Source of the DNA: an uncultured bacterium
GTDB lineage: Bacteria; Verrucomicrobiota; Lentisphaeria; Victivallales; UBA1829
Length of the DNA stretch: 64,000 nt
Assembly: GCA_902780135.1 (NCBI GenBank)
Contig: CACZEK010000005.1
Location: 62,001 to 126,000, forward strand
Direction: 5' to 3'
Under the pieces are notes generated by a model, which was not told the DNA's origin, searched no databases, and saw only the letters and a list, made by a program, of their open reading frames with translations. Shown piece by piece: positions 1 through 64,000 of this stretch. How positions within the stretch are numbered: position 1 is the first letter of the stretch; each line of letters opens with the position of its first letter. The translations under genes and the position numbers were made by a program.

Positions 1-2
1 TT

Positions 3-632
3 CAGCTTCTGAATGCGCGCGAGCTCCGGCTCGAACAGGCGCAGCAGGACTTCGAGGCGGGACGCATCACCGCCGGAGAACTCGAGGAGATCAAGGACAA
101 ATACGGCGCGGCCGACGACGAAACGGCCGTTTCCAAGGCCGCGAAGAAGGAAAGGAAGGAGCCGTTCTGGGGCTACAGGAAGCACAAGCCGCTCCCCTAC
201 CTCCTGATCGTCGCGAACTACCGCATCCCGCGCAAGGTGATCGCCGAATACCTCCGCACCAAATACGACGTCCCGTACATCCTGCTCCCGTCCAATCCCG
301 GCAAGCCCTCGAAGGACGACCAGGTCTACTTCAGCGGCGGGAAGAAGAATTCCGGCGAGCTGGAAGTCGCCCTGCCCGCGCCGCAGCTCTCGCAGTTCAT
401 CGCCTATCTCCGCCCCGAAACGGTCATCATCCTGGGCGACGACTCCTACATCAACCCGGTGTACCGCCTCGCCGTCCCGGAGAACACCCCCCGCAAGATC
501 GAGATCTCCAACTCCGAATGGAAGGTCAACACGCTTCTCCTTGACGACGTCTTCCGGAAGACGCTGAAGACCAACCTCTCCGACCATTATCTGGAGTATC
601 TGCAGAACCAGGACAAGCCCGGCGCGGAGTAA
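3..632 (+). CDS. Hypothetical protein, 5'-truncated by window edge
   Basis: The frame is open from the left edge to a TAA at 630-632, about 209 codons, so the gene starts outside the window. The visible N-terminal part is charged and probably helical (residues about 1-50, rich in E, K, Q), followed by a globular segment with hydrophobic strands such as PYLLIVANYRIP and ETVIILGDDSYI. No transmembrane segment or catalytic motif is recognised. It ends 6 bp before the ABC permease gene, so it is probably in the same operon as the Gld-like exporter. I do not recognise the family. An internal GTG at 237 would give a shorter product, but the frame upstream of it reads as ordinary protein. Confidence 0.7.
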   Translation, partial: QLLNARELRLEQAQQDFEAGRITAGELEEIKDKYGAADDETAVSKAAKKERKEPFWGYRKHKPLPYLLIVANYRIPRKVIAEYLRTKYDVPYILLPSNPGKPSKDDQVYFSGGKKNSGELEVALPAPQLSQFIAYLRPETVIILGDDSYINPVYRLAVPENTPRKIEISNSEWKVNTLLLDDVFRKTLKTNLSDHYLEYLQNQDKPGAE

Positions 633-638
633 TCCACG

Positions 639-1622
639 ATGTTTACGATCTTCCGCCTCTCCATGAACGCCTGCCGGGAGTGCCTGCGCGAACCCGTGTA
701 CTACCTGATGCTCCTGGCGGCGCTGATCATGATCGGGCTGTTCCCGTACTTCGCCATGTTCGTGTTCCGCCAGCAGATCCGCCTGGTCTGCGACAGCTCC
801 ATGGCGACGACCATGCTGTTCGGGCTGTTCGCCGCGGTCCTCTGCTCGGCGCGCACGATCAGCCGCGAGATGAAGAACGGCACGGTGCTGCTGCTGATGT
901 CGAAGCCCGTGTCGCGCTTCGCCTTCGTGATCTCCAAGGTCTGCGGCATCCTGGTCTCCCTCACCGTCTTCGTGCTCGTCTGCAACGCCGCCACCTGGCT
1001 TTCCGTCCTGATCGCGAAGGACCAGTTCCGCCTGAGCACCCCGCTTCTCTACTGGTATTTCGGCGCGATCTGCCTGGCGGCGCTGTTCGGCGGCGTCCGC
1101 AACTTCATCTCGCAGAAGTCGTTTTCATCCAACGCCGTCGCCGCGATGGCGGTGCTTTTCCCGGTCATCGCGCTGGTCGCGCAGGTCATCCGCGAGAGGA
1201 CTTTGTCCGACTACATCAAGGCCGACCCGGAGAGCTTCATGGCGGCGGACGTCCTGCTGCCCGCCCTGTGCATGCTGTTCTTCGCCGTCTGGATCATGGG
1301 CGTGATCAGCTCCGCCCTGGCGACCCGGATGGAGATCGTGGGCAACCTGATGGTCTGCCTGGTCCTGTTCCTGGTCGGGATGGTGCTGCACTATTTCGCG
1401 GCGCAGGTGTTCGGCACGGGGTCCGTGAGCGCGCTGCTCTGCACCTCGCTGGTGCCGAACTGGCAGATATTCTGGATGGCGGACGTGCTGTCGAACCGCG
1501 TCCACATCCCGGCGTCGTATTTCGTCTGGACGACCGTCTATTCCGCGCTGTACTGCACGGCCTGGGTCGGATGGGCGTTCTTCCTGTTCCAGGACAGCGA
1601 ACTCGCCCGCGACACCCGCTGA
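639..1622 (+). CDS. ABC-2 type transporter permease
   Basis: The 327-residue protein has about six hydrophobic membrane segments, for example residues 20-42, 58-75, 100-125 and 250-275. Between the second and third lies the ISREMKNGTVLLLMSKPVSR stretch, a signature of ABC-2 permeases (inner-membrane export channels). The immediate downstream gene is the matching ATPase (25 bp gap), and a second permease is fused to a GldG-like domain further on. The transported substrate is not evident. It is a separate permease in addition to the GldF-like half of the 2376-4991 protein. Confidence 0.85.
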   Translation: MFTIFRLSMNACRECLREPVYYLMLLAALIMIGLFPYFAMFVFRQQIRLVCDSSMATTMLFGLFAAVLCSARTISREMKNGTVLLLMSKPVSRFAFVISKVCGILVSLTVFVLVCNAATWLSVLIAKDQFRLSTPLLYWYFGAICLAALFGGVRNFISQKSFSSNAVAAMAVLFPVIALVAQVIRERTLSDYIKADPESFMAADVLLPALCMLFFAVWIMGVISSALATRMEIVGNLMVCLVLFLVGMVLHYFAAQVFGTGSVSALLCTSLVPNWQIFWMADVLSNRVHIPASYFVWTTVYSALYCTAWVGWAFFLFQDSELARDTR

Positions 1623-1647
1623 CCTCAAAAACGGAGCACTCCCCGGC

Positions 1648-2379
1648 ATGATGATCGAAGCGGAACACCTTTTCAAGCGCTACGGCACGCGGCTTGTGGT
1701 CGACGACCTCTCGCTGCAAGTGGACGCAGGCGACGTGCTGGGATTCATCGGGCCGAACGGCGCGGGCAAGACCACCACCATGAAGATGATCAGCGGCGTC
1801 ATGCCGCCCTACGCGGGCCGGGTCCGCATCGACGGCATCGACATCGAAGCCGATCCGCGCCTCGCGAAATCCCGCATCGGGTTCCTGCCCGAAAACGCCC
1901 CGCTCCACATGACCATGACCGTCCGCGCGTTCCTCGCCTACACGGGCCGCCTGCACGGCTTCTCCGGGCGCGAGCTCGCCCGCCGCGTCGACCGCGCGAT
2001 CGAACGCTGCGCGCTGAAGGAAGCCGCCGGGCAGGAGATCGAATCCCTGTCGAAGGGCTACAAGCGGCGCGTCTGCCTGGCGCAGTCCATCCTGCACGAC
2101 CCGAAGGCGCTCATCATGGACGAGCCGACCGACGGCCTCGACCCGAACCAGAAACGCCAGATCCGCGAGCTGATCCTCTCGCTCAGGGAAGAGACCGCCG
2201 TCATCATCTCCACGCACATCCTGGAGGAGGTCGACGCCGTCTGCTCCCGCGTCTTCCTGCTCTGCAGGGGCAAAACGCTGTTCGACGGCACGAAGGACGA
2301 ATTCCGGGCGAAGGCGGACGCGCTCCGCACCGACCTCGCCGGGCTCTTCGCCGCCATGACGGAAGGAGAACAGGCATGA
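1648..2379 (+). CDS. ABC transporter ATP-binding protein (GldA/NatA type)
   Basis: This 243-residue protein is a single nucleotide-binding domain. Walker A is GPNGAGKTT near residue 32, the signature loop region is ESLSKGYKRRVCLAQ near 134, and Walker B is ALIMDEPTDGLDP near 153. The closest recognised type is the GldA-like ATPase that partners with GldF and GldG. It should power the membrane proteins encoded on either side. The stop overlaps the start of the next gene by 4 bp (ATGA), which implies translational coupling. Two consecutive ATG codons occur at 1648 and 1651; either could be used. Confidence 0.93.
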   Translation: MMIEAEHLFKRYGTRLVVDDLSLQVDAGDVLGFIGPNGAGKTTTMKMISGVMPPYAGRVRIDGIDIEADPRLAKSRIGFLPENAPLHMTMTVRAFLAYTGRLHGFSGRELARRVDRAIERCALKEAAGQEIESLSKGYKRRVCLAQSILHDPKALIMDEPTDGLDPNQKRQIRELILSLREETAVIISTHILEEVDAVCSRVFLLCRGKTLFDGTKDEFRAKADALRTDLAGLFAAMTEGEQA

Positions 2380-4991
2380 CCGCTTCCCTCCGCCGCATCT
2401 TCGCCGTCGCTTCGCGCGAGTTCTTCGCGAGCCTCGCCTCGCCCGCCGCGTGGGTCTTCCTCGTGATCTTCCTCGTCATGGCGAACGTCTGCACGTTCGT
2501 CTTCAGCGACATCCTCGCGCTCGGGCAGGCGGAGCTCAGCCCGTTCTTCAACTGGATGCCGTGGCTTTTCATGTTCCTGATGCCCGCGCTCGGCATGCCG
2601 CTCTGGGCGGAGGAACGCCGCGTCGGCACGTTCGAGCTGACGCTCTCCTATCCGGTCTCGCTCTGGGAACTCGTCTTCGGCAAATACCTCGCGGGCATGG
2701 CGCTCGTCGCGACGGCGCTCGCCCTGACCCTGCCGGTCCCGGTCACCATCGCCGTGCTCGGGCAGCCCGACGTCGGCGCGATCGTCTGCGGCTACGCCGG
2801 GGCGCTGCTCGTGGGCTCGGCGTTCCTCGCCGTTTCGAGCTTCTGCTCCGCGCTTTCGAAGAGCCAGACGGCAAGTTTCCTGCTCGCGCTCCTGCTGTGC
2901 GCCCTGCTGATGTTCACCGGCTGGGACCGCGTGACCGGGTTGCTCTACCAATGGCTCCCGGAAAGCGTCTGCCGCCTCGTCTCCTACTGCACCGTCGTGC
3001 CGCACTACCAGGCGTTCCAGCGCGGCCTCTTCGACACCTCCGAGCTCACCTACAGCATCCTGACCACGCTGCTCTTCCTGTATTTCGCGCGGACCGTGCT
3101 GGCATACGCGGCTTCGGGCGGCGGCGGGCTCTTCCTCCCCGGCGCGCTCCGCGACCGCTACACGTGGAAGAACGTCCTCTCCATGGCGCTCTCCTTCGTG
3201 ATCGCCGTCTACGTCTTCATCTGCCTCGCGCTCACGGCGGAGGCGTTCCGCATCCGCATCGACTGCACCGCCGACCGGGCGTATTCGCTCTCGCCGGAGG
3301 CGCGTTCGCTGGCGCGTTCGCTGGACCGCCATGTGACCGTGCGCCTGTACGTCTCGCCGCCGGGCGCGGACACGCCGAAGGACCTGCTGGGCTACGCCGA
3401 ACGCGTGAAATGGCTCCTGCGCGAATTCGCCAAGGAGGCGGGCGGCAAAGTCACGCTCGAGATCGTCACGCCCGGCCCGGACACCCGAGAAGAGGAGGCC
3501 GCCATCATCGAGGGGCTTCAGCCCGCGAAGAACGCCGGCGGCGACCGTTTCTTCCTCGGCATGACCGTTTCCGCCGGACAGCTCTGCCTCGCCGCGCCCT
3601 TCCTCTCCCCGAAAAACGAATCCATGCTCGAATACGAGCTCCTGCGCCGCGTCATGCACGTGCAGGACCCGAAACGCCCCGTGGTCGGCGTCATGTGCCC
3701 GTTCCCCGTGCTCGGACGCGCCCCGTCGCCCCAGACCGGCAGCTCCGGCGCGGCGGCATGGTATCTCTTCACCGAGCTGAACAAGGACTACACGCTGAAG
3801 GAACTCCCGACGGACCTGAAGGAGATCCCGGACGGCCTGGACGCCCTGCTGGTCGTCCATCCGCACGATTTCGACCGCCGCACGCTCGAGGCGATCGACG
3901 CGTATCTGGTGAAGGGCGGCCGCATGGCGGTCTTCGTGGACCCGCTGTCCGCCTACGCCCTCGCCTCGGCGCAGAAGGATTATTCCTACGTGAACATGAC
4001 CGACTCCACGCTGGAGCCGCTCCTCTCGAAATGGGGCGTGGCGTATTCCCCCGCGCGGCTCGCCGCCGACATGAATTTCAAGTACGACCAGCTGGACAAA
4101 TCCGGTGTCCGGCGGACGATCCCGACCGCGCTCTGCATCACGGAGGCGGGCATCGGACGCGGCAACCCGGTCACGGGCGGCCTTACCTCGCTCCGCATGA
4201 ACTACGCCGGGTTCTTCGACCTGCGGAATCCGGCAAAATCGCTGTCGTTCGAGCCGCTGGTCTTCACGACCGACTACTCCATGCCCGCCGACGTGGCGGA
4301 CCAGCCGGAAAAGATCCTGGCGGACTTCGCCGCGCCGGGACGGCATTCCGGCGAAAAGCTGAACCTTCTGATGCACATTTCGGGACGGTTCCCGAGCGCG
4401 TTTGACACGGAAGGGCTCGACGGCAAGCCCGGCGAAGTCTACCTCTTCGGCGACTCCGACATGCTCTTCCACGACGCCTGCGTCGCGCAGGCGAAGGACG
4501 AATTCGGGCAGACCATCGTGGTCCGCAGCAACGACAACATCACGCTCATGGAGAACGTGGTGGAATCCCTCTGCGGCGGCGGCCGCCTCTCCTCGCTCCG
4601 CAGCCGCATCCCCATGTCCCGCCCGCTCACGCGCATCAACGAAAGCCAGATGCGCGCCGATCTCGCGTTCAAGGACCGCATCCTCGCGCTCGCCGAGGAA
4701 TCCATGCGCCTGCAGGACCGCGTGGAGTCCATCCGCAAGCAGCTGATCGTGAGCGGCGGCGCGGCGCGCCTGACGCAGGCGCAGCGCGATCTGCTGAACA
4801 CCTATGAACAGAAGGACGCCGCGCTCAAACGCGAAATCCGCGAGATACGGCTCCAGCTGCGCCAGGACCTCGACCGCATCAACAACACGGTCCGCCTCAT
4901 CAACATCGTCCTGATCCCCGCCTTCGTCATCCTCTGCGGCATCCTCTGGAGCATCGCCCGCAAACTCAAATGGAAACGGCATATCTCATGA
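2376..4991 (+). CDS. Fused GldF-like permease and GldG-like auxiliary protein
   Basis: This is an 871-residue inner-membrane protein. Residues 1-245 hold an ABC-2 permease with about six membrane helices and the motif LWAEERRVGTFELTLSYPVS. A further helix near 268-292 leads into a large extracytoplasmic region (about 300-740) typical of GldG/ABC_transp_aux proteins, with DRAYSLSPEARSLARSLDRH at its start. A coiled coil (about 760-835) and a C-terminal helix (about 842-862) follow. In Bacteroidota GldF and GldG are usually separate proteins; here they form one chain. AAGGAG lies 7 bases before the start ATG. GldAFG complexes are known for gliding, but similar operons occur widely in non-gliding bacteria, so motility should not be assumed. 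Confidence 0.9.
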   Translation: MTASLRRIFAVASREFFASLASPAAWVFLVIFLVMANVCTFVFSDILALGQAELSPFFNWMPWLFMFLMPALGMPLWAEERRVGTFELTLSYPVSLWELVFGKYLAGMALVATALALTLPVPVTIAVLGQPDVGAIVCGYAGALLVGSAFLAVSSFCSALSKSQTASFLLALLLCALLMFTGWDRVTGLLYQWLPESVCRLVSYCTVVPHYQAFQRGLFDTSELTYSILTTLLFLYFARTVLAYAASGGGGLFLPGALRDRYTWKNVLSMALSFVIAVYVFICLALTAEAFRIRIDCTADRAYSLSPEARSLARSLDRHVTVRLYVSPPGADTPKDLLGYAERVKWLLREFAKEAGGKVTLEIVTPGPDTREEEAAIIEGLQPAKNAGGDRFFLGMTVSAGQLCLAAPFLSPKNESMLEYELLRRVMHVQDPKRPVVGVMCPFPVLGRAPSPQTGSSGAAAWYLFTELNKDYTLKELPTDLKEIPDGLDALLVVHPHDFDRRTLEAIDAYLVKGGRMAVFVDPLSAYALASAQKDYSYVNMTDSTLEPLLSKWGVAYSPARLAADMNFKYDQLDKSGVRRTIPTALCITEAGIGRGNPVTGGLTSLRMNYAGFFDLRNPAKSLSFEPLVFTTDYSMPADVADQPEKILADFAAPGRHSGEKLNLLMHISGRFPSAFDTEGLDGKPGEVYLFGDSDMLFHDACVAQAKDEFGQTIVVRSNDNITLMENVVESLCGGGRLSSLRSRIPMSRPLTRINESQMRADLAFKDRILALAEESMRLQDRVESIRKQLIVSGGAARLTQAQRDLLNTYEQKDAALKREIREIRLQLRQDLDRINNTVRLINIVLIPAFVILCGILWSIARKLKWKRHIS

Positions 4992-6205
4992 AAAAGCGCA
5001 GAGCCCTCATAACAGTCCTTTTCCTCGCCGCCGTCACGGCGCTCGCCGTGGTCTCCGAACTGCGCCTCCGCCGCGAATCCGCCTCCGATTCGGCGTCCGC
5101 GCGTCTCGCCCTGCCGGAATTCCGCCCGGAGGACGTCCGTTCGTTCGAGATCTCCTGGCGCACGCAGAAAAGCACGCTGGATTTCGTGCAGGACGGCCAG
5201 TACTGGGCGGTGAAGGAGCGCGCCGGGGCGCAGGCGGCGTCCGCGCAGGTCGCCGACCTGCTGGAGGGCCTCGCGAAAGCCGCGCCGCTGAAGGAGCTGG
5301 AGATCTCCGGCATCGACGACTACAGGGACCTGAACCTGGTCTCGCCGGAGGAGATCGCCGCGCCCGGCGCCGCCGCCGACCTGAAGAATTCCGAAGGCAT
5401 CCTCGCCGTCCTCCGCGATACAAATGGAGCGGAACTGCTCCGCATCATGCTCGGACGCGGCCACACGCGCCTCGCCGCCGACCGCATCGGCAACCTCGCC
5501 GTGCAGGGCTACGACGGCCGTTACATCCGCGTCTGGTATCCCGACAAGTCCAGCCGCGTCTTCCTCATCTCCCGCGTCTTCGAGAAATGCGTGCCGAATC
5601 CGCGCCAGTGGATCGAGCCGCTCTTCCTGTCCAAGCCGGAGAATCCGGTATACGCCCGGTTCCAGCGCAAACGCCCCGGCGCGGAGACGTCGTCCTCCGT
5701 CGTCTGGTTCGTGAACACCGCCAAGGACAAGTTCGAATTGCTTTTCCCCGCCGGAGAGCTTGACATGGAGGCGTTCTCGCAGAAATACGCCGCGCTCGCC
5801 GCGCCGTTCTCCGTCGACCTCGTGAACAACCCGCCGAAGGACCTGCAGTTCAATGATGCGTTCCAGACGGTCATGGGCGACGGGTTCGCGTATCTGCTGG
5901 AGTTCGCAAAAGTCGAAACCGTCTCCGAAGAGACCGACGCCGACGTCTACGCCGGACGCATGACCGTCTCGTTCGACCCCGAAAACGTGCACCGCCTCAT
6001 CGGCGAACCCGACGACGCGTTCGAACATCGCAAAAAACAGCTCGCCGCCCGCGCCGAATACGAGAAACGCACCGCCAACGGACGCGTTTTCCTGCTGAAG
6101 ACCGGGCTGCTGGAGCTTCTGGCGCAGGCGCCCGTCAGGACGCTGAAAACCGCCGCGCCGCGCACCGCCGCGCCCAAAGCGGACGATGCTGAAAAGGAGG
6201 AATAA
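4988..6205 (+). CDS. DUF4340 domain-containing protein
   Basis: The 405-residue protein has an N-terminal signal-anchor (MKKRRALITVLFLAAVTALA) and then an extracytoplasmic beta-rich region. DUF4340 proteins are regularly encoded directly after GldG-like genes, which supports the call and a role in the same exporter. The start is placed at 4988, where ATG overlaps the upstream stop as ATGA; an in-frame ATG at 4970 would add six residues before the signal and has less support. The C-terminus (about 385-405) is alanine- and lysine-rich. The molecular function of the family is not known to me. Confidence 0.82.
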   Translation: MKKRRALITVLFLAAVTALAVVSELRLRRESASDSASARLALPEFRPEDVRSFEISWRTQKSTLDFVQDGQYWAVKERAGAQAASAQVADLLEGLAKAAPLKELEISGIDDYRDLNLVSPEEIAAPGAAADLKNSEGILAVLRDTNGAELLRIMLGRGHTRLAADRIGNLAVQGYDGRYIRVWYPDKSSRVFLISRVFEKCVPNPRQWIEPLFLSKPENPVYARFQRKRPGAETSSSVVWFVNTAKDKFELLFPAGELDMEAFSQKYAALAAPFSVDLVNNPPKDLQFNDAFQTVMGDGFAYLLEFAKVETVSEETDADVYAGRMTVSFDPENVHRLIGEPDDAFEHRKKQLAARAEYEKRTANGRVFLLKTGLLELLAQAPVRTLKTAAPRTAAPKADDAEKEE

Positions 6206-6208
6206 ACC

Positions 6209-7693
6209 ATGCCGAAATCCACGCTCCAGCCGTTCCTCGCCGCCTGCGTTCTTCTGGTTTCCGCCCCCCTCATGGCGCAGACCGTGACGGACGTCCCGCT
6301 TTCCGACGCCGCGGTCAGGACCAAACCCGCCGCGCAGGCCGCCGCGCAGACCGCCGCAAAGGCGGCATCCGAAGCGGCGAAGAGACTCCCGACCGCCGAG
6401 GAGATCGCCGCCGAACGCGCCCGTCTGGAGCGCATGCGCGCCGCGCTGGCAGCCGAACGCGCCGCGCTGGAGCAGTACAAGGCGGATCTCGTCAAACGTC
6501 AGCAGGAGGCCGCCGCGAAGGCAAAGGCGGAAGCCGATGCAAAAGCCGCGGCAGACGCGAAGGCTGTCGGGTCCGCCGCATCCATCCCGCCGCCCGCGAA
6601 AGACGACCCCGTCTCCGTGAAGAACCTTTCCCCGGAAGAGCTTCAGCGGCAGCGCCAGCTGGCGATCGAACGCGCGAAGGCGATCGAAAAGGCGGTCGCC
6701 GCGCAGAAGGCCGCCGACGCGAAGAAGAAAGCCGCGGCCGCGACGCCGCAGACGACCTCGCCGAAGGACAAGGACGTCGCTGCCATGAAGCTCCGCAGGA
6801 TCACGCACGACAAGGTCCGCTACGTGCATCTGCGCGACGTCGCCGTCAACTACGGCCTCACCTTCGCCTACACGAAAAACAAAGCGAACAAAATCTCCGG
6901 CGCGGTCATCTACGACAAGACGCGCAAGGCGGTCTTCTCCGCCACCTACCGCGACGGCATCGTCAACGGCGTCCAGGTCTATTTCCTCTATCCGATGCTC
7001 CTCAAAAACAACGAGCCGTACATCTCCGAGGTCGATTTCCTGACCTGCCTCGACCCGCTCCTCCGCTACAAGACCCCGGTCAAGCTCGGCATGAAGACCA
7101 TCATGGTCGACGCCGGGCACGGCGGCTCCGACCCCGGAGCCATGAACGGCCAGCACAAGGAGAAGGTCTACACCCTGCAAATCGCGAAACGCCTGCAGAC
7201 CCAGCTCGAAAAACTCGGGTTCCGCGTGATCATGACGCGAACCGGGGACACCTATCCCACGCTTCAGGACCGCGCCGCCCTCTGCAAAAAATACAAGCCC
7301 GACCTCTACATCTCCATCCACTGCAATTCCTCCACGAACAAGACGCCCGCCGGGATCGAGACCTACCGCGCGGTCCCCGTCGGCGGCACCGAGACCAAAG
7401 GCTCCAAGGTCAAGACGGAAAAGCAGTCCGCCAACGAGTTCGACGCGAACAGCTCGCGCCTTGCGTTCGAAATGCAGAAGGGCTTGCTCGCCGCCACGGG
7501 CGCTGCCGACCGCGGCACACGCCATCAGGCGATCTACGTGATCGGAAATGCCACCTGCCCCGCGGTCCTGCTCGAAGTCGGCTATCTTTCCAACGAAGCC
7601 GAACTCAAGAAGATCGCCTCGCCGGAATACCAGAACAAGATCGTCTCCGGCATCCTCGCCGGACTCGCCGGGTACGGTTCCTTCCTCCGCTGA
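6209..7693 (+). CDS. N-acetylmuramoyl-L-alanine amidase (Amidase_3)
   Basis: The enzyme cleaves the amide bond between N-acetylmuramic acid and the stem peptide of peptidoglycan. The 494-residue product has a signal peptide (residues 1-24, ending LMAQT), an alanine/lysine-rich helical linker (about 35-190), and a C-terminal zinc amidase domain from about residue 295. Key motifs are VDAGHGGSDPGA (Zn His), QHKEKVYTLQIAKRL (Zn Glu), SIHCNSS (Zn His) and LLEVGYLSN (catalytic Glu). It resembles AmiA/AmiC-type cell-separation enzymes, with a coiled-coil-like region in place of an AMIN domain. AAGGAGG precedes the start. It ends the operon and is followed by a terminator-like hairpin. Confidence 0.93.
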   Translation: MPKSTLQPFLAACVLLVSAPLMAQTVTDVPLSDAAVRTKPAAQAAAQTAAKAASEAAKRLPTAEEIAAERARLERMRAALAAERAALEQYKADLVKRQQEAAAKAKAEADAKAAADAKAVGSAASIPPPAKDDPVSVKNLSPEELQRQRQLAIERAKAIEKAVAAQKAADAKKKAAAATPQTTSPKDKDVAAMKLRRITHDKVRYVHLRDVAVNYGLTFAYTKNKANKISGAVIYDKTRKAVFSATYRDGIVNGVQVYFLYPMLLKNNEPYISEVDFLTCLDPLLRYKTPVKLGMKTIMVDAGHGGSDPGAMNGQHKEKVYTLQIAKRLQTQLEKLGFRVIMTRTGDTYPTLQDRAALCKKYKPDLYISIHCNSSTNKTPAGIETYRAVPVGGTETKGSKVKTEKQSANEFDANSSRLAFEMQKGLLAATGAADRGTRHQAIYVIGNATCPAVLLEVGYLSNEAELKKIASPEYQNKIVSGILAGLAGYGSFLR

Positions 7694-8129
7694 CGCACGC
7701 CGTTCCCGCCGCCGGACCGGATATGCTTTCCGGGTCCTTTTTGTCTCCCCTTGACAAGCGCCATATCTCTGTCAATCAGAGAGATGACGGAATGACGGGC
7801 GGATTTGACGGTTTGACGGACAGCCGGTTCCCAATGCCAATCCCAGATAAAAAGAGGCATCCTTTTTGACCGGCTGGCGGGGCGCGAACGGACCCGCCCC
7901 CGACTAATAATCAATCCGCGAGAATCCAATCTGCGTCCGGGCGCAGCCGGACACTAACCAAGTTGAGGCTTCCGCCTCCCCGTGCTCTCGCGTGGCAGAG
8001 CACCGCGGGACACGCCCCGTGTGGCTCCGGGACTCATAATCAGTCCCGGGGCCGTTTTGCATTTGCGCCCCCAAGTGATGCCAATGCCAATCGCCAATCC
8101 CGGTTCTCCGTTCCTCTCCATTGAAAAGG
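7694..8129. other. Hairpin-rich spacer between convergent genes
   Basis: No convincing gene is seen here. The spacer holds several short inverted repeats in succession. GTCCGG/CCGGAC lies at 7933-7950. GTGCTCT/AGAGCAC lies at 7982-8002. A 12-bp stem with one wobble pair, GGCTCCGGGACT with AGTCCCGGGGCC, lies at 8023-8034/8042-8053. There are also repeated TGACGG words (about 7785-7825) and two clusters of the word CCAATGCCAATC (about 7832 and 8080). Short open frames on both strands look like non-coding translation. It could be a structured RNA, a decayed element or clustered terminators; the sequence does not decide. Confidence 0.5.
7713..7741 (+). terminator. Rho-independent terminator after the amidase gene
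   Basis: GGACCGG (7713-7719) pairs with CCGGGTCC (7729-7736) with one bulge, and TTTTT follows at 7737-7741. It sits 20 bp after the amidase stop. Confidence 0.65.
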
Positions 8130-8168
8130 GAAAAAAAAAGACCCGGCGCCGAATATCGGAACCGGGTC
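8130..8168 (-). terminator. Rho-independent terminator of the pilus/secretin operon
   Basis: Read on the minus strand, GACCCGG pairs with CCGGGTC around a 15-base loop that itself holds a small CCGA/TCGG helix, and is followed by nine T residues. It lies 21 bp beyond the stop of the last secretin gene. Confidence 0.85.
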
Positions 8169-8189
8169 GGAGGATTCGCACAAGAGCGA

Positions 8190-11087
8190 TCAGATCGCGG
8201 GAACGCCACGTCCGCTCTGGTCTTCGCGGAACGGAGATCCGTCGGGCTTGATGAGGCGGCTGGTCAGGAAGATCAGGAGGTTGGTCTTCTTGGCGCCTTT
8301 GCCCTTGCCCTGGAAGAAGCGTCCGATCAGCGGGAGGTCGCCGAGGATCGGGTACTGGTCTTCGATCATGGAGAGTTCGTCGCGGATCACGCCGCCGAGG
8401 ACGACGGTTTCGCCGTCGTAGCTCATGACGTTGGTGTTCAGGTAACGCGCTTCGATGATCGGCATCTTCAGGGTGTTGGGATACAGCTCGTTGTTTTCTC
8501 CCAGCGGGATGGAGTAGGAGTAGTCGGTCCAGCCGATGAACTCCTGGATGACCGGGGTCATTTCGAGGAAGATCGTGTAGTTGTCCTCTTCCACGCGCGG
8601 ACGGACCTGCAGGGCGATGCCTTCTTCGGTGGCGCCGCCGAACTGCGGGATGGAGGGCGTGAAGACCGGCACGCTGGATCCGTTGGTGGAGACGGTTTCG
8701 AGTTCGGCCTCGTCCCAGTCGGTCGGATAGTATTTTTCCGTGACCATGCGGATGACGGCGTTCTGGTTGTTCATGGTCGTCACGCGCGGCGCGGAAAGGA
8801 TTTCCGTGGAGTCGGCGTTGTCGAGGGCGTGGATGCCGCCGGCAAACTGGTAGCCGTCCGCATTATAGGTAGCCCAGTTGAAGACGGTGTCGTTCTGGGT
8901 GCCGGTGGTGGAGCCGTAGATGCCCGCATTGGTCTGGGCGTTGCGGTTGAAGTGGCTGTTCGGGCCCCAGGTGATATGGTGGCCGTAGTTCTTCGCGGCT
9001 TCCTCCTGGAGGATGCCTTCGAAATAGCCTTCGCCCGCTTCCAGGTTGTCCGGGACGTAGTAGATGTCGCCGGCGGAAACGTTCATCGACTGCATCTCCT
9101 TCACGTTCAGCGAAGTGGCGCCGGGCGTCATCCAGGCGTTGGCGAGGGTGCTGTTGCGGGTCTCCGAACTGTTCTGGTAGTACATGATGAACGAGTGGTC
9201 GGCGACAACGCCCTCGTTGCCGGTCGGGTCAAGCGGATTGATGCCGCTGGCCTTGACTTCGTCCCACGTCGGGGCGATGCGGGAGAAGGTATAGTCGAAG
9301 GAGAGTTCCTGCAGGTCGTTCATTTCGATTTCCACGAACTTGACCTGGATCAGCACCTGCGGGTCGGAGACGTCCATCTGGTCGATGAGGTCTTCCACGC
9401 GGTCGAGCGCCTCGGAGGTGTTGAAGACCGTCAGGCGGCTGCTCATCTCGTCGTAGCGGACGGACGCGCCGGTCGGGAACGGGATGCCGCGGTCGATCAG
9501 ATACTGCTTGACGTTTTCGTTGGTCAGGTCGCCCATGATGCTGCTGGCGAGGATTTCCTTGTCGATCGGGTACGTCTTGCGGATGAACTCGTCGAGCGGG
9601 ACGTCCTTGGCGGCGATCACGACCGCATAGTTTTCAACGCGGAAATGAAGGTTGGCGGACTTGCAGATGAAACGGATGGCGTCGATCAGGGTGACATTGT
9701 CGACGGCAAGCGTGACCATGGTGTTTTCGGCGGTCTGCGTGGGACCGCTGCCCGCTCCGGACTCGCCGGTGGGATCGTCGTAGGAATAGAAGTCGTCGCC
9801 GGACTCGCCGAAATCATCGGCGGGCTCTTCGGACCCCTCGTCTTCGAACGATTCCTCGTCCTCGTCGCCGAATTCGTCGATGTCGTCGATATTGGACGGA
9901 GTGGAGGGCCTGGCGTCGTCCGTGTTGAAACGGAGCACGAAGTTGACGCCGACGCGGTCCGGGTCCTTGTCCTTGCTGGTGTGCTTCAGGAACTGCACGA
10001 CCTGCGCGATGGGGACATCTTCGAAATCGATCTTGTCGAGGAGGATGTCGTTGAGTTTCTTCTGCGTGGTGCCGGCGTTGTCTTCCTTGATTCTGATGTC
10101 TTCGGTCACGACGTCGTCGGAGGTTTCGGAGCCGGTCGGAATCGGGGCGATCATCTTCCACATCGCCTCGGCGGCGCGCTCCAGCACCACGGCGCCTCTG
10201 CGGCGCTGTCCGACCTCGGACTCGTGGATGTAGATGCGGCGGAGATAGTCGATCGCCGTGATGTTGTACGGGTCGAGGATCATGACCTGGTTGAACTTCT
10301 CCTGCGCCCGGTTCCACTGCTTGGTGTTGTAGAGCGTCTGGCCCTGGCGGATCAGGAGGGAGATGCGCTTCTCGCGGTTCTTCGCCTCGGGGACGAGTTC
10401 CTCCGAGGAGGTGTCCTTCTTGTACTGCGCGGAAGCCTTCATGATCGTGTATTCGTCGATGGTCCTGCGCATAAGGGGTTCCGAGAGAGGATAGACCTTG
10501 ATGGCTTCCTCGCATTTTTCGATGGCTTCGTCGTAGAGGCCGATCTGGGCGGTCTTTTCCGCCTCGCCGAAGATCTTCTGCGCCCAGAAATAGTAGGACT
10601 GCGAGATCATGTTCTTGACCTCGGCGATCTTCCGCTTGTTGGCCTCGGGGACTTCGCCGTTGACGACGTCTTCCTCAAGGAGCTTGAGGACGTCGACATA
10701 GGTGTCGACCGCCACGTCGTAGTCTTCGTGCTGGAACGCGGAGTTCGCCTTCTTCTGGAGTTCGTCCGCATTGCGCTGCATCGCCTGGCGGGCGATCAGC
10801 TCTTCGATGGAAGCGGACGTCTGCTCGCGGAGGAGTTCCTTCTCGGTCTCCGTAAGCTCGGCCTCGGGCTGGGCTTCGGCGCCGTCCGCGGCGGCTTCGG
10901 CCTCGGCCGGGGCTTCGGCCGTCTCGACGACAGGCGTTTCTTCCTCAGCGGCGATGTCGATGTCCTCGACTTCCTGCGCGAATGCGGCAGGAATCGAGAA
11001 GGCAAGCGCCAGAAGGATGGCGGAATAGCGGGGGAAAGCGTGCATGGGAGCCTCCATGAAATATGTCATATCTTTAATCTTTTTCAT
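8190..11087 (-). CDS. Secretin-family outer-membrane protein (second paralogue)
   Basis: This 965-residue protein has a signal peptide (cleavage near AFAQE, residue 38), an Ala/Glu-rich linker, TPR-like helices (about 100-300), and a small domain shared with the neighbouring secretin (DKIDFEDVPIAQVVQFLKHT, about 345). That domain is split by a very acidic insert of about 50 residues (about 390-440). The secretin core runs from about 560 to 945 and carries the family end signature GDLPLIGRFFQ followed by NLLIFLTSRLI. Secretins form outer-membrane gates of pilus and type II systems. Start 11087 has AAGGAG that overlaps the upstream stop; an alternative ATG at 11045, also behind GGAGG, gives a more usual signal-peptide length. 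It is 12 bp behind a paralogous secretin gene. Confidence 0.9.
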   Translation of the reverse strand: MKKIKDMTYFMEAPMHAFPRYSAILLALAFSIPAAFAQEVEDIDIAAEEETPVVETAEAPAEAEAAADGAEAQPEAELTETEKELLREQTSASIEELIARQAMQRNADELQKKANSAFQHEDYDVAVDTYVDVLKLLEEDVVNGEVPEANKRKIAEVKNMISQSYYFWAQKIFGEAEKTAQIGLYDEAIEKCEEAIKVYPLSEPLMRRTIDEYTIMKASAQYKKDTSSEELVPEAKNREKRISLLIRQGQTLYNTKQWNRAQEKFNQVMILDPYNITAIDYLRRIYIHESEVGQRRRGAVVLERAAEAMWKMIAPIPTGSETSDDVVTEDIRIKEDNAGTTQKKLNDILLDKIDFEDVPIAQVVQFLKHTSKDKDPDRVGVNFVLRFNTDDARPSTPSNIDDIDEFGDEDEESFEDEGSEEPADDFGESGDDFYSYDDPTGESGAGSGPTQTAENTMVTLAVDNVTLIDAIRFICKSANLHFRVENYAVVIAAKDVPLDEFIRKTYPIDKEILASSIMGDLTNENVKQYLIDRGIPFPTGASVRYDEMSSRLTVFNTSEALDRVEDLIDQMDVSDPQVLIQVKFVEIEMNDLQELSFDYTFSRIAPTWDEVKASGINPLDPTGNEGVVADHSFIMYYQNSSETRNSTLANAWMTPGATSLNVKEMQSMNVSAGDIYYVPDNLEAGEGYFEGILQEEAAKNYGHHITWGPNSHFNRNAQTNAGIYGSTTGTQNDTVFNWATYNADGYQFAGGIHALDNADSTEILSAPRVTTMNNQNAVIRMVTEKYYPTDWDEAELETVSTNGSSVPVFTPSIPQFGGATEEGIALQVRPRVEEDNYTIFLEMTPVIQEFIGWTDYSYSIPLGENNELYPNTLKMPIIEARYLNTNVMSYDGETVVLGGVIRDELSMIEDQYPILGDLPLIGRFFQGKGKGAKKTNLLIFLTSRLIKPDGSPFREDQSGRGVPAI

Positions 11088-11099
11088 TTCAGCTGCTCC

Positions 11100-13742
11100 T
11101 TACCGTCTGAAGTCCGGGAGACCGTTTTGCGTGTTGGTTCGGACCGGGATACCGTCACCGCTGATGAGTCGCGTCGAAACAGAGATGATCAGGTTGTCCT
11201 TGTGAGACTCGGAGGCGGACTCGGTGAACAGGCGGCCGATGAGCGGGATGTCCGCGAAGATGGGCCATCTGTCGCTGAGGGCGCCGTGGGTGTCGCTGAG
11301 GATGCCGCCGATGACCACGGTCTGTCCGTCGTAGACCTTGATCGTCGTCTGGACTTCACGGTTGGAGATCTCCGGCATCTTGAGCGTCATGGGATACTCT
11401 TCGCCGGATGCGAACTCGCCGATCACGTAGTTGTAGCTGTAGTCGGACCAGCCGGTGAGGTCGGTGACCGAAGGATTCAGCTCCAGGCGGATCGTGTAGT
11501 TGTTGGGCTGGAGGGTCGGGGTGACGGTCAGGCTGGTGCCGATGTCGCGCGGCGAACCGAATTCCGGATAGGACGGCTCGAACGTGACGCTGGAACCGCA
11601 GCTGGTGGAGATTTCAGGCTCGGTCCAGCTTTCCGGGAAGTACATCTGGCGGACCATCTGCACCTGCGCCTGGCGGCCGGAAACGGTCACGACTTTCGGC
11701 GTGGAGAGGATTTCCGAACGGTCGGTGCGGTCGATCGCGTTGATCGTGAGGAAGAGGCTCCAGCTGCCGCCCGGGCCGAAGTTCGGGATCAGGTTCAGGT
11801 TGTTCACGAGCGTGTTGTCGGACCAGCCGGATCCGATGGACGGGGAGGTGAACGAGAACGTGAAATGATCCTCCGGGTCGCCGGTATGGGTCAGGGTCCA
11901 GTCGAAGCCGAGTTCTTCCAGGTCGCTCATCTTGATCTCGACCATCTTGGACTCGATGAGGATCAGCGGATCCTGCATGTCCATGTCGCGGATGGCGAAC
12001 TCGAGCTGGCGGATGTTTTCGGGGGTGTTGACGACCGTGAGCTTGTTTGCGCGGGCGTCGTAGGCGATGGAGGAACCTTCCTCGAACGGGATGCCGCTCT
12101 CGGCGAAGTAGGTGCGGAGCGTTTCCGGCGCGATGGAGGTGACGCGCTGGCTGTCGGGATCGGATTCGCCGGGACTCAGCGTGATGAGTCCGCCGACCGT
12201 CTCGCCCGCGCCGAGCGTATCTTCCTGCGTGATGCCGTCGCCGATGCCTTCGGCGCGCATGTTGCCGACGATGCGCAGGATGGTGGCCTGGCGGATCGGG
12301 ATGTAGCGCGTGATCATGTCGCTGACGTCGGAGCCGGACCCGATCGTGATGATCTTGTCCGTTTCGTCGATGCGGAAGGAAAGGCCGGTGATCTTGCAGA
12401 TGTAGCGGATGACTTCATACAGCGGGATCTGGTCGAGATTGAGCGTGACGAGCTTGTTCGCGTATTTTTCGGCCTGCGGGACGATGATGTTGAAGCCTTC
12501 GCCGTTCGGATCCAGTTCCTTGCTGCGGGCGCGGAGCTGCAGGATCACGGAGGGAAGTTCGACGTCCTCGAATTCGATATGGTCGATCATCAGTTCGTTG
12601 AGGCGGTTGTAAAGCTCGTTGCCGGCGGATTCGTAGGTTTCGGCGCCGCCGGTGATCACGATGTTGCGGACGTCGGGGATGCTCTCCACCCAGCTCCAGT
12701 CGGACTTTGCCTGTTCGAGAAGGAACTCGTTGTAGGCGCGGACGTCGGCGATCGCGTAAAGCCTGCGGTAGATCTTTTCCAGCAGCGTGATGGCGTCTTC
12801 GTTGTAGGGATCCTTCACCAGGATCTGCTCCATTTTGTCGCGCGCTTCGTCCCAGGCGTCGTTCTGATAGAGGAACTGGCCGGCGCGGAACAGCAGGTGG
12901 ATCTCGCGCTGGCGTTCATCGTAGCGCGGATCGACGGCGTCCAGGCTGGTCTCGTTCCAGTAGTTCTGGCTGTCGATGCGTTCCTGCGTCGATTTCCTCA
13001 TGGATTCGACGGTGGCGGCGAACTGGTTTTCCTTCACGGGATCCTTGGCGATGGCGATCTGGAGCTCAGCGTTGTCATAGGCTTCGCCGGGGAGGATGCC
13101 GAGATAGTAAACGACTTCGGCGTAGGTGAGATTCCGGAGAAGATTCGAACCGAGTTCGAGGATTTCGTCGTCGTGGTGCAGCAGAAGGAGCTTGTTGAAA
13201 TCCCTCTCGCAGTCCTCCAGGAGCTTGTTGCCGAAGAGGATCTGGGCTTTTTTGCGTTCGGCGGCGAGACGTCCGGCAAACGCGTCCTTGGCGGGAGAAA
13301 CCTCGCATTTGTCAAGCACGTTTTTTGCCTCGTCGAAAAGCGCGAACGCCTCCGTGAACTCCTTTTCAGCCGTGCGGGTCCTGGCCTGCGAAAGATACTC
13401 GTTGAACAGAGCTTCGTTTTCAATCAGGTCCGCTTCCGCCGCGGTCGTAAGCTCCAGCTCGTCGCCGGTAAGCACGGGTTCCTCTTCGGCGTCAACGTCG
13501 GCGTCGGCAACCTCTTCCTCGGCCGGTTCGGCCTCGGCGGTTTCCTCGTCGGCGGATCCGGCGGCAGGTTCTTCGGCGTCGGAATCAGCCGCCGCCGCGG
13601 TTTCCGTTACCGCCGCATCGGCATCCTGCGCCGCATCCTCGTCCTGAGCGGAAAGCATCATGGACGTCACGCCGAACGCAAGAGCGAACACGGCGGCCGG
13701 CCGGAGGATCGGGCGAAGAAAACAATGGGGTCTCATCTTCAT
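11100..13742 (-). CDS. Secretin-family protein, Amuc_1098-like
   Basis: The 880-residue protein has an N-terminal signal region, a long Ala/Glu/Asp-rich stretch (about 30-100), helical TPR-like repeats, and the shared small domain (HIEFEDVELPSVILQLRARS, then VTLNLDQIPLYEVIRYICK). A ring-forming N-domain follows (IPFEEGSSIAYDARANKLTV) and the secretin core ends FADIPLIGRLFTE. Its place, last but one in an operon ordered like Amuc_1102-1098, makes it the positional match of Amuc_1098, the PilQ-like secretin of Akkermansia. It shares overall layout with the next gene but lacks that protein's acidic insert. It is 64 bp behind the Amuc_1099-like gene, with a possible internal promoter in the gap. 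Confidence 0.9.
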   Translation of the reverse strand: MKMRPHCFLRPILRPAAVFALAFGVTSMMLSAQDEDAAQDADAAVTETAAAADSDAEEPAAGSADEETAEAEPAEEEVADADVDAEEEPVLTGDELELTTAAEADLIENEALFNEYLSQARTRTAEKEFTEAFALFDEAKNVLDKCEVSPAKDAFAGRLAAERKKAQILFGNKLLEDCERDFNKLLLLHHDDEILELGSNLLRNLTYAEVVYYLGILPGEAYDNAELQIAIAKDPVKENQFAATVESMRKSTQERIDSQNYWNETSLDAVDPRYDERQREIHLLFRAGQFLYQNDAWDEARDKMEQILVKDPYNEDAITLLEKIYRRLYAIADVRAYNEFLLEQAKSDWSWVESIPDVRNIVITGGAETYESAGNELYNRLNELMIDHIEFEDVELPSVILQLRARSKELDPNGEGFNIIVPQAEKYANKLVTLNLDQIPLYEVIRYICKITGLSFRIDETDKIITIGSGSDVSDMITRYIPIRQATILRIVGNMRAEGIGDGITQEDTLGAGETVGGLITLSPGESDPDSQRVTSIAPETLRTYFAESGIPFEEGSSIAYDARANKLTVVNTPENIRQLEFAIRDMDMQDPLILIESKMVEIKMSDLEELGFDWTLTHTGDPEDHFTFSFTSPSIGSGWSDNTLVNNLNLIPNFGPGGSWSLFLTINAIDRTDRSEILSTPKVVTVSGRQAQVQMVRQMYFPESWTEPEISTSCGSSVTFEPSYPEFGSPRDIGTSLTVTPTLQPNNYTIRLELNPSVTDLTGWSDYSYNYVIGEFASGEEYPMTLKMPEISNREVQTTIKVYDGQTVVIGGILSDTHGALSDRWPIFADIPLIGRLFTESASESHKDNLIISVSTRLISGDGIPVRTNTQNGLPDFRR

Positions 13743-13759
13743 TGTCTCATCCTTGGTTG

Positions 13760-13788
13760 TTTATTTTGAATAATTAGATGCGTATCAA
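13760..13788 (-). promoter_or_regulatory. Possible internal promoter before the secretin pair
   Basis: On the minus strand TTGATA (13788-13783) is followed after 17 bp by AATAAA (13765-13760), a weak -10 match. It could give extra expression of the two secretins. Confidence 0.3.
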
Positions 13789-13806
13789 GTGTTATGTGAT
13801 GGGGGG

Positions 13807-14994
13807 TTATTGTCTCTGGAGGAACGGAGAGCTGTTGTCCTTCGAATTCGTGCCGGAAGAGGCCGGGGTCTTTCCGGCGTCCGAAGCGGAGGAGGAGACA
13901 TCCTTCGGCACGGGCAGGAGCTTGAAGGATTCACCGAGCGTGCCGTCCGTGTTGACGGTCTCCACGATGACTTCCTTCGTGGACGGATCCGCGGAGGAAA
14001 CGCGGTACACTTCTTTTCCGGTCTTGTCCGTGCCGAGCGTGAAGTCGGCGCCGACCGAAGAGGTGAACGTGCGGTCGTAGAGGGCGTTGAGGAATCTCAC
14101 GCGGGGCGAGGGATCGTAGACGGTCTGCTTGGGACGGCAGGGGATGCGTTCGATCTTGCCGACGCGCTGGATGTAGACGATCGGCTCCTGCGTCTTGTCG
14201 TCGACCTCGATGTCGACCGCGCTGAAGCTGACGTTGTTGTGCGTGAACGTGCTGCCGCTGATCTGAACGAACGCGGATCTCTTGTTGCCGTTGCGGACCA
14301 CGCTGAAGGTGGCCTGCCAGTCCTTCTTGTCGGCCTTGGTCATGTCGACGGAGACCAGTTCCAGCCCGGTGAAACGCGTGCGGCTGACGGCGGAAACGTA
14401 GACCTGGGTAAGATACTTCGGATGGCTGAGCGGATCGGTGGGATCGGTCTTTGCCTTGTATTCCTGCATCAGGCTGAACCCGTCGGAATCCTGGTCCGAA
14501 TCCGCGCCGGAGTTCTCAAGCGCGATGCTGTATTCCTTCTCCCAGTCGTCCGGGATGCCGTTGTTGTTCAGGTCGGCCTTGCCGAGCAGGTCGTCCTCGT
14601 TCTTCACGCGGGGTGCGAGGGCATGGCCGCAGGCGGGGCACTTGCCGTTCTTCGTTTCGCCGACCGCCGGATAGGCGTTGGCGGGGATGAGGGAATGGCA
14701 GAAGACGCATTCGGCGAGGGGATACGGGGACATCAGCTGGGTTTTCGTCGGGGACGGCTCGTCCGTTTCGACCTTGTTCCATTCGGAGAAGATGTTTTCC
14801 GTCCGGTACGCCGGCTTCGTGAAATCAATGGATTCGTAATCGGATGCGATCTGCTTCTGGGTGACCTTCGTGTCGACTTCCTGGTTCTGCGCCTTCTGGA
14901 TGAACAGAAGCTGATAGTAAAGCAAAGCCGTGAAAATGATAAGCAGGGCCGCTAAAATGATTTTTTCGTAATGCGCAAGAAGAAAATTTTTCAT
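13807..14994 (-). CDS. Amuc_1099-like pilus-locus protein with Cys pairs and Asp-rich loops
   Basis: This 395-residue protein has a single N-terminal membrane anchor (residues 11-31), so the rest probably faces the periplasm. Two CxxC pairs (C96/C99 and C119/C122) look like a zinc ribbon. Next come two Asp/Asn-rich loops, DLNNNGIPDD (141-150) and DSDQDSDGFS (165-174), of the thrombospondin type 3 calcium-binding kind. The remainder is beta-rich without recognised catalysis. It lies between the Amuc_1100-like and the secretin genes, the position of Amuc_1099. A scaffold role between inner membrane and secretin is inference from position and topology only. Confidence 0.75.
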   Translation of the reverse strand: MKNFLLAHYEKIILAALLIIFTALLYYQLLFIQKAQNQEVDTKVTQKQIASDYESIDFTKPAYRTENIFSEWNKVETDEPSPTKTQLMSPYPLAECVFCHSLIPANAYPAVGETKNGKCPACGHALAPRVKNEDDLLGKADLNNNGIPDDWEKEYSIALENSGADSDQDSDGFSLMQEYKAKTDPTDPLSHPKYLTQVYVSAVSRTRFTGLELVSVDMTKADKKDWQATFSVVRNGNKRSAFVQISGSTFTHNNVSFSAVDIEVDDKTQEPIVYIQRVGKIERIPCRPKQTVYDPSPRVRFLNALYDRTFTSSVGADFTLGTDKTGKEVYRVSSADPSTKEVIVETVNTDGTLGESFKLLPVPKDVSSSASDAGKTPASSGTNSKDNSSPFLQRQ

Positions 14995-15009
14995 GTTAAG
15001 GCAGCTCCA

Positions 15010-16596
15010 TCATTGGGGGGTAATGTTACCGGCACGATAGAACAGATAATTCACCACGATCGTGCATTTGATCTCGTCCCGCGTTTCGCCGATCAGCGTC
15101 TGGCCGTATTCGGGATTGCGGGGATCGTCAAAGTCGTAGACGACGCGCGTTGCGGACGCGGTCTGGACCGCGGGCGTGTCGGCGGGCTGGATCGCCTGCG
15201 GGTCCGCGTTTTCGCCGGCGGCGCCGGCTGCCGGCGTCGTCGTGCGGCGGGCGTCGGGTTTTTGCTTTTCCGTGTGGTACGCGACCTGCGAGTTGGCGTT
15301 GATCATGTCCTCGTAGGGAGCGGACAGCTTGATGTCCTTGATCTCGTACACGCGGTCGGTCTTGTACGCGCCGTGGAGGGAATTGATGAACGCGTCGATC
15401 GCATCCATGGAAGCCGTCATCTCCAGCGTATAGGTGAAGACGAGGATCGGGCCTTCGGCGTCGTTGTCCATGGTGGTGCCGTAGAACGCGCCGACGTTCA
15501 TGGAGCGGAGAGACGTCATGCCGGCATCCTTCATCCTGCGGAAGAGGTCTTCCTTGATCTGGAAGTTGCGGAGGATCGGGATGACCATGTCGGGCACGGG
15601 GAGCGCCTGGCGGTTGAGATTGCCGTAAATGAAATTCTGGACGCGTCTTTCCTTTTCAAGGGAATCGTCGGAGGGAAGGCCGGGGATAATATCCGCGTTC
15701 AGGTATTTTTCATAAAGGAAGTCGATGTAGTTCTTGCAGTCGCGCTGACGCATCAGGCGCGGGAGTCCGAGCGCATCCAGGAAGAGCTCGTGCGCCACTC
15801 TGTCGGTCACGTCTTCCAGCGTGAGCTCCTGGACCTCCTCGCGGAAGATGGCGAACGCCTTCGCGAATTTCGCTGCGGCGGCCTTGCGGAAATCCTCCGC
15901 GCGGGCGGCATTGACCGCTTCCGGAGCCTCGATGATCTGCTCGAACAGCTTCTCGAACAGCTGGGCGCGTTCGCTCTGGATCGTGTCGGGGATCATGAAC
16001 GTGTCGCTGTCGTCGGAGGAGGGCTCCTGATGAATGTCCTTATAGAGATCGGCGAGCATGGTGCGAAGCGTATCCTCGTCGAAGGAAAGGATCACGAGGT
16101 CCTTCGCGGGATTGAACACCGCTTTTTCCTCATCGGTCGGTTCGGAAGGCTCGGCGGGCCTGGCCTCCGCGACTTCCTCTTCCTCGGCGTCCTCGTCGTC
16201 GTCCGGTTCGGTCGCCTCGACTTTCGGTTTCGGCTTGGCGACCAGGGAGGGATCGAGCGCCAGCTCGGTTTCCAGCGCGGCGGGGGAAGCGATGTTCTTG
16301 AGGAGCTTGAGGAGAGCGGGACGGTAGGGCTTGCCGAAGTGGCGGTAGATCTGGTCGGTCTTCTTGGTCATGGACTCGGTATCCGCCTTGATCTTCGTTT
16401 CGCTTTCCGCGACGCTGTTGGGCTTGCGGGCGGAATCAATGGATTCGAGCTTCTGGACGTCCGCTTCGATGTCGTTCATGGACTGGTCGATCGTCCGTCT
16501 CTTGCCCTCGCAGAGGACCATAAGGACAATGCTGCCGACAAGCGTAACGGCCAGGATGGCGACGAGGACAATATTTTTCAGGATAAACTGTTTCAT
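15010..16596 (-). CDS. Amuc_1100-like (PilO-like) inner-membrane protein
   Basis: The start at 16596 overlaps the PilM stop as ATGA, giving 528 residues. A membrane anchor (about 8-28, IVLVAILAVTLVGSIVLMVL) is followed by a coiled coil (about 32-75), a long acidic/helical middle section, and a C-terminal alpha/beta part (about 400-500) of the kind seen in PilO-type proteins. Amuc_1100 of Akkermansia, which sits in the same place after the PilM gene, is shorter (about 317 residues), so this homologue carries a large middle insert. A frame extending upstream to 16740 is open but lies inside pilM and is unlikely to be used. The role would be an inner-membrane alignment component; the assignment is by synteny and layout. 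Confidence 0.78.
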   Translation of the reverse strand: MKQFILKNIVLVAILAVTLVGSIVLMVLCEGKRRTIDQSMNDIEADVQKLESIDSARKPNSVAESETKIKADTESMTKKTDQIYRHFGKPYRPALLKLLKNIASPAALETELALDPSLVAKPKPKVEATEPDDDEDAEEEEVAEARPAEPSEPTDEEKAVFNPAKDLVILSFDEDTLRTMLADLYKDIHQEPSSDDSDTFMIPDTIQSERAQLFEKLFEQIIEAPEAVNAARAEDFRKAAAAKFAKAFAIFREEVQELTLEDVTDRVAHELFLDALGLPRLMRQRDCKNYIDFLYEKYLNADIIPGLPSDDSLEKERRVQNFIYGNLNRQALPVPDMVIPILRNFQIKEDLFRRMKDAGMTSLRSMNVGAFYGTTMDNDAEGPILVFTYTLEMTASMDAIDAFINSLHGAYKTDRVYEIKDIKLSAPYEDMINANSQVAYHTEKQKPDARRTTTPAAGAAGENADPQAIQPADTPAVQTASATRVVYDFDDPRNPEYGQTLIGETRDEIKCTIVVNYLFYRAGNITPQ

Positions 16597-18506
16597 TCTT
16601 CTTCCTCCTCTTCCTCGTTCTCCGCATCGGCGGCGACAGGCGAGAACTTTTTCGCGAGTTCCTTTTCCATTTCGGGCGAATCGATGGGCTCCTTCAGTTC
16701 GACGGAGAGAAGGAATTTGCCGATGGAAAGATGGTCGCACACGTCGTGGCCATCGTCATACACGATCTTGATGTCGTTGTCGCCCGCCTTGAAGATGTTC
16801 CTGTACTCGCTGTTCATCTTCGAGGTGATGTTGTTGATGGCGGCGCTTCTGTCGTTGGTGATCGTCGTGTTGTCCTTGTTCTCGCAAATGACATAGACCA
16901 CCATATTGACCCAGCGCAGGGAGCCGTCGCCGGCATCCGCGGCGCTGTCCTGCTGCTGATTGTTGTTGTTGTCCTCCGGCATATCCATCGAAAGCTGGCC
17001 GCCGGTCCGGGCATTTTCCGGCCCGTTCGCGTTCGCGGCGTTGGTCGCGTTCCTGATCTGCTGGCTCGGCGCGCTGGAAATGGAGAAATCCGTGAGCCAG
17101 ACGTTGTCCGGGATGCAGGTCTTGATGAGCGAATAGAACGCGATCATGTTGTTGCGCTTCTTCAGAAGATCGACCGCGTCGTTGAACGCGCCGTTCGCCG
17201 TGGAGAGCTTGCTGTTGGCGTCCTTCACGCGCCGCTGGATCGCTTCGCGCTGGGCGACGTAGGCGCTGAACTCGTCGCGCTTGCCCCCGATGTTTTCCTC
17301 CTGCTGCGACATGGTCCAGAGCGTGATGCCGAAGAAGAGCAGCACGACGACCGCCGATGCAAAGAAGAACGGGCGCTTCGAACGGAATTCGTTCTGTTTG
17401 CGGACGTAATCCGGGATCAGGGAGATCTCGACGGGAGACGTGCCGATGCGGCGGAGCGCCAGGCCGATCGTCTCGGCGTACAGGTGCGCGACCTCGGAAA
17501 GGACCTGCTGGTCGACCGCGGGGCCGATGCCGACGACCTGGAACGGGTTCAGGTATTCCACCGGGATCCGGAGTTTTTCCGAGAAGAACCGCGGGGTGTA
17601 CGGCAGGATGGAGGTGCCGCCGGCGAGGAAGAGCTTTTCCGGCTTGCGGCCTTTCTGCGTGGCGCGGTAGACGTTGATGGAACGGTTGATCTCGCCGTGG
17701 AGGCGGGTCATGACGTTGCGGACGATCTTGGAGACCGCGGAAGCGACTTCGGAGTCGGCTTCCTCGTACGCGCCGCCGAGGGAGACATAGCCGTGTTTGC
17801 GCTTCATCTCCTCCGCGTCCGCGTAGGAGATGTTGAATTCCTTGGCGATCTGCTGCGTGATGGTGTCGCCCGCGATCGGAATGGTGCGGACGAAGAAACG
17901 GGAGCCGTCGATGAAAACGAGCGTGGAGCAGCGTCCGCCGATGTCGAGGATCATCTGGCAGTCCGTGGCGCCGACGTTGTTCGCACGCGCGCTGTTATAG
18001 CAGGAAGTGCCGGCGACTTCGATGAGGGCGATGCGCTTGCCGAGCTTTTCGACGAGCTCGGAGATGCGGGAGACTTCCTGCTTCTTCACGATGACGATCA
18101 TGGCGTCGATCTCGCTGCCGTCGGAATCCGCGGTGGGCGGGAGAAGCTGGGAATCCCAGACGACTTCGTCCGAAGAGAACGGGATCGCCTGCTTGGCTTC
18201 GTAGGAAATGATCTCCTGGATCTTGTCCTTGTCCGTCGTCATGGCGGGGACCTTGACGAACCGGACGAACGCGTTCTTGCCGGACAGGGAGACGTAGACG
18301 TCGCGCGCCGTGAAGCCGTTCGTCCTGATGACGTCGGTCAGGGTCTTGAGGATCACATCCTCGGGGGGCTCGTCGGAGGAGAATTCGTATTCCGTGTAGG
18401 CGAAACGCTCCAGGTTCAGGCTCTGCCCGGGAACATACGAGAATTCGGCGGCCTTGATGCTGTCGCCGCCAATGTCGATGCAGAGGATTAAGTTTTGCTG
18501 TGCCAT
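16593..18506 (-). CDS. pilM: PilM actin-like ATPase fused to a PilN-like domain
   Basis: Residues 1-350 form an actin-fold ATPase of the PilM type: phosphate 1 motif ILCIDIGGDSIKAAEF at the N-terminus, phosphate 2 MILDIGGRCSTLVFIDG, and adenosine motif LFLAGGTSILPYT. Residues about 376-398 are a membrane helix, followed by a coiled coil and a periplasmic domain, which is the layout of PilN. In most type IV pilus systems PilM and PilN are separate proteins joined by a short peptide contact; here they are one chain of 637 residues, as I recall also for Amuc_1101. The tail is very Glu-rich. The start is 3 bp after the upstream stop. It should anchor the pilus machine to the inner membrane. Confidence 0.9.
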   Translation of the reverse strand: MAQQNLILCIDIGGDSIKAAEFSYVPGQSLNLERFAYTEYEFSSDEPPEDVILKTLTDVIRTNGFTARDVYVSLSGKNAFVRFVKVPAMTTDKDKIQEIISYEAKQAIPFSSDEVVWDSQLLPPTADSDGSEIDAMIVIVKKQEVSRISELVEKLGKRIALIEVAGTSCYNSARANNVGATDCQMILDIGGRCSTLVFIDGSRFFVRTIPIAGDTITQQIAKEFNISYADAEEMKRKHGYVSLGGAYEEADSEVASAVSKIVRNVMTRLHGEINRSINVYRATQKGRKPEKLFLAGGTSILPYTPRFFSEKLRIPVEYLNPFQVVGIGPAVDQQVLSEVAHLYAETIGLALRRIGTSPVEISLIPDYVRKQNEFRSKRPFFFASAVVVLLFFGITLWTMSQQEENIGGKRDEFSAYVAQREAIQRRVKDANSKLSTANGAFNDAVDLLKKRNNMIAFYSLIKTCIPDNVWLTDFSISSAPSQQIRNATNAANANGPENARTGGQLSMDMPEDNNNNQQQDSAADAGDGSLRWVNMVVYVICENKDNTTITNDRSAAINNITSKMNSEYRNIFKAGDNDIKIVYDDGHDVCDHLSIGKFLLSVELKEPIDSPEMEKELAKKFSPVAADAENEEEEEEE

Positions 18507-18509
18507 CGG

Positions 18510-19355
18510 TTATTTCCCCGCGGATTCTTTGATAGGTTCAAACCGGTCGAAGAGAACCCATGCGAACGGGGTTTTCGAAACGGGAAGCAATTCATCCGGC
18601 ATATATTTGAAAGTCTGAGGGTTGAACTTGTTCTGGTTGATGTAGTTGAAAAGCCTGGACGTGCTTGCCACCGTGGGGGAGCTGTCTCCGTCCGGCTTCA
18701 GATAGGTGTAGAAAAGCTTCGCCGCGCGGTTGCCGCTCTGCGCCTTGTCCAGACGGGAGAAGACTTCCTTGCCGCACGCCTGATAGCCGTACACGGTGCG
18801 TCCGCCGTAGGAAATGGCGGCCATGACGGGGAGGTCGCTGGCGTATTTTTTCAGTTCGCTGGTAATCTTGTTGTAATCCTTCGCGGGGTCGGCCACGCCG
18901 TCGAACGCGAAGTAGCGGTAGATGACTTCCGGCGGGATCATCATGCGGACGAAATGGCGTCCGTCGTTTGCCTGAAGCGAAGCAAGCGTCTGCTTGCCGC
19001 CGATCACGATGCCGCCCTGGGCGCCGCGGGCGTCCATCGTGGGGATGAACACGTTGATCTCGACTTCGACGTTGTCAAGCCATTTCGGCCACTGGGCGGC
19101 GGTTTTCGGGGCGTTGGTGGAGAACGCGACGTCGACGCTGAGCCAGTGCTTGGCGTTGCTCATGTCGCGCTCGTTCAAACGCATGTCGATCACGCGCTCC
19201 TCGTTCTCGATCTTGAAGAACGGGGTGAAGGTCTGGGCGACATTGACGGCTTTCCCGTCTTTGGGGAACTCGATCGCCCAGCTGCCGGAGCGGGCAGTCT
19301 GAGCGGAAACAGTAAAGGCCGCAGCCGCGAAAAGTGCAATGAGAAGTTTTTTCAT
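18510..19355 (-). CDS. Amuc_1102-like periplasmic protein, first gene of the pilus operon
   Basis: The 281-residue product begins with a clear signal peptide (MKKLLIALFAAAAFTVSAQT). The mature part is beta-rich without recognised motifs; a notable segment is IDMRLNERDMSNAKHWLSVD. It opens the operon and is followed after 3 bp by the PilM/PilN gene, matching the position of Amuc_1102 beside Amuc_1101. It is otherwise a conserved hypothetical for me. AGAGGT precedes the ATG, and a promoter is visible about 65 bp upstream. Confidence 0.7.
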   Translation of the reverse strand: MKKLLIALFAAAAFTVSAQTARSGSWAIEFPKDGKAVNVAQTFTPFFKIENEERVIDMRLNERDMSNAKHWLSVDVAFSTNAPKTAAQWPKWLDNVEVEINVFIPTMDARGAQGGIVIGGKQTLASLQANDGRHFVRMMIPPEVIYRYFAFDGVADPAKDYNKITSELKKYASDLPVMAAISYGGRTVYGYQACGKEVFSRLDKAQSGNRAAKLFYTYLKPDGDSSPTVASTSRLFNYINQNKFNPQTFKYMPDELLPVSKTPFAWVLFDRFEPIKESAGK

Positions 19356-19419
19356 GATTCCAGACCTCTTCGTGGGTTATTTCTTAAAGCTTAAGAGAGA
19401 CGCGCACGCCGATGAATAG

Positions 19420-19448
19420 AAAATACTCTTATTTTCCGGTTCTTTCAA
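19420..19448 (-). promoter_or_regulatory. Promoter of the pilus-like operon
   Basis: On the minus strand TTGAAA (19448-19443), 17-bp spacer, TATTTT (19425-19420). The -10 lies in one arm of a small inverted repeat GAAAATA/TATTTTC (19419-19436), which could be a regulator site. Confidence 0.5.
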
Positions 19449-19513
19449 GTGCGTTTCTCCAAAAATTCCGATTATTTTTTTTAGTTTCCGAAGTTTTCCG
19501 CTCCATCCGGGGG

Positions 19514-19915
19514 TCAGTTCTGCGTCTCCGAAGCGGGTTTCTCTTCCGGGACAGCCGCATTTTCCGCCGCCGCGGCGTCGGTCTTCACGGCCTCCGCAGA
19601 CGTTTCCGCGGCCGCGTCCGTTTCCCCCGCCATGGCGATGGAGGATTCCCCCTCGACCACGCTGGAATCCGCCGTCTGCATGTGCCCGGCGACGATGGCG
19701 GATGCGAGCGTGAGGACGAAGAAAATGGAAATGCACCAGACCGTGAGCTTGGAAAGATGGCTCATCGCCTGTGCGCCGAACACGCTTTCGCCGAGGCCGC
19801 CGAACGCGGAGCCGAAGCCGCCGCCGCTCTTGGACGGCTGAACCAGAATGAGGGCGATCAGAAGCACCGCCAGGATCACGACCAGCGTGTTGAGGATTGT
19901 CGCAAGTGTCGACAT
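19514..19915 (-). CDS. secG: Preprotein translocase subunit SecG
   Basis: SecG is the small auxiliary subunit of the SecYEG channel. The 133-residue protein shows the family pattern: a first membrane helix (about 6-25, ending ALILVQPSKSGGG), a short loop with GSAFGGLGESVFGAQA, and a second helix (about 57-77). An Ala/Glu-rich tail of about 50 residues makes it longer than typical SecG (70-110). It has its own upstream promoter and precedes the pilus operon by 158 bp on the same strand. Confidence 0.92.
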   Translation of the reverse strand: MSTLATILNTLVVILAVLLIALILVQPSKSGGGFGSAFGGLGESVFGAQAMSHLSKLTVWCISIFFVLTLASAIVAGHMQTADSSVVEGESSIAMAGETDAAAETSAEAVKTDAAAAENAAVPEEKPASETQN

Positions 19916-20323
19916 GTTTCTATACCTTTATCATTTTCGAGTTAAAATTCAATGATGAGCGTCCCGTCAGGGCACAAGACTGCATCGGTAATTCTAAAAC
20001 ATAGCACTCATTTTCCCGATTTCAAGCGCGAAACGCTACTTTTTAAGAAAAATGGCCATGTTTTTTAACGTTTTCTTAAGCTTTTAAAACAAAAAGACGG
20101 AAAAAAGCGGGAAATCGCCTTTTCAGACAAATGGAAGCAGGTTTTTCGGACTTGCCTTTTTTGATGCGGAAAATTAACTCGTTAACATACTAAAATCGCA
20201 CCATTTTCCCGACAGGGTCCGGCGACGGCCTTTCCATCGGGCGCGGCATGCCCGGGTCGCCGGGACCGGTCGACGATCCTGGCGCAGACGCGGGGGACGC
20301 CGGCGCGGGGGTCGGAGCGACGG
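19916..20323. other. Intergenic region upstream of secG
   Basis: No gene is seen in these 408 bp. The part near 19930-20200 is strikingly AT-rich compared with its surroundings and holds the secG promoter. A short palindrome TTAACTCGTTAA lies near 20174. The remainder (20205-20323) is GC-rich; it translates on the minus strand as a proline-rich string but in a different frame from the HAD gene, so I do not call it. Confidence 0.5.
19998..20025 (-). promoter_or_regulatory. Promoter of secG
   Basis: On the minus strand TTGAAA (20025-20020), 16-bp spacer, TATGTT (20003-19998), about 83 bp before the secG ATG. Confidence 0.45.
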
Positions 20324-21181
20324 TCAGTCGCCGTCCTCCGGGAACAGCGCCCGGCGGAAGACGCCGAGATCGGCGCAGCAGTAGTCCGCGCGGGTCTCCG
20401 CCGAACCTCCGCCGACGCCGGTGGAAATGCGCAGGGTGCGCGCCCCGGCGCGGATGCCGGATTCGATGTCGGTGTGCTCGCGGTCGCCCGCCATGAGGAG
20501 TTCGGACGGCTTGATGCCGAGGCGTTTCATCATCACCTGAAGCATGTCCGGGTTCGGCTTGCCGAAGACGCGCCGGCAGCGGACTCCGGTGGCGGTCTCC
20601 AGGCACGCGGTGATCGCGCCGCAGTCCACGAGCCAGGTCGGTTCCGTGGTGGGGCAGAAGACGTCGGGATGCGTGGCGAACCACGGGACGCCGTTCCGGA
20701 TCCACCAGGCGGCGCGGCAGAGGCGGCCGTAGGTCAGCGTCTTGTCGAAGGCGGTGATCACGGCGTCGGGCCGGTCGTCGGGCGAATCGGCGGTCTCCTC
20801 CAGCCCGAGGGACCGCATTTCGCGCCGGAAATCGTCCGTGCCGAGCAGGAAGAAACGTCTGAAAGCCGGGAACTCCGTGCGGAGGGCGTCGGCGACGCTC
20901 AGGACCGGGGTCACGATCCGGTCGCGTCCGGCGAGCGGGACGCCCATGCCGCGGAGGCGTTCGACGTAGGAGTCGATGCTGCGCGAGGTGTTGTTGGTGA
21001 CGAATCCCCAGGCGACGCCGTGCCGGGTGAGCGCGTCGAAGAACGGCCGCGACGTCGGGTACAGCGTGTCGCCCTCGTAGATCGTGCCGTCGAGGTCCAT
21101 CATCACGCACCGGATCCCCGCCAGCGAGGGCGGCGGCGAACCCGGCTTGACGCGCAGGGATGAATCCGCGGCGGCGGTCAT
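20324..21181 (-). CDS. HAD-IIA family sugar/nucleotide phosphatase
   Basis: The 285-residue protein has HAD motif I VMMDLDGTIYEG with the nucleophile Asp, motif II WGFVTNNTSR, and motif III/IV VFGKPNPDMLQ ... MAGDREHTDIESGIRAGART. These place it with NagD/PGP-type (subclass IIA) phosphatases, which hydrolyse small phosphate esters. The substrate is unknown. Position 5 bp after glmS suggests a role linked to amino-sugar phosphate or a general clean-up function; that is inference. The ATG at 21181 is chosen because it directly follows the glmS stop; the frame is open further upstream inside glmS. Confidence 0.88.
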   Translation of the reverse strand: MTAAADSSLRVKPGSPPPSLAGIRCVMMDLDGTIYEGDTLYPTSRPFFDALTRHGVAWGFVTNNTSRSIDSYVERLRGMGVPLAGRDRIVTPVLSVADALRTEFPAFRRFFLLGTDDFRREMRSLGLEETADSPDDRPDAVITAFDKTLTYGRLCRAAWWIRNGVPWFATHPDVFCPTTEPTWLVDCGAITACLETATGVRCRRVFGKPNPDMLQVMMKRLGIKPSELLMAGDREHTDIESGIRAGARTLRISTGVGGGSAETRADYCCADLGVFRRALFPEDGD

Positions 21182-21186
21182 GGCTG

Positions 21187-23013
21187 TTACTCGACGGTAA
21201 CGCTTTTCGCGAGGTTGCGGGGCTGGTCGATCTCGCAGCCTCGTTCGCGGGCGAAGTAATAGGCGAAGATCTGGAGCGCGACGACCGTGGTGATCGGGGC
21301 GACGAACCGGGAGCTCTTCGGGACGCGGATGATGTTGTCGGTGAACTTGTCGCAGCAGTCGTCGTCGCCGGAGACGACGGCGATGATCGGGGAACGGCGG
21401 GCGCAGCATTCCTGGATGTTGCCGAGCATCTTGTCCTTGCCGGGGATGTCGTTGCAGAGGGCGACGACGGGGACGGAGGGCTCCAGCAGGGCGATGGGGC
21501 CGTGCTTGAGCTCGGCGGCGTGGTAGCCTTCGGCGTGGACGTAGCTGATCTCCTTGAGCTTGAGCGCGCCTTCGAGGGCGGCGGGGTAGAGGCAGCCGCG
21601 CCCGATGTAGAAGAGGTCGTTGGCGTGCGCCGTCGCTTTGGCGATCTCCTCGATGCGGGGCGCCTGCTTCAGGACTTCGCGGAGGTGGTCCGGGATGGCT
21701 TCGATCTCGCGGACGAGGTTTTCGCCCCATTCGTGGTTGAGGCGGCGGTTGCGTCCGAGCAGGAGCGCGAGCATGAGCAGCACGGTCACCTGGCAGGTGA
21801 ACGCCTTGGTGGACGCCACGCTGATCTCGGGACCGGCGTGCAGGTAGATGCCGCGTCCGCTCTCGCGGGCGATGGTGGATCCGACGACGTTGCAGAGCGA
21901 GGCGACGATCGCGCCTTTGTTCACGGCCTCGCGGACGGCTGCGAGCGTGTCGGCGGTCTCGCCGGACTGGCTGATCGGCAGCACGAGCGTGTTCGGCTCG
22001 ATGATCGGGTTGCGGTAGCGGAACTCGGCGGCCTGTTCGACGGACGCCGGGATGCCGGAGATGTCCTCGAAATAGTAGGAGCCGACGAGTCCGGCGTGGA
22101 AGCTGCTGCCGCAGGCGGCGACGACGATGCGGTTGATCTGCGCCATCTCACGCGGGGTGAGGTTGAGGCCGGAGAGAACGGCGTTCCCCGCCTTGAAGTT
22201 CAGGCGGCCGCGGATGGAGTTTTCGACGGATTCGGGCTGCTCGTAGATCTCCTTGAGCATGTAGTGCTCGTACGCGCCCTTGCCGTCCGCGGAAATGTCC
22301 CAGGAGACCTGCGACGCCTGGCGCTGGACCGGGACGTTCGCGAGGGTGCGGAGCTCGACCTTGGACGGCGTGAGAATCGCCATTTCGCCGTCGTTCAGGT
22401 AGATGACGTCGCGGGTGTAGGTCACGAGCGCGGTGACGTCGCTGGCGACCATGTTGGCGTCCTTGCCGAGGCCGATCACGATGGGGCTGCCGTGGCGGGC
22501 GGTGATGACGGTGTCCGGGTGCATGGCGGAGATGACCGCGATGCCGTAGGTGCCGGAGATCTGGTGGAGGGCGGCGGCGACAGCTTCGGCGAGGTCGCCG
22601 TGGTAGAACTCCTCGATCAGGTGCGGGATGACCTCGCTGTCCGTGTCGGACGCGAACTTGTGCCCGGCGGCCTCCAGGCGTTTCCGCAGGTCGGCGTGGT
22701 TCTCGATGATGCCGTTGTGGACGACCGCGAAGAGGCCCTTTTCATCGGTATGCGGGTGGGCGTTGCGTTCGCTGGGGACGCCGTGCGTGGCCCAGCGGGT
22801 GTGGGCGATGCCGGTGTGCATGTTCTGCTCGCCGGCGGGACGCTTCGCCTCCAGGTTGACGACTTTGCCGATGGACTTGACGGTCAGGACGGAATCGCCG
22901 TTCAGGAGGCTGATCCCGGCGGAATCGTATCCGCGGTATTCCAGGCGCTTGAGCCCGTCGATGAGAAATGCGAACGCGGGCTTCGGCCCGGTGTATCCTA
23001 CAATTCCGCACAT
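21187..23013 (-). CDS. glmS: Glutamine-fructose-6-phosphate aminotransferase
   Basis: GlmS makes glucosamine-6-phosphate from fructose-6-phosphate and glutamine, the first step towards UDP-GlcNAc. The 608 residues match the family's usual length. The glutaminase half starts MCGIVGYTG with Cys2 as nucleophile and has HTRWATHG; two SIS isomerase domains follow (VAACGSSFHAGLVG and the second with YIGRGCLYPAALEGALKLKE); the end PRNLAKSVTVE is typical. ACGGAG lies upstream of the ATG. It follows glmM on the same strand after 242 bp. I see no glmS-ribozyme-like element, which would be unexpected outside Firmicutes. Confidence 0.97.
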   Translation of the reverse strand: MCGIVGYTGPKPAFAFLIDGLKRLEYRGYDSAGISLLNGDSVLTVKSIGKVVNLEAKRPAGEQNMHTGIAHTRWATHGVPSERNAHPHTDEKGLFAVVHNGIIENHADLRKRLEAAGHKFASDTDSEVIPHLIEEFYHGDLAEAVAAALHQISGTYGIAVISAMHPDTVITARHGSPIVIGLGKDANMVASDVTALVTYTRDVIYLNDGEMAILTPSKVELRTLANVPVQRQASQVSWDISADGKGAYEHYMLKEIYEQPESVENSIRGRLNFKAGNAVLSGLNLTPREMAQINRIVVAACGSSFHAGLVGSYYFEDISGIPASVEQAAEFRYRNPIIEPNTLVLPISQSGETADTLAAVREAVNKGAIVASLCNVVGSTIARESGRGIYLHAGPEISVASTKAFTCQVTVLLMLALLLGRNRRLNHEWGENLVREIEAIPDHLREVLKQAPRIEEIAKATAHANDLFYIGRGCLYPAALEGALKLKEISYVHAEGYHAAELKHGPIALLEPSVPVVALCNDIPGKDKMLGNIQECCARRSPIIAVVSGDDDCCDKFTDNIIRVPKSSRFVAPITTVVALQIFAYYFARERGCEIDQPRNLAKSVTVE

Positions 23014-23166
23014 ATAATGTTTTCTCCGTGGTTCATGCAGATTTGCGGTGGAGAATGCGGCCCGGAGAAGGACGGAAGCCGGGGAAAACTGCCGGGATGC
23101 GGCACGAAGGATTCCCCGGACTGCGGCGGATGGATCGTCCCGCGTTCATAACGCCGGTCCCGCGGT

Positions 23167-23190
23167 CCCCTTTCCGGCAGGGGAAAGGGG
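23167..23190. other. Perfect hairpin between glmM and glmS
   Basis: CCCCTTTCC (23167-23175) and GGAAAGGGG (23182-23190) form a 9-bp perfect stem with a 6-base loop. There is no T tract on either strand, so it is not a standard terminator; RNA processing or attenuation between glmM and glmS is possible. Confidence 0.4.
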
Positions 23191-23255
23191 GGCGGACAGC
23201 GGCGGCGGGAAGCGGACGGATCGCCCCGGATGCCGCATTCGGTGCGGGGGAACGG

Positions 23256-24596
23256 TCAGCAGAGCGCCTTCTTCAGGAAGTCGCTGATCGTGTCGTGCCA
23301 CTTCTGGGCGAGGGCTTCGTCCTTCGCCTCGACGAGGATGCGGACTTTGTTCTCGGTGCCGGAGTAGCGGATGACGGTGCGGCCGGTGCCGGCGAATTCC
23401 TTGTCGGCCTTCGCGATGAGGTCGGTGTAACCGGGGATCTCGGCAAGCGGGGGTTTCTGCTTGACGGCGAGGCCGGAGAGCTTCTGCGGGTATTCCTCCA
23501 TGAATCCGGTGAGCTCGTGGAGATGCTTGTCCTGCTGCTTCATGAGCTTGAGGACGTGGAGCGCGGAGACGATGCCGTCGCCGGTGGTGGCGTAGTCGAG
23601 GAAGATCAGGTGGCCGGACTGTTCGCCGCCCAGGTAGATGCCTTTTTCCTGCATCCGTTCGATGACGTAGCGGTCGCCGACGGGCGTGATCTCCGTCGTG
23701 ATGCCGTTCTGCTTCATGGCGTCCACGAGGCCGAGGTTGCTCATGATGGTGACGGCGATCGTGTCGTTCGGGAGGCGTTTGCGCGCCTTCATGTCGAGCG
23801 CGCAGAGGCCGATGATGCGGTCGCCGTTCACTTCGTTGCCGTGGCAGTCGCTGAAGATCACGCGGTCGGCGTCGCCGTCGAGCGTGATGCCGACGTCGGC
23901 GCGGTATTCCTTCACGAGGCGGCAGATGCGTTCGGGATGGGTCGCGCCGCAGTTGTAGTTGATGTTGAGCCCGTCGGGCGAAACGGAGTCGGCGATGACT
24001 TCCGCGCCGAGTTCGCGCAGGATGGTCGGGGCGATCTCGTAGGATGCGCCGTTCGCGCAGTCGAGCACCACGCGGAGGCCGCGGAGGCTGACGTTGCCGA
24101 TGGTCTGCTTGGCGAATTCGATGTAGCGGCCGCGGGCGTCGTCGAGGCGGAACGCCTTGCCGATCTTGTCGCCGGCGACGCCGCTGATGGCGCCGGACAT
24201 GATCTCTTCGATGTGGGCTTCCTCTTCGTCGGGAAGCTTGAAGCCGTCGCCGCCGAAGACCTTGATGCCGTTGTCTCTGGCGGGGTTGTGGGAGGCCGTG
24301 ATCATGATGCCGCAGGAAGCGTTCATGGAACGGACGAGGTGGGCGATGGCCGGGGTGGGCATGGGGCCGGTCTGGAATACGTCCATCCCGGTGCTGACCA
24401 TGCCGGCGGTGAGCGCGGTTTCGAGCATGTACCCGGAGAGGCGCGTGTCCTTGCCGATCACGGCGGTGCCGCCGTGCTTGCTGTTCACGTAGATCTTACC
24501 GAGGGCCTTGCCGAGGGTAAGGGCGATTTCCGGGGTTACGGGGTGGGAGTTAGCCTGTCCACGAATTCCGTCGGTTCCAAAGAGCTTTCTTTCCAT
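23256..24596 (-). CDS. glmM: Phosphoglucosamine mutase
   Basis: GlmM converts glucosamine-6-phosphate to glucosamine-1-phosphate. The 446-residue protein starts KLFGTDGIRGQAN, has the active-site serine loop IMITASHNPARDNGIK near residue 100, the metal-binding loop TLDGDADRVIF near 240, the sugar-binding GGEQSGHLIF near 325, and the phosphate-binding RYSGTENKVRILVE at the C-terminus. All are those of GlmM rather than ManB or Pgm. It lies upstream of glmS, so two consecutive steps of UDP-GlcNAc synthesis are clustered. Confidence 0.97.
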   Translation of the reverse strand: MERKLFGTDGIRGQANSHPVTPEIALTLGKALGKIYVNSKHGGTAVIGKDTRLSGYMLETALTAGMVSTGMDVFQTGPMPTPAIAHLVRSMNASCGIMITASHNPARDNGIKVFGGDGFKLPDEEEAHIEEIMSGAISGVAGDKIGKAFRLDDARGRYIEFAKQTIGNVSLRGLRVVLDCANGASYEIAPTILRELGAEVIADSVSPDGLNINYNCGATHPERICRLVKEYRADVGITLDGDADRVIFSDCHGNEVNGDRIIGLCALDMKARKRLPNDTIAVTIMSNLGLVDAMKQNGITTEITPVGDRYVIERMQEKGIYLGGEQSGHLIFLDYATTGDGIVSALHVLKLMKQQDKHLHELTGFMEEYPQKLSGLAVKQKPPLAEIPGYTDLIAKADKEFAGTGRTVIRYSGTENKVRILVEAKDEALAQKWHDTISDFLKKALC

Positions 24597-24631
24597 AAGA
24601 GTTTTCGGCCTTTCCAGAATTGGCTTGTTGA

Positions 24632-24695
24632 GGCGGCATGGCGCCGCCGGAAAAAACGATTAAAATAATATACATCCCCCGCAAGGCAAAATCAA
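24632..24695 (-). promoter_or_regulatory. glmM promoter with 5' leader hairpin
   Basis: On the minus strand TTGATT (24695-24690), a 17-bp spacer and TATATT (24672-24667) form a promoter; the same hexamers recur before the 48813 gene. In the leader GGCGGC and GCCGCC (24632-24648) form a 6-bp stem with a 5-base loop, 36 bases before the glmM ATG. The hairpin may stabilise the mRNA or regulate it. Confidence 0.6.
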
Positions 24696-24775
24696 GATAA
24701 GACTACAGGATTATTCAAGATTTCCGCGTGCCTGCGCGACCCCCACGGACGCCGATGCCCGGACGACGCGTACGG

Positions 24776-27700
24776 TCAGTTTTTCGGAATGGCGGAGAGA
24801 GGCACGGCGGACAACGCCGCCTGAAGCGTGGCGGGCGTCGCCTTCTGCACGGTGGGGAGTTCCGGGGACCACGCGGCGATGCGCGCCTCCTGCAGCAGCA
24901 GGAAGAAGTCGAAGAACGGGCGGCATTCCTCGAGGCTGACTCCGGCGTCGTACAGCAGGTGGAACTTGTCGATGAACGGCGCGACGCCCTCGCCTTTCGT
25001 GCGGTCGCGTCCGTAGGACTGGTCGGCGCGTTCGAGGCGCACCCGGAGCGCGCGCAGATAGCGCGGATAGCGCGCCACGGCTTCGGGCGTCCGCAGAAAC
25101 CCTTTGCGGAACAGCACGGCGAGTTGGCGGTTCACGTCGAGGTCGGTGAAGCTGTCCGCCGGGACGTCTCCGAGGCGGCGTTCGACGGGATCGTAGGCGG
25201 AGAGCAGCTGAAGGAGCGCGGAAACGTCCTCGCGCACGGCGTCCGCCAGACGGTTCCGCAACCTCAGGCAGGCGTCGTCGAACGCCTTTCCGTCGCGGAT
25301 GTCCTCCGGCGGGCATCCGATCGCGCGGGCAACGGCGTTGTCGGTCAGGTCGCCGCGCCAGTCCGGATCGTCGGGGAAGAACTCGTGTTCGAGCGTGCGT
25401 CCGAGCTTGGCATAGCTCCGCATGTGCGCGAACATCTCCGGGTATCGGATGCGGAAGAGCGTCAGGACGGCGCGGCGGTGCGCGGCGCGCGCCTCGGCTT
25501 CGTCCAGGAACAGCGCACATCCGATGCTCCGTCCGCCCTGCTCCCGGTAGAATCCGGGGTAGACTTCGCGGCCCCTGCCGTGGCTCAGGCGGACGGACAC
25601 GGGGAGCTCCGGGATGCCGTCCGGCCAGGTGGTCTCGCCGTGGAGTTCCCACTTCCGGGCGGCGGCGTGGCGGCTGGAGACGGTCTCGGCGGAATCGTCG
25701 ACCTCGGGCAGGTCGCGGACGACGCGCAGCAACTTGCCGTGTTCGTTCAGGATGGCGAACTTGAGGATGAGATACTCCGGCATTTCGATGCCGTCAAACG
25801 CGGATTCGTCGATGTCGCAGCCGCGGAAACTCAGCAGGAACGCGGCGAGCACGCGCGGCAGGTTGCGCGCCGGGTAGATTTCGCCGCGCTTCAGCCCCGC
25901 CAGAAACGCCTCCGTGCATTCGTCCAGCGGCAGGAGCTTCTTGCGCTCGGTCTTGGTGAGCGAACGGAACATGTAGTCGAGCTTCATGCGGAGGAAGCCG
26001 GGCACGAGGTATTCGGCGGCGGCGCGCGGGAAAAGGTTCATGTGCGCCTCCGGCAGATACACCGTGACGCCGTCGTCCTCCTCGCCCGGATCGTAGACGT
26101 ATTCCAGGCGGTAGCTCTCGCCCTCCGCCTCAAGACGGTCCGGATAATCCGCGTCCGGCAGGGAATCCGGCGGCACGAGCGCGATCTCCTCCGGTTCCGG
26201 GTCGTACGAACGATGCCGCCGGGCCCAGTCCTTCCGGATGTCGGACACGCTGCACATCCACGGCGGCAGGACGCGCAGGAAATGCCGTTCCAGCGCGTGC
26301 AGGTCGACGACGGAGCCGGAACGCCGGAGTTTCGCCTCGAACGTATGCAGGCGGCGCACCAGCTCGCTGCAGCGCACCAGCCACGGCGCGGCGGGTTCCC
26401 TGACGGCGCACGGCACCAGCGCCTCCCTGATGAACACGGCGCGCGCGGCCTCGCGGTCGACGCGTCCGTAGTGGCAGCGGCGGCCCGGATGGATCGGGAG
26501 CGCGCCTGCGAAGACGCGTTCGCGGGCATATACGAATCCGCTGGCGTCGTCCCAGGCGATGCGGTCGTAGGTGCGGGAACACAGCTCCGGCGCGATCTCC
26601 TCCAGCCACGCGCCCTCGACCACGGCGCAGCAGCGCCCGAAGACGCGGCTGGTCTCCATGATCGTGAAGCACAGGAGCCATTCCGGCGCTTTTTTGAGCT
26701 TGGCGAGGGCGGAGCCGGGGAAGATGGAGAACATGCGGCCCGTGCGGTCGAAATACTGCTTCTTCTCCGGGTCCCAGCACGCCAGACGGCGCGGCAGCCC
26801 GCCCATGAGGGACTTGTGGATCGAGTCGGACCGGTCCGCGCGGGGTTCGATCTCAAGCGATTCCAGCGCGGTTTCCGGCAGGAGGTATTCGAGCAGGTCG
26901 GCGCACAGGTTGCGCCATTCCTGCATGCGGCGGAAATTCAGGTAGTTGGCGCGGCAGAACTTGCGGAACTGCGACTTGGAGACGCGGAACGCCTCGTCCG
27001 CCGCCAGCCACAGCTTCACGATGCTCAGGAAATCCGATTCCGGCACGTCGAACTGCCGCTGCGCCGTGTCCGCCTCCTTCGCCTTCTCAAAGGGGCGTTC
27101 GCGCGGGTCCTGGATCGACAGAAACGCCGCGATCAGCAGGATCTCCGGCAGGACGCCGCGGTCGACGCCGTCGAGCAGGATGCGGCCGAGGCGCGGCCCG
27201 ACGGGAAGCTCCGCCAGACGCCGCCCCTCCTCCGTGAGCTCGCCCGCCGCGTCGATGGCGTGCAGGTCGGTCAGCGTGGTCAGACCCTCGCGGATCAGCT
27301 GGGGCGACGGCGGGTCGACGAACGGGAACTGCACGATCGGGGGGAGTTTCAGCGCCGCCATCTGCAGGATGACGCCCGCCAGGGACGCGCGCTGGATCTC
27401 CGGCGGCGTGAACTCCGCGGCGTCGGCGAGCGTCTGTTCCGCGCAGAGATGCACGCAGATGCCGTCCTGTTCGCGTCCGCAGCGTCCGCGCCGCTGCATG
27501 GCGCTCGCGCGGGAGACGCCCTCGATGCGGAGCTCCTGGATGCCGCTCTTCGGGTTGTAGCGGGAGAGGCGGACCAGCCCGGAGTCGACCACGTAGCGGA
27601 TGCCGGGGATCGTGATGGACGTCTCCGCCACGTTCGTCGCCAGCACGATCCGGCGGTTCGAGGACTGCGGCGCGAAGATGCGCTCCTGTTCGGCGGCGCT

Positions 27701-28675
27701 CATGCGCCCGAAGAGCGGCAGGACCTCGGTGTGCGGATAGTCGCGCCCGGTCAGCATGTCCGCGCAGTCGCGGATTTCGCGTTCGCCGGGCAGGAAAACG
27801 AGGATGCCGCCGCGTTCGCCGATGTCGAGCAGGTACTCCACGCCGCGCGCGACGGATTCCGCCAGCTCCTCGTCCTGAAGCGGCTCCAGGTAGACGTCCT
27901 CCACCGGGTACACGCGGCCGCCGACCTCGATGACCGGGGCGTCGCCGAAAAACGACGCGATGCGGGCGGCGTCGAGCGTGGCGGACGAGATGATGACGCG
28001 GAGTTCGGGCCGCCGCGCGAGCAGGAGCTTCATGTATCCGAGCAGAAAATCAATGTTAAGGGAGCGTTCGTGCACCTCGTCCAGGATGATGCAGTCGTAC
28101 TGGTAGAGCTTCGGGTCGTTCTGCGTCTCGGCGAGCAGGATGCCGTCCGTCATGAACTTGACGACCGTGGAGTCGTCCGTGCGGTCGTCGAACCGCACCT
28201 GATAGCCGATCTCGTGTCCGCAGGCGCACCCGGTCTCGTTCGAGAGCCGTCGGGCGAGCGCGGAGGCGGCGATCCTGCGCGGCTGGGTGCAGCCGATCCG
28301 CCCAGCGCGTCCGAAGCCCTCCAGCAGGGCGGCCTTCGGGAGCTGGGTGGTCTTGCCGGAGCCGGTGGTGCCGCAGACGACGATCACCTGATGCGATTTC
28401 AGCGCGGCGCGGATTTCCGGGATCTTCGCGGTGATCGGGAGGTTGTCCGGGAATTCGCAGCGGATGCGCTCCGCGGACGGGACGAGCGAACGTTTCTGCG
28501 CAGTCGCGAGCAGGCGGAAAAACTCCTCGCGTTTCGGTTCCGCCTCCTCGGGATCGCCGTCCAGCAAATCGAGGAAAGCGCGGCGGCGTTTGCTCAGGCG
28601 GGCGCGGTCGGTCAGCCGGAGCGTGGACCAGACGCGTGCGATCTGCCGCCGGACCTGGCGCGGGTCGACGCTCAT
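24776..28675 (-). CDS. hrpA: ATP-dependent RNA helicase HrpA
   Basis: This is a DEAH/RHA-type helicase of 1299 residues, nearly the length of E. coli HrpA, which acts in stalled-ribosome rescue and mRNA processing. Motifs: Walker A CGTTGSGKTTQLPK near residue 100, motif II ILDEVHERS near 200 (DEVH), motif III SSATLDA, motif VI QRRGRCGRE near 395, followed by the HA2/OB region and the long HrpA-specific C-terminal part with SFRGCDIDES. The ATG at 28675 overlaps the waaG stop as ATGA. It is the last gene of the efp-epmA-waaG-hrpA series. Confidence 0.95.
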   Translation of the reverse strand: MSVDPRQVRRQIARVWSTLRLTDRARLSKRRRAFLDLLDGDPEEAEPKREEFFRLLATAQKRSLVPSAERIRCEFPDNLPITAKIPEIRAALKSHQVIVVCGTTGSGKTTQLPKAALLEGFGRAGRIGCTQPRRIAASALARRLSNETGCACGHEIGYQVRFDDRTDDSTVVKFMTDGILLAETQNDPKLYQYDCIILDEVHERSLNIDFLLGYMKLLLARRPELRVIISSATLDAARIASFFGDAPVIEVGGRVYPVEDVYLEPLQDEELAESVARGVEYLLDIGERGGILVFLPGEREIRDCADMLTGRDYPHTEVLPLFGRMSAAEQERIFAPQSSNRRIVLATNVAETSITIPGIRYVVDSGLVRLSRYNPKSGIQELRIEGVSRASAMQRRGRCGREQDGICVHLCAEQTLADAAEFTPPEIQRASLAGVILQMAALKLPPIVQFPFVDPPSPQLIREGLTTLTDLHAIDAAGELTEEGRRLAELPVGPRLGRILLDGVDRGVLPEILLIAAFLSIQDPRERPFEKAKEADTAQRQFDVPESDFLSIVKLWLAADEAFRVSKSQFRKFCRANYLNFRRMQEWRNLCADLLEYLLPETALESLEIEPRADRSDSIHKSLMGGLPRRLACWDPEKKQYFDRTGRMFSIFPGSALAKLKKAPEWLLCFTIMETSRVFGRCCAVVEGAWLEEIAPELCSRTYDRIAWDDASGFVYARERVFAGALPIHPGRRCHYGRVDREAARAVFIREALVPCAVREPAAPWLVRCSELVRRLHTFEAKLRRSGSVVDLHALERHFLRVLPPWMCSVSDIRKDWARRHRSYDPEPEEIALVPPDSLPDADYPDRLEAEGESYRLEYVYDPGEEDDGVTVYLPEAHMNLFPRAAAEYLVPGFLRMKLDYMFRSLTKTERKKLLPLDECTEAFLAGLKRGEIYPARNLPRVLAAFLLSFRGCDIDESAFDGIEMPEYLILKFAILNEHGKLLRVVRDLPEVDDSAETVSSRHAAARKWELHGETTWPDGIPELPVSVRLSHGRGREVYPGFYREQGGRSIGCALFLDEAEARAAHRRAVLTLFRIRYPEMFAHMRSYAKLGRTLEHEFFPDDPDWRGDLTDNAVARAIGCPPEDIRDGKAFDDACLRLRNRLADAVREDVSALLQLLSAYDPVERRLGDVPADSFTDLDVNRQLAVLFRKGFLRTPEAVARYPRYLRALRVRLERADQSYGRDRTKGEGVAPFIDKFHLLYDAGVSLEECRPFFDFFLLLQEARIAAWSPELPTVQKATPATLQAALSAVPLSAIPKN

Positions 28676-29778
28676 TTCCCGTCTCCGGCGCGGTGCGATT
28701 GGATGAAATTCACGAGCACGTCGGCGCGTCGGTAGAAATCCGCCGGGCCGTGCGCGTACGCCAGCACCTGCTGCCGCCAGTAATGCAGCCCGTCGTCGGA
28801 GATTCCGGCGAGGTAGTCCAGCTCGGCGGCCAGCGCGCCGGAAAAGAACGGTTCGTTCAGGACGTGCCCGCCGGACGCCAGCACGATGTCCTGAAATCCG
28901 CAGACGTCCGTGCAGACCACGGGCAGGCCGGAGGCGATCGCTTCGATCAGGATGGAGCCGGCGGCCTCGCGCCGGGCGGGATGCACCAGACAGTCGGCGG
29001 CGCAGAGGAGTTCCGGCAGGTCGGGGCGTCCGCCGTCGAAGATCACGCGGTCGGCGATGCCGAGCTCGGCGGCCTGCTGTTCGCACTGTTCGCGCCCGAG
29101 GAAACCCGTGACGAACAGGCGCAGGCGGGCGCGGCGTTCCGGCGGGAGCTCGGCGTAGGCGGACAGAGTGCGGTCGACGCCCTTCAGAAGCATGTCGTGC
29201 GCCGCCGTGATGGCGAGGCGTTCGCCGTCCTTCAGACCGAGCTCGGCGCGCTTGCGGATGCGGACGCCGTCGGGATCCGGCACGCGGCCGCAGGCGGGGT
29301 TCATGCCGGGCGGCAGGCGCAGGAACCGCGCGGGCTGTGTGCCGTAGACGCCGAAGAAGGCGTTGATCTGCGGCGTGACGAGGTAGAAGATATAGGTGGA
29401 GGATTCGGGCGAGAAGACGGCTTTTTCACGCGCAAGCAGACGCGGATCGGCGTTTTCGGGATTGCTGCCGAGGCAGTCGAACCCCGCGAAATAGAAGTCC
29501 GTGCCGGGGATCAGCTCGAACGCCGCCGTCCGGTCGAACGTCTCGCGTGCCGTGAGCTCGCGGAACGCCGTTTCGAGCGCGTCCAGGTCGTCGGCCTCGG
29601 ATGTCCCTGGGAGCGGCGCGGTCAGGATCCTGAGGCCGTCGGGACGTTCGCCCTCCCACGAACCCGCCAGGCACGTTACGTCGTGTCCGCGGGCGGCGGC
29701 GGCCTCGGCGGCGCGCAGAAAATCCGTCTGAAGCCCGCTGTATGGGAAATACCGGGCGATGAGGAAAAGTATTTTCAT
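28672..29778 (-). CDS. waaG: WaaG-like LPS core glycosyltransferase (GT4)
   Basis: The 368-residue protein has the GT4 two-Rossmann layout and matches my memory of WaaG (RfaG), which adds glucose to heptose in the LPS inner core at the cytoplasmic membrane face. Matching segments are YFPYSGLQTDFLRAAE, AARGHDVTCLAGSWEGE, LPPGMNP, LKGVDRTLSAYAELP, HPARREAAGSILIEAIASG and LPVVCTDVCGF. The Glu in EAAGS is the expected nucleotide-sugar-binding residue. Sugar specificity in this organism is not certain. It overlaps epmA upstream and hrpA downstream, each by 4 bp. Confidence 0.88.
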   Translation of the reverse strand: MKILFLIARYFPYSGLQTDFLRAAEAAAARGHDVTCLAGSWEGERPDGLRILTAPLPGTSEADDLDALETAFRELTARETFDRTAAFELIPGTDFYFAGFDCLGSNPENADPRLLAREKAVFSPESSTYIFYLVTPQINAFFGVYGTQPARFLRLPPGMNPACGRVPDPDGVRIRKRAELGLKDGERLAITAAHDMLLKGVDRTLSAYAELPPERRARLRLFVTGFLGREQCEQQAAELGIADRVIFDGGRPDLPELLCAADCLVHPARREAAGSILIEAIASGLPVVCTDVCGFQDIVLASGGHVLNEPFFSGALAAELDYLAGISDDGLHYWRQQVLAYAHGPADFYRRADVLVNFIQSHRAGDGK

Positions 29779-30710
29779 GGTTCCAGCTCGTCGTCAAGCG
29801 GGAAGTCGATTTCGGACAGGGAATCCGCCCCGGCGAGAAGCATCACGAGGCGGTCGAATCCGAGCGCGGACCCGGCGGCGGGCGGCATCCCGCGGTCGAT
29901 CGCGTCCAGGAACGCCGTCGGTTCGGGGTATTCCGTGAGGCCGAGGCGTTTGCGCGTGGCGCGTGCGGCGGCGAAACGTTCCCGCTGGACGGCGGGGTCG
30001 ATCAGCTCGCCGTAGGTGTTCGCCAGCTCCACGCCCGCCACATAGACCTCCCAGCGTTCGGCGAGGGTCGGGTCGGACGCTTTCGCGCGGGCGAACGCGC
30101 CGAAGCGGATGGGGTAGTCGATGAGCACGCACGGACGGTCCTTCGGCAGGTTCGGCTCGACTTTCTCGACCAGGATCTCCTCGAACAGCGATTCCTGCTC
30201 CGCGACCTCGTCGGCGGAAACGCCCGCGAACGTGCGGAACGCCTCGCGGACGGGGAGGAGCGGCCACTCGCCGCCGAGTTCGACCTCATATCCGCGGGAT
30301 TTGATCTTCGTGCCGCCTGTGCATGCCACGGCTGCCTCGACGACGATCGCGCGGATGGTGTCCAGAAGCTCCAGATAGTCGGCGTGCGCCATGTAGAATT
30401 CGAGCATGTCGAACTCGGTGCGGTGCAGTCTGCCGCGTTCGCCCGCCCGGAAACACGGCCCGATCTGGTAGATGCGGTCCATGCCCGCGCAGAGCAGGCG
30501 CTTCATCTCGAGTTCGGGCGACGTGCGCAAAAAGAAGGCGCCCGCCGGGGGAGCGTCGATATACTCCTCCGCCGCGGGCGCGGCGATGCGGACCGGGGTC
30601 GTGACCTCGGTGAATCCGCGTTTGTCAAACCCCGCCCGGACGGCGGCCAGGACGCGGGCGCGGAATTTCAGCGCCGCGACGGTCTGCTGGAGCCGGGTGA
30701 AGGGGTCCAC
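29775..30710 (-). CDS. epmA: EF-P lysine ligase EpmA (GenX/PoxA)
   Basis: The 311-residue protein is a class II lysyl-tRNA synthetase paralogue without the anticodon-binding domain. Motif 2 is FRAGERGRLHRTEFDMLEFY and motif 3 is GSALGFDRLVMLLAG. EpmA ligates lysine (normally beta-lysine made by EpmB) onto a conserved lysine of EF-P. The efp gene lies 8 bp upstream and encodes a lysine at exactly that place, which supports the function. No epmB is in the window. The stop overlaps the waaG start. Confidence 0.94.
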   Translation of the reverse strand: MDPFTRLQQTVAALKFRARVLAAVRAGFDKRGFTEVTTPVRIAAPAAEEYIDAPPAGAFFLRTSPELEMKRLLCAGMDRIYQIGPCFRAGERGRLHRTEFDMLEFYMAHADYLELLDTIRAIVVEAAVACTGGTKIKSRGYEVELGGEWPLLPVREAFRTFAGVSADEVAEQESLFEEILVEKVEPNLPKDRPCVLIDYPIRFGAFARAKASDPTLAERWEVYVAGVELANTYGELIDPAVQRERFAAARATRKRLGLTEYPEPTAFLDAIDRGMPPAAGSALGFDRLVMLLAGADSLSEIDFPLDDELEP

Positions 30711-30718
30711 GGTTCGGT

Positions 30719-31294
30719 TCAGCCTTTGCTGACGCGTTCGGCGTATTCTCCGGTGCGGGTGTCGATGCGGATCGTGTCGCCGACGTTGATGAAGAGCGGG
30801 ACCATGACGTCGTAGCCGTTGTCGGTCTTCGCGGGCTTCATCACGTTGGAGCTGGCGGTGTCGCCGCGGACGCCGGGTTCGGTCTCGGCGACCACCTTCT
30901 CGATGAAGGTCGGGAGGGTGATGTCGATGAGCTTGCCGTTGAAGAAGAGTCCCTGGCAGAGGGCTTCTTCGATCAGGAAGTACGTGCGCTTGCCGAGGGC
31001 TTCCTCGTTGATGGAGATCTCCTCGTAGGTCTCGGCGTCGCTGAAGACGTAGTTCTGGCCGTCGTGGTAGGAGTAGTACATGTCGCGTTCTTCAAGGTTC
31101 GGGATGCCGACCTTGTCGACGGGGCGGTAGGTACGGTCCATCGTGCTGCCGTTGATCATGCTTTTCAGCTTGCAGCGGTAGAGCGCGGTGCCTTTGCCGG
31201 GCTTGCAGAATTCAAAATCGGTGATCACGTACGGCTGGCCGTCGATCTCAACTTTGAGACCTTTCTTCAGGTCTGCGGCATCATACATTGCCAT
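30719..31294 (-). CDS. efp: Translation elongation factor P
   Basis: EF-P binds ribosomes stalled at polyproline and promotes peptide-bond formation. The 191-residue protein has the three beta-barrel domains of the family; the tip loop KPGKGTA places Lys34 where EpmA modifies the protein. The C-terminal signature IRIDTRTGEYAERV is intact. GGAG lies 8 bases upstream of the ATG, and a promoter is visible about 50-75 bp upstream. It is the first gene of the four-gene operon. Confidence 0.97.
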   Translation of the reverse strand: MAMYDAADLKKGLKVEIDGQPYVITDFEFCKPGKGTALYRCKLKSMINGSTMDRTYRPVDKVGIPNLEERDMYYSYHDGQNYVFSDAETYEEISINEEALGKRTYFLIEEALCQGLFFNGKLIDITLPTFIEKVVAETEPGVRGDTASSNVMKPAKTDNGYDVMVPLFINVGDTIRIDTRTGEYAERVSKG

Positions 31295-31343
31295 GGTATT
31301 TTCTCCGTTTGCTGATGGGGTTGCGGATTAAAGTCAAAACTAT

Positions 31344-31371
31344 AATATAGCATAAAATCGCGTTTTTGCAA
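31344..31371 (-). promoter_or_regulatory. efp operon promoter
   Basis: On the minus strand TTGCAA (31371-31366), 16-bp spacer, TATATT (31349-31344), about 50 bp before the efp ATG. Confidence 0.55.
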
Positions 31372-31449
31372 GATGTTGCGCCGGAAAAAACATTGTTCTC
31401 CCGCGGAAAAAAACGCGGCTTTATGCCGGATGCGGATGCGGAACGGGCG

Positions 31450-33126
31450 TCAGAAAAGGCCGTCGACCGTGCCGTCGTCCGCGATATGGATGCGCTCCGC
31501 GGCGGGCGAAGACGGCAGGCCGGGCATCGTCATGATGTCGCCCGCGAGCGCCACGACGAATCCCGCGCCGGCGGAGATCTTCAGGTCGCGGATCAGGAGG
31601 TCGAACCCTTCCGGCGCGCCGGCGAGCGTCTGGTCGCCCGTGAAGCTGTAGGGCGTCTTGGCGACGCAGACTGGCATGGAGTCGCCGCCGTATTTCGAGA
31701 GCAGCTCCAGCTGGCGTTCCGCCTCCTCCGTGAAGGTCGCGCCGCGTCCGCGGTAGACGCGCCGGACGATCGTGTCGAGCTTCTCCCGGAGGGACATGCC
31801 TTCGAGCGGATAGGCGAAAATCGGTTCCGGATCGCTGTTCTTTTCGCAGAGCTCCGTCACGGCGTCGGCGAGTTCCAGGCCGCCTTCGCCGCCCTTCGCC
31901 CACACGTCGGACAGCACGGTGCGGACGCCCAGGGACGCGCTCGCCTTCATGACGAGGTCGAGTTCCGCCTGCGTGTCGGCGGGGAACCTGTTCACGGCGA
32001 CGACCGCGGGGAGCTTGAAGACGTTCACGAGGTTGTCGAGGTGGCGCAGCAGGTTCGGCATGCCGCGTTCGAGCGCGGCGAGGTCTTCGTGCTCCAGTTC
32101 GTTCTTCGCGAGGCCGCCGTGCATCTTCAGCGCGCGGACGGTAACGACGAGGACGGCGGCGGCGGGCTTGAGGCCGCCGAGGCGGCATTTGATGTCGATG
32201 AACTTCTCCGCGCCCAGGTCGGCGCCGAATCCCGCCTCCGTGACCGTGTAGTCGGCGAGCTTGAGCCCGAGCCGGGTCGCCAGCAGGGAGTTGCAGCCGT
32301 GCGCGATGTTCGCGAACGGGCCGCCGTGGATCAGGACGGGCGTCCCCTCCAGCGTCTGCACGAGGTTCGGCTTGACCGCCTCCTTCAGCAGGACTGCCGC
32401 GGCTTCGGCGGCATGGAGGTCGCCCGCCGTAACGGGTTCGCCGTGGACGTTGTACGCCACGATCACGTCCGCGATGCGGCGCTTGAGGTCGGCGATGCCG
32501 GTCGCCAGGCAGAGCACCGCCATCAGCTCGGACGCCGCCGTGATCTCGAATCCCGCCTGCCGGGTGTATCCGCCTTTGCCCTTCGTTTGCAGCTCGATGT
32601 GCCGCAGCGCGCGGTCGTTCATGTCGAGGCAGCGTTTCAGGACCACGCGGTCCGGGTCGATCTGAAGCGCGTTGCCGTGGAAGATGTGGTTGTCCGTCAT
32701 GGCGACCAGCAGGTTGTTCGCCGCGCAGACGGCGTGGAAATCGCCCGTGAAATGCAGGTTGATGTCCTCCATCGGGATGACCTGCGCCCAGCCGCCGCCC
32801 GCCGCGCCGCCCTTGCGCCCGAAGACGGGGCCGAGGGACGGTTCGCGGATCGCCGCGACGGCGTTTTTGCCGCGCCGCCGGAGCGCGTCGGTCAGGCCGA
32901 TGGTCGTGGTCGTTTTCCCCTCGCCCGCCGGAGTCGGCGTGATGGCGGTCACGAGGACGAGGCGTCCGTCCGGTTTCCCGGCGAGGCGTTCGAACACGCA
33001 CGGTTCGAGCTTCGCCTTGTTGCGTCCGTAAGGGGCGTAGTCGGTTTCGGAAAGGCCGAGCGAGGCGGCGATCTGCGAGATCGGACGGCACGGGACTCCG
33101 GCCGCTATTTCGAGGTCAGATTTCAT
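31450..33126 (-). CDS. fhs: Formate-tetrahydrofolate ligase
   Basis: The enzyme makes 10-formyl-THF from formate, THF and ATP. The 558-residue protein is of family length and has the N-terminal PISQIAASLGL segment, the P-loop-like TPTPAGEGKTTTTIGL near residue 65, FGRKGGAAGGGWAQVIPMED, and HGGPFANIAHGCNS. It appears to be a single-gene unit with its own promoter. It indicates use of formate as a one-carbon source, common in anaerobes; no other Wood-Ljungdahl gene is in the window, so acetogenesis should not be inferred. Confidence 0.97.
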   Translation of the reverse strand: MKSDLEIAAGVPCRPISQIAASLGLSETDYAPYGRNKAKLEPCVFERLAGKPDGRLVLVTAITPTPAGEGKTTTTIGLTDALRRRGKNAVAAIREPSLGPVFGRKGGAAGGGWAQVIPMEDINLHFTGDFHAVCAANNLLVAMTDNHIFHGNALQIDPDRVVLKRCLDMNDRALRHIELQTKGKGGYTRQAGFEITAASELMAVLCLATGIADLKRRIADVIVAYNVHGEPVTAGDLHAAEAAAVLLKEAVKPNLVQTLEGTPVLIHGGPFANIAHGCNSLLATRLGLKLADYTVTEAGFGADLGAEKFIDIKCRLGGLKPAAAVLVVTVRALKMHGGLAKNELEHEDLAALERGMPNLLRHLDNLVNVFKLPAVVAVNRFPADTQAELDLVMKASASLGVRTVLSDVWAKGGEGGLELADAVTELCEKNSDPEPIFAYPLEGMSLREKLDTIVRRVYRGRGATFTEEAERQLELLSKYGGDSMPVCVAKTPYSFTGDQTLAGAPEGFDLLIRDLKISAGAGFVVALAGDIMTMPGLPSSPAAERIHIADDGTVDGLF

Positions 33127-33162
33127 GTTGCATATCCTTGTATCAGAAAAAAATAATCTTGT

Positions 33163-33191
33163 AATATACCATCATGCCGCACAAAATGCAA
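33163..33191 (-). promoter_or_regulatory. fhs promoter
   Basis: On the minus strand TTGCAT (33191-33186), 17-bp spacer, TATATT (33168-33163). The RBS AAGGA lies 8 bases before the fhs ATG. Confidence 0.6.
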
Positions 33192-33193
33192 AT

Positions 33194-34291
33194 TCACGGG
33201 GAAAAAACAAGCGATTCCGCGACGTCGTTCCAGAACGCCAGGCCGCGTTCCGTGGGCGCAACGGCATCCGCCGCGAGCGTCACGAGGCCGCGTTCCGAAA
33301 GCCCGTTCAGCTGCTCCGCGAAACCGTCCCACGCGTCTCCCGTTGCGTCCTCGAATTCTTCCCGCGTCCAGCCGCGCACGGTGCGTAGCCCCATCATCAG
33401 GACCTCGCCGAGGCGCGCCCGTCGCGGGATGCGGTCGAATTCCGGCGGCGCGCCGTCCAGCCACGCCCGCAGATCGGAAACCTGCGTCCAGCGGTCCGTC
33501 CCGTCGAACGAACACGCGGCGGGTCCGAGCCCGAGGTAGGTCTGCCCGTGCCAGACGTTGGAATTGTGGCGCGACTCGAAGCCGGGACGCGCGTAGTTGC
33601 TGATCTCGTACCGGGGCAGCCCCGCCGCGCCGAGGATTTCGCCCGCCAGCTCCCACATCGCCTCGGAAAGCGCGTCGTCCTCCGGCTGCCCGGCGACCCT
33701 GCGGGTGAACGGCGTGCCGGGTTCGGGCGTGACGGAATAGGCTGAAATATGTTCGGGCTCAAGTTCAAGCGCGCGCTCCAGGTCGCGCCGCCAGAGTTCG
33801 GGCGTTTCCCCGGGCAGAGCGTACATCAGGTCGAGCCCGAGGTTGCGGAGCCCGGCATTTCGGAGATTCCGCACCGCCTCCTCCGGTCCCGGCCCGGCAT
33901 GCCCGCGGCGTCCGACGGCGTTCAACAGAGCCGGATCGAACGACTGGACGCCCAGCGAAACGCGGTTGGCGAACGACGTCAGGACGGCGGCTTTTTCCGG
34001 CGTGACGGTAAAGGGATTCGCCTCGATGGAGATCTCCGACGCGGCGGGCGCGGCCTCGCGGACGGCGGCGAAGAGGCGCCGCAGGACGTCTTCCGGCAGA
34101 AGCGACGGCGTGCCGCCCCCGAAATAAACGGTCCCGGCATTTTCGAGGCGGGGCGCATTTTCCTCCAGCTGGAACAGGATGCGGTCGAGCCACAAACGGA
34201 CCGACGCGGGATCGGGCGCGGGCTCGGAATAAAACGCGCAGTAATCGCACTTCCCGGCGCAGAACGGCGCGTGGATGTAGAGATTGCGCAT
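33194..34291 (-). CDS. hemW: Radical SAM heme chaperone HemW / HemN-like
   Basis: The 365-residue protein starts with the radical SAM cluster motif CAGKCDYCAF (CxxxCxxC; residues about 11-18) in the context YIHAPFC, followed by YFGGGTPSLLPED and the SAM-binding LGVQSFDPALLNAVGR. The short length and the lack of an N-terminal extension fit HemW (a heme-trafficking protein) rather than true oxygen-independent coproporphyrinogen oxidase HemN. Confusion between the two is common in annotation. Its ATG shares one base with the stop of the SurA-like gene, so the two are coupled. Confidence 0.9.
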   Translation of the reverse strand: MRNLYIHAPFCAGKCDYCAFYSEPAPDPASVRLWLDRILFQLEENAPRLENAGTVYFGGGTPSLLPEDVLRRLFAAVREAAPAASEISIEANPFTVTPEKAAVLTSFANRVSLGVQSFDPALLNAVGRRGHAGPGPEEAVRNLRNAGLRNLGLDLMYALPGETPELWRRDLERALELEPEHISAYSVTPEPGTPFTRRVAGQPEDDALSEAMWELAGEILGAAGLPRYEISNYARPGFESRHNSNVWHGQTYLGLGPAACSFDGTDRWTQVSDLRAWLDGAPPEFDRIPRRARLGEVLMMGLRTVRGWTREEFEDATGDAWDGFAEQLNGLSERGLVTLAADAVAPTERGLAFWNDVAESLVFSP

Positions 34292-35322
34292 CAGTCGAAG
34301 AAATAGCGGATCACCGCGTGCTGCCTGACCTGCTCGGAATACTCCTTGCGCTTCTCGGCGGTCTTCGTTTTGTGCAGGGCCTCCCGCACCTCGCGGTTTG
34401 CCTGGCTGAACGGGATGAGCTTGGCGGGTTCGATGCCGATGACGCGCAGGAAGAAGAACGCCTCGGGCGCTTCGACCGGGCCGACCACGTCGCCGCTCTT
34501 TTTGCCCTTCAGCGCCTCGATGAATTCAGGGCGGAGCTTGGCAAGCTCGGCGCCTTCGGTGATGCCTCCGTCGGAAGCCGTCGCGCCGTCGGACCTCTCC
34601 AGCACGAGGCGCGTGAAATTCTTCTGGGAGGAATCCTCGTCCAGCTCCTTGCGGATGGCTTTGACGGCGGCCTTCGGGTCGCCGCCCGCGGATCCGGCGG
34701 TGACGTTGATCTGAAGCAGCTGAAGCGAGATCTTTTCCGGCACGGTCCACTTTTCAGGGTGCGCCTTGTAGTCCTCGTACACCTCCTTCGGCGTGACGTC
34801 CACGTGATGGTCGCAGTCGCGCATCAGGAGCACTTCCACGGCGATCGTCTCCTTTGCCTGCTCGCGGAGGCGTTCCGGCGTGATGCCGAACGGCAGAAGG
34901 CTTTTTTCGAGCGCGGTGCGGGACTCCGCGCCGCTGGTCCGCACGAACTCGTCCAGCAGGTTTTCGATCTCCTGGCGCGGGATGTCGAACGGATTCGCCT
35001 TGTATTTCTCGTAGATGAGCTTGCGCGTCACGATCCGCTCGACCGTCTCCATGCGGAGCTTGCGCGTTTCGGAAAAAAGGCGTTCCCCGGAGTAGATCCC
35101 CGCCAGCTCCTTTTCGCGGCTGCCGGTCTCCAGGATCACGTCCAGGAGCGTGATCGGTTCGCCGTTCACGGACACCAGGACAGAATCGATGCGCGTGCCC
35201 GGCAGGGGAATGGGCACGGAGGACAGGGACGCGGCGGCGGGTTCGTCGGCGGCGGCAAGACGCGGACCCGGAACGGCGCAGGCGGCCAAAGCCAGTCCAA
35301 GCAGAATTTTTCCGGTCGTCAT
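34291..35322 (-). CDS. SurA-like periplasmic peptidyl-prolyl isomerase
   Basis: The 343-residue protein has a signal peptide (to about residue 25), a SurA-N-like helical domain with VNGEPITLLDVI and an IVTRKLIYEKYK segment, then one parvulin-type PPIase domain (about 195-300, with the typical SDGGITEGAELAKLRPEFIEAL). SurA in E. coli has two parvulin domains; this one has a single domain, as many homologues do. It is expected to fold outer-membrane proteins such as the secretins. It has its own promoter and is coupled to hemW. Confidence 0.83.
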   Translation of the reverse strand: MTTGKILLGLALAACAVPGPRLAAADEPAAASLSSVPIPLPGTRIDSVLVSVNGEPITLLDVILETGSREKELAGIYSGERLFSETRKLRMETVERIVTRKLIYEKYKANPFDIPRQEIENLLDEFVRTSGAESRTALEKSLLPFGITPERLREQAKETIAVEVLLMRDCDHHVDVTPKEVYEDYKAHPEKWTVPEKISLQLLQINVTAGSAGGDPKAAVKAIRKELDEDSSQKNFTRLVLERSDGATASDGGITEGAELAKLRPEFIEALKGKKSGDVVGPVEAPEAFFFLRVIGIEPAKLIPFSQANREVREALHKTKTAEKRKEYSEQVRQHAVIRYFFD

Positions 35323-35383
35323 TGTGTCATCCCCGTGGTTGCGTTTGTTTTGTCCTCAAAGAATCAAAAAAGCGGATTGGATT

Positions 35384-35411
35384 ACAATAGCATGAATCTG
35401 CGAAAAATCAA
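35384..35411 (-). promoter_or_regulatory. Promoter of the surA-like/hemW unit
   Basis: On the minus strand TTGATT (35411-35406), 16-bp spacer, TATTGT (35389-35384). The -35 lies in the last codons of the upstream dehydrogenase gene. Confidence 0.4.
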
Positions 35412-36706
35412 GGCTGCCCGGTCATAAGCCGCGTGACGGCGTCGGCGGCTTCCCGCAGAAGACCGAGTTCGTCCAGCACGTCCAGGACCGTGTAGCGGTT
35501 CCGGATCAGCTGCGCCGCCAGGATGCCGTGCCTGAACTGCGCGGCGTCGAGGCCGATCTCGGCGGGCGCGGCCGGACAGGACGCGGCGCGGAACATGGCT
35601 TTCAGCGTTCCGAACGGGATCAGGCAGTCCGCGGTGCGTTTCGCGAGGGCGTCCCAGTGCGAGAAAATGAGCTCGCGGCGCGCCGCCAGAGCTTCGCCCG
35701 ACAGGAATTTCCCCATCGCGATCTCTCCGGTCTTCGCGCCGTAGCAGCCGCGGGAAAGCAGGGAATCGACCTCGGCGCAGCGTTCCGCTTCCGTGCGCGG
35801 CGGACGGGCGTTGGCGCGCGCCCACGCGGCGTCGTGCCCCGCGAAGAGCCATTCCATGAGCGCGGTCGAGGCGAGCGTGCCGATGCCGACCTTGAACCCG
35901 TGCGACACGGGAACGCCCCCGAACTCGAGGTTCTCCATCTCCCAGAGGTGGCTGATCATGTGCTCCGCGCCGCTGGCGGGGCGGGACTCGCGGTACATCT
36001 GCATGGAGTAGCCCGTGGCGGCGAGCCCGAGGAAGATCGCGCCGATGTCGGCGGGATCGGAGATCCATTTGCGAAGGTCCTTCTGCACCAGATCCCACAC
36101 GTCGGCGCGGATCGGCTCGATGCCGAGCTCGTCGGCGATCGCCCAGTCCGCGCCGCCCGCGACTTTCGCGGCGAGGTCGGCGTAACCGGAGGCCGCCATG
36201 GGGGCCGGGGCGGCTTTCAGGACGTCGGTGTCGGCGGCGACCGCGAGCGGCGCGAGGCAGGGCAGCGTCTTCTTCAGGCCGTTGTCCGTCATGGCGGCGC
36301 CGTAGGACGTGTAGCCGTCCACCGAGCTTGCCGTCGGGACGCAGAGGTACCTGTGCCGCGTGACCGCCGAGGCGCGTTTCACGAGGTCGTTGATGGTGCC
36401 GCCGCCGACCGAGACAGGCACGCAGTCGAACGGCATGGCGTCCGTCAGGCGCGGCGTCAGGGCGTTGTCCGCGTGGATCATCGGGACGGCGGGAAAGACG
36501 AACGGCTCGTGCGGGTCGAGTCCGGCGGATTTCAGGATGCCGTGCAGCGCGGACCCGGCTGCCTTCCAGGTGTTTTCATCCGCCACGATCCAGGGGCGGC
36601 GCGCCTGGAAATAACGGCGGACCAGTTCCGGCACGTCGCGCAGCGCGCCGGCGTCCATCACGAAAGCTTCTGTCTCCATTCCGGGAGGGATCGGCAGTAA
36701 ATTCAT
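35408..36706 (-). CDS. sn-glycerol-1-phosphate dehydrogenase (AraM/EgsA family)
   Basis: The 432-residue protein belongs to the iron/zinc-dependent polyol dehydrogenase fold. Visible motifs are VSVGGGTINDLVKRAS (dinucleotide binding), VPTASSVDGYTSYGAAMT, and the metal-site segments ASGAEHMISHLWE and GVPVSHGFKVGIG. The pattern fits G1P dehydrogenases: AraM in bacteria and EgsA in archaea, which reduce DHAP to glycerol-1-phosphate. A GTG at 36724 extends the frame, but AGGAG lies 7 bases before the ATG at 36706, so that start is chosen. It is last in an operon with ribF and the membrane HTH gene. The fate of G1P in this bacterium cannot be read from the window. Confidence 0.85.
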   Translation of the reverse strand: MNLLPIPPGMETEAFVMDAGALRDVPELVRRYFQARRPWIVADENTWKAAGSALHGILKSAGLDPHEPFVFPAVPMIHADNALTPRLTDAMPFDCVPVSVGGGTINDLVKRASAVTRHRYLCVPTASSVDGYTSYGAAMTDNGLKKTLPCLAPLAVAADTDVLKAAPAPMAASGYADLAAKVAGGADWAIADELGIEPIRADVWDLVQKDLRKWISDPADIGAIFLGLAATGYSMQMYRESRPASGAEHMISHLWEMENLEFGGVPVSHGFKVGIGTLASTALMEWLFAGHDAAWARANARPPRTEAERCAEVDSLLSRGCYGAKTGEIAMGKFLSGEALAARRELIFSHWDALAKRTADCLIPFGTLKAMFRAASCPAAPAEIGLDAAQFRHGILAAQLIRNRYTVLDVLDELGLLREAADAVTRLMTGQP

Positions 36707-36720
36707 GGGGGGTCTCCTGT

Positions 36721-38025
36721 TCACATATCCTGGTAGGGAGACCTGCCGGACTGGCGGGACTGGCTGTTCTGAAGAGATGCGGCGCGGCGCGCGGTCTCGG
36801 CGTCGGCCTCCGCCTTCTTCCGGGCTTCCGCCTCGTTGGCGGCGCGCTTTTTCGCGGCGGCGAGTTCGTTTTTCAGGGTTTCGTTTTTCTCCCGGAGATT
36901 CGCGACCGTGCCGGAAACGACATCAAGCTCCTCATTGAGCTTTTCGACACTCTTGGCGCGTTCGGACTGCGCGGCGAGTTCGGCGCGGAGTTTCTCGACG
37001 TCCCTGGCGCGCTCGGTCTGTACGGCGAGTTCGGCGCGGAGCCTCTGAAGCTCCTCGGTGCGGGCGGGCTCGCTGGAAACCGCCTGGTTCAGGCGTTCCT
37101 GCAGGGAGTCGATCTGCTGAAGCATCTTGAGGCGTTCGGCGGCGAACTGCTCCTTTTCGAGGGCGATCCGCGCCTCGTACTGCGCCTGCTGCGCCTCCAT
37201 CGCCGACCCGTTGGCACGTTTCATCTCCTCGATGGCGGCCTCGAACGCCGCGCGCTGGGCGGGGAGGTCGGCGCGGAGTTTCTGAAGCTCGTCGTTCATG
37301 CCGGACACGCGCCCCTCCATGCCGGACATGCTGCCGGCGAGGCCGGACATGCTGCCGGACAGACCGCTGACGTCGGCACGGAGGGCATTTTCCCGCGTTT
37401 CCGAGCCCGCGGAGAGCGCGGCGATGGCGGTCGCGGCGTCGCGGCTCGCGGCGGTGTTGTCGCGCTGGACCAGGAAGTTGACGTAGAACAGCGCCAGGAA
37501 TCCCGCCAGCACCACGATGATCATGACCGCCACGGCGAGCATCAGGCGCAGACGCCGCGCGGAGACGTCCGCCTTGCGGTTGACCGCGCTCATGGCTTCG
37601 CAGAGGTCGGAGAACTTCGTGCCGAGCAGGTCGTAAAGCGCGTCGGCGCTCTCCTGTTTCATCACGGGGTAGGTCTGCCGGTCCGGGCTGCTCTCCGCCG
37701 CTTCGGGTCCGGTCCCGTCCGCATCCGGCGCGGGTTCGGCCCCGTCCGCGCCCGGAGTTTCCGGCGGCTCCACCGTCGGATGAACGGGGAAGATGCGCTC
37801 CAGTTCGCCGTCGATGTCGCCGATGGAGCGTCCGGCGGTGCGGAGCTCGGCGACCTTGCAGAGGACGGAGAGCGTGCGGTCCGTGTAGAAACGGCGGCGC
37901 CCCTGGGTCCGGAGCTCGATGAAGCGGGCGTATTTGCCGAGCCAGTCGGTGATGGTCGTCCGCGGTACGCCGACCTGGTCGGCCAGGTCGCTGATCGAAT
38001 AAAGGCTGTGATTCTCGGGATTCAT
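36721..38025 (-). CDS. Membrane-anchored MerR-like HTH protein with long coiled coil
   Basis: The 434-residue protein combines three parts. Residues 8-75 are a MerR-type helix-turn-helix (SISDLADQVGVPRTTITDWLGKY then a GRRRFYT wing). Residues 80-120 are a Pro/Glu/Asp-rich linker. Residues 160-186 are one membrane helix (LMLAVAVMIIVVLAGFLALF), with Arg-rich flanks on the N-side. Residues about 190-430 are a long coiled coil with repeated LRAELAAQSERA-like heptads and an earlier repeated SGLAGSMSG motif. The topology places the DNA-binding part in the cytoplasm and the coil outside. The ATG overlaps the ribF stop (ATGA). The function is unknown; a membrane-bound regulator that senses the envelope is a reasonable idea. 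Confidence 0.8.
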   Translation of the reverse strand: MNPENHSLYSISDLADQVGVPRTTITDWLGKYARFIELRTQGRRRFYTDRTLSVLCKVAELRTAGRSIGDIDGELERIFPVHPTVEPPETPGADGAEPAPDADGTGPEAAESSPDRQTYPVMKQESADALYDLLGTKFSDLCEAMSAVNRKADVSARRLRLMLAVAVMIIVVLAGFLALFYVNFLVQRDNTAASRDAATAIAALSAGSETRENALRADVSGLSGSMSGLAGSMSGMEGRVSGMNDELQKLRADLPAQRAAFEAAIEEMKRANGSAMEAQQAQYEARIALEKEQFAAERLKMLQQIDSLQERLNQAVSSEPARTEELQRLRAELAVQTERARDVEKLRAELAAQSERAKSVEKLNEELDVVSGTVANLREKNETLKNELAAAKKRAANEAEARKKAEADAETARRAASLQNSQSRQSGRSPYQDM

Positions 38026-39026
38026 AAGGTTGATTCCTCCTTTTCGGAAGATTGTGCTTGTTCGTTCAATGCGGCGCGGGCGAGGCGGATGTCCTCCGGG
38101 ATGCGCGCGGCGAGCTCCTCCGGCGAACCGAATTTACGTTCGCCGCGGATGCGGGCGGCGAATCCGAGCGCCATCTCCTTTCCGTAGAGGTCGGGCGCGC
38201 CGTCCACCAGCAGATGCGCCTCCACGCGGACCTGCCCGCCGTTGCCGTAGGAATCGAACGTCGGCGCGACGCCGATGTTCACCACGGCGGGGAACCGTTC
38301 GTCTCCGACGACCGCAAAAGCCGCGTAGACGCCGTTCGCCGGGAGCATCCCGCAGCGCACGTCCAGGTTCGCAGTCGCGCAGTGCAGCGTGCTCCCCGCG
38401 ACGCCGTACCCGCCGACGACCACGCCCGAAACGGCTGGACGCCGTCCGAGGCAGCGCGCGGCGAACTCCACGTCGCCGGACGCGAGCGCCCCGCGGATCT
38501 TCGTGCTGCTCACGACGCCATGCTCATCGCGGACCTCCGGGACCGCCCGGCAGACGAATCCGAGCTCGCTTGCGCGCCGTTCCAGAAACGCGGTGTCCCC
38601 GGCTCCGCGCGCGCCGAACCGCCACATGGACCCGGCGCAGACGCCGCGGACGCGGACCGTGCCGGAGAGCAGGCAGCGGGACAGGAAGTCGTCCGGCGAA
38701 AGCGCCGCGAATTCCTTCGTGAACGGCAGGAACACGACCGCCCGGACGCCGAGCGAGGCGAGGATGCTGAGCTTGCGTTCGCGGGACATCAGGAGCGGGG
38801 GCGGATCGTCCGGCGTCAGGACGGCGCGCGGATGCGGATGAAAGGTCAGGACGGCGGGCGCCGCGTTCAGGCGGCGGCTTTCCTCCAGCATGGCGCGGAC
38901 GACCGCCACGTGGCCGCGGTGCAGGCCGTCGAAGGTCCCGACCGCGAAAACGACGTCGCGGATCCCGTGGTCCGCCAGCCCGGCGGGCGTGTCGCAGCAG
39001 ATGAGTTCAGCGGAATTCCAGTTCAT
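38022..39026 (-). CDS. ribF: Bifunctional riboflavin kinase / FAD synthetase
   Basis: RibF phosphorylates riboflavin to FMN and adenylates FMN to FAD. The N-terminal nucleotidyltransferase half has VFAVGTFDGLHRGHVAVV (HxGH-like) and SSTKIRGALASGDVEFA; the C-terminal kinase half has YGVAGSTLHCATANLDV and PAVVNIGVAPTFD. The 334 residues match the usual length (about 310). It lies 10 bp after the ankyrin/secretin-domain gene and overlaps the next gene, which indicates one transcript. Confidence 0.94.
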   Translation of the reverse strand: MNWNSAELICCDTPAGLADHGIRDVVFAVGTFDGLHRGHVAVVRAMLEESRRLNAAPAVLTFHPHPRAVLTPDDPPPLLMSRERKLSILASLGVRAVVFLPFTKEFAALSPDDFLSRCLLSGTVRVRGVCAGSMWRFGARGAGDTAFLERRASELGFVCRAVPEVRDEHGVVSSTKIRGALASGDVEFAARCLGRRPAVSGVVVGGYGVAGSTLHCATANLDVRCGMLPANGVYAAFAVVGDERFPAVVNIGVAPTFDSYGNGGQVRVEAHLLVDGAPDLYGKEMALGFAARIRGERKFGSPEELAARIPEDIRLARAALNEQAQSSEKEESTL

Positions 39027-39036
39027 AGGCGCACCG

Positions 39037-40593
39037 TCACGGTTTCTCCTTCGCGGAAGCGTTATTTTTCTGCTTGGGACGGATCACGACCTTTTTTCCC
39101 GCCTCGTCGATGTCGAATCCCACGCCGGCAAGCGCGCACATGCAATCGATCGCATCGTACAGGAATACGTTGTCGGCGGCAAAGGATACGAACAAATGAG
39201 ATTTCTTTTCGGTCTCAGGATCGACGACGATGCTGACGCCCTTCCCCTCGGGATCCGGCCGCACGCTCTTTTCCTGAAGGATCTGAACGGCATTGGCAAG
39301 GCGGACCTCGTCGAAATCAATGCTGCCGATCACCGTCTCTTTGAGCCGCTTGTACAGCGCGCCGCCGGAAGCTTTTTTCTCCGGCCGCGCCGAACTGTCC
39401 GGGAGCTGACGGGGAGATGCGGGAACGGCGCGGACGCCGGGCAGATAGGAATTCATCAGCTTCACGATTTCGGCGTTGACGCCGGACGCCGTGCCCGCGC
39501 GCGCCGCCTCAGGCGAGACCTCCGCGCCCGCTTCGAGCAGGGTTTTCACCTGGGCGGGGTCGTTGTTGGCGATCGCGAGCATCAGCGCGCTCATCTTTTT
39601 GTCGTTGGCGACGTTCGGATTGACCTTGTTCGCCATCAGGACGTCGAACAGACGGCTGTTCTTCGTTTCGAGCGCGAGGATCAGCGGATCGACCTTGCGT
39701 CCGGCGACTTCGACCGGGTCGCCGATCTTCCGGGGAGCCTCCGGCTTCGTCCCGTCCGCCTTTCCGTCTTCGGGGGCAGGCACAGCCCACGCACCGGAGC
39801 ATTCGCGCTCCAGCCGCACGGAAAGCGCGTACGGCGAATAGTTTTTCAGCTTGGAAAGGTCTTCCGCGAGAAGCGTCTGCATATACCCGCGTTCGGTCGC
39901 CTTGAGCGACTCCAGGATGTCGGCGATCATGTCGAACTTCTTCTGCACATCCGGGCATTTCTTCCTCACGAACGCCGCCGCTTCCGGCCCCTTCGTCGCC
40001 ATGTACATGAAAGTCTGCGCCATATCCATTTCCGTCGAATACATCGCGGCCTGGCTGACGAAATGCCTGTCCCATTCGCTCAGGACCGCGTCGAGCTTCT
40101 TCTTCGCCTGCGCGGACAGGCTTCCCCGGGTCCTCTCGTAGATGAAATCGTCCGGGTTGAGCTTGTTCCAGCGGCCGAGGAACGTTCGTTCCATCACGGG
40201 GACCTGCAGATAAAACAGATTCGTGTAAAACTGTTTCTCGTCCAGATCCGCATCCGCAAACAGATCGTCGCCCACCCGGTGCATCTGATACGCGTCCCCG
40301 TCGCGGTCGTACACGGTGTCCTTGAACACCACGCTCTTGAGCTTGAACCGCTTCAGGAACGCGGGATCCAGGAGGTAGAGCCGGTCGTAGAATTTCCGGG
40401 CCGCTTCCTTCAGCTGCGGTTCGGAAACGGGCGTACCGTCGGGATCGCGTCTCAGCGAACGCGTCCGGTCCGGGCGGATATGGTACAGCGCGATCTCCTG
40501 CCTGAAATCCTTTTCCAGGTCAAGGTCGGCGGCACGAAGCGCACACAGAGCCGCCATCGCCATGGCGGAGACAAATAATGTTCCGATCCTCAT
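39037..40593 (-). CDS. Periplasmic ankyrin-repeat protein with a secretin-type N-domain
   Basis: The 518-residue protein (ATG 40593 behind AGGGA) has a signal peptide (MRIGTLFVSAMAMAALCALRA), a helical N-terminal half of unknown type, two to three ankyrin-like repeats (about 290-370; KMSALMLAIANNDPAQVKTL LEAG pattern), and a C-terminal domain (about 414-511). That domain reads like the small domain found before the secretin cores at 8190-13742: IDFDEVRLANAVQILQEKS, then DAIDCMCALAGVGFDID. The protein has no secretin core itself. A frame upstream to 40647 is open but lacks a better start. It heads the operon with ribF. The function is unknown; an accessory of the secretin complex is inference from the shared domain. 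Confidence 0.78.
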   Translation of the reverse strand: MRIGTLFVSAMAMAALCALRAADLDLEKDFRQEIALYHIRPDRTRSLRRDPDGTPVSEPQLKEAARKFYDRLYLLDPAFLKRFKLKSVVFKDTVYDRDGDAYQMHRVGDDLFADADLDEKQFYTNLFYLQVPVMERTFLGRWNKLNPDDFIYERTRGSLSAQAKKKLDAVLSEWDRHFVSQAAMYSTEMDMAQTFMYMATKGPEAAAFVRKKCPDVQKKFDMIADILESLKATERGYMQTLLAEDLSKLKNYSPYALSVRLERECSGAWAVPAPEDGKADGTKPEAPRKIGDPVEVAGRKVDPLILALETKNSRLFDVLMANKVNPNVANDKKMSALMLAIANNDPAQVKTLLEAGAEVSPEAARAGTASGVNAEIVKLMNSYLPGVRAVPASPRQLPDSSARPEKKASGGALYKRLKETVIGSIDFDEVRLANAVQILQEKSVRPDPEGKGVSIVVDPETEKKSHLFVSFAADNVFLYDAIDCMCALAGVGFDIDEAGKKVVIRPKQKNNASAKEKP

Positions 40594-40640
40594 AAAAAAT
40601 CCCTGATGGTCCAGTCTTCCTGATGCCCGATGATTCCGTT

Positions 40641-40700
40641 CCGGCACTCATGCCGGGAAACGCGCATATCTTAATATACAACGAAACCGGCGGATTTAAA
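40641..40700 (-). promoter_or_regulatory. Promoter and leader hairpin of the ankyrin/secretin-domain gene
   Basis: On the minus strand TTTAAA (40700-40695), 16-bp spacer, TATATT (40678-40673). In the leader CCGGCA/TGCCGG (40641-40656) forms a perfect 6-bp stem with a 4-base loop. Confidence 0.45.
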
Positions 40701-40756
40701 GCGCAAAACAGGAGAAAGCGCGCGGAAAAGAGACGAAAGAAAAAACGTCTCTCCAC

Positions 40757-40785
40757 TTGACGAAACGCCGAATCCGTGATATACT
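40757..40785 (+). promoter_or_regulatory. pyrH promoter
   Basis: TTGACG (40757-40762), 17-bp spacer, TATACT (40780-40785), 45 bp before the pyrH ATG. It is divergent from the promoter of the ankyrin-repeat gene. Confidence 0.75.
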
Positions 40786-40830
40786 AATCCGACCAGTTTT
40801 TCAAAAAACAACAGCCAACCGGGAGCAGTT

Positions 40831-41544
40831 ATGTCATCCAAACTCCGTTATCAGCGCGTCCTCCTCAAGATCAGCGGCGAAGCCCTCAAGGGCGACAGTG
40901 AATTCGGCTACGATCCCGCCGCGGTGAATGCCGCGGTCGCACGCATCGCCGAAGCCCGCGAACTCGGCGTCCAAATCGCCCTCGTCGTCGGCGCCGGAAA
41001 CATCTGGCGCGGCGGGTCCGCCGTCGGCATGGACCGCGTGACCGCCGACCACATGGGCATGCTCGGCACCGTCATGAACGCCCTGCGCCTGAAAGACGCG
41101 TTCCGGAAGGCGGGCATCCCGGTCAACGTCCACGCCTCCGCCGACCTCCGCCCCTTCGCGCCGAGGTTCGACCGCGACGCCGCCCTCGACCAGCTCTCCC
41201 GCGGCGAGATCGTGATCTACGCGGGCGGCACCGGCTGCCCCTTCTTCACCACGGACACCACCGCCGCACTCCGCGCCCTGGAATCCGACTGCCAGGCGCT
41301 CGTGAAGGCGACCAAGGTCAACGGCATCTACACCGCCGACCCGATGAAGGACCCCGCCGCGAAGAAGTTCGACGAACTCACGTTCAAGCAGGCGATCGAA
41401 GGGCACTACAGGATCATGGACGCCGCCGCGTTCTCCCTCTGCGCGGACAACAACCTCGCGATCGTGGTCTGCAAGTTCGAAGAGCCCGGCGCGCTCGGAC
41501 GCGTCCTGACCGGCGATTTCTCCGCCGGCACGATCGTCTCCTGA
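40831..41544 (+). CDS. pyrH: UMP kinase
   Basis: PyrH phosphorylates UMP to UDP. The 237-residue amino-acid-kinase-fold protein starts RVLLKISGEALKG, has VVGAGNIWRG, DHMGMLGTVMNAL and YAGGTGCPFFTTDTTAALRA, all of the bacterial hexameric UMP kinase type. GGAG lies 6 bases before the ATG. It stands alone on the plus strand; the usual neighbours tsf and frr are not in the window. Confidence 0.97.
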   Translation: MSSKLRYQRVLLKISGEALKGDSEFGYDPAAVNAAVARIAEARELGVQIALVVGAGNIWRGGSAVGMDRVTADHMGMLGTVMNALRLKDAFRKAGIPVNVHASADLRPFAPRFDRDAALDQLSRGEIVIYAGGTGCPFFTTDTTAALRALESDCQALVKATKVNGIYTADPMKDPAAKKFDELTFKQAIEGHYRIMDAAAFSLCADNNLAIVVCKFEEPGALGRVLTGDFSAGTIVS

Positions 41545-41568
41545 ACCGCATCGCCGCGCTCAACCCCC

Positions 41569-41854
41569 GGACTGCTGTCAAACTTTCGGGATAACTGTCG
41601 AGTTTCAGGACTGCTGTTGAGCTTCAGGATAACAGTCAAGTTTCAGGACTGCTGTTGAACTTCAGGATAACAGTCAAGTTTCAGGACTGTTGTTGAGTTT
41701 CGGGATAACTGTCAAGTTTCAGGACTGCTGTTGAACTTCAGGATAACAGTCAAGTTTCAGGACTGTTGTCGAGCTTCGGGATAACAGTCGAGTTTCGGGA
41801 TAACAGTCAAGTTTCAGGACTGCTGTTGAACTTCAGGATAACAGTCAAATTTCA
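41569..41854. repeat. Alternating array of two 19-bp units (15 units)
   Basis: Two related 19-mers alternate: type A GGATAACAGTCAAGTTTCA and type B GGACTGCTGTTGAACTTCA, identical at 11 of 19 positions. The order is BABABABABABAABA, so the period is essentially 38 bp. The first unit is 20 bp; most others differ from consensus at 0-4 positions. AACAGTC of A is complementary to GACTGTT as found in some B units, so adjacent units could fold into hairpins in RNA or single-stranded DNA. There are no unique spacers, which rules out CRISPR. The array starts 25 bp after the pyrH stop. Confidence 0.9.
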
Positions 41855-41962
41855 GTTAAAAGGAACTTGTTTTAACTGAAATTTGCGCGTATGCGCGTGA
41901 AAATGTTTTTGCCTCAAAATATTCAAGCGATTATTCCGAGGATTTCCCCTGAAAGCCCGCGC
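41836..41962. repeat. Duplicated palindrome-containing block, copy 1
   Basis: The block begins in the last A unit of the array. It holds a 16-bp perfect inverted repeat (41846-41861 with 41870-41885, arm CAAATTTCAGTTAAAA, loop GGAACTTG), a short GCGC/GCGC motif, and ends GAAAGCCCGCGC. It recurs at 42083-42208 with few differences. Neither arm is followed by a T tract, so a standard terminator is unlikely. Confidence 0.9.
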
Positions 41963-41981
41963 CGAATCAAACACGGGGGAA

Positions 41982-42029
41982 TCACCCCGGCTGCGCACTT
42001 CCAATGGTGTCGAAGGTGAGCTTCTGAAT
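41982..42029 (-). pseudogene. Relic of the 3' end of a GH115-like gene
   Basis: Read on the minus strand, these 48 bp end in TGA and translate to IQKLTFDTIGSAQPG. The intact GH115 protein nearby ends EIILDTIEITQPK, so the D-T-I and Q-P residues and the stop are shared. The bases directly downstream of the two stops are also alike (CAAAC, a G-run, then GAATCAC on the plus strand). The relic is cut off at its upstream side by repeat units. This looks like a remnant of a duplicated or recombined gene end. The homology is short, so some doubt remains. Confidence 0.55.
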
Positions 42030-42030
42030 C

Positions 42031-42101
42031 CCTGTCGAGCTTCGGGATAACAGTCAAGTTTCAGGACTGCTGTTGAGCTTCGGGATAACAGTCAAATTTC
42101 A
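42031..42101. repeat. Second short array of the 19-bp units
   Basis: One partial B unit (42031-42044), then A (42045-42063), B (42064-42082) and A (42083-42101). The last unit runs into the second palindrome just as in the first array. Confidence 0.85.
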
Positions 42102-42208
42102 GTTAAAAGGAACTTGTTTTAACTGAAATTTGCGTGTATGCGCGTGAAAAGGCTTTTGCCTCATAGAATTCAAGCGATTATTCCGAGGATTTCCCCGAAA
42201 GCCCGCGC
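42083..42208. repeat. Duplicated palindrome-containing block, copy 2
   Basis: Copy of 41836-41962, with the 16-bp perfect stem at 42093-42108/42117-42132 and identical 8-base loop. It ends about 65 bp before the stop of the GH115 gene. From 42209 to 42273 there is an extra stretch absent after copy 1; no gene is seen in it. Confidence 0.9.
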
Positions 42209-42273
42209 TCCGGCGAACTTGCCCCGGTGCGCGTTGCGGAAATCGTCGATCAGCACGGATCAAACGGGGGGAA

Positions 42274-44667
42274 TCACTTTGGCTGCGTGATCTCGATCGT
42301 ATCGAGGATGATTTCCTCATCGACCGCCCGGATGGAAAGCGTGTGTTCCCCGGCGGCAAGAGCATCCGCCGTGTAAACCGCGGAGGTCCGGTTGCGGATC
42401 ACGTTCTTCGACCATTCGTCGCTGAAATCCTTTGCGTGGATGTTCGGCTCGGCGACCGCTTTTCCGTCCAGGACGATCTCGCAGCGGAGCCTGTCGCCGT
42501 TCACGGGATGCGTCGGGACCATGTTCACGCGGAACACGGTCCTTCCGGCGTCTTTGAGCGTGAATCCGTAATTGACGGTCTGTCCGCCGGGGATGATCGC
42601 GGCGCGGGCGCGGTACCCCATCCCGAACGCGGGCGCGAGCCTGACGCCGTCGGCGTCCAGAGCATCAAGACAGGCGACAAGCCCCTTCATGCGGTCGGCG
42701 GCGAAGACCTCCGAACGCGGCGACAGCTCCCACGGCTCCCTGATGTCGTCGAAGACCTTCTGACAGCAGGGCAAGGCGTAAAGCATGCGCCGCCACTTGC
42801 CGCCCTCGATGGCATCGAACCGCGCGGTCAGCGCCTGGACCAGCTGATGCTGTTCGTGGACATCCGCCCACGGACGCATGCCGGCCCTCGCGAACATGGC
42901 GTAGAGGTGTTTGCGGGCGAGTCCGGCGGAGCCGCGCACCTGGTACTCCACGATCTCGAACCAGGCGGACCTGCGGCCGGCGGGGATCCTTTTTCCGAGC
43001 TCGAGCGTGCGTTTTTCGAGCGCGTCGTAGTCCGCGATCATCTCCAGCGCCTCGCGTTCGGAGAAATCCGGGCCGGGCGTCAGGTTTTCCATCATGACGG
43101 TCGGCTCCGGGCGGCCCGGTCCGGGATCGCCGGACTCGGAACACATGAACTCCGCCTTGCGGATCCAGGAGATGCGGTACAGCTCGGCCAGGATGGACGC
43201 GGCTTCCTTCGCGGCGTCCGCGCCGAACGTGCGGGCGCACCACGCTTCGAGGTAGCCCTGAACGCCCGTCCGTTCGACCCCGCCGACGTCCCACGCCATG
43301 TCCAGGAAAAGCTCCATGTGCATTTCCTGCGGCTTGATGTCGCCGACGTTCAGGATCCAGATCTTTTTCGCGCCGCGGTCGTACGCGCGCTTCATTTCGC
43401 GGTAGAGCAGCCCGGGGTGATTGGTCGCCAGCCACAGGTAGTTCTGCGGGACGCCCCAGTAGGACACGTGGTAATACACGCCCGCGCCGCCGGACCGCTT
43501 CAGTTCCTCCCCGTCGGAGAGGCGCAGCAGGTAGCCTCGGTTGTCGTCGCACCACATCAGGGTCACGTCCTCCGGGACCTTCAGGCCGGTGCGGTAGACG
43601 TCCAGGACCTCCTTGTACGGGACGAAGATCTGCGGGACCTGTTCCGCCTTCTTCCCGGAATGCTTTTCGATGATGGCGCGCTGGTCGGCGATGACCTTCG
43701 AGAGGATTTCGCGCTGTTCGTCGAGCGTGACCGCGCCGTTCATGCGGCCGTCGTGCACGCCGCGCATGCCGATGGTGTAGATGTTCTCATATCTCCCGGC
43801 CTCCGCGAGACGGTCCTCGAAGAACCGGAGCACGTTGTCCCGGTTCGAGAGGTAATTGTACTCGCCTTCGCCGCGCAGACGCCATTCGCCGTTCACGTTG
43901 CAGTGCATCGGCTCGCAGTGGGACGTGCCGATGACGATGCCGTAGCGGTCGGCGGCCTCCGCGTTGCCCTTCACCATGTAGAACGGGACGGTGCAGCTGT
44001 GCATGGCGGGCCAGAACGTGTTCGCCTTCAGGCGGAGCAGCAGCTCGAATATCTTCGCGTGGGTCTTCGGGCCGACCGCCAGCATCTGCGGCGTTTTCCG
44101 CGCGATCTCCGGATCGACCAGGTCCGCCGCCTCCGGCTCGAACGTGCGCGCCGCCCACGGCGTAAACCCCCAGTCCTCGTCGTTGACGAATATGCCGCGG
44201 TACTCGACCGACGGCGCCTGCGAAGTGGAGAACGTCTCCGGCAGCGTGAAGGAATCGCGTTTCTCCGGCGTCACGTCCGCCCACCATTCGTACGGGGAGA
44301 CGCCGAGCATCCGGGTCAGCTCCACGACACCATACGCCGCGCCGCGTTTGTCCGAGCCCGCGATGAGCAGGCGGGCGCGTCCGGCTTCGTTCACGACGGC
44401 GAGCTGAAACGCCTCCTTGCGGTCGTCCTTTTTGAGTTTGCCGCCGTCGAAATACGGCTTGAGCAGAGGGGAGCCGGCGGTGCCCGCCACGATGTCCGCG
44501 TCCCCGTCCGGCACGACCTCAAGCGTCGCGTCCAGCACGTTCGCCAGGTCGCGTTTCAGCAGATCGAGCGCGATCCGCACGGTCTCCGGCTCTTCGGCGG
44601 ATACGGCGGCGCGGACCGTCTGCCCCTTCACAAGCATGAAATCCACGGCGGATCGGGCGGCGTTCAT
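42274..44667 (-). CDS. Glycoside hydrolase family 115 (alpha-glucuronidase)
   Basis: GH115 enzymes remove (4-O-methyl)glucuronic acid side chains from xylan. The 797-residue protein carries family-typical segments: KRGAAYGVVELTRMLGVSPY, YRGIFVNDEDWGFTPWA, LLLRLKANTFWPAMHS, GIVIGTSHCEPM, MRGVHDGRM, LMWCDDNRGYLLRL, YHVSYWGVPQNYLWL and WILNVGDIKPQEMHMELFLD. The C-terminal beta domain ends EIILDTIEITQPK. No signal peptide is visible at the chosen start, which has AGGAG 8 bases upstream, so the enzyme may be cytoplasmic. It follows the serine hydrolase by 15 bp. Most family members are about 800-1000 residues. Confidence 0.92.
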   Translation of the reverse strand: MNAARSAVDFMLVKGQTVRAAVSAEEPETVRIALDLLKRDLANVLDATLEVVPDGDADIVAGTAGSPLLKPYFDGGKLKKDDRKEAFQLAVVNEAGRARLLIAGSDKRGAAYGVVELTRMLGVSPYEWWADVTPEKRDSFTLPETFSTSQAPSVEYRGIFVNDEDWGFTPWAARTFEPEAADLVDPEIARKTPQMLAVGPKTHAKIFELLLRLKANTFWPAMHSCTVPFYMVKGNAEAADRYGIVIGTSHCEPMHCNVNGEWRLRGEGEYNYLSNRDNVLRFFEDRLAEAGRYENIYTIGMRGVHDGRMNGAVTLDEQREILSKVIADQRAIIEKHSGKKAEQVPQIFVPYKEVLDVYRTGLKVPEDVTLMWCDDNRGYLLRLSDGEELKRSGGAGVYYHVSYWGVPQNYLWLATNHPGLLYREMKRAYDRGAKKIWILNVGDIKPQEMHMELFLDMAWDVGGVERTGVQGYLEAWCARTFGADAAKEAASILAELYRISWIRKAEFMCSESGDPGPGRPEPTVMMENLTPGPDFSEREALEMIADYDALEKRTLELGKRIPAGRRSAWFEIVEYQVRGSAGLARKHLYAMFARAGMRPWADVHEQHQLVQALTARFDAIEGGKWRRMLYALPCCQKVFDDIREPWELSPRSEVFAADRMKGLVACLDALDADGVRLAPAFGMGYRARAAIIPGGQTVNYGFTLKDAGRTVFRVNMVPTHPVNGDRLRCEIVLDGKAVAEPNIHAKDFSDEWSKNVIRNRTSAVYTADALAAGEHTLSIRAVDEEIILDTIEITQPK

Positions 44668-44682
44668 AAGCAGGACTCCTGT

Positions 44683-45924
44683 CTATTGTTTTTCATCTGT
44701 TGAAGCGGGGCGTTCCGGCCACGAATCCGCGTCGGGGATGACCTGTTCGAGGCGTTCCAGCAGGTCCATGCCGACGCCGTCGGGCCAGTCGCAGTTGTTG
44801 CGGAGGATCAGGATCGCCGTGCGCGTGTCGAGGTCGATGCCGAAGAACGACGCCACGCCGAAGGTCATGCCGTAGCGGATGAGGCAGCGGTGCCCCGCGG
44901 GCGAGTCGACGAGGTAATAGTTGTAATGCACCTCGTCCTCTCCTCTCGGGGCGTCGAAGGGCTGTTCGCGGTCCATGGCGAGGAAGCGTTCGCGGTATTT
45001 GCGGAGGCAGAGCATCTGGTCGGACGCGCTGGACCACACGCCGCCCGCGGTGCGGAGCCCTTCGCCGAGGTAGTGCGAGCGCACGTGCCGCCCGCGGAAC
45101 CAGAAGAACGGGATGTCGCCGGAATGCGTCCCGGCGATGCGGTCCTCCTTGCCTTCTGGCGGGCCGAACGAGGTGTCGCGGAGCCCCCACGGACGGAAGA
45201 TGATGCGGTCCATGAGGTCGGGCACGGCCTCGCCGGTGAGGGACTCCAGCGCGAGCCCGAGCAGGCCGTATCCGAGGTTGCTGTACCGGCTGCGCGGATG
45301 CGAGACGGCGGACCGGCATTCGGAGTTGGAGAGCGTTTCGATCAGCCCCTCGCGCGTGCAGAAGTTTTCATACACGTTCGAATCCCAGATCTCGGCGGAG
45401 ATGACCGGCCAGATGTTCGTGAGCGTGTAGCTCTCGCGCGGCAGGCCGGACCGGTGCAGGAGCAGGTCGCGGACGGTGACCGCGTCGTATTCCGGCGGCA
45501 GGTCCAGCCCGGGGCAGTCCTTCAGCGGCGTATCGAGGTCGGCCTGCCCGGTGCGCTCCAGCTCGTCGACCATTTCGAAAACCATGTTCTTCGTGAGGGA
45601 GCCGATCGGGAAAATGGTGTCGGGCGTGAGCTGCTTCTCCGGGTCGAGCACGTCGGACCGCCCGGAAACGGCGGTCAGCGCGGCGTCGTCCGGCAGCATC
45701 GCGCCGACGACGATCCCCACGCTGCGCGTGTCGCGGATGTAGTCGTCGGCGAAGTCCTGAAGGAGCTGTTGGACTCCGGCTTCCGTCCGGGGGTATTCCC
45801 GGGGCGTGGAGCATGCGGCCGCGAACAGCGCGCAGAGGAACGCCGCCGTCATGGCGACGGTCCGAGGAAGCCGCCGGAGTCCGAAGCGGGAGTCCATCAT
45901 GGTCGGCAGACCGGGCGCGTTCAT
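44683..45924 (-). CDS. Serine hydrolase, beta-lactamase/penicillin-binding family lipoprotein
   Basis: The 413-residue protein has a lipoprotein-type signal (hydrophobic stretch then AAACS, about residues 26-39) and a class C beta-lactamase/DD-peptidase fold: SLTK as the SxxK nucleophile motif (in FPIGSLTKNMVFEM), RDLLLHRSGLP, and YSNLGYGLLG as the YxN motif. Such proteins include esterases and D-amino peptidases, and the substrate cannot be read. An acetyl or other ester removal role next to GH115 is possible but unproven. The ATG overlaps the argB stop; the Shine-Dalgarno match there is poor, so a slightly downstream start is possible. Confidence 0.85.
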   Translation of the reverse strand: MNAPGLPTMMDSRFGLRRLPRTVAMTAAFLCALFAAACSTPREYPRTEAGVQQLLQDFADDYIRDTRSVGIVVGAMLPDDAALTAVSGRSDVLDPEKQLTPDTIFPIGSLTKNMVFEMVDELERTGQADLDTPLKDCPGLDLPPEYDAVTVRDLLLHRSGLPRESYTLTNIWPVISAEIWDSNVYENFCTREGLIETLSNSECRSAVSHPRSRYSNLGYGLLGLALESLTGEAVPDLMDRIIFRPWGLRDTSFGPPEGKEDRIAGTHSGDIPFFWFRGRHVRSHYLGEGLRTAGGVWSSASDQMLCLRKYRERFLAMDREQPFDAPRGEDEVHYNYYLVDSPAGHRCLIRYGMTFGVASFFGIDLDTRTAILILRNNCDWPDGVGMDLLERLEQVIPDADSWPERPASTDEKQ

Positions 45925-46811
45925 CCCTTGATGATCTGGGTGCCGACGCCGGTGTTCGTGAAGATCTCGAGCAGGAGCGAGTGCGGCAGGCGTCCGTCCG
46001 CCATGTGGACCTGGGTGACGCCGTTTTCGATGGCGTTGACGCAGCTGCGGATCTTCGGGAGCATGCCGCCGGAAAGGACGCCGGATTCGATCAGGCCGGG
46101 CACCGCGGAGGTGCGGATCTCGGAGATGAGCGTGGATTCGTCCTTCGGGTCGCGGAGCACGCCGGGGACGTCGCTGAGGAAGACGAGCTTGCGGGCGTGG
46201 AGCGCCTCGGCGATCTCGCAGGCGGCGAGGTCGGCGTTGATGTTGTACGGCTGCCCGTGGAAATCCATCGCAAGCGGCGTGATGACCGGGATGATGCGGA
46301 AGTTGAGGGAGTCGAGGATGGGGCGCGTGTCGACGCCGATCACGCGGCCGACGAACCCGACGTCGGACTCCGCGCCGGTGATCGGGTCGCGGGAGAGCAT
46401 CTTTTCGCAGCGGAGGATCCGCTTGCCGGAGATCTGCGCGCCGATGCCGCCGGTCTTGAGAATGGAGTCGACGAGGGAGCGGTTGACCTGGTTGTGCAGC
46501 ACGTCGTCCACGACCCCGATGGTCGCGTCGTCTGTGAAGCGGAGTCCGTTCACGAACTTCGTTTCGATGTTCAGCTCCTTCAGGCGGGCGGTGATGGCTT
46601 TGCCGCCGCCGTGCACGACTACGACCTTCATGCCGATGGCTTCGAGCAGGACGATGTCGCGCATGGTGCGCGCGGTGAGCTCCGGGTCCTCCATGGCGCT
46701 GCCGCCGAACTTGATGACGGCGATGGAGTCGCGGAACTGCTGGATGTAGGGGAGCGCCTCCATGAGGACGTCCGCCTTGCGGATGAGTTTTTCCTTATGG
46801 GTCAGATCCAT
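45921..46811 (-). CDS. argB: Acetylglutamate kinase
   Basis: ArgB phosphorylates N-acetylglutamate, the second step of the arginine pathway. The 296-residue protein shows VIKFGGSAMED, VVVVHGGGKAITARL, NINADLAACEIAEAL and VLSGGMLPKIRSCVNAIENG, all typical. It follows argJ by 30 bp and is translationally coupled to the serine hydrolase gene. Whether it is arginine-inhibited cannot be told; the N-terminal helix often linked to feedback inhibition (LPYIQQFRDSIAVIK) is present. Confidence 0.96.
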   Translation of the reverse strand: MDLTHKEKLIRKADVLMEALPYIQQFRDSIAVIKFGGSAMEDPELTARTMRDIVLLEAIGMKVVVVHGGGKAITARLKELNIETKFVNGLRFTDDATIGVVDDVLHNQVNRSLVDSILKTGGIGAQISGKRILRCEKMLSRDPITGAESDVGFVGRVIGVDTRPILDSLNFRIIPVITPLAMDFHGQPYNINADLAACEIAEALHARKLVFLSDVPGVLRDPKDESTLISEIRTSAVPGLIESGVLSGGMLPKIRSCVNAIENGVTQVHMADGRLPHSLLLEIFTNTGVGTQIIKG

Positions 46812-46841
46812 GATCGGGTTTCCTTGTATGTTCGGGCGGAA

Positions 46842-48089
46842 TCAGGTGTGGTAGTCCGCGTTGATCTTGACGTAGTCGTAGGTGATGTCGCTGGTCCACA
46901 TGGTGTCGGACGCGACGCCCGCGCCGAGGTCGATGTGCACGGTGAAGCTGCCGGTCTTCATGAGTTCGGACAGCTCGGCCTCCGGGGTCCCGGCGTCCAT
47001 GCCGCCGCGCACGACAGGCGTCTCGTTGTAGTCCAGCGAGACGTTCTCCGGGCTGAACTGCGCGCCGGAATACCCGGCTGCGGCGAGGATGCGTCCCCAG
47101 TTCGGGTCGCAGCCGAACCACGCGGTCTTGCAGAGCATAGAGTCGGCGATCGCCTTCGCGCAGACGTGCGCCTGGGCGGCGTCCTTCGCGCCGGTCACGA
47201 GGACCTCGACGAACTTCGAGGAGCCTTCCCCGTCCATGACCATGCCCTTGGCAAGCGTCTGCACCACGTGGCGGAGCGCGTCGGCGAAGAGCCGCGCCGC
47301 TTCGGAGCCGTCATAGGCGATCTTCGCGCCGGATTCGCCGTTCGCGAACAGCATGCACGTGTCGTTCGTGCTCATGTCGTTGTCGACCGTAATGCGGTTG
47401 AACGAAACTTCGACGGCGTCCGCCAGGAAGCGCGTGAGGTCGGCGCTGGACGCCGCGGCGTCGGTCGTGACGAAGCAGAGCATCGTGGCGTGCGGGACGG
47501 CGGGGTACATGTGCGGGGCGATCATGCCCGCGCCCTTGGTCATGCCGCCGACCGTGACCTTCTTCCCGTCAAGGAAGAAGCTCACGGCGCACTCTTTCGG
47601 GCGCGTGTCGGTGGTCATGATGGCGAGGGCGGCATCGTGGCCTCCGTCCGGCTTCTTCGCGGCCGCGGCGGCCTTGATCCCGGCGGCGAGCTTGTCCATC
47701 GGGAGCTGGACGCCGATCCTGCCGGTGGAGCAGGACAGCGCCTGGAGTTCGCCGACGCCGAGCGCCTCGGCGGCGAGCTTCGCGACCGCGCGCGCGTTTT
47801 CCATGCCGAGTTCGCCCGTGCAGGCGTTCGCCACGCCGCTGTTCACGACCACGGCGCGGATGCCGGCGGGCCCGGCGACGCGCTCCCTGCAGAGCACGAC
47901 CGGGGCGGCGGGAAAGAGGTTCGAAGTGAAGGTCCCGGCGGCGTTGCAGTCGGTCCGGGAGTAAAGGAGGGCGAGGTCCGCCTTGCCGCTCCGTTTGAGT
48001 CCGCAGGTGACGCCGGCGGCTTCGAATCCGGATGCGGAGGTCACGCCGCCGCCTTCGATCACCTCAAAAGACGGGATGTTCTGGTTCAA
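46842..48089 (-). CDS. argJ: Glutamate N-acetyltransferase / ornithine acetyltransferase
   Basis: ArgJ moves the acetyl group from N-acetylornithine to glutamate. The 415-residue precursor self-cleaves before the Thr in ATML to give two chains. The motif block reads MTKGAGMIAPHM, then six extra residues (YPAVPH), then ATMLCFVTTDAA; in the family the M is normally followed directly by ATML. Other landmarks are VVVNSGVANACTG and MSTNDTCMLFANG. The start is a TTG at 48089 with GGAG about 10 bases upstream. It is 72 bp after queF and 30 bp before argB. Confidence 0.94.
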   Translation of the reverse strand: MNQNIPSFEVIEGGGVTSASGFEAAGVTCGLKRSGKADLALLYSRTDCNAAGTFTSNLFPAAPVVLCRERVAGPAGIRAVVVNSGVANACTGELGMENARAVAKLAAEALGVGELQALSCSTGRIGVQLPMDKLAAGIKAAAAAKKPDGGHDAALAIMTTDTRPKECAVSFFLDGKKVTVGGMTKGAGMIAPHMYPAVPHATMLCFVTTDAAASSADLTRFLADAVEVSFNRITVDNDMSTNDTCMLFANGESGAKIAYDGSEAARLFADALRHVVQTLAKGMVMDGEGSSKFVEVLVTGAKDAAQAHVCAKAIADSMLCKTAWFGCDPNWGRILAAAGYSGAQFSPENVSLDYNETPVVRGGMDAGTPEAELSELMKTGSFTVHIDLGAGVASDTMWTSDITYDYVKINADYHT

Positions 48090-48161
48090 TTCTGGTTGCT
48101 CCTCAGTTCAGTATGGTAGATATGGTATATGTGATATAGGAAACAGGTACGGTTTGGTCCC

Positions 48162-48614
48162 TCAGGGCTTTTTGCCCTCGGTGGCGGTGATGGTCAGGGC
48201 GATGCCGCCGCGCGGACGGAACTCGCCGCAGACCTCCATCCATCGCGGCTTGCATGCCTTCACCATGTCGGTGAGGATGCGGTTGACGGCCTCCTCGTGG
48301 AACGTATGGTGATTGCGGTAGGAAAAGAGGTAGAGCTTGAGGGACTTGCTTTCGATGCAGAGCTTGTCCGCGATGTAACGGATGCGGATGTGCCCGAAGT
48401 CGGGCTGCCCGGTCACCGGGCAGAGGCTCGTGAACTCGGGGCAGTCGAACAGGATCTCGTAGTCGCGCTGCGGATAGGCGTTGACAAAGGACTCGAGTTT
48501 CGCCTTGTCCGGGGTATCGGGATACTCGGTATGGTTGCGGGAAAGAAGGGTCAGGGACGGATGCGGCGGAGCCTCCTTCCGACTTTTTTTCGACTTTTTT
48601 TCGTTTTGGGGCAT
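48162..48614 (-). CDS. queF: NADPH-dependent 7-cyano-7-deazaguanine reductase
   Basis: QueF reduces preQ0 to preQ1 in queuosine synthesis. The 150-residue length fits the short unimodular type I. Motifs are FDCPEFTSLCPVTGQPDFG with the catalytic Cys and Asp, ESKSLKLYLFSYRNHHTFHE with the QueF signature and substrate-binding Glu, and the N-terminal basic leader. An upstream preQ1 riboswitch was looked for and not recognised. No other queuosine gene is in the window. Confidence 0.95.
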   Translation of the reverse strand: MPQNEKKSKKSRKEAPPHPSLTLLSRNHTEYPDTPDKAKLESFVNAYPQRDYEILFDCPEFTSLCPVTGQPDFGHIRIRYIADKLCIESKSLKLYLFSYRNHHTFHEEAVNRILTDMVKACKPRWMEVCGEFRPRGGIALTITATEGKKP

Positions 48615-48694
48615 TTTTTTCGGCCTTTCAGACGTTATTTGCAGATGAAACCCGCATTTTTCGAAAAAAAAACGAAAAAAAACGGGATTTTAAC

Positions 48695-48723
48695 TTGATT
48701 GATGAAGGATACAAGAATATATT
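48695..48723 (+). promoter_or_regulatory. Promoter of the TIGR04073-type gene
   Basis: TTGATT (48695-48700), 17-bp spacer, TATATT (48718-48723), giving a leader of about 80 bases. The hexamers equal those before glmM. The 198-bp spacer to queF is AT-rich with A and T runs. Confidence 0.6.
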
Positions 48724-48812
48724 AAACGCGTTTTCAAATTTTTCCAGTCAAAACCAGAAAAAAAACGATACTTTTTCAAAAATATACTCAGACAACCCTC
48801 AAGGAGTACCAA

Positions 48813-49280
48813 ATGAAACAGTGGAAAAAAATCGTCCTGAGCATCGTCTTCTTCGCCATGATCGGCGGGATGACCCAGGCTCTCGCCATCGACAACCTGA
48901 ACCTGTCTCCCGATCAGCCGCCGGGATACGAGAACCTTTGGAACCGTATCACCCGCAAGCTCGGCCGGGGCATCTGCGACGTTGCGTTCGGCGTGTTTGA
49001 GATTCCGGCTTTCATGGCTCACGTCCAGTTCGAAGACGGCAACCTCGCCGGCGCCACCTACGGCGTGATCGGCGGCGTTGGCTACTTCCTGGTCCGCGAA
49101 GGCGTCGGCATCCTCGAGCTCCTCACCTTCCCCTTCCCGCTCCCGAGCAGCCCGAACGACCCGATGGATCCGAACCGCTCCCAGTGGGGCTACGGCCCGA
49201 TCCTGACCCCGGAATGGATTCTTTCCCCGGCTCAGAACTACCAGAATTTCTTCTATCCGCAGACTGGCGTCGTCCAGTAA
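48813..49280 (+). CDS. Exosortase-system-associated protein, TIGR04073-like
   Basis: The 155-residue protein has a signal peptide (residues 1-25, AMIGGMTQALA) and the segment ITRKLGRGICDVAFGVFEIP that I recall as the hallmark of the TIGR04073 family, found in Verrucomicrobiota and Lentisphaerota genomes with exosortase systems. The rest has a Gly-rich hydrophobic stretch (GVIGGVGYFLVREGVGILEL) and a Pro-rich C-terminus. There is no PEP-CTERM tail and no exosortase gene in the window. AAGGAG lies upstream of the ATG. The function is unknown. Confidence 0.78.
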   Translation: MKQWKKIVLSIVFFAMIGGMTQALAIDNLNLSPDQPPGYENLWNRITRKLGRGICDVAFGVFEIPAFMAHVQFEDGNLAGATYGVIGGVGYFLVREGVGILELLTFPFPLPSSPNDPMDPNRSQWGYGPILTPEWILSPAQNYQNFFYPQTGVVQ

Positions 49281-49295
49281 TCACGGATGATTTCC

Positions 49296-49322
49296 ATGCC
49301 GGGGGGCGCGTCTCCCCGGCAT
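49296..49322 (+). terminator. Hairpin after the TIGR04073-type gene
   Basis: ATGCCGGGG (49296-49304) and CCCCGGCAT (49314-49322) form a 9-bp perfect stem. The T-rich stretch (TTTCTTTTGATTT) starts about 10 bases later, so termination is likely but not of textbook form. Confidence 0.5.
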
Positions 49323-49343
49323 GAACACAGTTTCTTTTGATTT

Positions 49344-51599
49344 ATGCCAGACGGAGACCCGCGATCTCTTCCGGCAGTGGAGGTTCTTGTCAACTTATCG
49401 CTTGACAGGACCTTCGATTATTTGATCCCCGGACACCTCGTCGGCCGCGTCCGCCCCGGCATGAAAGTCAATGTGCCGTTCGGCAAGGGCCGCAAGCCGC
49501 GTCCGGCGACCGTGGTGCGCCTGATCCCGCGCCCCGGACGGGACGATTTGAAGGAGATACTGGAGATCTGCGACGACGTGCCGCAGATACCGGATTCCCT
49601 CTCGAAACTCGGCGCATGGATCGCCGACTACTACTGCTGCACCCGCGAACAGGCGCTGCGCGCGCTGCTGCCCTCGGCGGTCCGCAGCGGCAAGATCAAG
49701 CCCAAAAAGATACGCCGGTGCTACCTGGCGTCCCCGGAAAAGGCCGCCGCCTACCTGGAGAAAAACGGCGCGCGGGCAAAAGTCCGGGCGGAGGCGATCC
49801 GGTTCATCACGCTGCACCCCGGCGCGACGCCGGACACGGTCCAGGCGGCGACCGGAGCGAAGACGCCCCAGCTCCGCGCGCTCGCGAAAGACGGCATCCT
49901 GAACATCGAGGAAGTCCGTGCCGACCGCGACCCGCTCCGCAACATCAGGATCGTCCCTTCGACCCCGCTCAAGCTCACGGGCGAACAGGGCGCCGCGCTG
50001 GAGAAGATATTCTCCATGCTCGCCCCGGGACGCCCCGCCGCGTCCCCGCACGTGCTCCTGCTGCACGGCGTGACCTGCAGCGGCAAGACCGAGGTCTACC
50101 TTCAGGCGATCGCCCGCGTCCTGGAACAGGGCGGCAACGCGATCGTGCTGGTGCCGGAAATATCCCTCACGCCGCAGACCGTGACCCGCTTCCGCGCGCG
50201 CTTCGGCGAACGCGTCAGCGTCCTGCACAGCGGGCTCACGCAGGGCGAACGCTACGACGAATGGATGAAGGTGTACCGAGGCGAGGTCGACATCGCGGTC
50301 GGCGCGCGCTCCGCCCTCTTCGCGCCGTTCCGCAACCTCAAGCTCATCATCGTCGACGAAGAGCACGACTCCTCCTACAAGCAGTCCGAAGCGCCGCGCT
50401 ACAACGCCCGCGACGTGGCGGTGGTCCGCGGTCGGATGGAGGGCGCGCTCGTCATCCTCGGGTCCGCCACGCCCTCGCTGGAGTCCTGGCAGAACGCCGT
50501 CACGGGGAAATACGAGCTGGCGTCCATGCCGAACCGCTGGGACCCGTCGATCGTGCTGCCCGCGGTCGAGATCGTCGACATGCGCCTGGAAAAAGACGAC
50601 GAGGACCGCGTGCCGATGTTCTCGAAACGCCTCATCGACGCCGTCCGCAGCCGCATCCTGGCGGGCGAGCAGAGCATCCTGTTCCTGAACAAGCGCGGCT
50701 ACTCGCGCCAGCTCCAGTGCGCCTGCGGATACGTCCCGACCTGCCCGGAGTGCTCCGTCGCCTACACCTACCACAAGAAAGACGCCTCGCTGATCTGCCA
50801 TTTCTGCGGCCGGATCGTCCCCGCGGTCGCCTCGTGTCCGGTCTGCGGCCAGTCCGATTTCCACTATGTCGGCACCGGCACGGAGCGCATCGAAAGCCTC
50901 GCCGGAGCGTTGTTCCAGGGCGCGCGCATCGCGCGCATGGACTCGGACACGATGACGAATCCGCAGAAATACGAGGAGGTCCTGTCGAAATTCCGAGGCG
51001 GCGACCTCGACATCCTCATCGGCACCCAGATGATCGCCAAGGGGCTGGACTTCCCGAACGTCACGCTCGTCGGCGTCCTCAACGCCGACATGGGGCTTTA
51101 TCTCCCCGATTTCCGCGCGCTCGAACGCACCTTCCAGCTGCTGGCGCAGGTCGCCGGACGCGCCGGGCGCGGCGAGGTCCACGGCCAGGTCCTCATCCAG
51201 ACCTTCTCGCCGGAGAATCCCGCGATCCTCTGCGCGGCGGAACACTCCTGCAAGGACTTTTTCGAGGAGGAGCTCCCGGTCCGGAAGGAACTGCTGTTCC
51301 CGCCTTTCTCCCACCTGACGGTCCTGCATTTCGACGGCGAGGACCCGGTCCTCATCGAGGCGAAGGCGGCTGAACTCGTGAACCGCATCGCGGAACGTTT
51401 CCCCGCGCCGCTGGAGATCAGCGACGCCACGCCTGCCCCGATCGAACGCATCAAGGGGCGTTACCGCTACCTCTCCACGGTCCGGACGCCGCCGAACGCC
51501 GCGTTCCGCGCCTTCCTGCGCGCCGAGGTCATGAACTGGCGCCGGACGGTCAGGGACGTCGAGTTGTATGTCGACGTGGACGCTCTTTCGCTGCTCTGA
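49344..51599 (+). CDS. priA: Primosomal protein N' (replication restart helicase PriA)
   Basis: PriA reloads the replisome at stalled forks. The 751-residue protein has the N-terminal DNA-binding domain (VLVNLSLDRTFDYLIP), Walker A LLHGVTCSGKTEVYLQ near residue 235, Walker B IIVDEEHDSSYKQ near 335, GSATPSLES, a zinc region with four Cys pairs (CACGYVPTCPEC ... CHFCG ... CPVCG, about 455-505), and GTQMIAKGLDFPNVTLVGVLNAD. All catalytic motifs are intact and the length is typical. It starts 21 bp after the preceding hairpin. Confidence 0.97.
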   Translation: MPDGDPRSLPAVEVLVNLSLDRTFDYLIPGHLVGRVRPGMKVNVPFGKGRKPRPATVVRLIPRPGRDDLKEILEICDDVPQIPDSLSKLGAWIADYYCCTREQALRALLPSAVRSGKIKPKKIRRCYLASPEKAAAYLEKNGARAKVRAEAIRFITLHPGATPDTVQAATGAKTPQLRALAKDGILNIEEVRADRDPLRNIRIVPSTPLKLTGEQGAALEKIFSMLAPGRPAASPHVLLLHGVTCSGKTEVYLQAIARVLEQGGNAIVLVPEISLTPQTVTRFRARFGERVSVLHSGLTQGERYDEWMKVYRGEVDIAVGARSALFAPFRNLKLIIVDEEHDSSYKQSEAPRYNARDVAVVRGRMEGALVILGSATPSLESWQNAVTGKYELASMPNRWDPSIVLPAVEIVDMRLEKDDEDRVPMFSKRLIDAVRSRILAGEQSILFLNKRGYSRQLQCACGYVPTCPECSVAYTYHKKDASLICHFCGRIVPAVASCPVCGQSDFHYVGTGTERIESLAGALFQGARIARMDSDTMTNPQKYEEVLSKFRGGDLDILIGTQMIAKGLDFPNVTLVGVLNADMGLYLPDFRALERTFQLLAQVAGRAGRGEVHGQVLIQTFSPENPAILCAAEHSCKDFFEEELPVRKELLFPPFSHLTVLHFDGEDPVLIEAKAAELVNRIAERFPAPLEISDATPAPIERIKGRYRYLSTVRTPPNAAFRAFLRAEVMNWRRTVRDVELYVDVDALSLL

Positions 51600-51643
51600 A
51601 CGCTTCTTTTTTCCAAATTGATCAGAAAAAGCGCCGATCGGAT

Positions 51644-51672
51644 TTGATTTTTCCGCTAATTTGGATTATAGT
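51644..51672 (+). promoter_or_regulatory. Promoter of the thioredoxin-fold gene
   Basis: TTGATT (51644-51649), 17-bp spacer, TATAGT (51667-51672). The leader of about 60 bases contains a GCCGGC-type inverted repeat near 51707-51720. Confidence 0.6.
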
Positions 51673-51737
51673 ATAGCAACGATAATGTTTTTGAGACGGA
51701 TTTCGGCCGGCACGCCGGTCAAAACGGAGTTTTTACG

Positions 51738-52874
51738 ATGAAATATTTTCTCTTTACGATCGCGGCGTCCATCTGCGCCTCACCGGCCCTTTTCGCGGGT
51801 TCCGGGCTGATGGACGACCTCATCAAGCCGTACGACGACACCGCCATCGAGCTGCCGGGGGAAAGCGCGCGGAAGCCTGCCGTATCCCGGTCCGCCCAGC
51901 TGGTCGACGACAGCACGACAGACACCTGGGGCGCGAGAGACGATGCGCCCTCCTCCGCGCCCGCGAAAAAACCGTCCGCCTCGTCCTCTTCGTCCTCTTC
52001 GTCCTCCTCGAAGAAATCCGACGGTTCGCGTCCGGCTTCCACCACCGTCTCTTCGCCCTCATCGGGGAGATCCTCCAGCTTCACCGCCGACGGCGTCTAC
52101 ATCCCCTATTCGGAACGGTATCCTGAGCCGGAAAAGGAGAAGTCGGACTCGGATTTCGACCGGAACACGTTCGACCCGAACTTCAATCCGTTCAAGAACA
52201 ACTACCAGTACAAGGACACGAACTACCAGCCGAACACGACCCGTCCGGAGTTTGAGGAGACGCGCCGGAAGATCAAGGACGTCCTCGGCGACGGCGTGCC
52301 GAAGGTGATGGTCGATTCGAAGGTGGACGAACTGATCCACAATTCCGCACGCGGCGCCACGCTGGAAGCCCCCGCGACGCCGAACCGCTGGACGCACGCC
52401 CCGAACGGCTGGTTCTGCGACTTCGACGACGCGATGGAGAAAGCGCAGGTGAACGGGAAGGCGGTCGCCGTGTTCTTCCACTCCTCCGACAAGGACAATT
52501 CGCGCAAGTTCAAGACCGAGCGCATGGAGAACACCAAGTTCAAGAACAAAATGCGCGACCGTCTGCTCATCGTGTACCTGGACTACCCGGACAACGCCGA
52601 AACAAGCAAGGACAGGCGGAACAAAGACCAGGTGGAGCACAACCGCCGGATCGCCGACAAGTTCCATGTCTCGAACTATCCCACGGTCATCATCCTGAAC
52701 TCCTCCGGCAGCGAGATCGGCCGCCTCGACACCAATTCCAATTCGATCACGACGTTCGTGGAAAAGGCCGACAAGATCGTGCCCCAGCGCGCGGCAAAGG
52801 ATAAGAACCAGAACGGATTCAGGATCGGCGGCAGCATCTCGGACGGATTACGCACCCAGCCCGGCCAGGATTGA
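51738..52874 (+). CDS. Secreted thioredoxin-fold protein without active-site cysteines
   Basis: The 378-residue protein has a signal peptide (residues 1-20), a Ser/Pro-rich low-complexity stretch (about 70-115, with a run of serines), a charged middle and a C-terminal thioredoxin-like domain (about 215-360). The domain has FDDAMEKAQVNGKAVAVFFH, the KFKNKMRDRLLIVYLDYP helix-strand unit, and the cis-proline segment FHVSNYPTVIIL. Where secreted relatives usually have a GSDWCGWC-like redox motif, this one reads SSDKDNS, and no Cys is present, so disulfide chemistry is not expected. A binding or structural role is inference. Confidence 0.78.
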   Translation: MKYFLFTIAASICASPALFAGSGLMDDLIKPYDDTAIELPGESARKPAVSRSAQLVDDSTTDTWGARDDAPSSAPAKKPSASSSSSSSSSSKKSDGSRPASTTVSSPSSGRSSSFTADGVYIPYSERYPEPEKEKSDSDFDRNTFDPNFNPFKNNYQYKDTNYQPNTTRPEFEETRRKIKDVLGDGVPKVMVDSKVDELIHNSARGATLEAPATPNRWTHAPNGWFCDFDDAMEKAQVNGKAVAVFFHSSDKDNSRKFKTERMENTKFKNKMRDRLLIVYLDYPDNAETSKDRRNKDQVEHNRRIADKFHVSNYPTVIILNSSGSEIGRLDTNSNSITTFVEKADKIVPQRAAKDKNQNGFRIGGSISDGLRTQPGQD

Positions 52875-52891
52875 CCTACGCGGAGCCACGG

Positions 52892-53569
52892 ATGCAGGCG
52901 TCCTTCCGAATCAACAAGAATCCCGTCCCGCTCGGAACCATCCCCGCCATCGCGGACAAGGCGGCCAGGACCGTCCTCCTGGTGCGCCATTCCATCCGCG
53001 AATCGCTCCGTGCCGGGTCCGTCGATCCCGATCTCACCCCGGAAGGCGCGGAGCTGGCGATGCGTTGCGGACGGCTGATTGCAGGACTCGGCGGCGTCAT
53101 GTTCGGCGCATCCCCGCGGACCCGGACGCGCAACACCGCCCTCTGCATGATGAAGGGCGGCGGATTCCCCCCTCAACCCGTCCGCGACTGCCCCGAACTC
53201 GGCGACCTGACCATCTTTTCCCGTCCGGTGGACTTCGAGGCGATGCTCCGGACACGCAACACGGAAAACGTGATGCGAGAGTATTTTTCCACGGGGCACG
53301 CCGAGGGGTTGAAGGACATGCGCCCCTTCGCCGGGGAGCTGCTGGAATTTCTCACGGAAACGACGTTCCCGGCGCGCGCGGTCTTCGTCTCCCACGACGT
53401 CCTGGCGATGTCGATCCTGTCCGCACTGGGCGTCCGGACGTTCTCGGTGGACGACTGGTGCGGATACCTGCACGGCCTGCTGCTGACGCTGGACCGGGAC
53501 GGCGAATGGACCGCGGCCTATGCGGTCCCGGATTTCGACGCGGGAAAGAAGCACCGACTTTTCGTCTGA
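52892..53569 (+). CDS. Histidine phosphatase superfamily protein
   Basis: The 225-residue protein has the phosphohistidine motif VLLVRHSIRE (RHS in place of RHG), a conserved PRTRTRNTALCM segment, and the second catalytic His in AVFVSHDVLAMSIL. It may act on small phosphate esters; the substrate is unknown. A TTG at 52871 that overlaps the upstream stop could add seven residues, but GGAG 6 bases before the ATG at 52892 supports that start. It is probably in one transcript with the thioredoxin-fold gene. Confidence 0.82.
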   Translation: MQASFRINKNPVPLGTIPAIADKAARTVLLVRHSIRESLRAGSVDPDLTPEGAELAMRCGRLIAGLGGVMFGASPRTRTRNTALCMMKGGGFPPQPVRDCPELGDLTIFSRPVDFEAMLRTRNTENVMREYFSTGHAEGLKDMRPFAGELLEFLTETTFPARAVFVSHDVLAMSILSALGVRTFSVDDWCGYLHGLLLTLDRDGEWTAAYAVPDFDAGKKHRLFV

Positions 53570-53671
53570 AGCCCCGCGCGCACTGCCGCGCACCCGCCGC
53601 ACAATCCCGCGGGCGCGCACAAGTCTAAAATCAATCTTTTGAGAAACTAATGGAATAAAGAGGGACAAAAC

Positions 53672-53743
53672 ATGAAAAAAGGCTTGAAATCACGGAAAAA
53701 CGTGATACTTTTTATGAAAGCCGTATCAACGGACGCTTTTTAG
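53672..53743 (+). CDS. Possible 23-residue leader peptide ORF
   Basis: ATG at 53672 with GAGGG 7 bases upstream opens a 23-codon frame that encodes a basic, partly hydrophobic peptide (MKKGLKSRKNVILFMKAVST, then DAF) and ends TAG. It lies 42 bp before the double solute-binding gene. It could be a leader peptide or chance. Confidence 0.3.
   Translation: MKKGLKSRKNVILFMKAVSTDAF
53684..53713 (+). promoter_or_regulatory. Palindrome with possible promoter or terminator before the solute-binding gene
   Basis: ATCACG-GAAAAA-CGTGAT (53689-53706) is a perfect 6-bp inverted repeat followed by ACTTTTT. It can be read as a weak terminator, or as an operator between TTGAAA (53684-53689) and a poor -10 TACTTT (53706-53711, 16-bp spacer). 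Confidence 0.35.
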
Positions 53744-53785
53744 AACTCAAAACATCTTCATCAGCAATCGAAGAAAGGTTTTATC

Positions 53786-55270
53786 ATGAATAAGCTCCTC
53801 TGTCTCTTCGCGGGCATGCTTCTCGGCATTGCATTCCTGTCGGCATGTTCCAAAAACGACGCAAAACCGCTGATCGTCGCCTGTGAAGCGTCTTCGTCCC
53901 CCTATTGCTACTACCTGAGCGCGGACGCCAAGCCGCCCGTCGCGGGCATCGACATCGACCTCGTCGAAGAGATCGCGGCGAGCCTCGGACGCCCGGTGCA
54001 GTACAAGGTCGTGCCGTTCCAGCAGATCTTCACGCTCGTCTCCATGGGCAAGGCGGACATCGGCGCGGCCGGCATCACGATCACGCCGCAACGCGCCGAA
54101 CGCGTCCTCTTCTCCACCGTCTACGACGTTTCCTCCCAGGTGATCGTGGTGCCGAAGAACTCCGCCATTACGGACGAGGCCACGCTGAAAAACGCCCGCG
54201 TGGCCGCACAGGAAGGCACCACCGACCTTGAGCTTCTGCGGGAACACATCAAGCCCAGGATCGTCCTGCCCTTCCTCACGCAGGAGGACATGAACCTCGC
54301 CCTCTCCGACCGCAGAGCCGACGCCGCCGTGATGGACCTCATGCAGGCGGAGCTCCTCGTGAAAGCGACCGGAGACGACTTCCGGATCAACCAGAAACCG
54401 CTGACCAAGGACCAGTACGGCCTTATCTTCAACAAATCGAACACGGAGCTTGCGGAAACCGCCAACGCAGTGATCGACCAGTTCAAGCTCTCCGGCAAGC
54501 TTCAGAAGAGCCGCGAACGGCATCTTGACGAGCTCAAGTCCCACCCCGAGACCGGTGCAAAAAAGGCCTCGGGAGAACCGGTCAAACCGTTCGTCGTCTG
54601 CCTCGACCCGTCGTTCGCGCCGTTCGCCTTCATGGACAACAACCGGCTCTCCGGCGTGGACATTGAAATGGCGCAGGCCATCGCCGACGAGCTCAAGCGC
54701 CCGCTTCACATCCATATCGTGCCGTTCTCCGAGATCATCCCGCTCGTCATGAGCGGCGCCGCCGACATGGGGACGTCCGGCATCTCCATTACGCCGGAAC
54801 GCGCGCAGTCCGTGCTTTTCTCCAATCCCTACGAGGGCAGTGTGCGCAGGATCCTGGTGCGGGACGAGTCCACGATCGAAAAGCTCGCGGACCTGGAGGA
54901 CAAGGTCATCGGCGCCGAAAAAGGCACGACCAACGAGGACTTCGCCGTCAACAAGCTCCTCGCAAAGGAGACGGTCCACTACGACAACGCAACGGAGGGC
55001 ATTATCGGCCTGCTCAAAAACGAGATCGACGCCTACATCGACGACGAAAGCGAAGCCGATCTGGCCGCCGGCAAATACATCGGCAGGATCAAAATGCTGA
55101 ACGTCGCCATCCCCGCCGAGGAATACGGTTTCATCTTCCGCCAGGGCAATTCCGAAGCGAAAAACGCCGCGGACAAGGTCATCGCCGCAAAACGCGGGAC
55201 CGGCGACCTTCAGGCGCTCTTCCGCAAGTACATTTCCATCTACAAGACGCTCGATACGAACGGGATCTGA
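53786..55270 (+). CDS. Lipoprotein with two tandem family 3 solute-binding domains
   Basis: The 494-residue product has a lipoprotein signal (IAFLSACS, Cys about residue 21) and two full periplasmic binding domains in one chain, about 27-250 and 268-490. Both show the family 3 pattern: AGIDIDLVEEIAASLGRPVQ / SGVDIEMAQAIADELKRPLH, then GKADIGAAGITITPQRAERV / GAADMGTSGISITPERAQSV and AAQEGTTDLELL / GAEKGTTNEDFA. Such domains bind amino acids or similar small molecules for ABC importers or receptor kinases. No permease, ATPase or kinase gene is adjacent. The two halves are diverged, so they may bind different ligands. Confidence 0.88.
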   Translation: MNKLLCLFAGMLLGIAFLSACSKNDAKPLIVACEASSSPYCYYLSADAKPPVAGIDIDLVEEIAASLGRPVQYKVVPFQQIFTLVSMGKADIGAAGITITPQRAERVLFSTVYDVSSQVIVVPKNSAITDEATLKNARVAAQEGTTDLELLREHIKPRIVLPFLTQEDMNLALSDRRADAAVMDLMQAELLVKATGDDFRINQKPLTKDQYGLIFNKSNTELAETANAVIDQFKLSGKLQKSRERHLDELKSHPETGAKKASGEPVKPFVVCLDPSFAPFAFMDNNRLSGVDIEMAQAIADELKRPLHIHIVPFSEIIPLVMSGAADMGTSGISITPERAQSVLFSNPYEGSVRRILVRDESTIEKLADLEDKVIGAEKGTTNEDFAVNKLLAKETVHYDNATEGIIGLLKNEIDAYIDDESEADLAAGKYIGRIKMLNVAIPAEEYGFIFRQGNSEAKNAADKVIAAKRGTGDLQALFRKYISIYKTLDTNGI

Positions 55271-55401
55271 TCCCGTCACGGATCCATACAAGGCGGAGCG
55301 CACGCGGAAAAACGGCTCACTCCGCCCGATTTATCCTGTCGGACGGGATCGCTCGATCACCCGGCGGGCAGCGTCATCGCAACAATACGGAGTCCCATTC
55401 C

Positions 55402-56157
55402 ATGGATGCAGGCAGAATACTGGACGGTTTCCGGGACGGAAACATCACCCGCGAACAGGCGCTTGATCTTCTAAACAAGCTCCCGTACGAGGACATCGGC
55501 TTCGCAAAGCTCGACCACCACAGGCAGCTCCGCCGCGGCGGCATCGAAACCGTGTTCTGCGCCGGAAAGACCGCGGAACAGGTCCGCGGCATCTTCGAAC
55601 GCTTCATCGCGGCGGGCGGAAACGCCATCGGGACGCGCGCCACGCCCGAACAGGCGGAGCATGTCCGCGCCGCCCTGCCCGACGTGCAGTACGACCCCGT
55701 CTCGCGCCTGCTGTATTTCATCGGCGCTCCGAAGCCCCGGACCGGATGCGTGGCGGTCTGCACGGGCGGCACCTCCGACCAGCCCGTCGCCGAGGAGGCC
55801 GCGAAGACCGCGGAGTTCTTCGGCGCGAACGTGAAACGCTTCTACGACGTCGGCGTCGCCGGCATCCACCGTCTGTTCGCCTGTCTGGACGAGATCCGCA
55901 CCGCGAACGCCGTGGTCGCCGTCGCCGGGATGGAGGGCGCGCTCGGCGGCGTGATCGCCGGACTCGTTTCCGTGCCGGTCGTCGCCGTGCCGACCTCCGT
56001 CGGCTACGGCGCGTCCTTCGGCGGCATCGCCCCGCTCCTGACCATGCTCAATTCCTGCGCCGAAGGCATGTCCGTCGTGAACATCGACAACGGATTCGGC
56101 GCGGGCTATCTCGCCGCACGCATCAATTCGCTCGTCACACAGGGGAACAGGCCATGA
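55402..56157 (+). CDS. larB: Nickel-pincer cofactor synthesis carboxylase/hydrolase LarB
   Basis: LarB carboxylates and hydrolyses nicotinic acid adenine dinucleotide, the first step to the nickel-pincer nucleotide of lactate racemase. The 251-residue protein has a helical N-terminal part and a PurE-like domain: CVAVCTGGTSDQPVAEEAA, DVGVAGIHRLF, VVAVAGMEGALGGVIAGL and VAVPTSVGYGASFGGIAPLL. The stop overlaps the larC start as ATGA. Confidence 0.95.
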   Translation: MDAGRILDGFRDGNITREQALDLLNKLPYEDIGFAKLDHHRQLRRGGIETVFCAGKTAEQVRGIFERFIAAGGNAIGTRATPEQAEHVRAALPDVQYDPVSRLLYFIGAPKPRTGCVAVCTGGTSDQPVAEEAAKTAEFFGANVKRFYDVGVAGIHRLFACLDEIRTANAVVAVAGMEGALGGVIAGLVSVPVVAVPTSVGYGASFGGIAPLLTMLNSCAEGMSVVNIDNGFGAGYLAARINSLVTQGNRP

Positions 56158-57485
56158 GCAAATCCATTCTCTATCTCGAATGCGCCACCGGCATCAGCGG
56201 CGACATGACCGTGGCCGCGCTGCTCGACCTCGGCGCTTCCAGGATCAAACTGCTCGCCGCGCTCGACAGCCTGAACGTGGAGGGGTATTCCGTCACGGTC
56301 AGACGCGCCAATTCGCACGGCGTCGACGCATGCTCCTTCGACGTGGAGCTGGAGCACGAACACGAACATGAACATGAACACGGGCATCATCACGGACACG
56401 AAGCGCTCGAGCACGAGCATCCGCACGAAGCCCATGAGCATGACCACGACCACGAACACCTCCACGAACACGGGCATCACGGGCATGACCACCATCATCC
56501 GCACGTGCACCGCAACCTCGCGGACGTTACCGCCATCCTGAACAGCGGCGACCTCACCCCGCACGCCCGCGAGCTCGCGCTGAAGATCTTCGGCATCGTC
56601 GCCGAGGCGGAATCCAAGGCGCACGGCAAACCCGTCGAAGAGGTGCATTTCCACGAAGTCGGCGCGATCGACTCCATCGTGGACATCGCCGCCGCCGCGG
56701 TCTGCCTCGACGACCTCGGGATCGACGACGTCGTCGTGACGGCGCTGAGCGAGGGGACCGGATTCGTCGAATGCCAGCACGGACTGCTCCCGGTCCCCGT
56801 CCCAGCCGTGGCGAACATCGCCGCCGCAAGCGGCCTCCCGCTCCGCATCCTCCCCTCCGTGCAGGGCGAAATGGTCACGCCGACGGGCGCGGCGATCGCT
56901 GCCGCGGTCCGGACGCGGTCCGCCCTGCCGGAAACCTTCACGGTCAAAAAGATCGGCCTCGGCGCGGGCAAGCGCGACTTCGGCATGCCGAACGTCCTGC
57001 GGGCGATGCTGATCGAGGAGACCGCCGCCGCGGACGCGCCGCCCGCCGAGATCACGATCCTGGAGACGAACATCGACGACTCCACGGGCGAGACGCTCGG
57101 ACTGGCGATGGAATCCCTGCTCGGAGCGGGCGCGCTGGACGTGCATTACGTCCCGGTCTTCATGAAGAAAAACCGTCCCGCGTGGCTCCTGCGCGTGATC
57201 TGCCGCGAGGCGGACGCCCCCGCGATGGAACGCGTCATCTTCACGGAGACGAGCTCCATCGGCGTCCGCAGGCTCCGGGCGGGGCGCACCTGCCTCTCCC
57301 GCACGGTCGTGGACGTGGCGCTGCCCGCCGGCACGGCGAAAGTCAAGAAATGCAGCTTCGACGGGCAGACGTTCTACTACCCCGAATACGAGAGCGTCAA
57401 GGCGCTTGCCGCCGCTTCCGGCGTGCCGTTCGCCGACCTCTTCCGCGACGCCGCGGAGACCGCGAGGGCAAACGATGAAAGATAA
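56154..57485 (+). CDS. larC: Nickel-pincer cofactor nickel insertase LarC
   Basis: LarC inserts nickel into the pincer precursor. The 443-residue protein is encoded in one uninterrupted frame, whereas in Lactiplantibacillus plantarum a programmed frameshift joins two parts. Motifs are LECATGISGDMTVAALLDLG, HFHEVGAIDSIVDIAAAAV, MVTPTGAAIAAAV and ETNIDDSTGETLG. Residues 68-119 form a His-rich insert with 27 His in 52 residues (EHEHEHEHGHHHGH and similar), likely nickel storage or delivery. The start at 56154 overlaps larB; longer frames upstream are not real starts. The end overlaps larE by 11 bp. Confidence 0.95.
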   Translation: MSKSILYLECATGISGDMTVAALLDLGASRIKLLAALDSLNVEGYSVTVRRANSHGVDACSFDVELEHEHEHEHEHGHHHGHEALEHEHPHEAHEHDHDHEHLHEHGHHGHDHHHPHVHRNLADVTAILNSGDLTPHARELALKIFGIVAEAESKAHGKPVEEVHFHEVGAIDSIVDIAAAAVCLDDLGIDDVVVTALSEGTGFVECQHGLLPVPVPAVANIAAASGLPLRILPSVQGEMVTPTGAAIAAAVRTRSALPETFTVKKIGLGAGKRDFGMPNVLRAMLIEETAAADAPPAEITILETNIDDSTGETLGLAMESLLGAGALDVHYVPVFMKKNRPAWLLRVICREADAPAMERVIFTETSSIGVRRLRAGRTCLSRTVVDVALPAGTAKVKKCSFDGQTFYYPEYESVKALAAASGVPFADLFRDAAETARANDER

Positions 57486-58296
57486 GCTGAACGAACTCCG
57501 GCGGATGCTGGAGGGCCTGAGCGCGGACGGCGTCTGCGCGGCATTTTCCGGCGGCGTCGACAGCAGCCTGCTCCTGACCGTCCTTTCCGAGATCCGCACC
57601 CGCAAACCGTTTCCCCTGCTCGCCGTCGTCTTCTCCACGGCGTTCCACACCGCCGAGGAGACCGCCTCCGCGATGAAACAGGCGGAGGAGCTGGGCGTGC
57701 CGTCGCTGCTCGTCGAACGCGACGTGCTGTCCGATCCGGTCCTGCGTGAGAATCCGAAGGACCGCTGCTATCACTGCAAGCGCGCGCTTTTCTCCGAGAT
57801 GAAGCGCATCGCGGAGGAGCGCGGCATCAAAAACCTCGTGGACGGCACCAACGCCGACGACACGCGCGTATACCGGCCCGGACGCAAGGCGCTGGAGGAG
57901 CTCGGCGTGCTGAGCCCGCTCGCGCTCTGCGGGTTCACGAAGGACGGGATCCGCGCCGCCGCCCGCGAACTCCTGGTCCCGGTCGCGGACAAGCCGTCCA
58001 CGCCGTGCCTCGCGACGCGGTTCCCCTACGGCACGGTCATGACGGACGGGGCTTTGCGCCGCGTGGAGCGCGGCGAGGCGGTCCTGCGCGAGTTCGGGCT
58101 GAAGGTGGTGCGCCTGCGCGTCCACGGCGACGTCGCGCGCATTGAGACCGATCCCGAGGGCTTCGACCTGGCATCCGCCGGACGTTTCGAGATCGCGTTC
58201 GCGCTCCGCAAAGAGGGGTTCCCCTACGTCACGCTCGACCTGGAGGGATTCCGGTCCGGCAGCATGGACGAACCCCTCCTCGCGAAACAGTCCTGA
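57475..58296 (+). CDS. larE: ATP-dependent sulfur transferase LarE
   Basis: LarE adds sulfur to the pincer precursor. The 273-residue PP-loop protein has AAFSGGVDSSLLLTVL near residue 22, NPKDRCYHCKRALFSEM near 96 and the KPSTPCLATRFPYG segment near 165, whose Cys corresponds to the sulfur-donating Cys of LarE as far as I can align by eye. Two extra Cys in RCYHC leave open whether it uses a sacrificial Cys or an iron-sulfur cluster. larA, the racemase itself, is not in the window. Confidence 0.95.
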   Translation: MKDKLNELRRMLEGLSADGVCAAFSGGVDSSLLLTVLSEIRTRKPFPLLAVVFSTAFHTAEETASAMKQAEELGVPSLLVERDVLSDPVLRENPKDRCYHCKRALFSEMKRIAEERGIKNLVDGTNADDTRVYRPGRKALEELGVLSPLALCGFTKDGIRAAARELLVPVADKPSTPCLATRFPYGTVMTDGALRRVERGEAVLREFGLKVVRLRVHGDVARIETDPEGFDLASAGRFEIAFALRKEGFPYVTLDLEGFRSGSMDEPLLAKQS

Positions 58297-58383
58297 GCGG
58301 TCCGGCCCCGGCGCAGCGGCGACGCCCGGCGCAGCGGCAATCTTCCCCCCTCAAAAAAGCATCGCGGACCGCGCCGCCGCGCC

Positions 58384-58635
58384 TCACTCCGCCAGTTTGT
58401 GCTTCCACTTCTCCCGGAACGCGTCGCTCAGGTCCTGATACCGGAAGATGTTCTTCCAGTTCACCCGGTCGGCGAACTTTTCGATGAAGGGTTCGCTGAG
58501 CGTCTGGTATTGCGACACCAGGTCCCAGTCCATCGCGTCCTTGTGGTATTCGATGTATTCCTCGCAGTGGATGTGGTATTTGGAGTCGATATACCAGAAG
58601 TCGGTCGGTTCGACCGCCGCATCGTTCTCGTTCAT
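58384..58635 (-). CDS. Small protein with two 23-residue aromatic repeats
   Basis: This 83-residue protein is acidic at its N-terminus. Residues 36-58 (DWDLVSQYQTLSEPFIEKF...) and 59-81 (NWKNIFRYQDLSDAFREKW...) form a clear tandem repeat with W, YQ, LS and F conserved. I recall similar W-YQ-LSE-F repeats in some phage and giant-virus proteins, but not a function. It is supported as a real gene by AAGGAG 8 bases before its ATG and by the best promoter match of the window. It is transcribed divergently from the AIDA-type gene. Confidence 0.8.
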   Translation of the reverse strand: MNENDAAVEPTDFWYIDSKYHIHCEEYIEYHKDAMDWDLVSQYQTLSEPFIEKFADRVNWKNIFRYQDLSDAFREKWKHKLAE

Positions 58636-58667
58636 TCCGCATGCTCCTTTCGCCGGTTTTTTGCAAT

Positions 58668-58696
58668 ACTATACACGACAAAGGCCGCGCTGTCAA
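58668..58696 (-). promoter_or_regulatory. Strong promoter of the 83-residue protein gene
   Basis: On the minus strand TTGACA (58696-58691, perfect), 17-bp spacer, TATAGT (58673-58668, one mismatch), about 33 bp before the ATG. Confidence 0.75.
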
Positions 58697-58772
58697 GCGG
58701 CTTCCGCCGCGCGGAACGGGAATCGGCGGAGAAAAGGGGCTTCCCAAAATAACAAAAAAAAGGAAACCGGAC

Positions 58773-58801
58773 TTGCAAACGGATGAAACGGATGCTATTG
58801 T
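58773..58801 (+). promoter_or_regulatory. Promoter of the AIDA-type repeat protein gene
   Basis: TTGCAA (58773-58778), 17-bp spacer, TATTGT (58796-58801). The leader of about 80 bases contains a GC-rich hairpin near 58832-58853. Confidence 0.5.
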
Positions 58802-58887
58802 ATGATTGACAAACACTGATAAAACAAAAAGAGCCGCGTCCGCACGGGCGGGGCTGCTTCGAATCCAACCGGAAAGGGCGTTCCATC

Positions 58888-61800
58888 ATGTACGAGGAGA
58901 TTATCGTATCCAAAGGCAAAACCAGCAGCGGACTGACGCTGTTGCGCGACTCGATGTTCATCCTGAACGGCGGCAAGGCGACGGAAACCACGGTCAGCAG
59001 CGGCGGAAGCATGTATGTTTCCAAGGGCGGCAAGGCAACGGAAACCACGGTCAGCAGCGGCGGAAGCATGGTCGTCTCCGGCGGCACGGTCAACAGCGCC
59101 ACGATCGCCTCCTCAGGATGCTTCGTCATGAGCGGCGGCACGATCAACAACCTCACACTCCAAAACGCCAGCGGCTGGACGTCCTCCGGCGGCGGCACGA
59201 TCAATAACCTCACGCTCAGTGGCGGCTTTATTTCTTTCTCCAGCGGCACGATCAACCGCGCCGAGGCAGATCATGGCAACCTTTATGTCTACTTTGGCGG
59301 CAAACTGAACAGCGCCACATTCAACGGCGGCACCCTGAGCATCAGCAGCAACTGCACGGCGAACAACATCAAGCTGGAAAACAGCGCCTACATAAACGTC
59401 TACCGCAGCGGGAAAGCCAGCAATGTCATGCTTGAGGGCGGAGCCGGCGCATACGTTGACGACGGCGCCGTCGTGACCAACCTCACGCTCACAGGCGGCG
59501 ATGCCGATCCCGAAGAAGGCCAGTATGCCGCCCGTCTGGTGAACTACGGTACGGTAAAGGGACTCAAGATCGGCTCCGGCACGAGCGTCGGCCTCAGTTC
59601 GGGCTGCACGGTTACGAAACTCACCTGGACGCCGGGCGACGGCGTAGTCAATATCGGGGACGTCTCACTCTCGTTCACCAGCAAGTATTCCGGCGTTTAC
59701 ATCGGTTCGGGCGGCACGCATGTTTCCCAAACGAAAGAGTTTCTTGGCTCGTCTTTCGCGAGAGGCGAATCCGCGTATGTCATGAAAGGCGGATACGCGA
59801 GCGGGAACGAACTCAAGGGGGGAAAGATGGAAGTCTGGAGCGGCGGCAAGGCCGAAAACATCTTCATCGGCAACAACGGTTACAACTCCAGTTGGGCGGA
59901 CGTCTCCAGCGGCGGCACAATGACCTCCGCACGGGTGTCGGGAGGCTTCCTGAATCTCGAAGGCGGCTTTGTGGGCGACACCGTCATCGGCAACGACGGT
60001 GAATTATACGTTTCGGGCGGTTCGGCATCCGGCATCAGTGTCGAGGCGGGCGGGATGCTTCTCCTCTACAGCTGCACGGCGACGGACGTCGATTGGACGC
60101 CTTTCGTCGGCTACCTCGGTATCGGCGATGACGCGCATGTCACGTTCAAGACCGCGATCACGGGCATCTACGCGGGCGACAGCGAGACCCTTCTTTTCCA
60201 CACGGATGAGACTCTGGAGAACTGGTCCGTAAACCAGGGCAGCAATACACTCTATGTGATGTCCGGCGGCGAGGCGGAGAATACCGCGGTCCTCGGCAGC
60301 GGGGGAATGTATGTCTTCGGCGGTTCGGCGTCCGCCACGACCATCGGCGGCGAGCACGGAGAGGGGTACGGAAATATGCTTCTCTACGATGATGCGTATG
60401 CGGTTGATACGGTTGTCCATTCCGGCGGACAGTACGTCTACAGCGGCGGCCTGGCGGTTTCCACGACTGTCGGTTCCATGGGCTACATGTACATCTTCAA
60501 CAGCGGCACGGCGGAGGACGTCATGATCTCCTCAGGCGCCAGCATGGCAGTCTGCAACGGCGGCAAGGCTGCCGGCGTCAAGATTCAGTCCCGCGCGTCC
60601 GTGTATCTGGAAGGCGGCACGGCGGCGGACGTCACCGCGGCAAGCGGCTATTACAGACAGGGCGGATCCGTCTTCGTCTCCAGCGGCGCGGTCGTCTCCG
60701 ACCTTCAGCTGGAATACGGCGCGGTCCTTTACGTCGAAAAAGGCGCGAAGGTCACGAATGTCTCGAGCAGCTACGGATCCCTTATCCGCGCGGAAAAGGG
60801 CGCGAGCGTGAAGAAGATCAAGGCGGTCAAGGCGGTGTCGCCGGACAGCGACCACGACGAAAAGAACGGCTGGGAGGACAAGAAGAATAAGACGATCAAC
60901 AGTTATATTCTGAACTCCGAAGCTTTCGTGATAGACGACAATTACTGGTCCTGTCTTCCGTTTGACGAGAAGCCCACGACGTACGACTCCTATTCAGCCT
61001 ACGTCGGCTATACCGACGAGGCCGACTTCCTGAAGGTCCGTCTGGAAGATGCGGCGAAACTGAGCTTCAGCGTCTCCGCCACGGACGAATCGAAGTTCAC
61101 GGTCTGGAAGTACGACGAAACGAAGAAAAAACTGGTCTCGCTTCAGGCAAGCACGCTCAAAAAGAGCGAATTCAGCGGCGCAAAATCGAAGTCGAAATCC
61201 TCGTCGGACACGTATTATTGGGCGGAGACGCCGGATCTCCTGCTGGGTGCGGGCGAGTATTTCCTCTCCATGGAATCCACGAACGCCGCGAAGGGCGGAA
61301 ACGCGTACTATGACGCGTATCTCGGCAACAGGGTGATCTTCGACCATGGCGACAACAGGGACGACGACGGAAATCTCCTCCGCGAAAAGCTCCATTCCGA
61401 TGATCCGGAGGTCCGCGCAGACTACGAGAAGTACGACGTCGGCACGCTGGACGGGTCAAACGAATACATCATGGACGACTGGGTCGGCTACGGCGACGAG
61501 ATCGACTTCCGGAGATTCTCGCTCGCCCAGAGCGCGAATCTTTCGTTCAACGTCAATTCCGGCGACGCCTCGAAGTTCACGGTCTGGAAGTACGACGAAA
61601 AGAAGAAAAAACTGGTCTCGGTCCAGACGACGAAGCTCAAGGAATACAAATACAAGGAAATGAAGATGTCGGCGAATTACCAGGCGACGACGAAGGAGCT
61701 CCTGCTCGGACCCGGCGAATACTTCTTCTCCATGGAGTCCACGAACGCCGCGAAGGGCGCGGACGCGTACTACAGCGTGTACCTCAATCCGGACAGCGAT

Positions 61801-61959
61801 TTCGCGACGTATGCCAAGGCGTCCGAGAAAAGCGCGCTCGACATGCCCGCCGGCTGCCTGAGCCCCGGCTTCGGCACGGATACGCTCTCCTGCGCCTCCG
61901 TCGCCGCGCCCGCGGAACAGGACGGCGGATCCGTGCGGCAGCTTCTCACGCTGGCGTGA
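58888..61959 (+). CDS. AIDA-type repeat protein with two C-terminal beta domains
   Basis: The 1023-residue protein starts directly with MYEEIIVSKGKTSSGLTLL and then has about 600 residues of degenerate 19-20 residue repeats of the SGGxAxxTxVxSGGxMxV kind, predicted to form a beta-solenoid as in AIDA-I-type adhesins. After a Lys-rich hinge (about 645) come two related domains (about 695-810 and 865-975), each with SKFTVWKYDE, then LLLG-GEYF-SMESTNAAKG; these look like PPC-type beta sandwiches. There is no visible signal peptide, no autotransporter barrel and no sorting tail. GGAAAGG precedes the ATG. A surface or secreted adhesin is the natural guess, but the export route is unknown. Confidence 0.82.
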   Translation: MYEEIIVSKGKTSSGLTLLRDSMFILNGGKATETTVSSGGSMYVSKGGKATETTVSSGGSMVVSGGTVNSATIASSGCFVMSGGTINNLTLQNASGWTSSGGGTINNLTLSGGFISFSSGTINRAEADHGNLYVYFGGKLNSATFNGGTLSISSNCTANNIKLENSAYINVYRSGKASNVMLEGGAGAYVDDGAVVTNLTLTGGDADPEEGQYAARLVNYGTVKGLKIGSGTSVGLSSGCTVTKLTWTPGDGVVNIGDVSLSFTSKYSGVYIGSGGTHVSQTKEFLGSSFARGESAYVMKGGYASGNELKGGKMEVWSGGKAENIFIGNNGYNSSWADVSSGGTMTSARVSGGFLNLEGGFVGDTVIGNDGELYVSGGSASGISVEAGGMLLLYSCTATDVDWTPFVGYLGIGDDAHVTFKTAITGIYAGDSETLLFHTDETLENWSVNQGSNTLYVMSGGEAENTAVLGSGGMYVFGGSASATTIGGEHGEGYGNMLLYDDAYAVDTVVHSGGQYVYSGGLAVSTTVGSMGYMYIFNSGTAEDVMISSGASMAVCNGGKAAGVKIQSRASVYLEGGTAADVTAASGYYRQGGSVFVSSGAVVSDLQLEYGAVLYVEKGAKVTNVSSSYGSLIRAEKGASVKKIKAVKAVSPDSDHDEKNGWEDKKNKTINSYILNSEAFVIDDNYWSCLPFDEKPTTYDSYSAYVGYTDEADFLKVRLEDAAKLSFSVSATDESKFTVWKYDETKKKLVSLQASTLKKSEFSGAKSKSKSSSDTYYWAETPDLLLGAGEYFLSMESTNAAKGGNAYYDAYLGNRVIFDHGDNRDDDGNLLREKLHSDDPEVRADYEKYDVGTLDGSNEYIMDDWVGYGDEIDFRRFSLAQSANLSFNVNSGDASKFTVWKYDEKKKKLVSVQTTKLKEYKYKEMKMSANYQATTKELLLGPGEYFFSMESTNAAKGADAYYSVYLNPDSDFATYAKASEKSALDMPAGCLSPGFGTDTLSCASVAAPAEQDGGSVRQLLTLA
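58971..59070 (+). repeat. 57-bp-period DNA repeat inside the AIDA-type gene
   Basis: Bases 58971-59013 and 59028-59070 are 43-bp copies with one mismatch, so one 19-residue unit was duplicated recently. A second near-identical pair occurs in the C-terminal domains (near 61089 and 61570). Confidence 0.85.
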
Positions 61960-61999
61960 TCCCCGGCCGGGATCCATAATAATCCTCAAAACAAAACGC

Positions 62000-62035
62000 G
62001 CCGCCCGGCGATACGATCGCATCGGGCGGCTTTTT
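62000..62035 (+). terminator. Rho-independent terminator of the AIDA-type gene
   Basis: GCCGCCCG (62000-62007) pairs with CGGGCGGC (62023-62030), with an inner GCGAT/ATCGC stem and a 2-base bulge, followed by TTTTT. Confidence 0.9.
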
Positions 62036-62101
62036 CCGTGCCGGGCCCGCGGACAGGTTCGCGCCGTCCCGGATCCGTCGCTCCGCCGGGTTTCGGGTCC
62101 G

Positions 62102-62902
62102 TCACTCGACCGGGCAGTCGAAATAGGTGTCCGGGTACGGCTCGTCGGCGAGCGTGAAGTGCCACCACTCCGTATCAACAGGCTTGAACCCGTGTTTCAG
62201 CATGACGGAACGGAGCAGCATGCGGTTGCGGAACTGCGCGGCGGTGATCCTGCGGCTGTCCGGCGTGCCGACGGGGAATTCGCCCGTGTATTCCATCGTT
62301 TCGGGGTCGCCGCCCCAGTCGGGATGGCTTTCCGGTCCGAACCAGTCAAACGTCCCGCCCATATCGACCTCCTTTTCCGTGTTCATGTCAAAGAGCGTCA
62401 GGTCCACAGTACTGCCGCGGCTGTGGCCGGATTTCGCGGCGATGTATCCCTGCGGAAAGAGCACGGTCTTGTCGAGGTCCGGGTAGAAATACGCCTTCAT
62501 CCTCGTGTCGTCCGTCCGTTTCGCCCATTCGACGAAGTGGTCGACGGCGCGCTGCGGGCGGTACGAATCGTAGATCTTCAGGCGGTAGCCCATCGGAAGC
62601 AGTTCGTCGCTCACCGCCTTCAACGCTTCGGCTGCCTCAATGGTGAGCATGGGCGTGGGGCGTTCATAGCCGCGGATGCGGTCCCCGATGAAGTTGTAGG
62701 TGGAGTAGTAGCGGACTTCCAAAATCGCGTCCGGGATGGCTTCCGCGACATGCACGAATCCCGGCGGGAGCGAATCCGCGCAGTCCGTCCGGCAGGCGGA
62801 AACGGCAAGCACGGCCGCCGCGGCCGCGAAAACGAGCAGGCATTTTTTCAGGGACGCAAGACGACTGCAAACGGGAAGCGGTCGGCGGGGAGGCTTTTTC
62901 AT
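62102..62902 (-). CDS. D-alanyl-D-alanine dipeptidase (VanX/DdpX-like) lipoprotein
   Basis: The 266-residue product has a lipoprotein-type signal (AAAAAVLAVSAC, Cys near residue 37) and an M15D peptidase domain. Visible motifs are VRYYSTYNFIGDRI, YDSYRPQRAVDHFVEWA, the zinc motif SGHSRGSTVDLTLFDM (His and Asp) and DTEWWHF (catalytic Glu and zinc His). It would hydrolyse D-Ala-D-Ala in the envelope; no vanH or vanA ligase is nearby, so peptidoglycan turnover is more likely than vancomycin resistance. The ATG at 62902 overlaps the GNAT stop and has AAAGG upstream; an ATG at 62932 is possible but lies within the GNAT gene. Confidence 0.92.
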   Translation of the reverse strand: MKKPPRRPLPVCSRLASLKKCLLVFAAAAAVLAVSACRTDCADSLPPGFVHVAEAIPDAILEVRYYSTYNFIGDRIRGYERPTPMLTIEAAEALKAVSDELLPMGYRLKIYDSYRPQRAVDHFVEWAKRTDDTRMKAYFYPDLDKTVLFPQGYIAAKSGHSRGSTVDLTLFDMNTEKEVDMGGTFDWFGPESHPDWGGDPETMEYTGEFPVGTPDSRRITAAQFRNRMLLRSVMLKHGFKPVDTEWWHFTLADEPYPDTYFDCPVE

Positions 62903-63513
62903 GTTCGGACCTTTCTTTGTTTTTCCGTCCATTCCTGTTTCAGGATGGCGTACTGCAGCGTGTTTTCGTAGACCGGATTCCCCCCGGTGTCCGTGACGAA
63001 CGACACGAACTCCAGGAACAGCCCTTCGCGGCGCATCCCGAGTTTCTCGCAGAGGTGTTGGCTACGCACGTTGTAGTCCTCCGTGTAGGCGAAGATCCGG
63101 CGGACGCCCTTCCGGCCGAAAAGATAGTCGAAAAAGGCGCGCGCCGCCTCGTATGCGTAGCCCCTGCCCCGGTACGCGGCGTTCAGCATCCAGCACGGGC
63201 TGAACGTGTCCGGCAAAGGCAAATCTTTCCCTTTTCCCGCCGCCGCCCGCGAACACAGCATCGGCGGTTCGTAGGGCGACGGTTCCGCGTCGATCTCCCC
63301 GATCACCTTGCCGGATTCCTTCAGCGTGATCGCGAAACAATATTCCGTATCGGCGCTTCGCTTCGCCATTTCCGCCCGCGCTTCGTCGAGCGTGTCAAGT
63401 TTCAGGCTGACGAAGCAGTTCGGCGCGGGCTCGCGCAGGTATTCCAGGACGTCCGAAGCATCGCTTTCGCGGAACGGGCGCAGGATCAGTCTTTCGGTCT
63501 CGATCGTGCTCAT
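62899..63513 (-). CDS. GNAT family N-acetyltransferase (RimJ/RimL-like)
   Basis: The 204-residue protein has the RimJ-like start TERLILRPFRESDASDVLEYL, acetyl-CoA-binding MLNAAYRGRGYAYEAARAFF, and the end segment VRRIFAYTEDYNVRSQHLCEKLGM followed by REGLF. It acetylates an unknown amine, perhaps a ribosomal protein or small molecule. Both ends overlap neighbours by 4 bp (TfoX-N gene upstream, VanX-like gene downstream). Confidence 0.9.
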   Translation of the reverse strand: MSTIETERLILRPFRESDASDVLEYLREPAPNCFVSLKLDTLDEARAEMAKRSADTEYCFAITLKESGKVIGEIDAEPSPYEPPMLCSRAAAGKGKDLPLPDTFSPCWMLNAAYRGRGYAYEAARAFFDYLFGRKGVRRIFAYTEDYNVRSQHLCEKLGMRREGLFLEFVSFVTDTGGNPVYENTLQYAILKQEWTEKQRKVRT

Positions 63514-63836
63514 TTCCTGTTCGCTTTCCTATGGCTCTCCGGTTCCGGCTCGTTTCCCATGGCGAGAAAGAGTTCGCGGAGGAATTCCCCGCTGTCCACG
63601 TCCTCGGCCAGGAGCATCGCCTTTGCGCCCGGATACGGCGGCTCGCGGGGCGCGTCCGGCATGAGCGCCAGCGCGGCGGGCGTCGGCTTGACGAGCAGCC
63701 GGTCGTCGTAGATGCCCCCGACGAGCCGTCCGCGGACATACAGGAGGTATTCGCCCATCATCGCGCGGTACGACACCCCGTCCAGCCCGGAAAGCTGGTC
63801 CAGGACAAATGTCAGGTATTCTTTACCGGATGACAT
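63510..63836 (-). CDS. TfoX N-terminal domain protein
   Basis: The 108-residue protein consists of one TfoX_N domain: YLTFVLDQLSGLDGVSYRAM, MGEYLLYVRGRLVGGIYDDR, LLVKPT and LAEDVDSGEFLRELF. Stand-alone TfoX_N proteins are common; the competence role of full TfoX/Sxy should not be assumed. The ATG at 63836 lies inside the end of the upstream esterase gene; a GTG at 63866 would lengthen the protein by ten basic residues. Confidence 0.85.
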   Translation of the reverse strand: MSSGKEYLTFVLDQLSGLDGVSYRAMMGEYLLYVRGRLVGGIYDDRLLVKPTPAALALMPDAPREPPYPGAKAMLLAEDVDSGEFLRELFLAMGNEPEPESHRKANRK

Positions 63837-64000
63837 CGGCCCGGCCCGGTTCCGTCTCAAGTTCACGCAGATGCAGGCGCAGGATGCGGAGCAGTTCGCG
63901 CATGGCGGCGGGACTGCGGTGGATGCTGTGCCCGGAGTGGACGATCACCTCGCTTGCGGCATTGTCGAGATGGCTGCTGGAGTACGGCACCACGCCGTCG
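63823..64000 (-). CDS. Alpha/beta hydrolase (esterase/lipase), C-terminal fragment
   Basis: The gene runs off the right edge; only the last 58 codons and the TAA at 63825-63823 are visible. The translation DGVVPYSSSHLDNAASEVIV, then HSGHSIHRSPAAMRELLRIL, contains the acid (DGVVP) and catalytic His (GHSIH) regions of esterase/lipase-like alpha/beta hydrolases. It overlaps the TfoX-N start by 14 bp, so the four genes at the right end form one compact operon. Confidence 0.75.
   Translation of the reverse strand, partial: DGVVPYSSSHLDNAASEVIVHSGHSIHRSPAAMRELLRILRLHLRELETEPGRADVIR

Follow-up and report, generated by a model that had tools for sequence, protein, structure and literature searches.

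A secretin N0/STN domain as an exchangeable cassette on a predicted secreted pseudopeptidase-ankyrin protein of rumen Lentisphaeria

In a protein of rumen Lentisphaeria that is predicted to be secreted, a secretin-type N0/STN domain was found as an exchangeable cassette on a pseudopeptidase-ankyrin scaffold, which was unexpected and represents a new architecture of a known domain; no description of it was found in the open-access literature. The gene lies at 39037..40593 on the minus strand of the window, i.e., the whole 64,000-nucleotide stretch of DNA that was analyzed, and encodes 518 amino acids. Comparison of the orthologous sequences indicates that the N0 domain is an optional cassette in this gene family.

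The open reading frame is intact, with the ATG at 40593 and the stop at 39037. The protein starts with a predicted Sec-type signal peptide (MRIGTLFVSAMAMAALCALRAAD; residues 1-22, 40528..40593, minus strand), as judged from a basic start, a hydrophobic stretch, an AxA-type end and the lack of a lipobox, and the ...LHAAD at this site is conserved among the orthologues. Directly downstream is ribF (38022..39026, minus strand), and the divergent neighbor is pyrH (40831..41544, plus strand). This synteny is conserved, as the orthologues in 11 relatives occupy the same place between pyrH and ribF. Gene position did not reveal any link to the pilus cluster of the window. Also within the ribF operon, the gene at 36721-38025 (minus strand) encodes a MerR-type DNA-binding N-terminus, a stretch that probably spans the membrane and an extended coiled coil, and its predicted product is possibly a membrane-bound regulator.

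The N-terminal domain (residues ~23-270; 39784..40527, minus strand) was assigned by sequence motifs. Residues 15-223 matched L023, which is 285 aa long and comes from a sister genus (E 2.5e-10, single-sequence comparison); L023 itself passes the Pfam cut-off for Peptidase_Mx1 (PF15890; E 1.3e-7). When 137 genomes of the order were searched with a profile, 18 homologous stretches of the peptidase domain were identified outside the genus, with homologues also in another family, and HExxHxxD followed by EDRA[EC]TF is kept in all 16 of these stretches that were included in the motif alignment. The window protein reads TNLFYLQV and MDMAQTF where HExxHxxD and EDRAETF are expected. None of the 13 genomes of the genus retains the zinc motif HExxH, the ankyrin-containing forms displaying TNLFYLQV or a similar sequence. 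As the AlphaFold model was poor for this domain, its status as a pseudoenzyme rests on alignment and motifs, which indicate a catalytically dead Peptidase_Mx1-like metallopeptidase.

About three ankyrin repeats are located at residues ~301-386 (39436..39693, minus strand). Weak ankyrin repeats were the sole match in a Pfam search of the window protein (Ank_2, E 2e-5), scoring 25.5 bits against a cut-off of 27.3, whereas the orthologue L020 reaches 29.3 and thus exceeds it. The region was modelled as helical repeats with a pLDDT of ~90, and its best fold matches are ankyrin structures. The ankyrin fusion to the peptidase-like domain occurs in 12 of the 13 genomes of the genus, the most divergent one, G020, being without it. 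A low-complexity linker (residues 387-411; 39361..39435, minus strand) represents the left edge of the cassette, which is variable.

The cassette itself spans residues ~412-506 (39076..39360, minus strand). Its nearest relative in the genome is the N0 domain of secretin A (P0003; N0 at residues ~378-470, 12333..12611, minus strand), with 36% identity over 91 aa (E 5e-18). Secretin B (P0002) was matched in two pieces (35%, E 3e-7, and 36%, E 1e-4), since an acidic insert of about 60 residues interrupts its N0 domain (9615..10061, minus strand); this split match is seen genus-wide. In a library-wide search, residues 400-510 matched positions 240-359, the N0 part, of NF042912, the NCBIfam Amuc_1098 family type IV pilus outer membrane protein (E 7e-7), and the likeness to a secretin domain therefore goes beyond chance. 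Together with the match to secretin A, this rules out a fortuitous similarity. Pfam STN alone did not detect the cassette, and the window protein had no match to the secretin core (PF00263). As mostly ankyrin matches were obtained in the fold search with the full-length model, the N0 domain was modelled alone, with 39 relatives included (pLDDT 89, pTM 0.82). The model displays the beta-alpha-beta-beta-alpha-beta-beta fold, with strands and helices ordered as in N0/STN domains. Foldseek returned a FecR-type anti-sigma factor (4m0h), the Neisseria PilQ N0 domain (4ar0/4av2) and the PupR signalling domain as best matches, with XcpQ, FpvA, GspD and FecA among the further ones; E-values were modest (0.002-1), with probabilities of 1.00 for the top matches. 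In addition, a profile of 40 domains recovered the PilQ N0 domain 4ar0 in the PDB (E 9e-4). The fold matches and the sequence match to PilQ N0 thus place the domain in the N0/STN/FecR_C superfamily, and it is a genuine secretin N0/STN domain. The first-pass annotation of this DNA had noticed the pattern shared with both secretins, the missing secretin core and the position of the gene far from the secretins in a ribF operon, all of which was borne out by the significant matches to both secretins and by a distance of about 25 kb, directly upstream of ribF. Its proposed architecture of ankyrin repeats plus a secretin small domain stood as well, but the peptidase-like N-terminus and the optional status of the C-terminal domain had been missed.

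The tandem secretins A (11100..13742) and B (8190..11087), both on the minus strand, had the Amuc_1098 family as best match (5e-97, 2e-78), below its full-length cut-off of 750 bits. Upstream of them and on the same strand are genes encoding an Amuc_1099-family pilus-like protein (13807..14994; E 4e-16, above the cut-off), a weakly Amuc_1100-like pilus protein (15010..16740; E 0.003, under the cut-off) and a PilM-like protein of the Amuc_1101 family (16593..18506; E 2e-124). The cluster resembles the type IV pilus-like cluster of Akkermansia; in that bacterium, no outer-membrane protein is more abundant than the secretin of this cluster (PMC4960237). The genome of the window (G000, 2.8 Mb) contains a rich set of 13 secretin-core and 11 T2SSE-type ATPase matches, and the N0-type profile matched only the two secretins and the pseudopeptidase-ankyrin protein there. 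Likewise, the only carriers of the N0 domain among the 13 genomes of the genus are secretin A, secretin B and, in five genomes, the pseudopeptidase-ankyrin protein.

The N0 cassette is present in 5 of 12 orthologues and absent from the other seven. The short forms end in a lysine-rich tail that resembles the one following the domain in most long forms (residues 507-518 in the window protein; 39040..39075, minus strand), and this common tail identifies the N0 domain as an insertion that keeps the frame. In a phylogeny of nine neighboring genes the long forms are scattered, requiring at least four changes, and a single clade of long forms was rejected (AU p 1.8e-7). An assembly chimera was ruled out, as five separate MAGs, which represent at least three isolate series, all have the long form with synteny and, mostly, with the shared tail.

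The history of the cassette differs from that of the gene that carries it. The bodies of the five long forms share 78-86% DNA identity, whereas the cassettes share 53-59%, with the exception of the G027/G022 pair, whose cassettes are 94% identical and thereby exceed the identity of their bodies (84%). At the amino-acid level, most cassettes are 27-42% identical to each other, compared to 73-87% for the body. In the G027/G022 pair, dS is 0.13 for the cassette and 0.43 for the peptidase part, whereas in the other pairs of long forms it is ~1-2 for the cassette (near saturation) and 0.56-0.85 for the peptidase part. The neighboring genes reject a clade of G022 and G027 (AU p 0.009). Cassette GC3 is 0.54-0.58 in G021, G022 and G027, compared to 0.73-0.83 for the bodies; the secretin A N0 domains have a GC3 of 0.81-0.86. 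Identity, dS, tree conflict and GC3 thus show that movement or replacement of the cassette is uncoupled from the remainder of the gene. One cassette, that of G022/G027, has been exchanged between lineages, and cassettes generally seem to have been gained, lost and swapped between close relatives. The dN/dS of the G027/G022 cassettes is 0.31 (binomial p 0.03, with just 14 changes), a sign of purifying selection, and the cassette has therefore probably been retained for a function.

With regard to origin, the N0 tree places four of the five cassettes in one clade (97/99) next to the secretin A of the genus. The window cassette forms a long branch that groups with the secretins of another genus (93/86), a position that is unsure, and its nearest BLAST match is the secretin A of its own genome. 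A single clade of all five cassettes, and hence a single origin, was not rejected (AU p 0.22). A phage or viral source was not found by tblastn against phages or among viral contigs. At presumed surface positions, assigned by hydrophobicity and not by solvent exposure, four cassettes are more similar to secretin A (identity 0.34-0.44) than most control domains are (0.15-0.39), which could be explained by shared ancestry alone; the window cassette has 0.24, no higher than unrelated domains.

We tentatively regard the protein as a secreted adaptor that works in the periplasm without catalysis and carries an exchangeable STN module for docking, an interpretation to which we give slightly less than an even chance. 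The ancestor of the N-terminal domain would be a catalytically active zinc peptidase of the Peptidase_Mx1 type, whose metal site disappeared at the base of the genus; the ankyrin repeats would have been added to the dead peptidase to serve as a binding surface. The optional module of 90 residues, which in some species lies between the ankyrins and the C-terminal tail, would go back to the N0/STN domain of a pilus secretin of the Amuc_1098 type. Located presumably in the periplasm, the cassette may, by analogy, dock by pairing with another partner of the STN/N0 fold, as modelled by the pairing of PupB-NTSD with PupR-STN or by the N0 contacts at the secretin base, and the remainder of the protein may hold a client in the periplasm, either presenting it or keeping it sequestered, in the way that Bd3460 acts on peptidases. 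If a single partner had to be named, the type IV pilus-like assembly (Amuc_1098-1101) encoded in the same genome would be the likeliest; the protein may be its client, in an accessory or regulatory role, without taking the place of a structural component.

Alternatively, and in our view rather unlikely, the cassette could be a generic periplasmic STN interaction module, unlinked to pilus secretins, which binds another STN or signalling partner. Across the order, related N0 domains occur in secreted proteins of one or two domains (L117, L120, L118, L119, L128) and at the C-termini of M56 proteins, and out of 40 diverse members of the N0-type domain 19 match FecR_C and 11 match STN. As the domain is present in many non-secretin proteins of the order, it does not by itself point to a secretin partner. 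In addition, presence of the cassette does not track change in secretin A, as the secretin A N0 sequences of G021, which has the cassette, and of G029, which lacks it, are identical. However, within the genus the domain occurs in no other non-secretin protein, and the secretin A of the genus is the closest relative of four of the five cassettes, which argues against an unlinked module.

The carriers of N0 domains in the order are diverse. Small secreted proteins consisting only of one or two N0-like domains are encoded at L117:1223-1618, L120:2839-3249, L118:3324-4085 and L119:3414-4229, and secreted proteins with one recognized and one diverged N0-like repeat at L129:3038-3979 and L127:202-939. 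BlaR1-like M56 metallopeptidases with one or two C-terminal N0/STN domains were found at L116:885-2606, L121:2159-3712 and L125:3357-5087; in BlaR1, the C-terminus is the beta-lactam sensor, a position that is held by N0/STN domains in the M56 proteins observed here. N-domains without a secretin core also occur in L115, L124 and L132.

It appears improbable that the cassette is neutral baggage, i.e., a fragment of a secretin fused in frame by accident, whose gain or loss would matter little. The patchy presence, the fast divergence of most cassettes relative to the body and the low cassette GC3 would be in line with such a fragment, but the domain signature is retained in all five cassettes, the frame has remained open and is followed by a conserved tail, an intact module has been exchanged horizontally, and the dN/dS of the G022/G027 pair also argues against it. 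We give similarly little credence to a further possibility, that the cassette is an exchangeable mimic of the periplasmic gate domain of the pilus secretin under diversifying pressure, with client trapping and partner-driven variation. Such a mimic would bind whatever engages the secretin N0 domain, be it a pilus alignment protein, a secreted client or an invader making use of the channel, and the bound engager would be handed to, or trapped on, the dead peptidase-ankyrin scaffold; cassettes would then differ between species because the partner differs.

The first-pass proposal in its strong form, that the cassette becomes part of the secretin ring, caps it or provides an N-domain that is missing there, is very unlikely. 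In its favor, the cassette is homologous to both secretins and surface residues are partly retained in four of five cassettes. Against it, no domain is missing, with secretin A having its own N0 in all 13 genomes and seven orthologues being without the cassette, and divergence among the cassettes greatly exceeds that among the secretin N0 domains. That the protein replaces the N-domain of the secretins, which that annotation had considered, was ruled out because both secretins are intact in all 13 genomes. Docking to the rings, the other option that it had raised, may take place. No case of the protein in a genome without the secretin operon was found among the 13 genomes of the genus, a comparison that has little power because all of them carry the operon.

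A secretin N0 domain is here freed from any channel and behaves as a portable cassette ending an otherwise conserved gene, with swaps between close species. The same gene with and without the module provides a simple comparative system for N0/STN binding outside TonB transducers and secretins. Given this portable cassette and the many non-secretin N0 proteins of the order, the secretin base domain looks like a general docking module in Lentisphaeria.

Several known systems resemble parts of the protein. With the N0 domain of type IV pilus secretins (STN, PF07660; Amuc_1098 family/PilQ) the cassette shares sequence homology, fold and the S-x-x-x-D-P...G signature, but it is C-terminal instead of N-terminal, optional in its gene family, and accompanied neither by N1/N3 nor by a secretin core. 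The N-terminal domain aligns with intact members of the putative zinc metallopeptidases of Peptidase_Mx1 (PF15890) in other genera, whereas the proteins of the genus lack HExxH (13 genomes) and have added ankyrins in 12. Bd3460, a periplasmic ankyrin self-protection protein of Bdellovibrio, acts on peptidases outside the cytoplasm (PMC4686830) and is thus likewise an ankyrin-repeat protein working there; the comparison concerns the ankyrin part alone, which is weakly matched (E 0.2), and the resemblance is an analogy for function only. Finally, a C-terminal STN has been described as a new arrangement, with a structure of its complex with the signalling domain of the transducer (PupB/PupR; PMC7186176). 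Sigma regulators of this kind (PupR, FecR; FecR_C, PF16344) share the C-terminal periplasmic STN fold with the window protein, with 4m0h as the best Foldseek match. In the window protein, however, neither a FecR anti-sigma domain nor a transmembrane helix was found; it starts with a signal peptide, and its STN domain is joined to a pseudopeptidase and ankyrin repeats.

Follow-up and report, generated by a model that had tools for sequence, protein, structure and literature searches.

The closest described counterparts of the protein considered here are the type Va autotransporters AIDA-I, TibA and Ag43, which have passengers of strand-loop-strand repeats and whose class has two defining features, a Sec signal and a barrel. 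In E. coli, AIDA-I and TibA are modified by heptosyltransferases of the TibC/Aah family (BAHT). A second point of reference is given by HlyA and the RTX adhesins, type I secreted proteins without an N-terminal signal and with an acidic C-terminal tail that has a hydrophobic end. Linkage of the gene of a type I substrate to its exporter is common, not obligatory. Within the window, a stretch of 64,000 nucleotides from an uncultured bacterium of the class Lentisphaeria, a gene was found whose product has the repeats of the first group together with the signal-less start of the second.

The gene and its repeat passenger

The features of the locus are as follows (window coordinates):

58636..58887, no strand assigned: divergent intergenic region, which must hold the promoter; no plus-strand consensus site
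58807..58809, plus: in-frame stop 5' of the start, limiting any N-terminal extension to 26 codons
58888..61959, plus: gene of the AIDA-repeat protein, ATG start, 1023 aa, without signal peptide and without barrel
58900..60810, plus: AIDA / strand-loop-strand repeat passenger, residues ~5-640 (Pfam, TIGR04415 and structure match; limits approximate)
60916..61332, plus: C-terminal domain 1, residues 677-815, perhaps a beta-sandwich of the PPC type (A1-profile match; domain comparison)
61462..61803, plus: C-terminal domain 2, residues 859-972 (domain comparison; structure model and fold match)
61804..61956, plus: C-terminal tail, residues 973-1023, which may serve as a type I secretion signal that is not cleaved off (paralogue comparison)
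61831-61848, plus: SALDMP motif within the tail (tail comparison)
62000..62035, plus: terminator hairpin plus UUUUU (hairpin 62000-62030 by folding)

The Pfam profile PF16168 (AIDA) matched the protein in five stretches (79.9 bits, cut-off 27) and TIGR04415, a heptosylation-target model of strand-loop-strand acceptor repeats, in nine (87.3 bits, cut-off 30). The closest solved structure by sequence was the TibA passenger (4q1q, E 3.8e-20). The passenger begins at about residue 5, and the N-terminus of the chain matches the start of a paralogue (MYEEIIVSKGKTSSGLTL / MDEIIDVLNGETSSGLTL). A first-pass annotation of this DNA had described AIDA-type repeats like those of autotransporter passengers in a chain that starts directly with repeats and has neither a signal peptide nor an outer-membrane barrel, and this observation is confirmed. 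Its description of the protein as giant holds only in relative terms, as a paralogue of more than 8107 aa exists, against 1023 aa here.

No Sec signal peptide was found at the N-terminus on inspection of the sequence and of the upstream frame. The frame is 1049 aa long from stop to stop, and the 26 open codons upstream of the ATG contain no hydrophobic stretch, so that no hidden signal peptide fits; an upstream in-frame start with a signal peptide, which the annotation had named as the observation that would overturn its reading, is thereby ruled out. Pfam and NCBIfam profile searches revealed no C-terminal barrel in the protein, and an overlooked barrel was ruled out by a search of the whole 2.84-Mb genome with PF03797, which gave 0 matches. 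With both defining features tested and found absent, the protein is not an autotransporter. It should also be noted that RTX nonapeptide repeats (PF00353, Ca-binding) were absent among its Pfam matches, and that no type IX sorting-domain model was present among its NCBIfam matches with E up to 1.

The upstream neighbour (58384-58635) reads in the opposite direction, and because of this divergence the gene is probably transcribed separately. This agrees with the promoter of its own that the annotation had assigned to it; the site itself was not located, as a promoter scan of the upstream region gave no plus-strand promoter-like site. The strong terminator that it had also proposed is plausible, with a hairpin at 62000-62030 of −25.3 kcal/mol (z −2.2; equalled or bettered by 5 of 200 shuffled sequences) and the UUUUU, but the scan that covered promoters did not list this hairpin. 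The genes larB, larC and larE, which serve the nickel-pincer cofactor, form a cluster just upstream of the locus (55402-58296). Downstream, a VanX-like D-Ala-D-Ala dipeptidase with a signal sequence is encoded on the minus strand (62102-62932); its score of 196.6 bits falls short of the 320 required for VanX, so it is not VanX itself.

C-terminal domains, paralogues and the common chain end

The two C-terminal domains, which the annotation had called PPC-like, are 53% identical to each other and thus form a related pair, but the PPC label is weakly supported. Pfam PPC (PF04151) did not match the protein, one paralogue reached 17.7 bits on this profile (below the cut-off of 25.9), and Pfam gave no consistent domain name for the 13 members matched by the A1 profile of the C-terminal domain. 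The likeness to PPC lies in a domain predicted to be all-beta and in a fold match of the domain 2 model with a TM of 0.62 by target length, but with an E of 0.005. The structure predicted for domain 2 and tail has a pLDDT of 52.8 (low confidence), so that the fold match carries little weight.

A protein search of the genome with the window protein gave 96 matches. The family members read comprised 13 complete paralogues (804-2367 aa), an ORF of more than 8107 aa, a frame of ~6100 codons, a fragment on contig C22 and a 427-aa ORF on contig C20. They include AIDA proteins, proteins consisting mainly of C-terminal domains, and two whose N-terminal part is C39_2-like. The annotation had proposed counting such proteins and aligning their termini as a check for a shared sorting signal, and the complete paralogues do share signal-less starts and ends in LA or IA. 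A signal peptide was absent in all 13, with a maximum 10-residue hydropathy mean of 1.93 in the first 40 residues compared to 2.78-3.09 in five secreted controls.

Several members deserve description. The largest, at C16:125100-149421 (L040, L041), is an ORF with AIDA repeats that spans 8107 codons or more; its frame is cut by the contig end and, by reading, has Ig-like repeats near its end. The ~6100-codon frame on contig C19 (L075/L076) contains the C-terminal domain once, close to the end of the frame; it had no AIDA match among those listed in the own-genome search, and its sequence was read short of its end. An 1850-aa paralogue (L032:7113-12662) consists mainly of C-terminal domains, matching the A1 profile ten times consecutively, and ends in SSIA. 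Two signal-less proteins (L035:5240-9136 and L039:9162-12551) have, besides the C39_2-like N-terminal part, a CARDB domain and the C-terminal tail of the family, and could possibly be secreted enzymes of the same route. The start of contig C22 (L046:1-600) encodes the C-terminal end of an incomplete member ('..SSALDMPEA...EKQSWQSIAALA'), with its domain part and tail in different frames due to a frameshift or an assembly error.

The tail of the window protein comprises 51 residues, ends in LLTLA, and is acidic and Ala/Leu-rich with the pattern [AS]LxMP ... LA. The motif [AS]LxMP occurs near the C-terminus of ten of the 13 complete paralogues, and LA or IA forms the chain end in 12. Among 145 background ORFs called with a crude ORF caller, two ended in this way, both of them family members that had passed the filter, which leaves 0/143 for non-family ORFs. 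The tail is short and variable, the motif is absent in three of the 13 paralogues, and the 427-aa AIDA ORF is without such a tail.

A similar picture was obtained with 61 AIDA- or A1-matched ORFs of other genomes, picked from the profile match lists. None had a convincing signal peptide; two passed a hydropathy of 2.2, one with an open 5' end (L159) and one with an uncertain start (L196), both without a basic n-region. LA or IA ended 25 of the 46 relatives' ORFs with a closed 3' end. Same-genus AIDA proteins (L063:14452-17682, L170, L171) end not in the PPC-like pair but in an FG-GAP-like module ('..GRGVDMxWTVIA').

The annotation had suggested that the two C-terminal domains might act as the secretion signal. 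A C-terminal location of the putative signal is supported, but the domains as an obligatory signal were rejected as a general rule, since signal peptides are likewise missing from relatives' AIDA proteins with a different terminal module (FG-GAP-like '..GRGVDMNWTVIA'; '..SSEKIFED..KGLLA'). Because the last domains differ among relatives, what they share is not the PPC-like pair but the chain end, namely the last ~30-60 residues ([AS]LxMP ... LA). The comparison of these ends points to a putative C-terminal secretion signal in the shared tail and not in the two domains, and it is the tail that would act as the signal.

Exporter, heptosyltransferases and their distribution in the class

A single HlyD-type adaptor of the genome scores above the curated cut-off, with 304 bits. 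It shares an operon on contig C14 with a 910-aa HlyB-like ABC exporter (L056:11894-14626, minus strand), which scored 630 bits on TIGR01846, below the HlyB subfamily cut-off of 725.6. A TolC-like protein on the same contig was also below its cut-off (149 bits against 225). The exporter has a C39 region (Pfam, 42 bits) in which the positions that we take, from the C39 motif, to be the catalytic Cys and His are Thr and Arg; the region thus apparently has no catalytic residues and no leader cut is expected. The first ~300 residues of the exporter look like two tandem C39-type domains, both apparently without catalytic residues; the structure model of this part was too weak to confirm them (pLDDT 50.2), and its fold matches again carry little weight.

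To place these genes in a wider context, four families were sought in one common set of 118 genomes of the class, with AIDA counted as TIGR04415 with E up to 0.001 and adaptor, barrel and heptosyltransferase as matches over cut-off. AIDA repeats were detected in 46 genomes, the adaptor in 67, the barrel in 14 and the heptosyltransferase in 43. The adaptor was present in 42 of the 46 AIDA genomes compared to 25 of the 72 others (OR 19.7, p 3.6e-10), a co-occurrence which is partly phylogenetic, as shared ancestry inflates the survey figures. Stratified by family, the association gave a z of 4.1 (p 0.24 in f1 alone, 0.037 in f2 and 0.0025 in f10), and at genus level the counts were 18/18 versus 12/45. 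The barrel was found in only two of the 46 AIDA genomes. Of the four AIDA genomes without an adaptor over cut-off, three have a gene for an ABC exporter with 56-95% identity to that described here, and the fourth, G075, does not. The A1 profile found matches in 24 genomes; the adaptor is present in 22 of these, and the two exceptions (G086 and G106) have an ABC exporter.

The export route, for which an unknown one had been the other option of the annotation, therefore need not be unknown, with one HlyB/HlyD-type exporter present and adaptors co-occurring with AIDA class-wide. This exporter would be the one to carry the window protein, as judged from its presence and distribution.

Two enzymes of the genome matched TIGR04414 (576.6 and 388.7 bits, cut-off 200). 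The one on contig C15 (498-aa ORF) aligned with TibC at an E of 2.3e-141. Relative to the catalytic and iron-binding residues listed in PMC4358343, it keeps Asp110, Lys230, Arg286, Trp305 and the iron-finger Cys339/342/358/370, with Thr226 replaced by Ser; the solved TibC chain used in the alignment is the D110A mutant, and its position 110 reads Ala. A gene for a GmhB-like phosphatase lies ~5 kb from this heptosyltransferase.

The window gene is unlinked to the exporter (contig C14) and to the heptosyltransferases (contigs C15 and C10). In the rumen relatives RUG10770, RUG12414 and RUG555, a signal-less AIDA protein is encoded directly downstream of hlyD, and the exporters in the named rumen genomes are 95-98% identical. 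By this identity the source would be a bacterium of the Lentisphaeria/Victivallales, and the window DNA may itself come from a rumen. The gene order in G064 is heptosyltransferase, 1632-aa AIDA protein, small signal-peptide protein, ABC and HlyD; G070 has the same order, but with a 1059-aa signal-less protein ending in '..SSERIFENNNKRGTLA' in place of the AIDA protein. In G113 the order is ABC, HlyD, heptosyltransferase. An exporter cluster was found at three of the 51 heptosyltransferase loci, several of the remainder being cut by contig ends, and an AIDA gene adjoins one of the 29 exporter loci, a number that includes the own locus but leaves out the named relatives. Gene clustering thus carries information without being general, and the window gene shows none of it.

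Proposed export route and comparison with described systems

It is considered probable that the window protein is a type I-exported AIDA adhesin with probable heptosylation and with its tail as the signal. It would be a passenger of the AIDA-I/TibA family made without a Sec signal or a barrel of its own, with a role in adhesion at the surface or as a secreted protein. The passenger loops would probably be O-heptosylated in the cytoplasm before export by one of the two TibC/Aah-type enzymes. Export would then take place through a type I system of ABC exporter, HlyD-type adaptor and TolC-like duct, with the uncleaved C-terminal tail ([AS]LxMP ... LA) as the export signal and with C39 cutting no leader. 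The full version, in which the entire AIDA/TibC glyco-adhesin module would have been transferred from type V to type I export in the Lentisphaeria, could go either way.

Type I export could also take place without heptosylation of the window protein, with the enzymes acting elsewhere and the AIDA repeats serving as stalk modules. Such a reading would account for heptosyltransferase genes that do not adjoin the window gene, for the nine of 46 AIDA genomes without a heptosyltransferase over cut-off, and for an RfaE-like kinase match that falls below its cut-off (311.9 against 345 bits). It sits poorly with the class survey, where AIDA was found in 37 of the 43 heptosyltransferase genomes (six had no AIDA match) against nine of the 75 others (p 5.6e-16), with the AIDA gene directly 3' at 10 of the 51 heptosyltransferase loci, and with the 87 bits of the window protein on the heptosylation-target model. 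Export without modification is rather unlikely, and the window protein would be heptosylated.

It is quite improbable that an undescribed route, or a type II or type IX system, exports the family while the type I operon transports different substrates. Another route would suit the lack of RTX repeats in the window protein, and also one 92% complete genome (G075) that has many AIDA repeats and a heptosyltransferase with no exporter detected. Type II and type IX cargo, however, needs the Sec signal that the window protein is without, no type IX sorting-domain model was among its NCBIfam matches, and AIDA proteins and exporter co-occur and cluster in relatives. That the protein is not exported at all, being a cytoplasmic or decayed passenger remnant that has lost its signal peptide and barrel, is hardly credible, as all 13 paralogues and dozens of relatives keep long frames, the same signal-less start and similar ends, a pattern which decay would not give.

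The best explanation, a type I-exported and probably heptosylated adhesin, would thus be new in combining a type V passenger and glycosylation module with type I export. Among open-licence papers, none was found that joins AIDA repeats with type I secretion in Lentisphaerae or the PPC domain with type I secretion, and the titles and abstract openings of such papers revealed none that joins heptosyltransferase or BAHT with type I secretion. Those found on strand-loop-strand or AIDA repeats dealt with E. coli, and one found for adhesins and type I secretion dealt with Legionella. The proposal offers a specific and testable way out of the cell for a large group of AIDA proteins in gut Lentisphaeria that have no signal peptide, and suggests that the adhesin-glycosylation module of E. 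coli type V systems may work with type I secretion. If true, a type I system would carry a heavily O-glycosylated beta-solenoid, and BAHT enzymes would not be tied to autotransporters. Type I exporters generally require their substrates to be unfolded. According to PMC8151025, a paper on type V proteins, BAHT enzymes are believed to modify solenoids in a folded or partly folded state, and a mechanistic question is posed by these opposing demands.

Compared to AIDA-I, TibA and Ag43, the window protein has the same strand-loop-strand repeats, as seen in the match to TibA, but differs in having no Sec signal or barrel and another C-terminus, in a genome that is itself barrel-free. It resembles HlyA and the RTX adhesins in its signal-less start, its acidic tail and the HlyB/HlyD-type exporter, which is clustered with such proteins in relatives; unlike them, it has AIDA and not RTX repeats, a tail unlike a curated signal model, and a gene that is unlinked here. 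The two heptosyltransferases are of the TibC and Aah type (577 and 389 bits on TIGR04414), and in some relatives their gene lies directly 5' of an AIDA gene, but their partners here are not autotransporters and some of the enzyme genes lie in type I exporter clusters.
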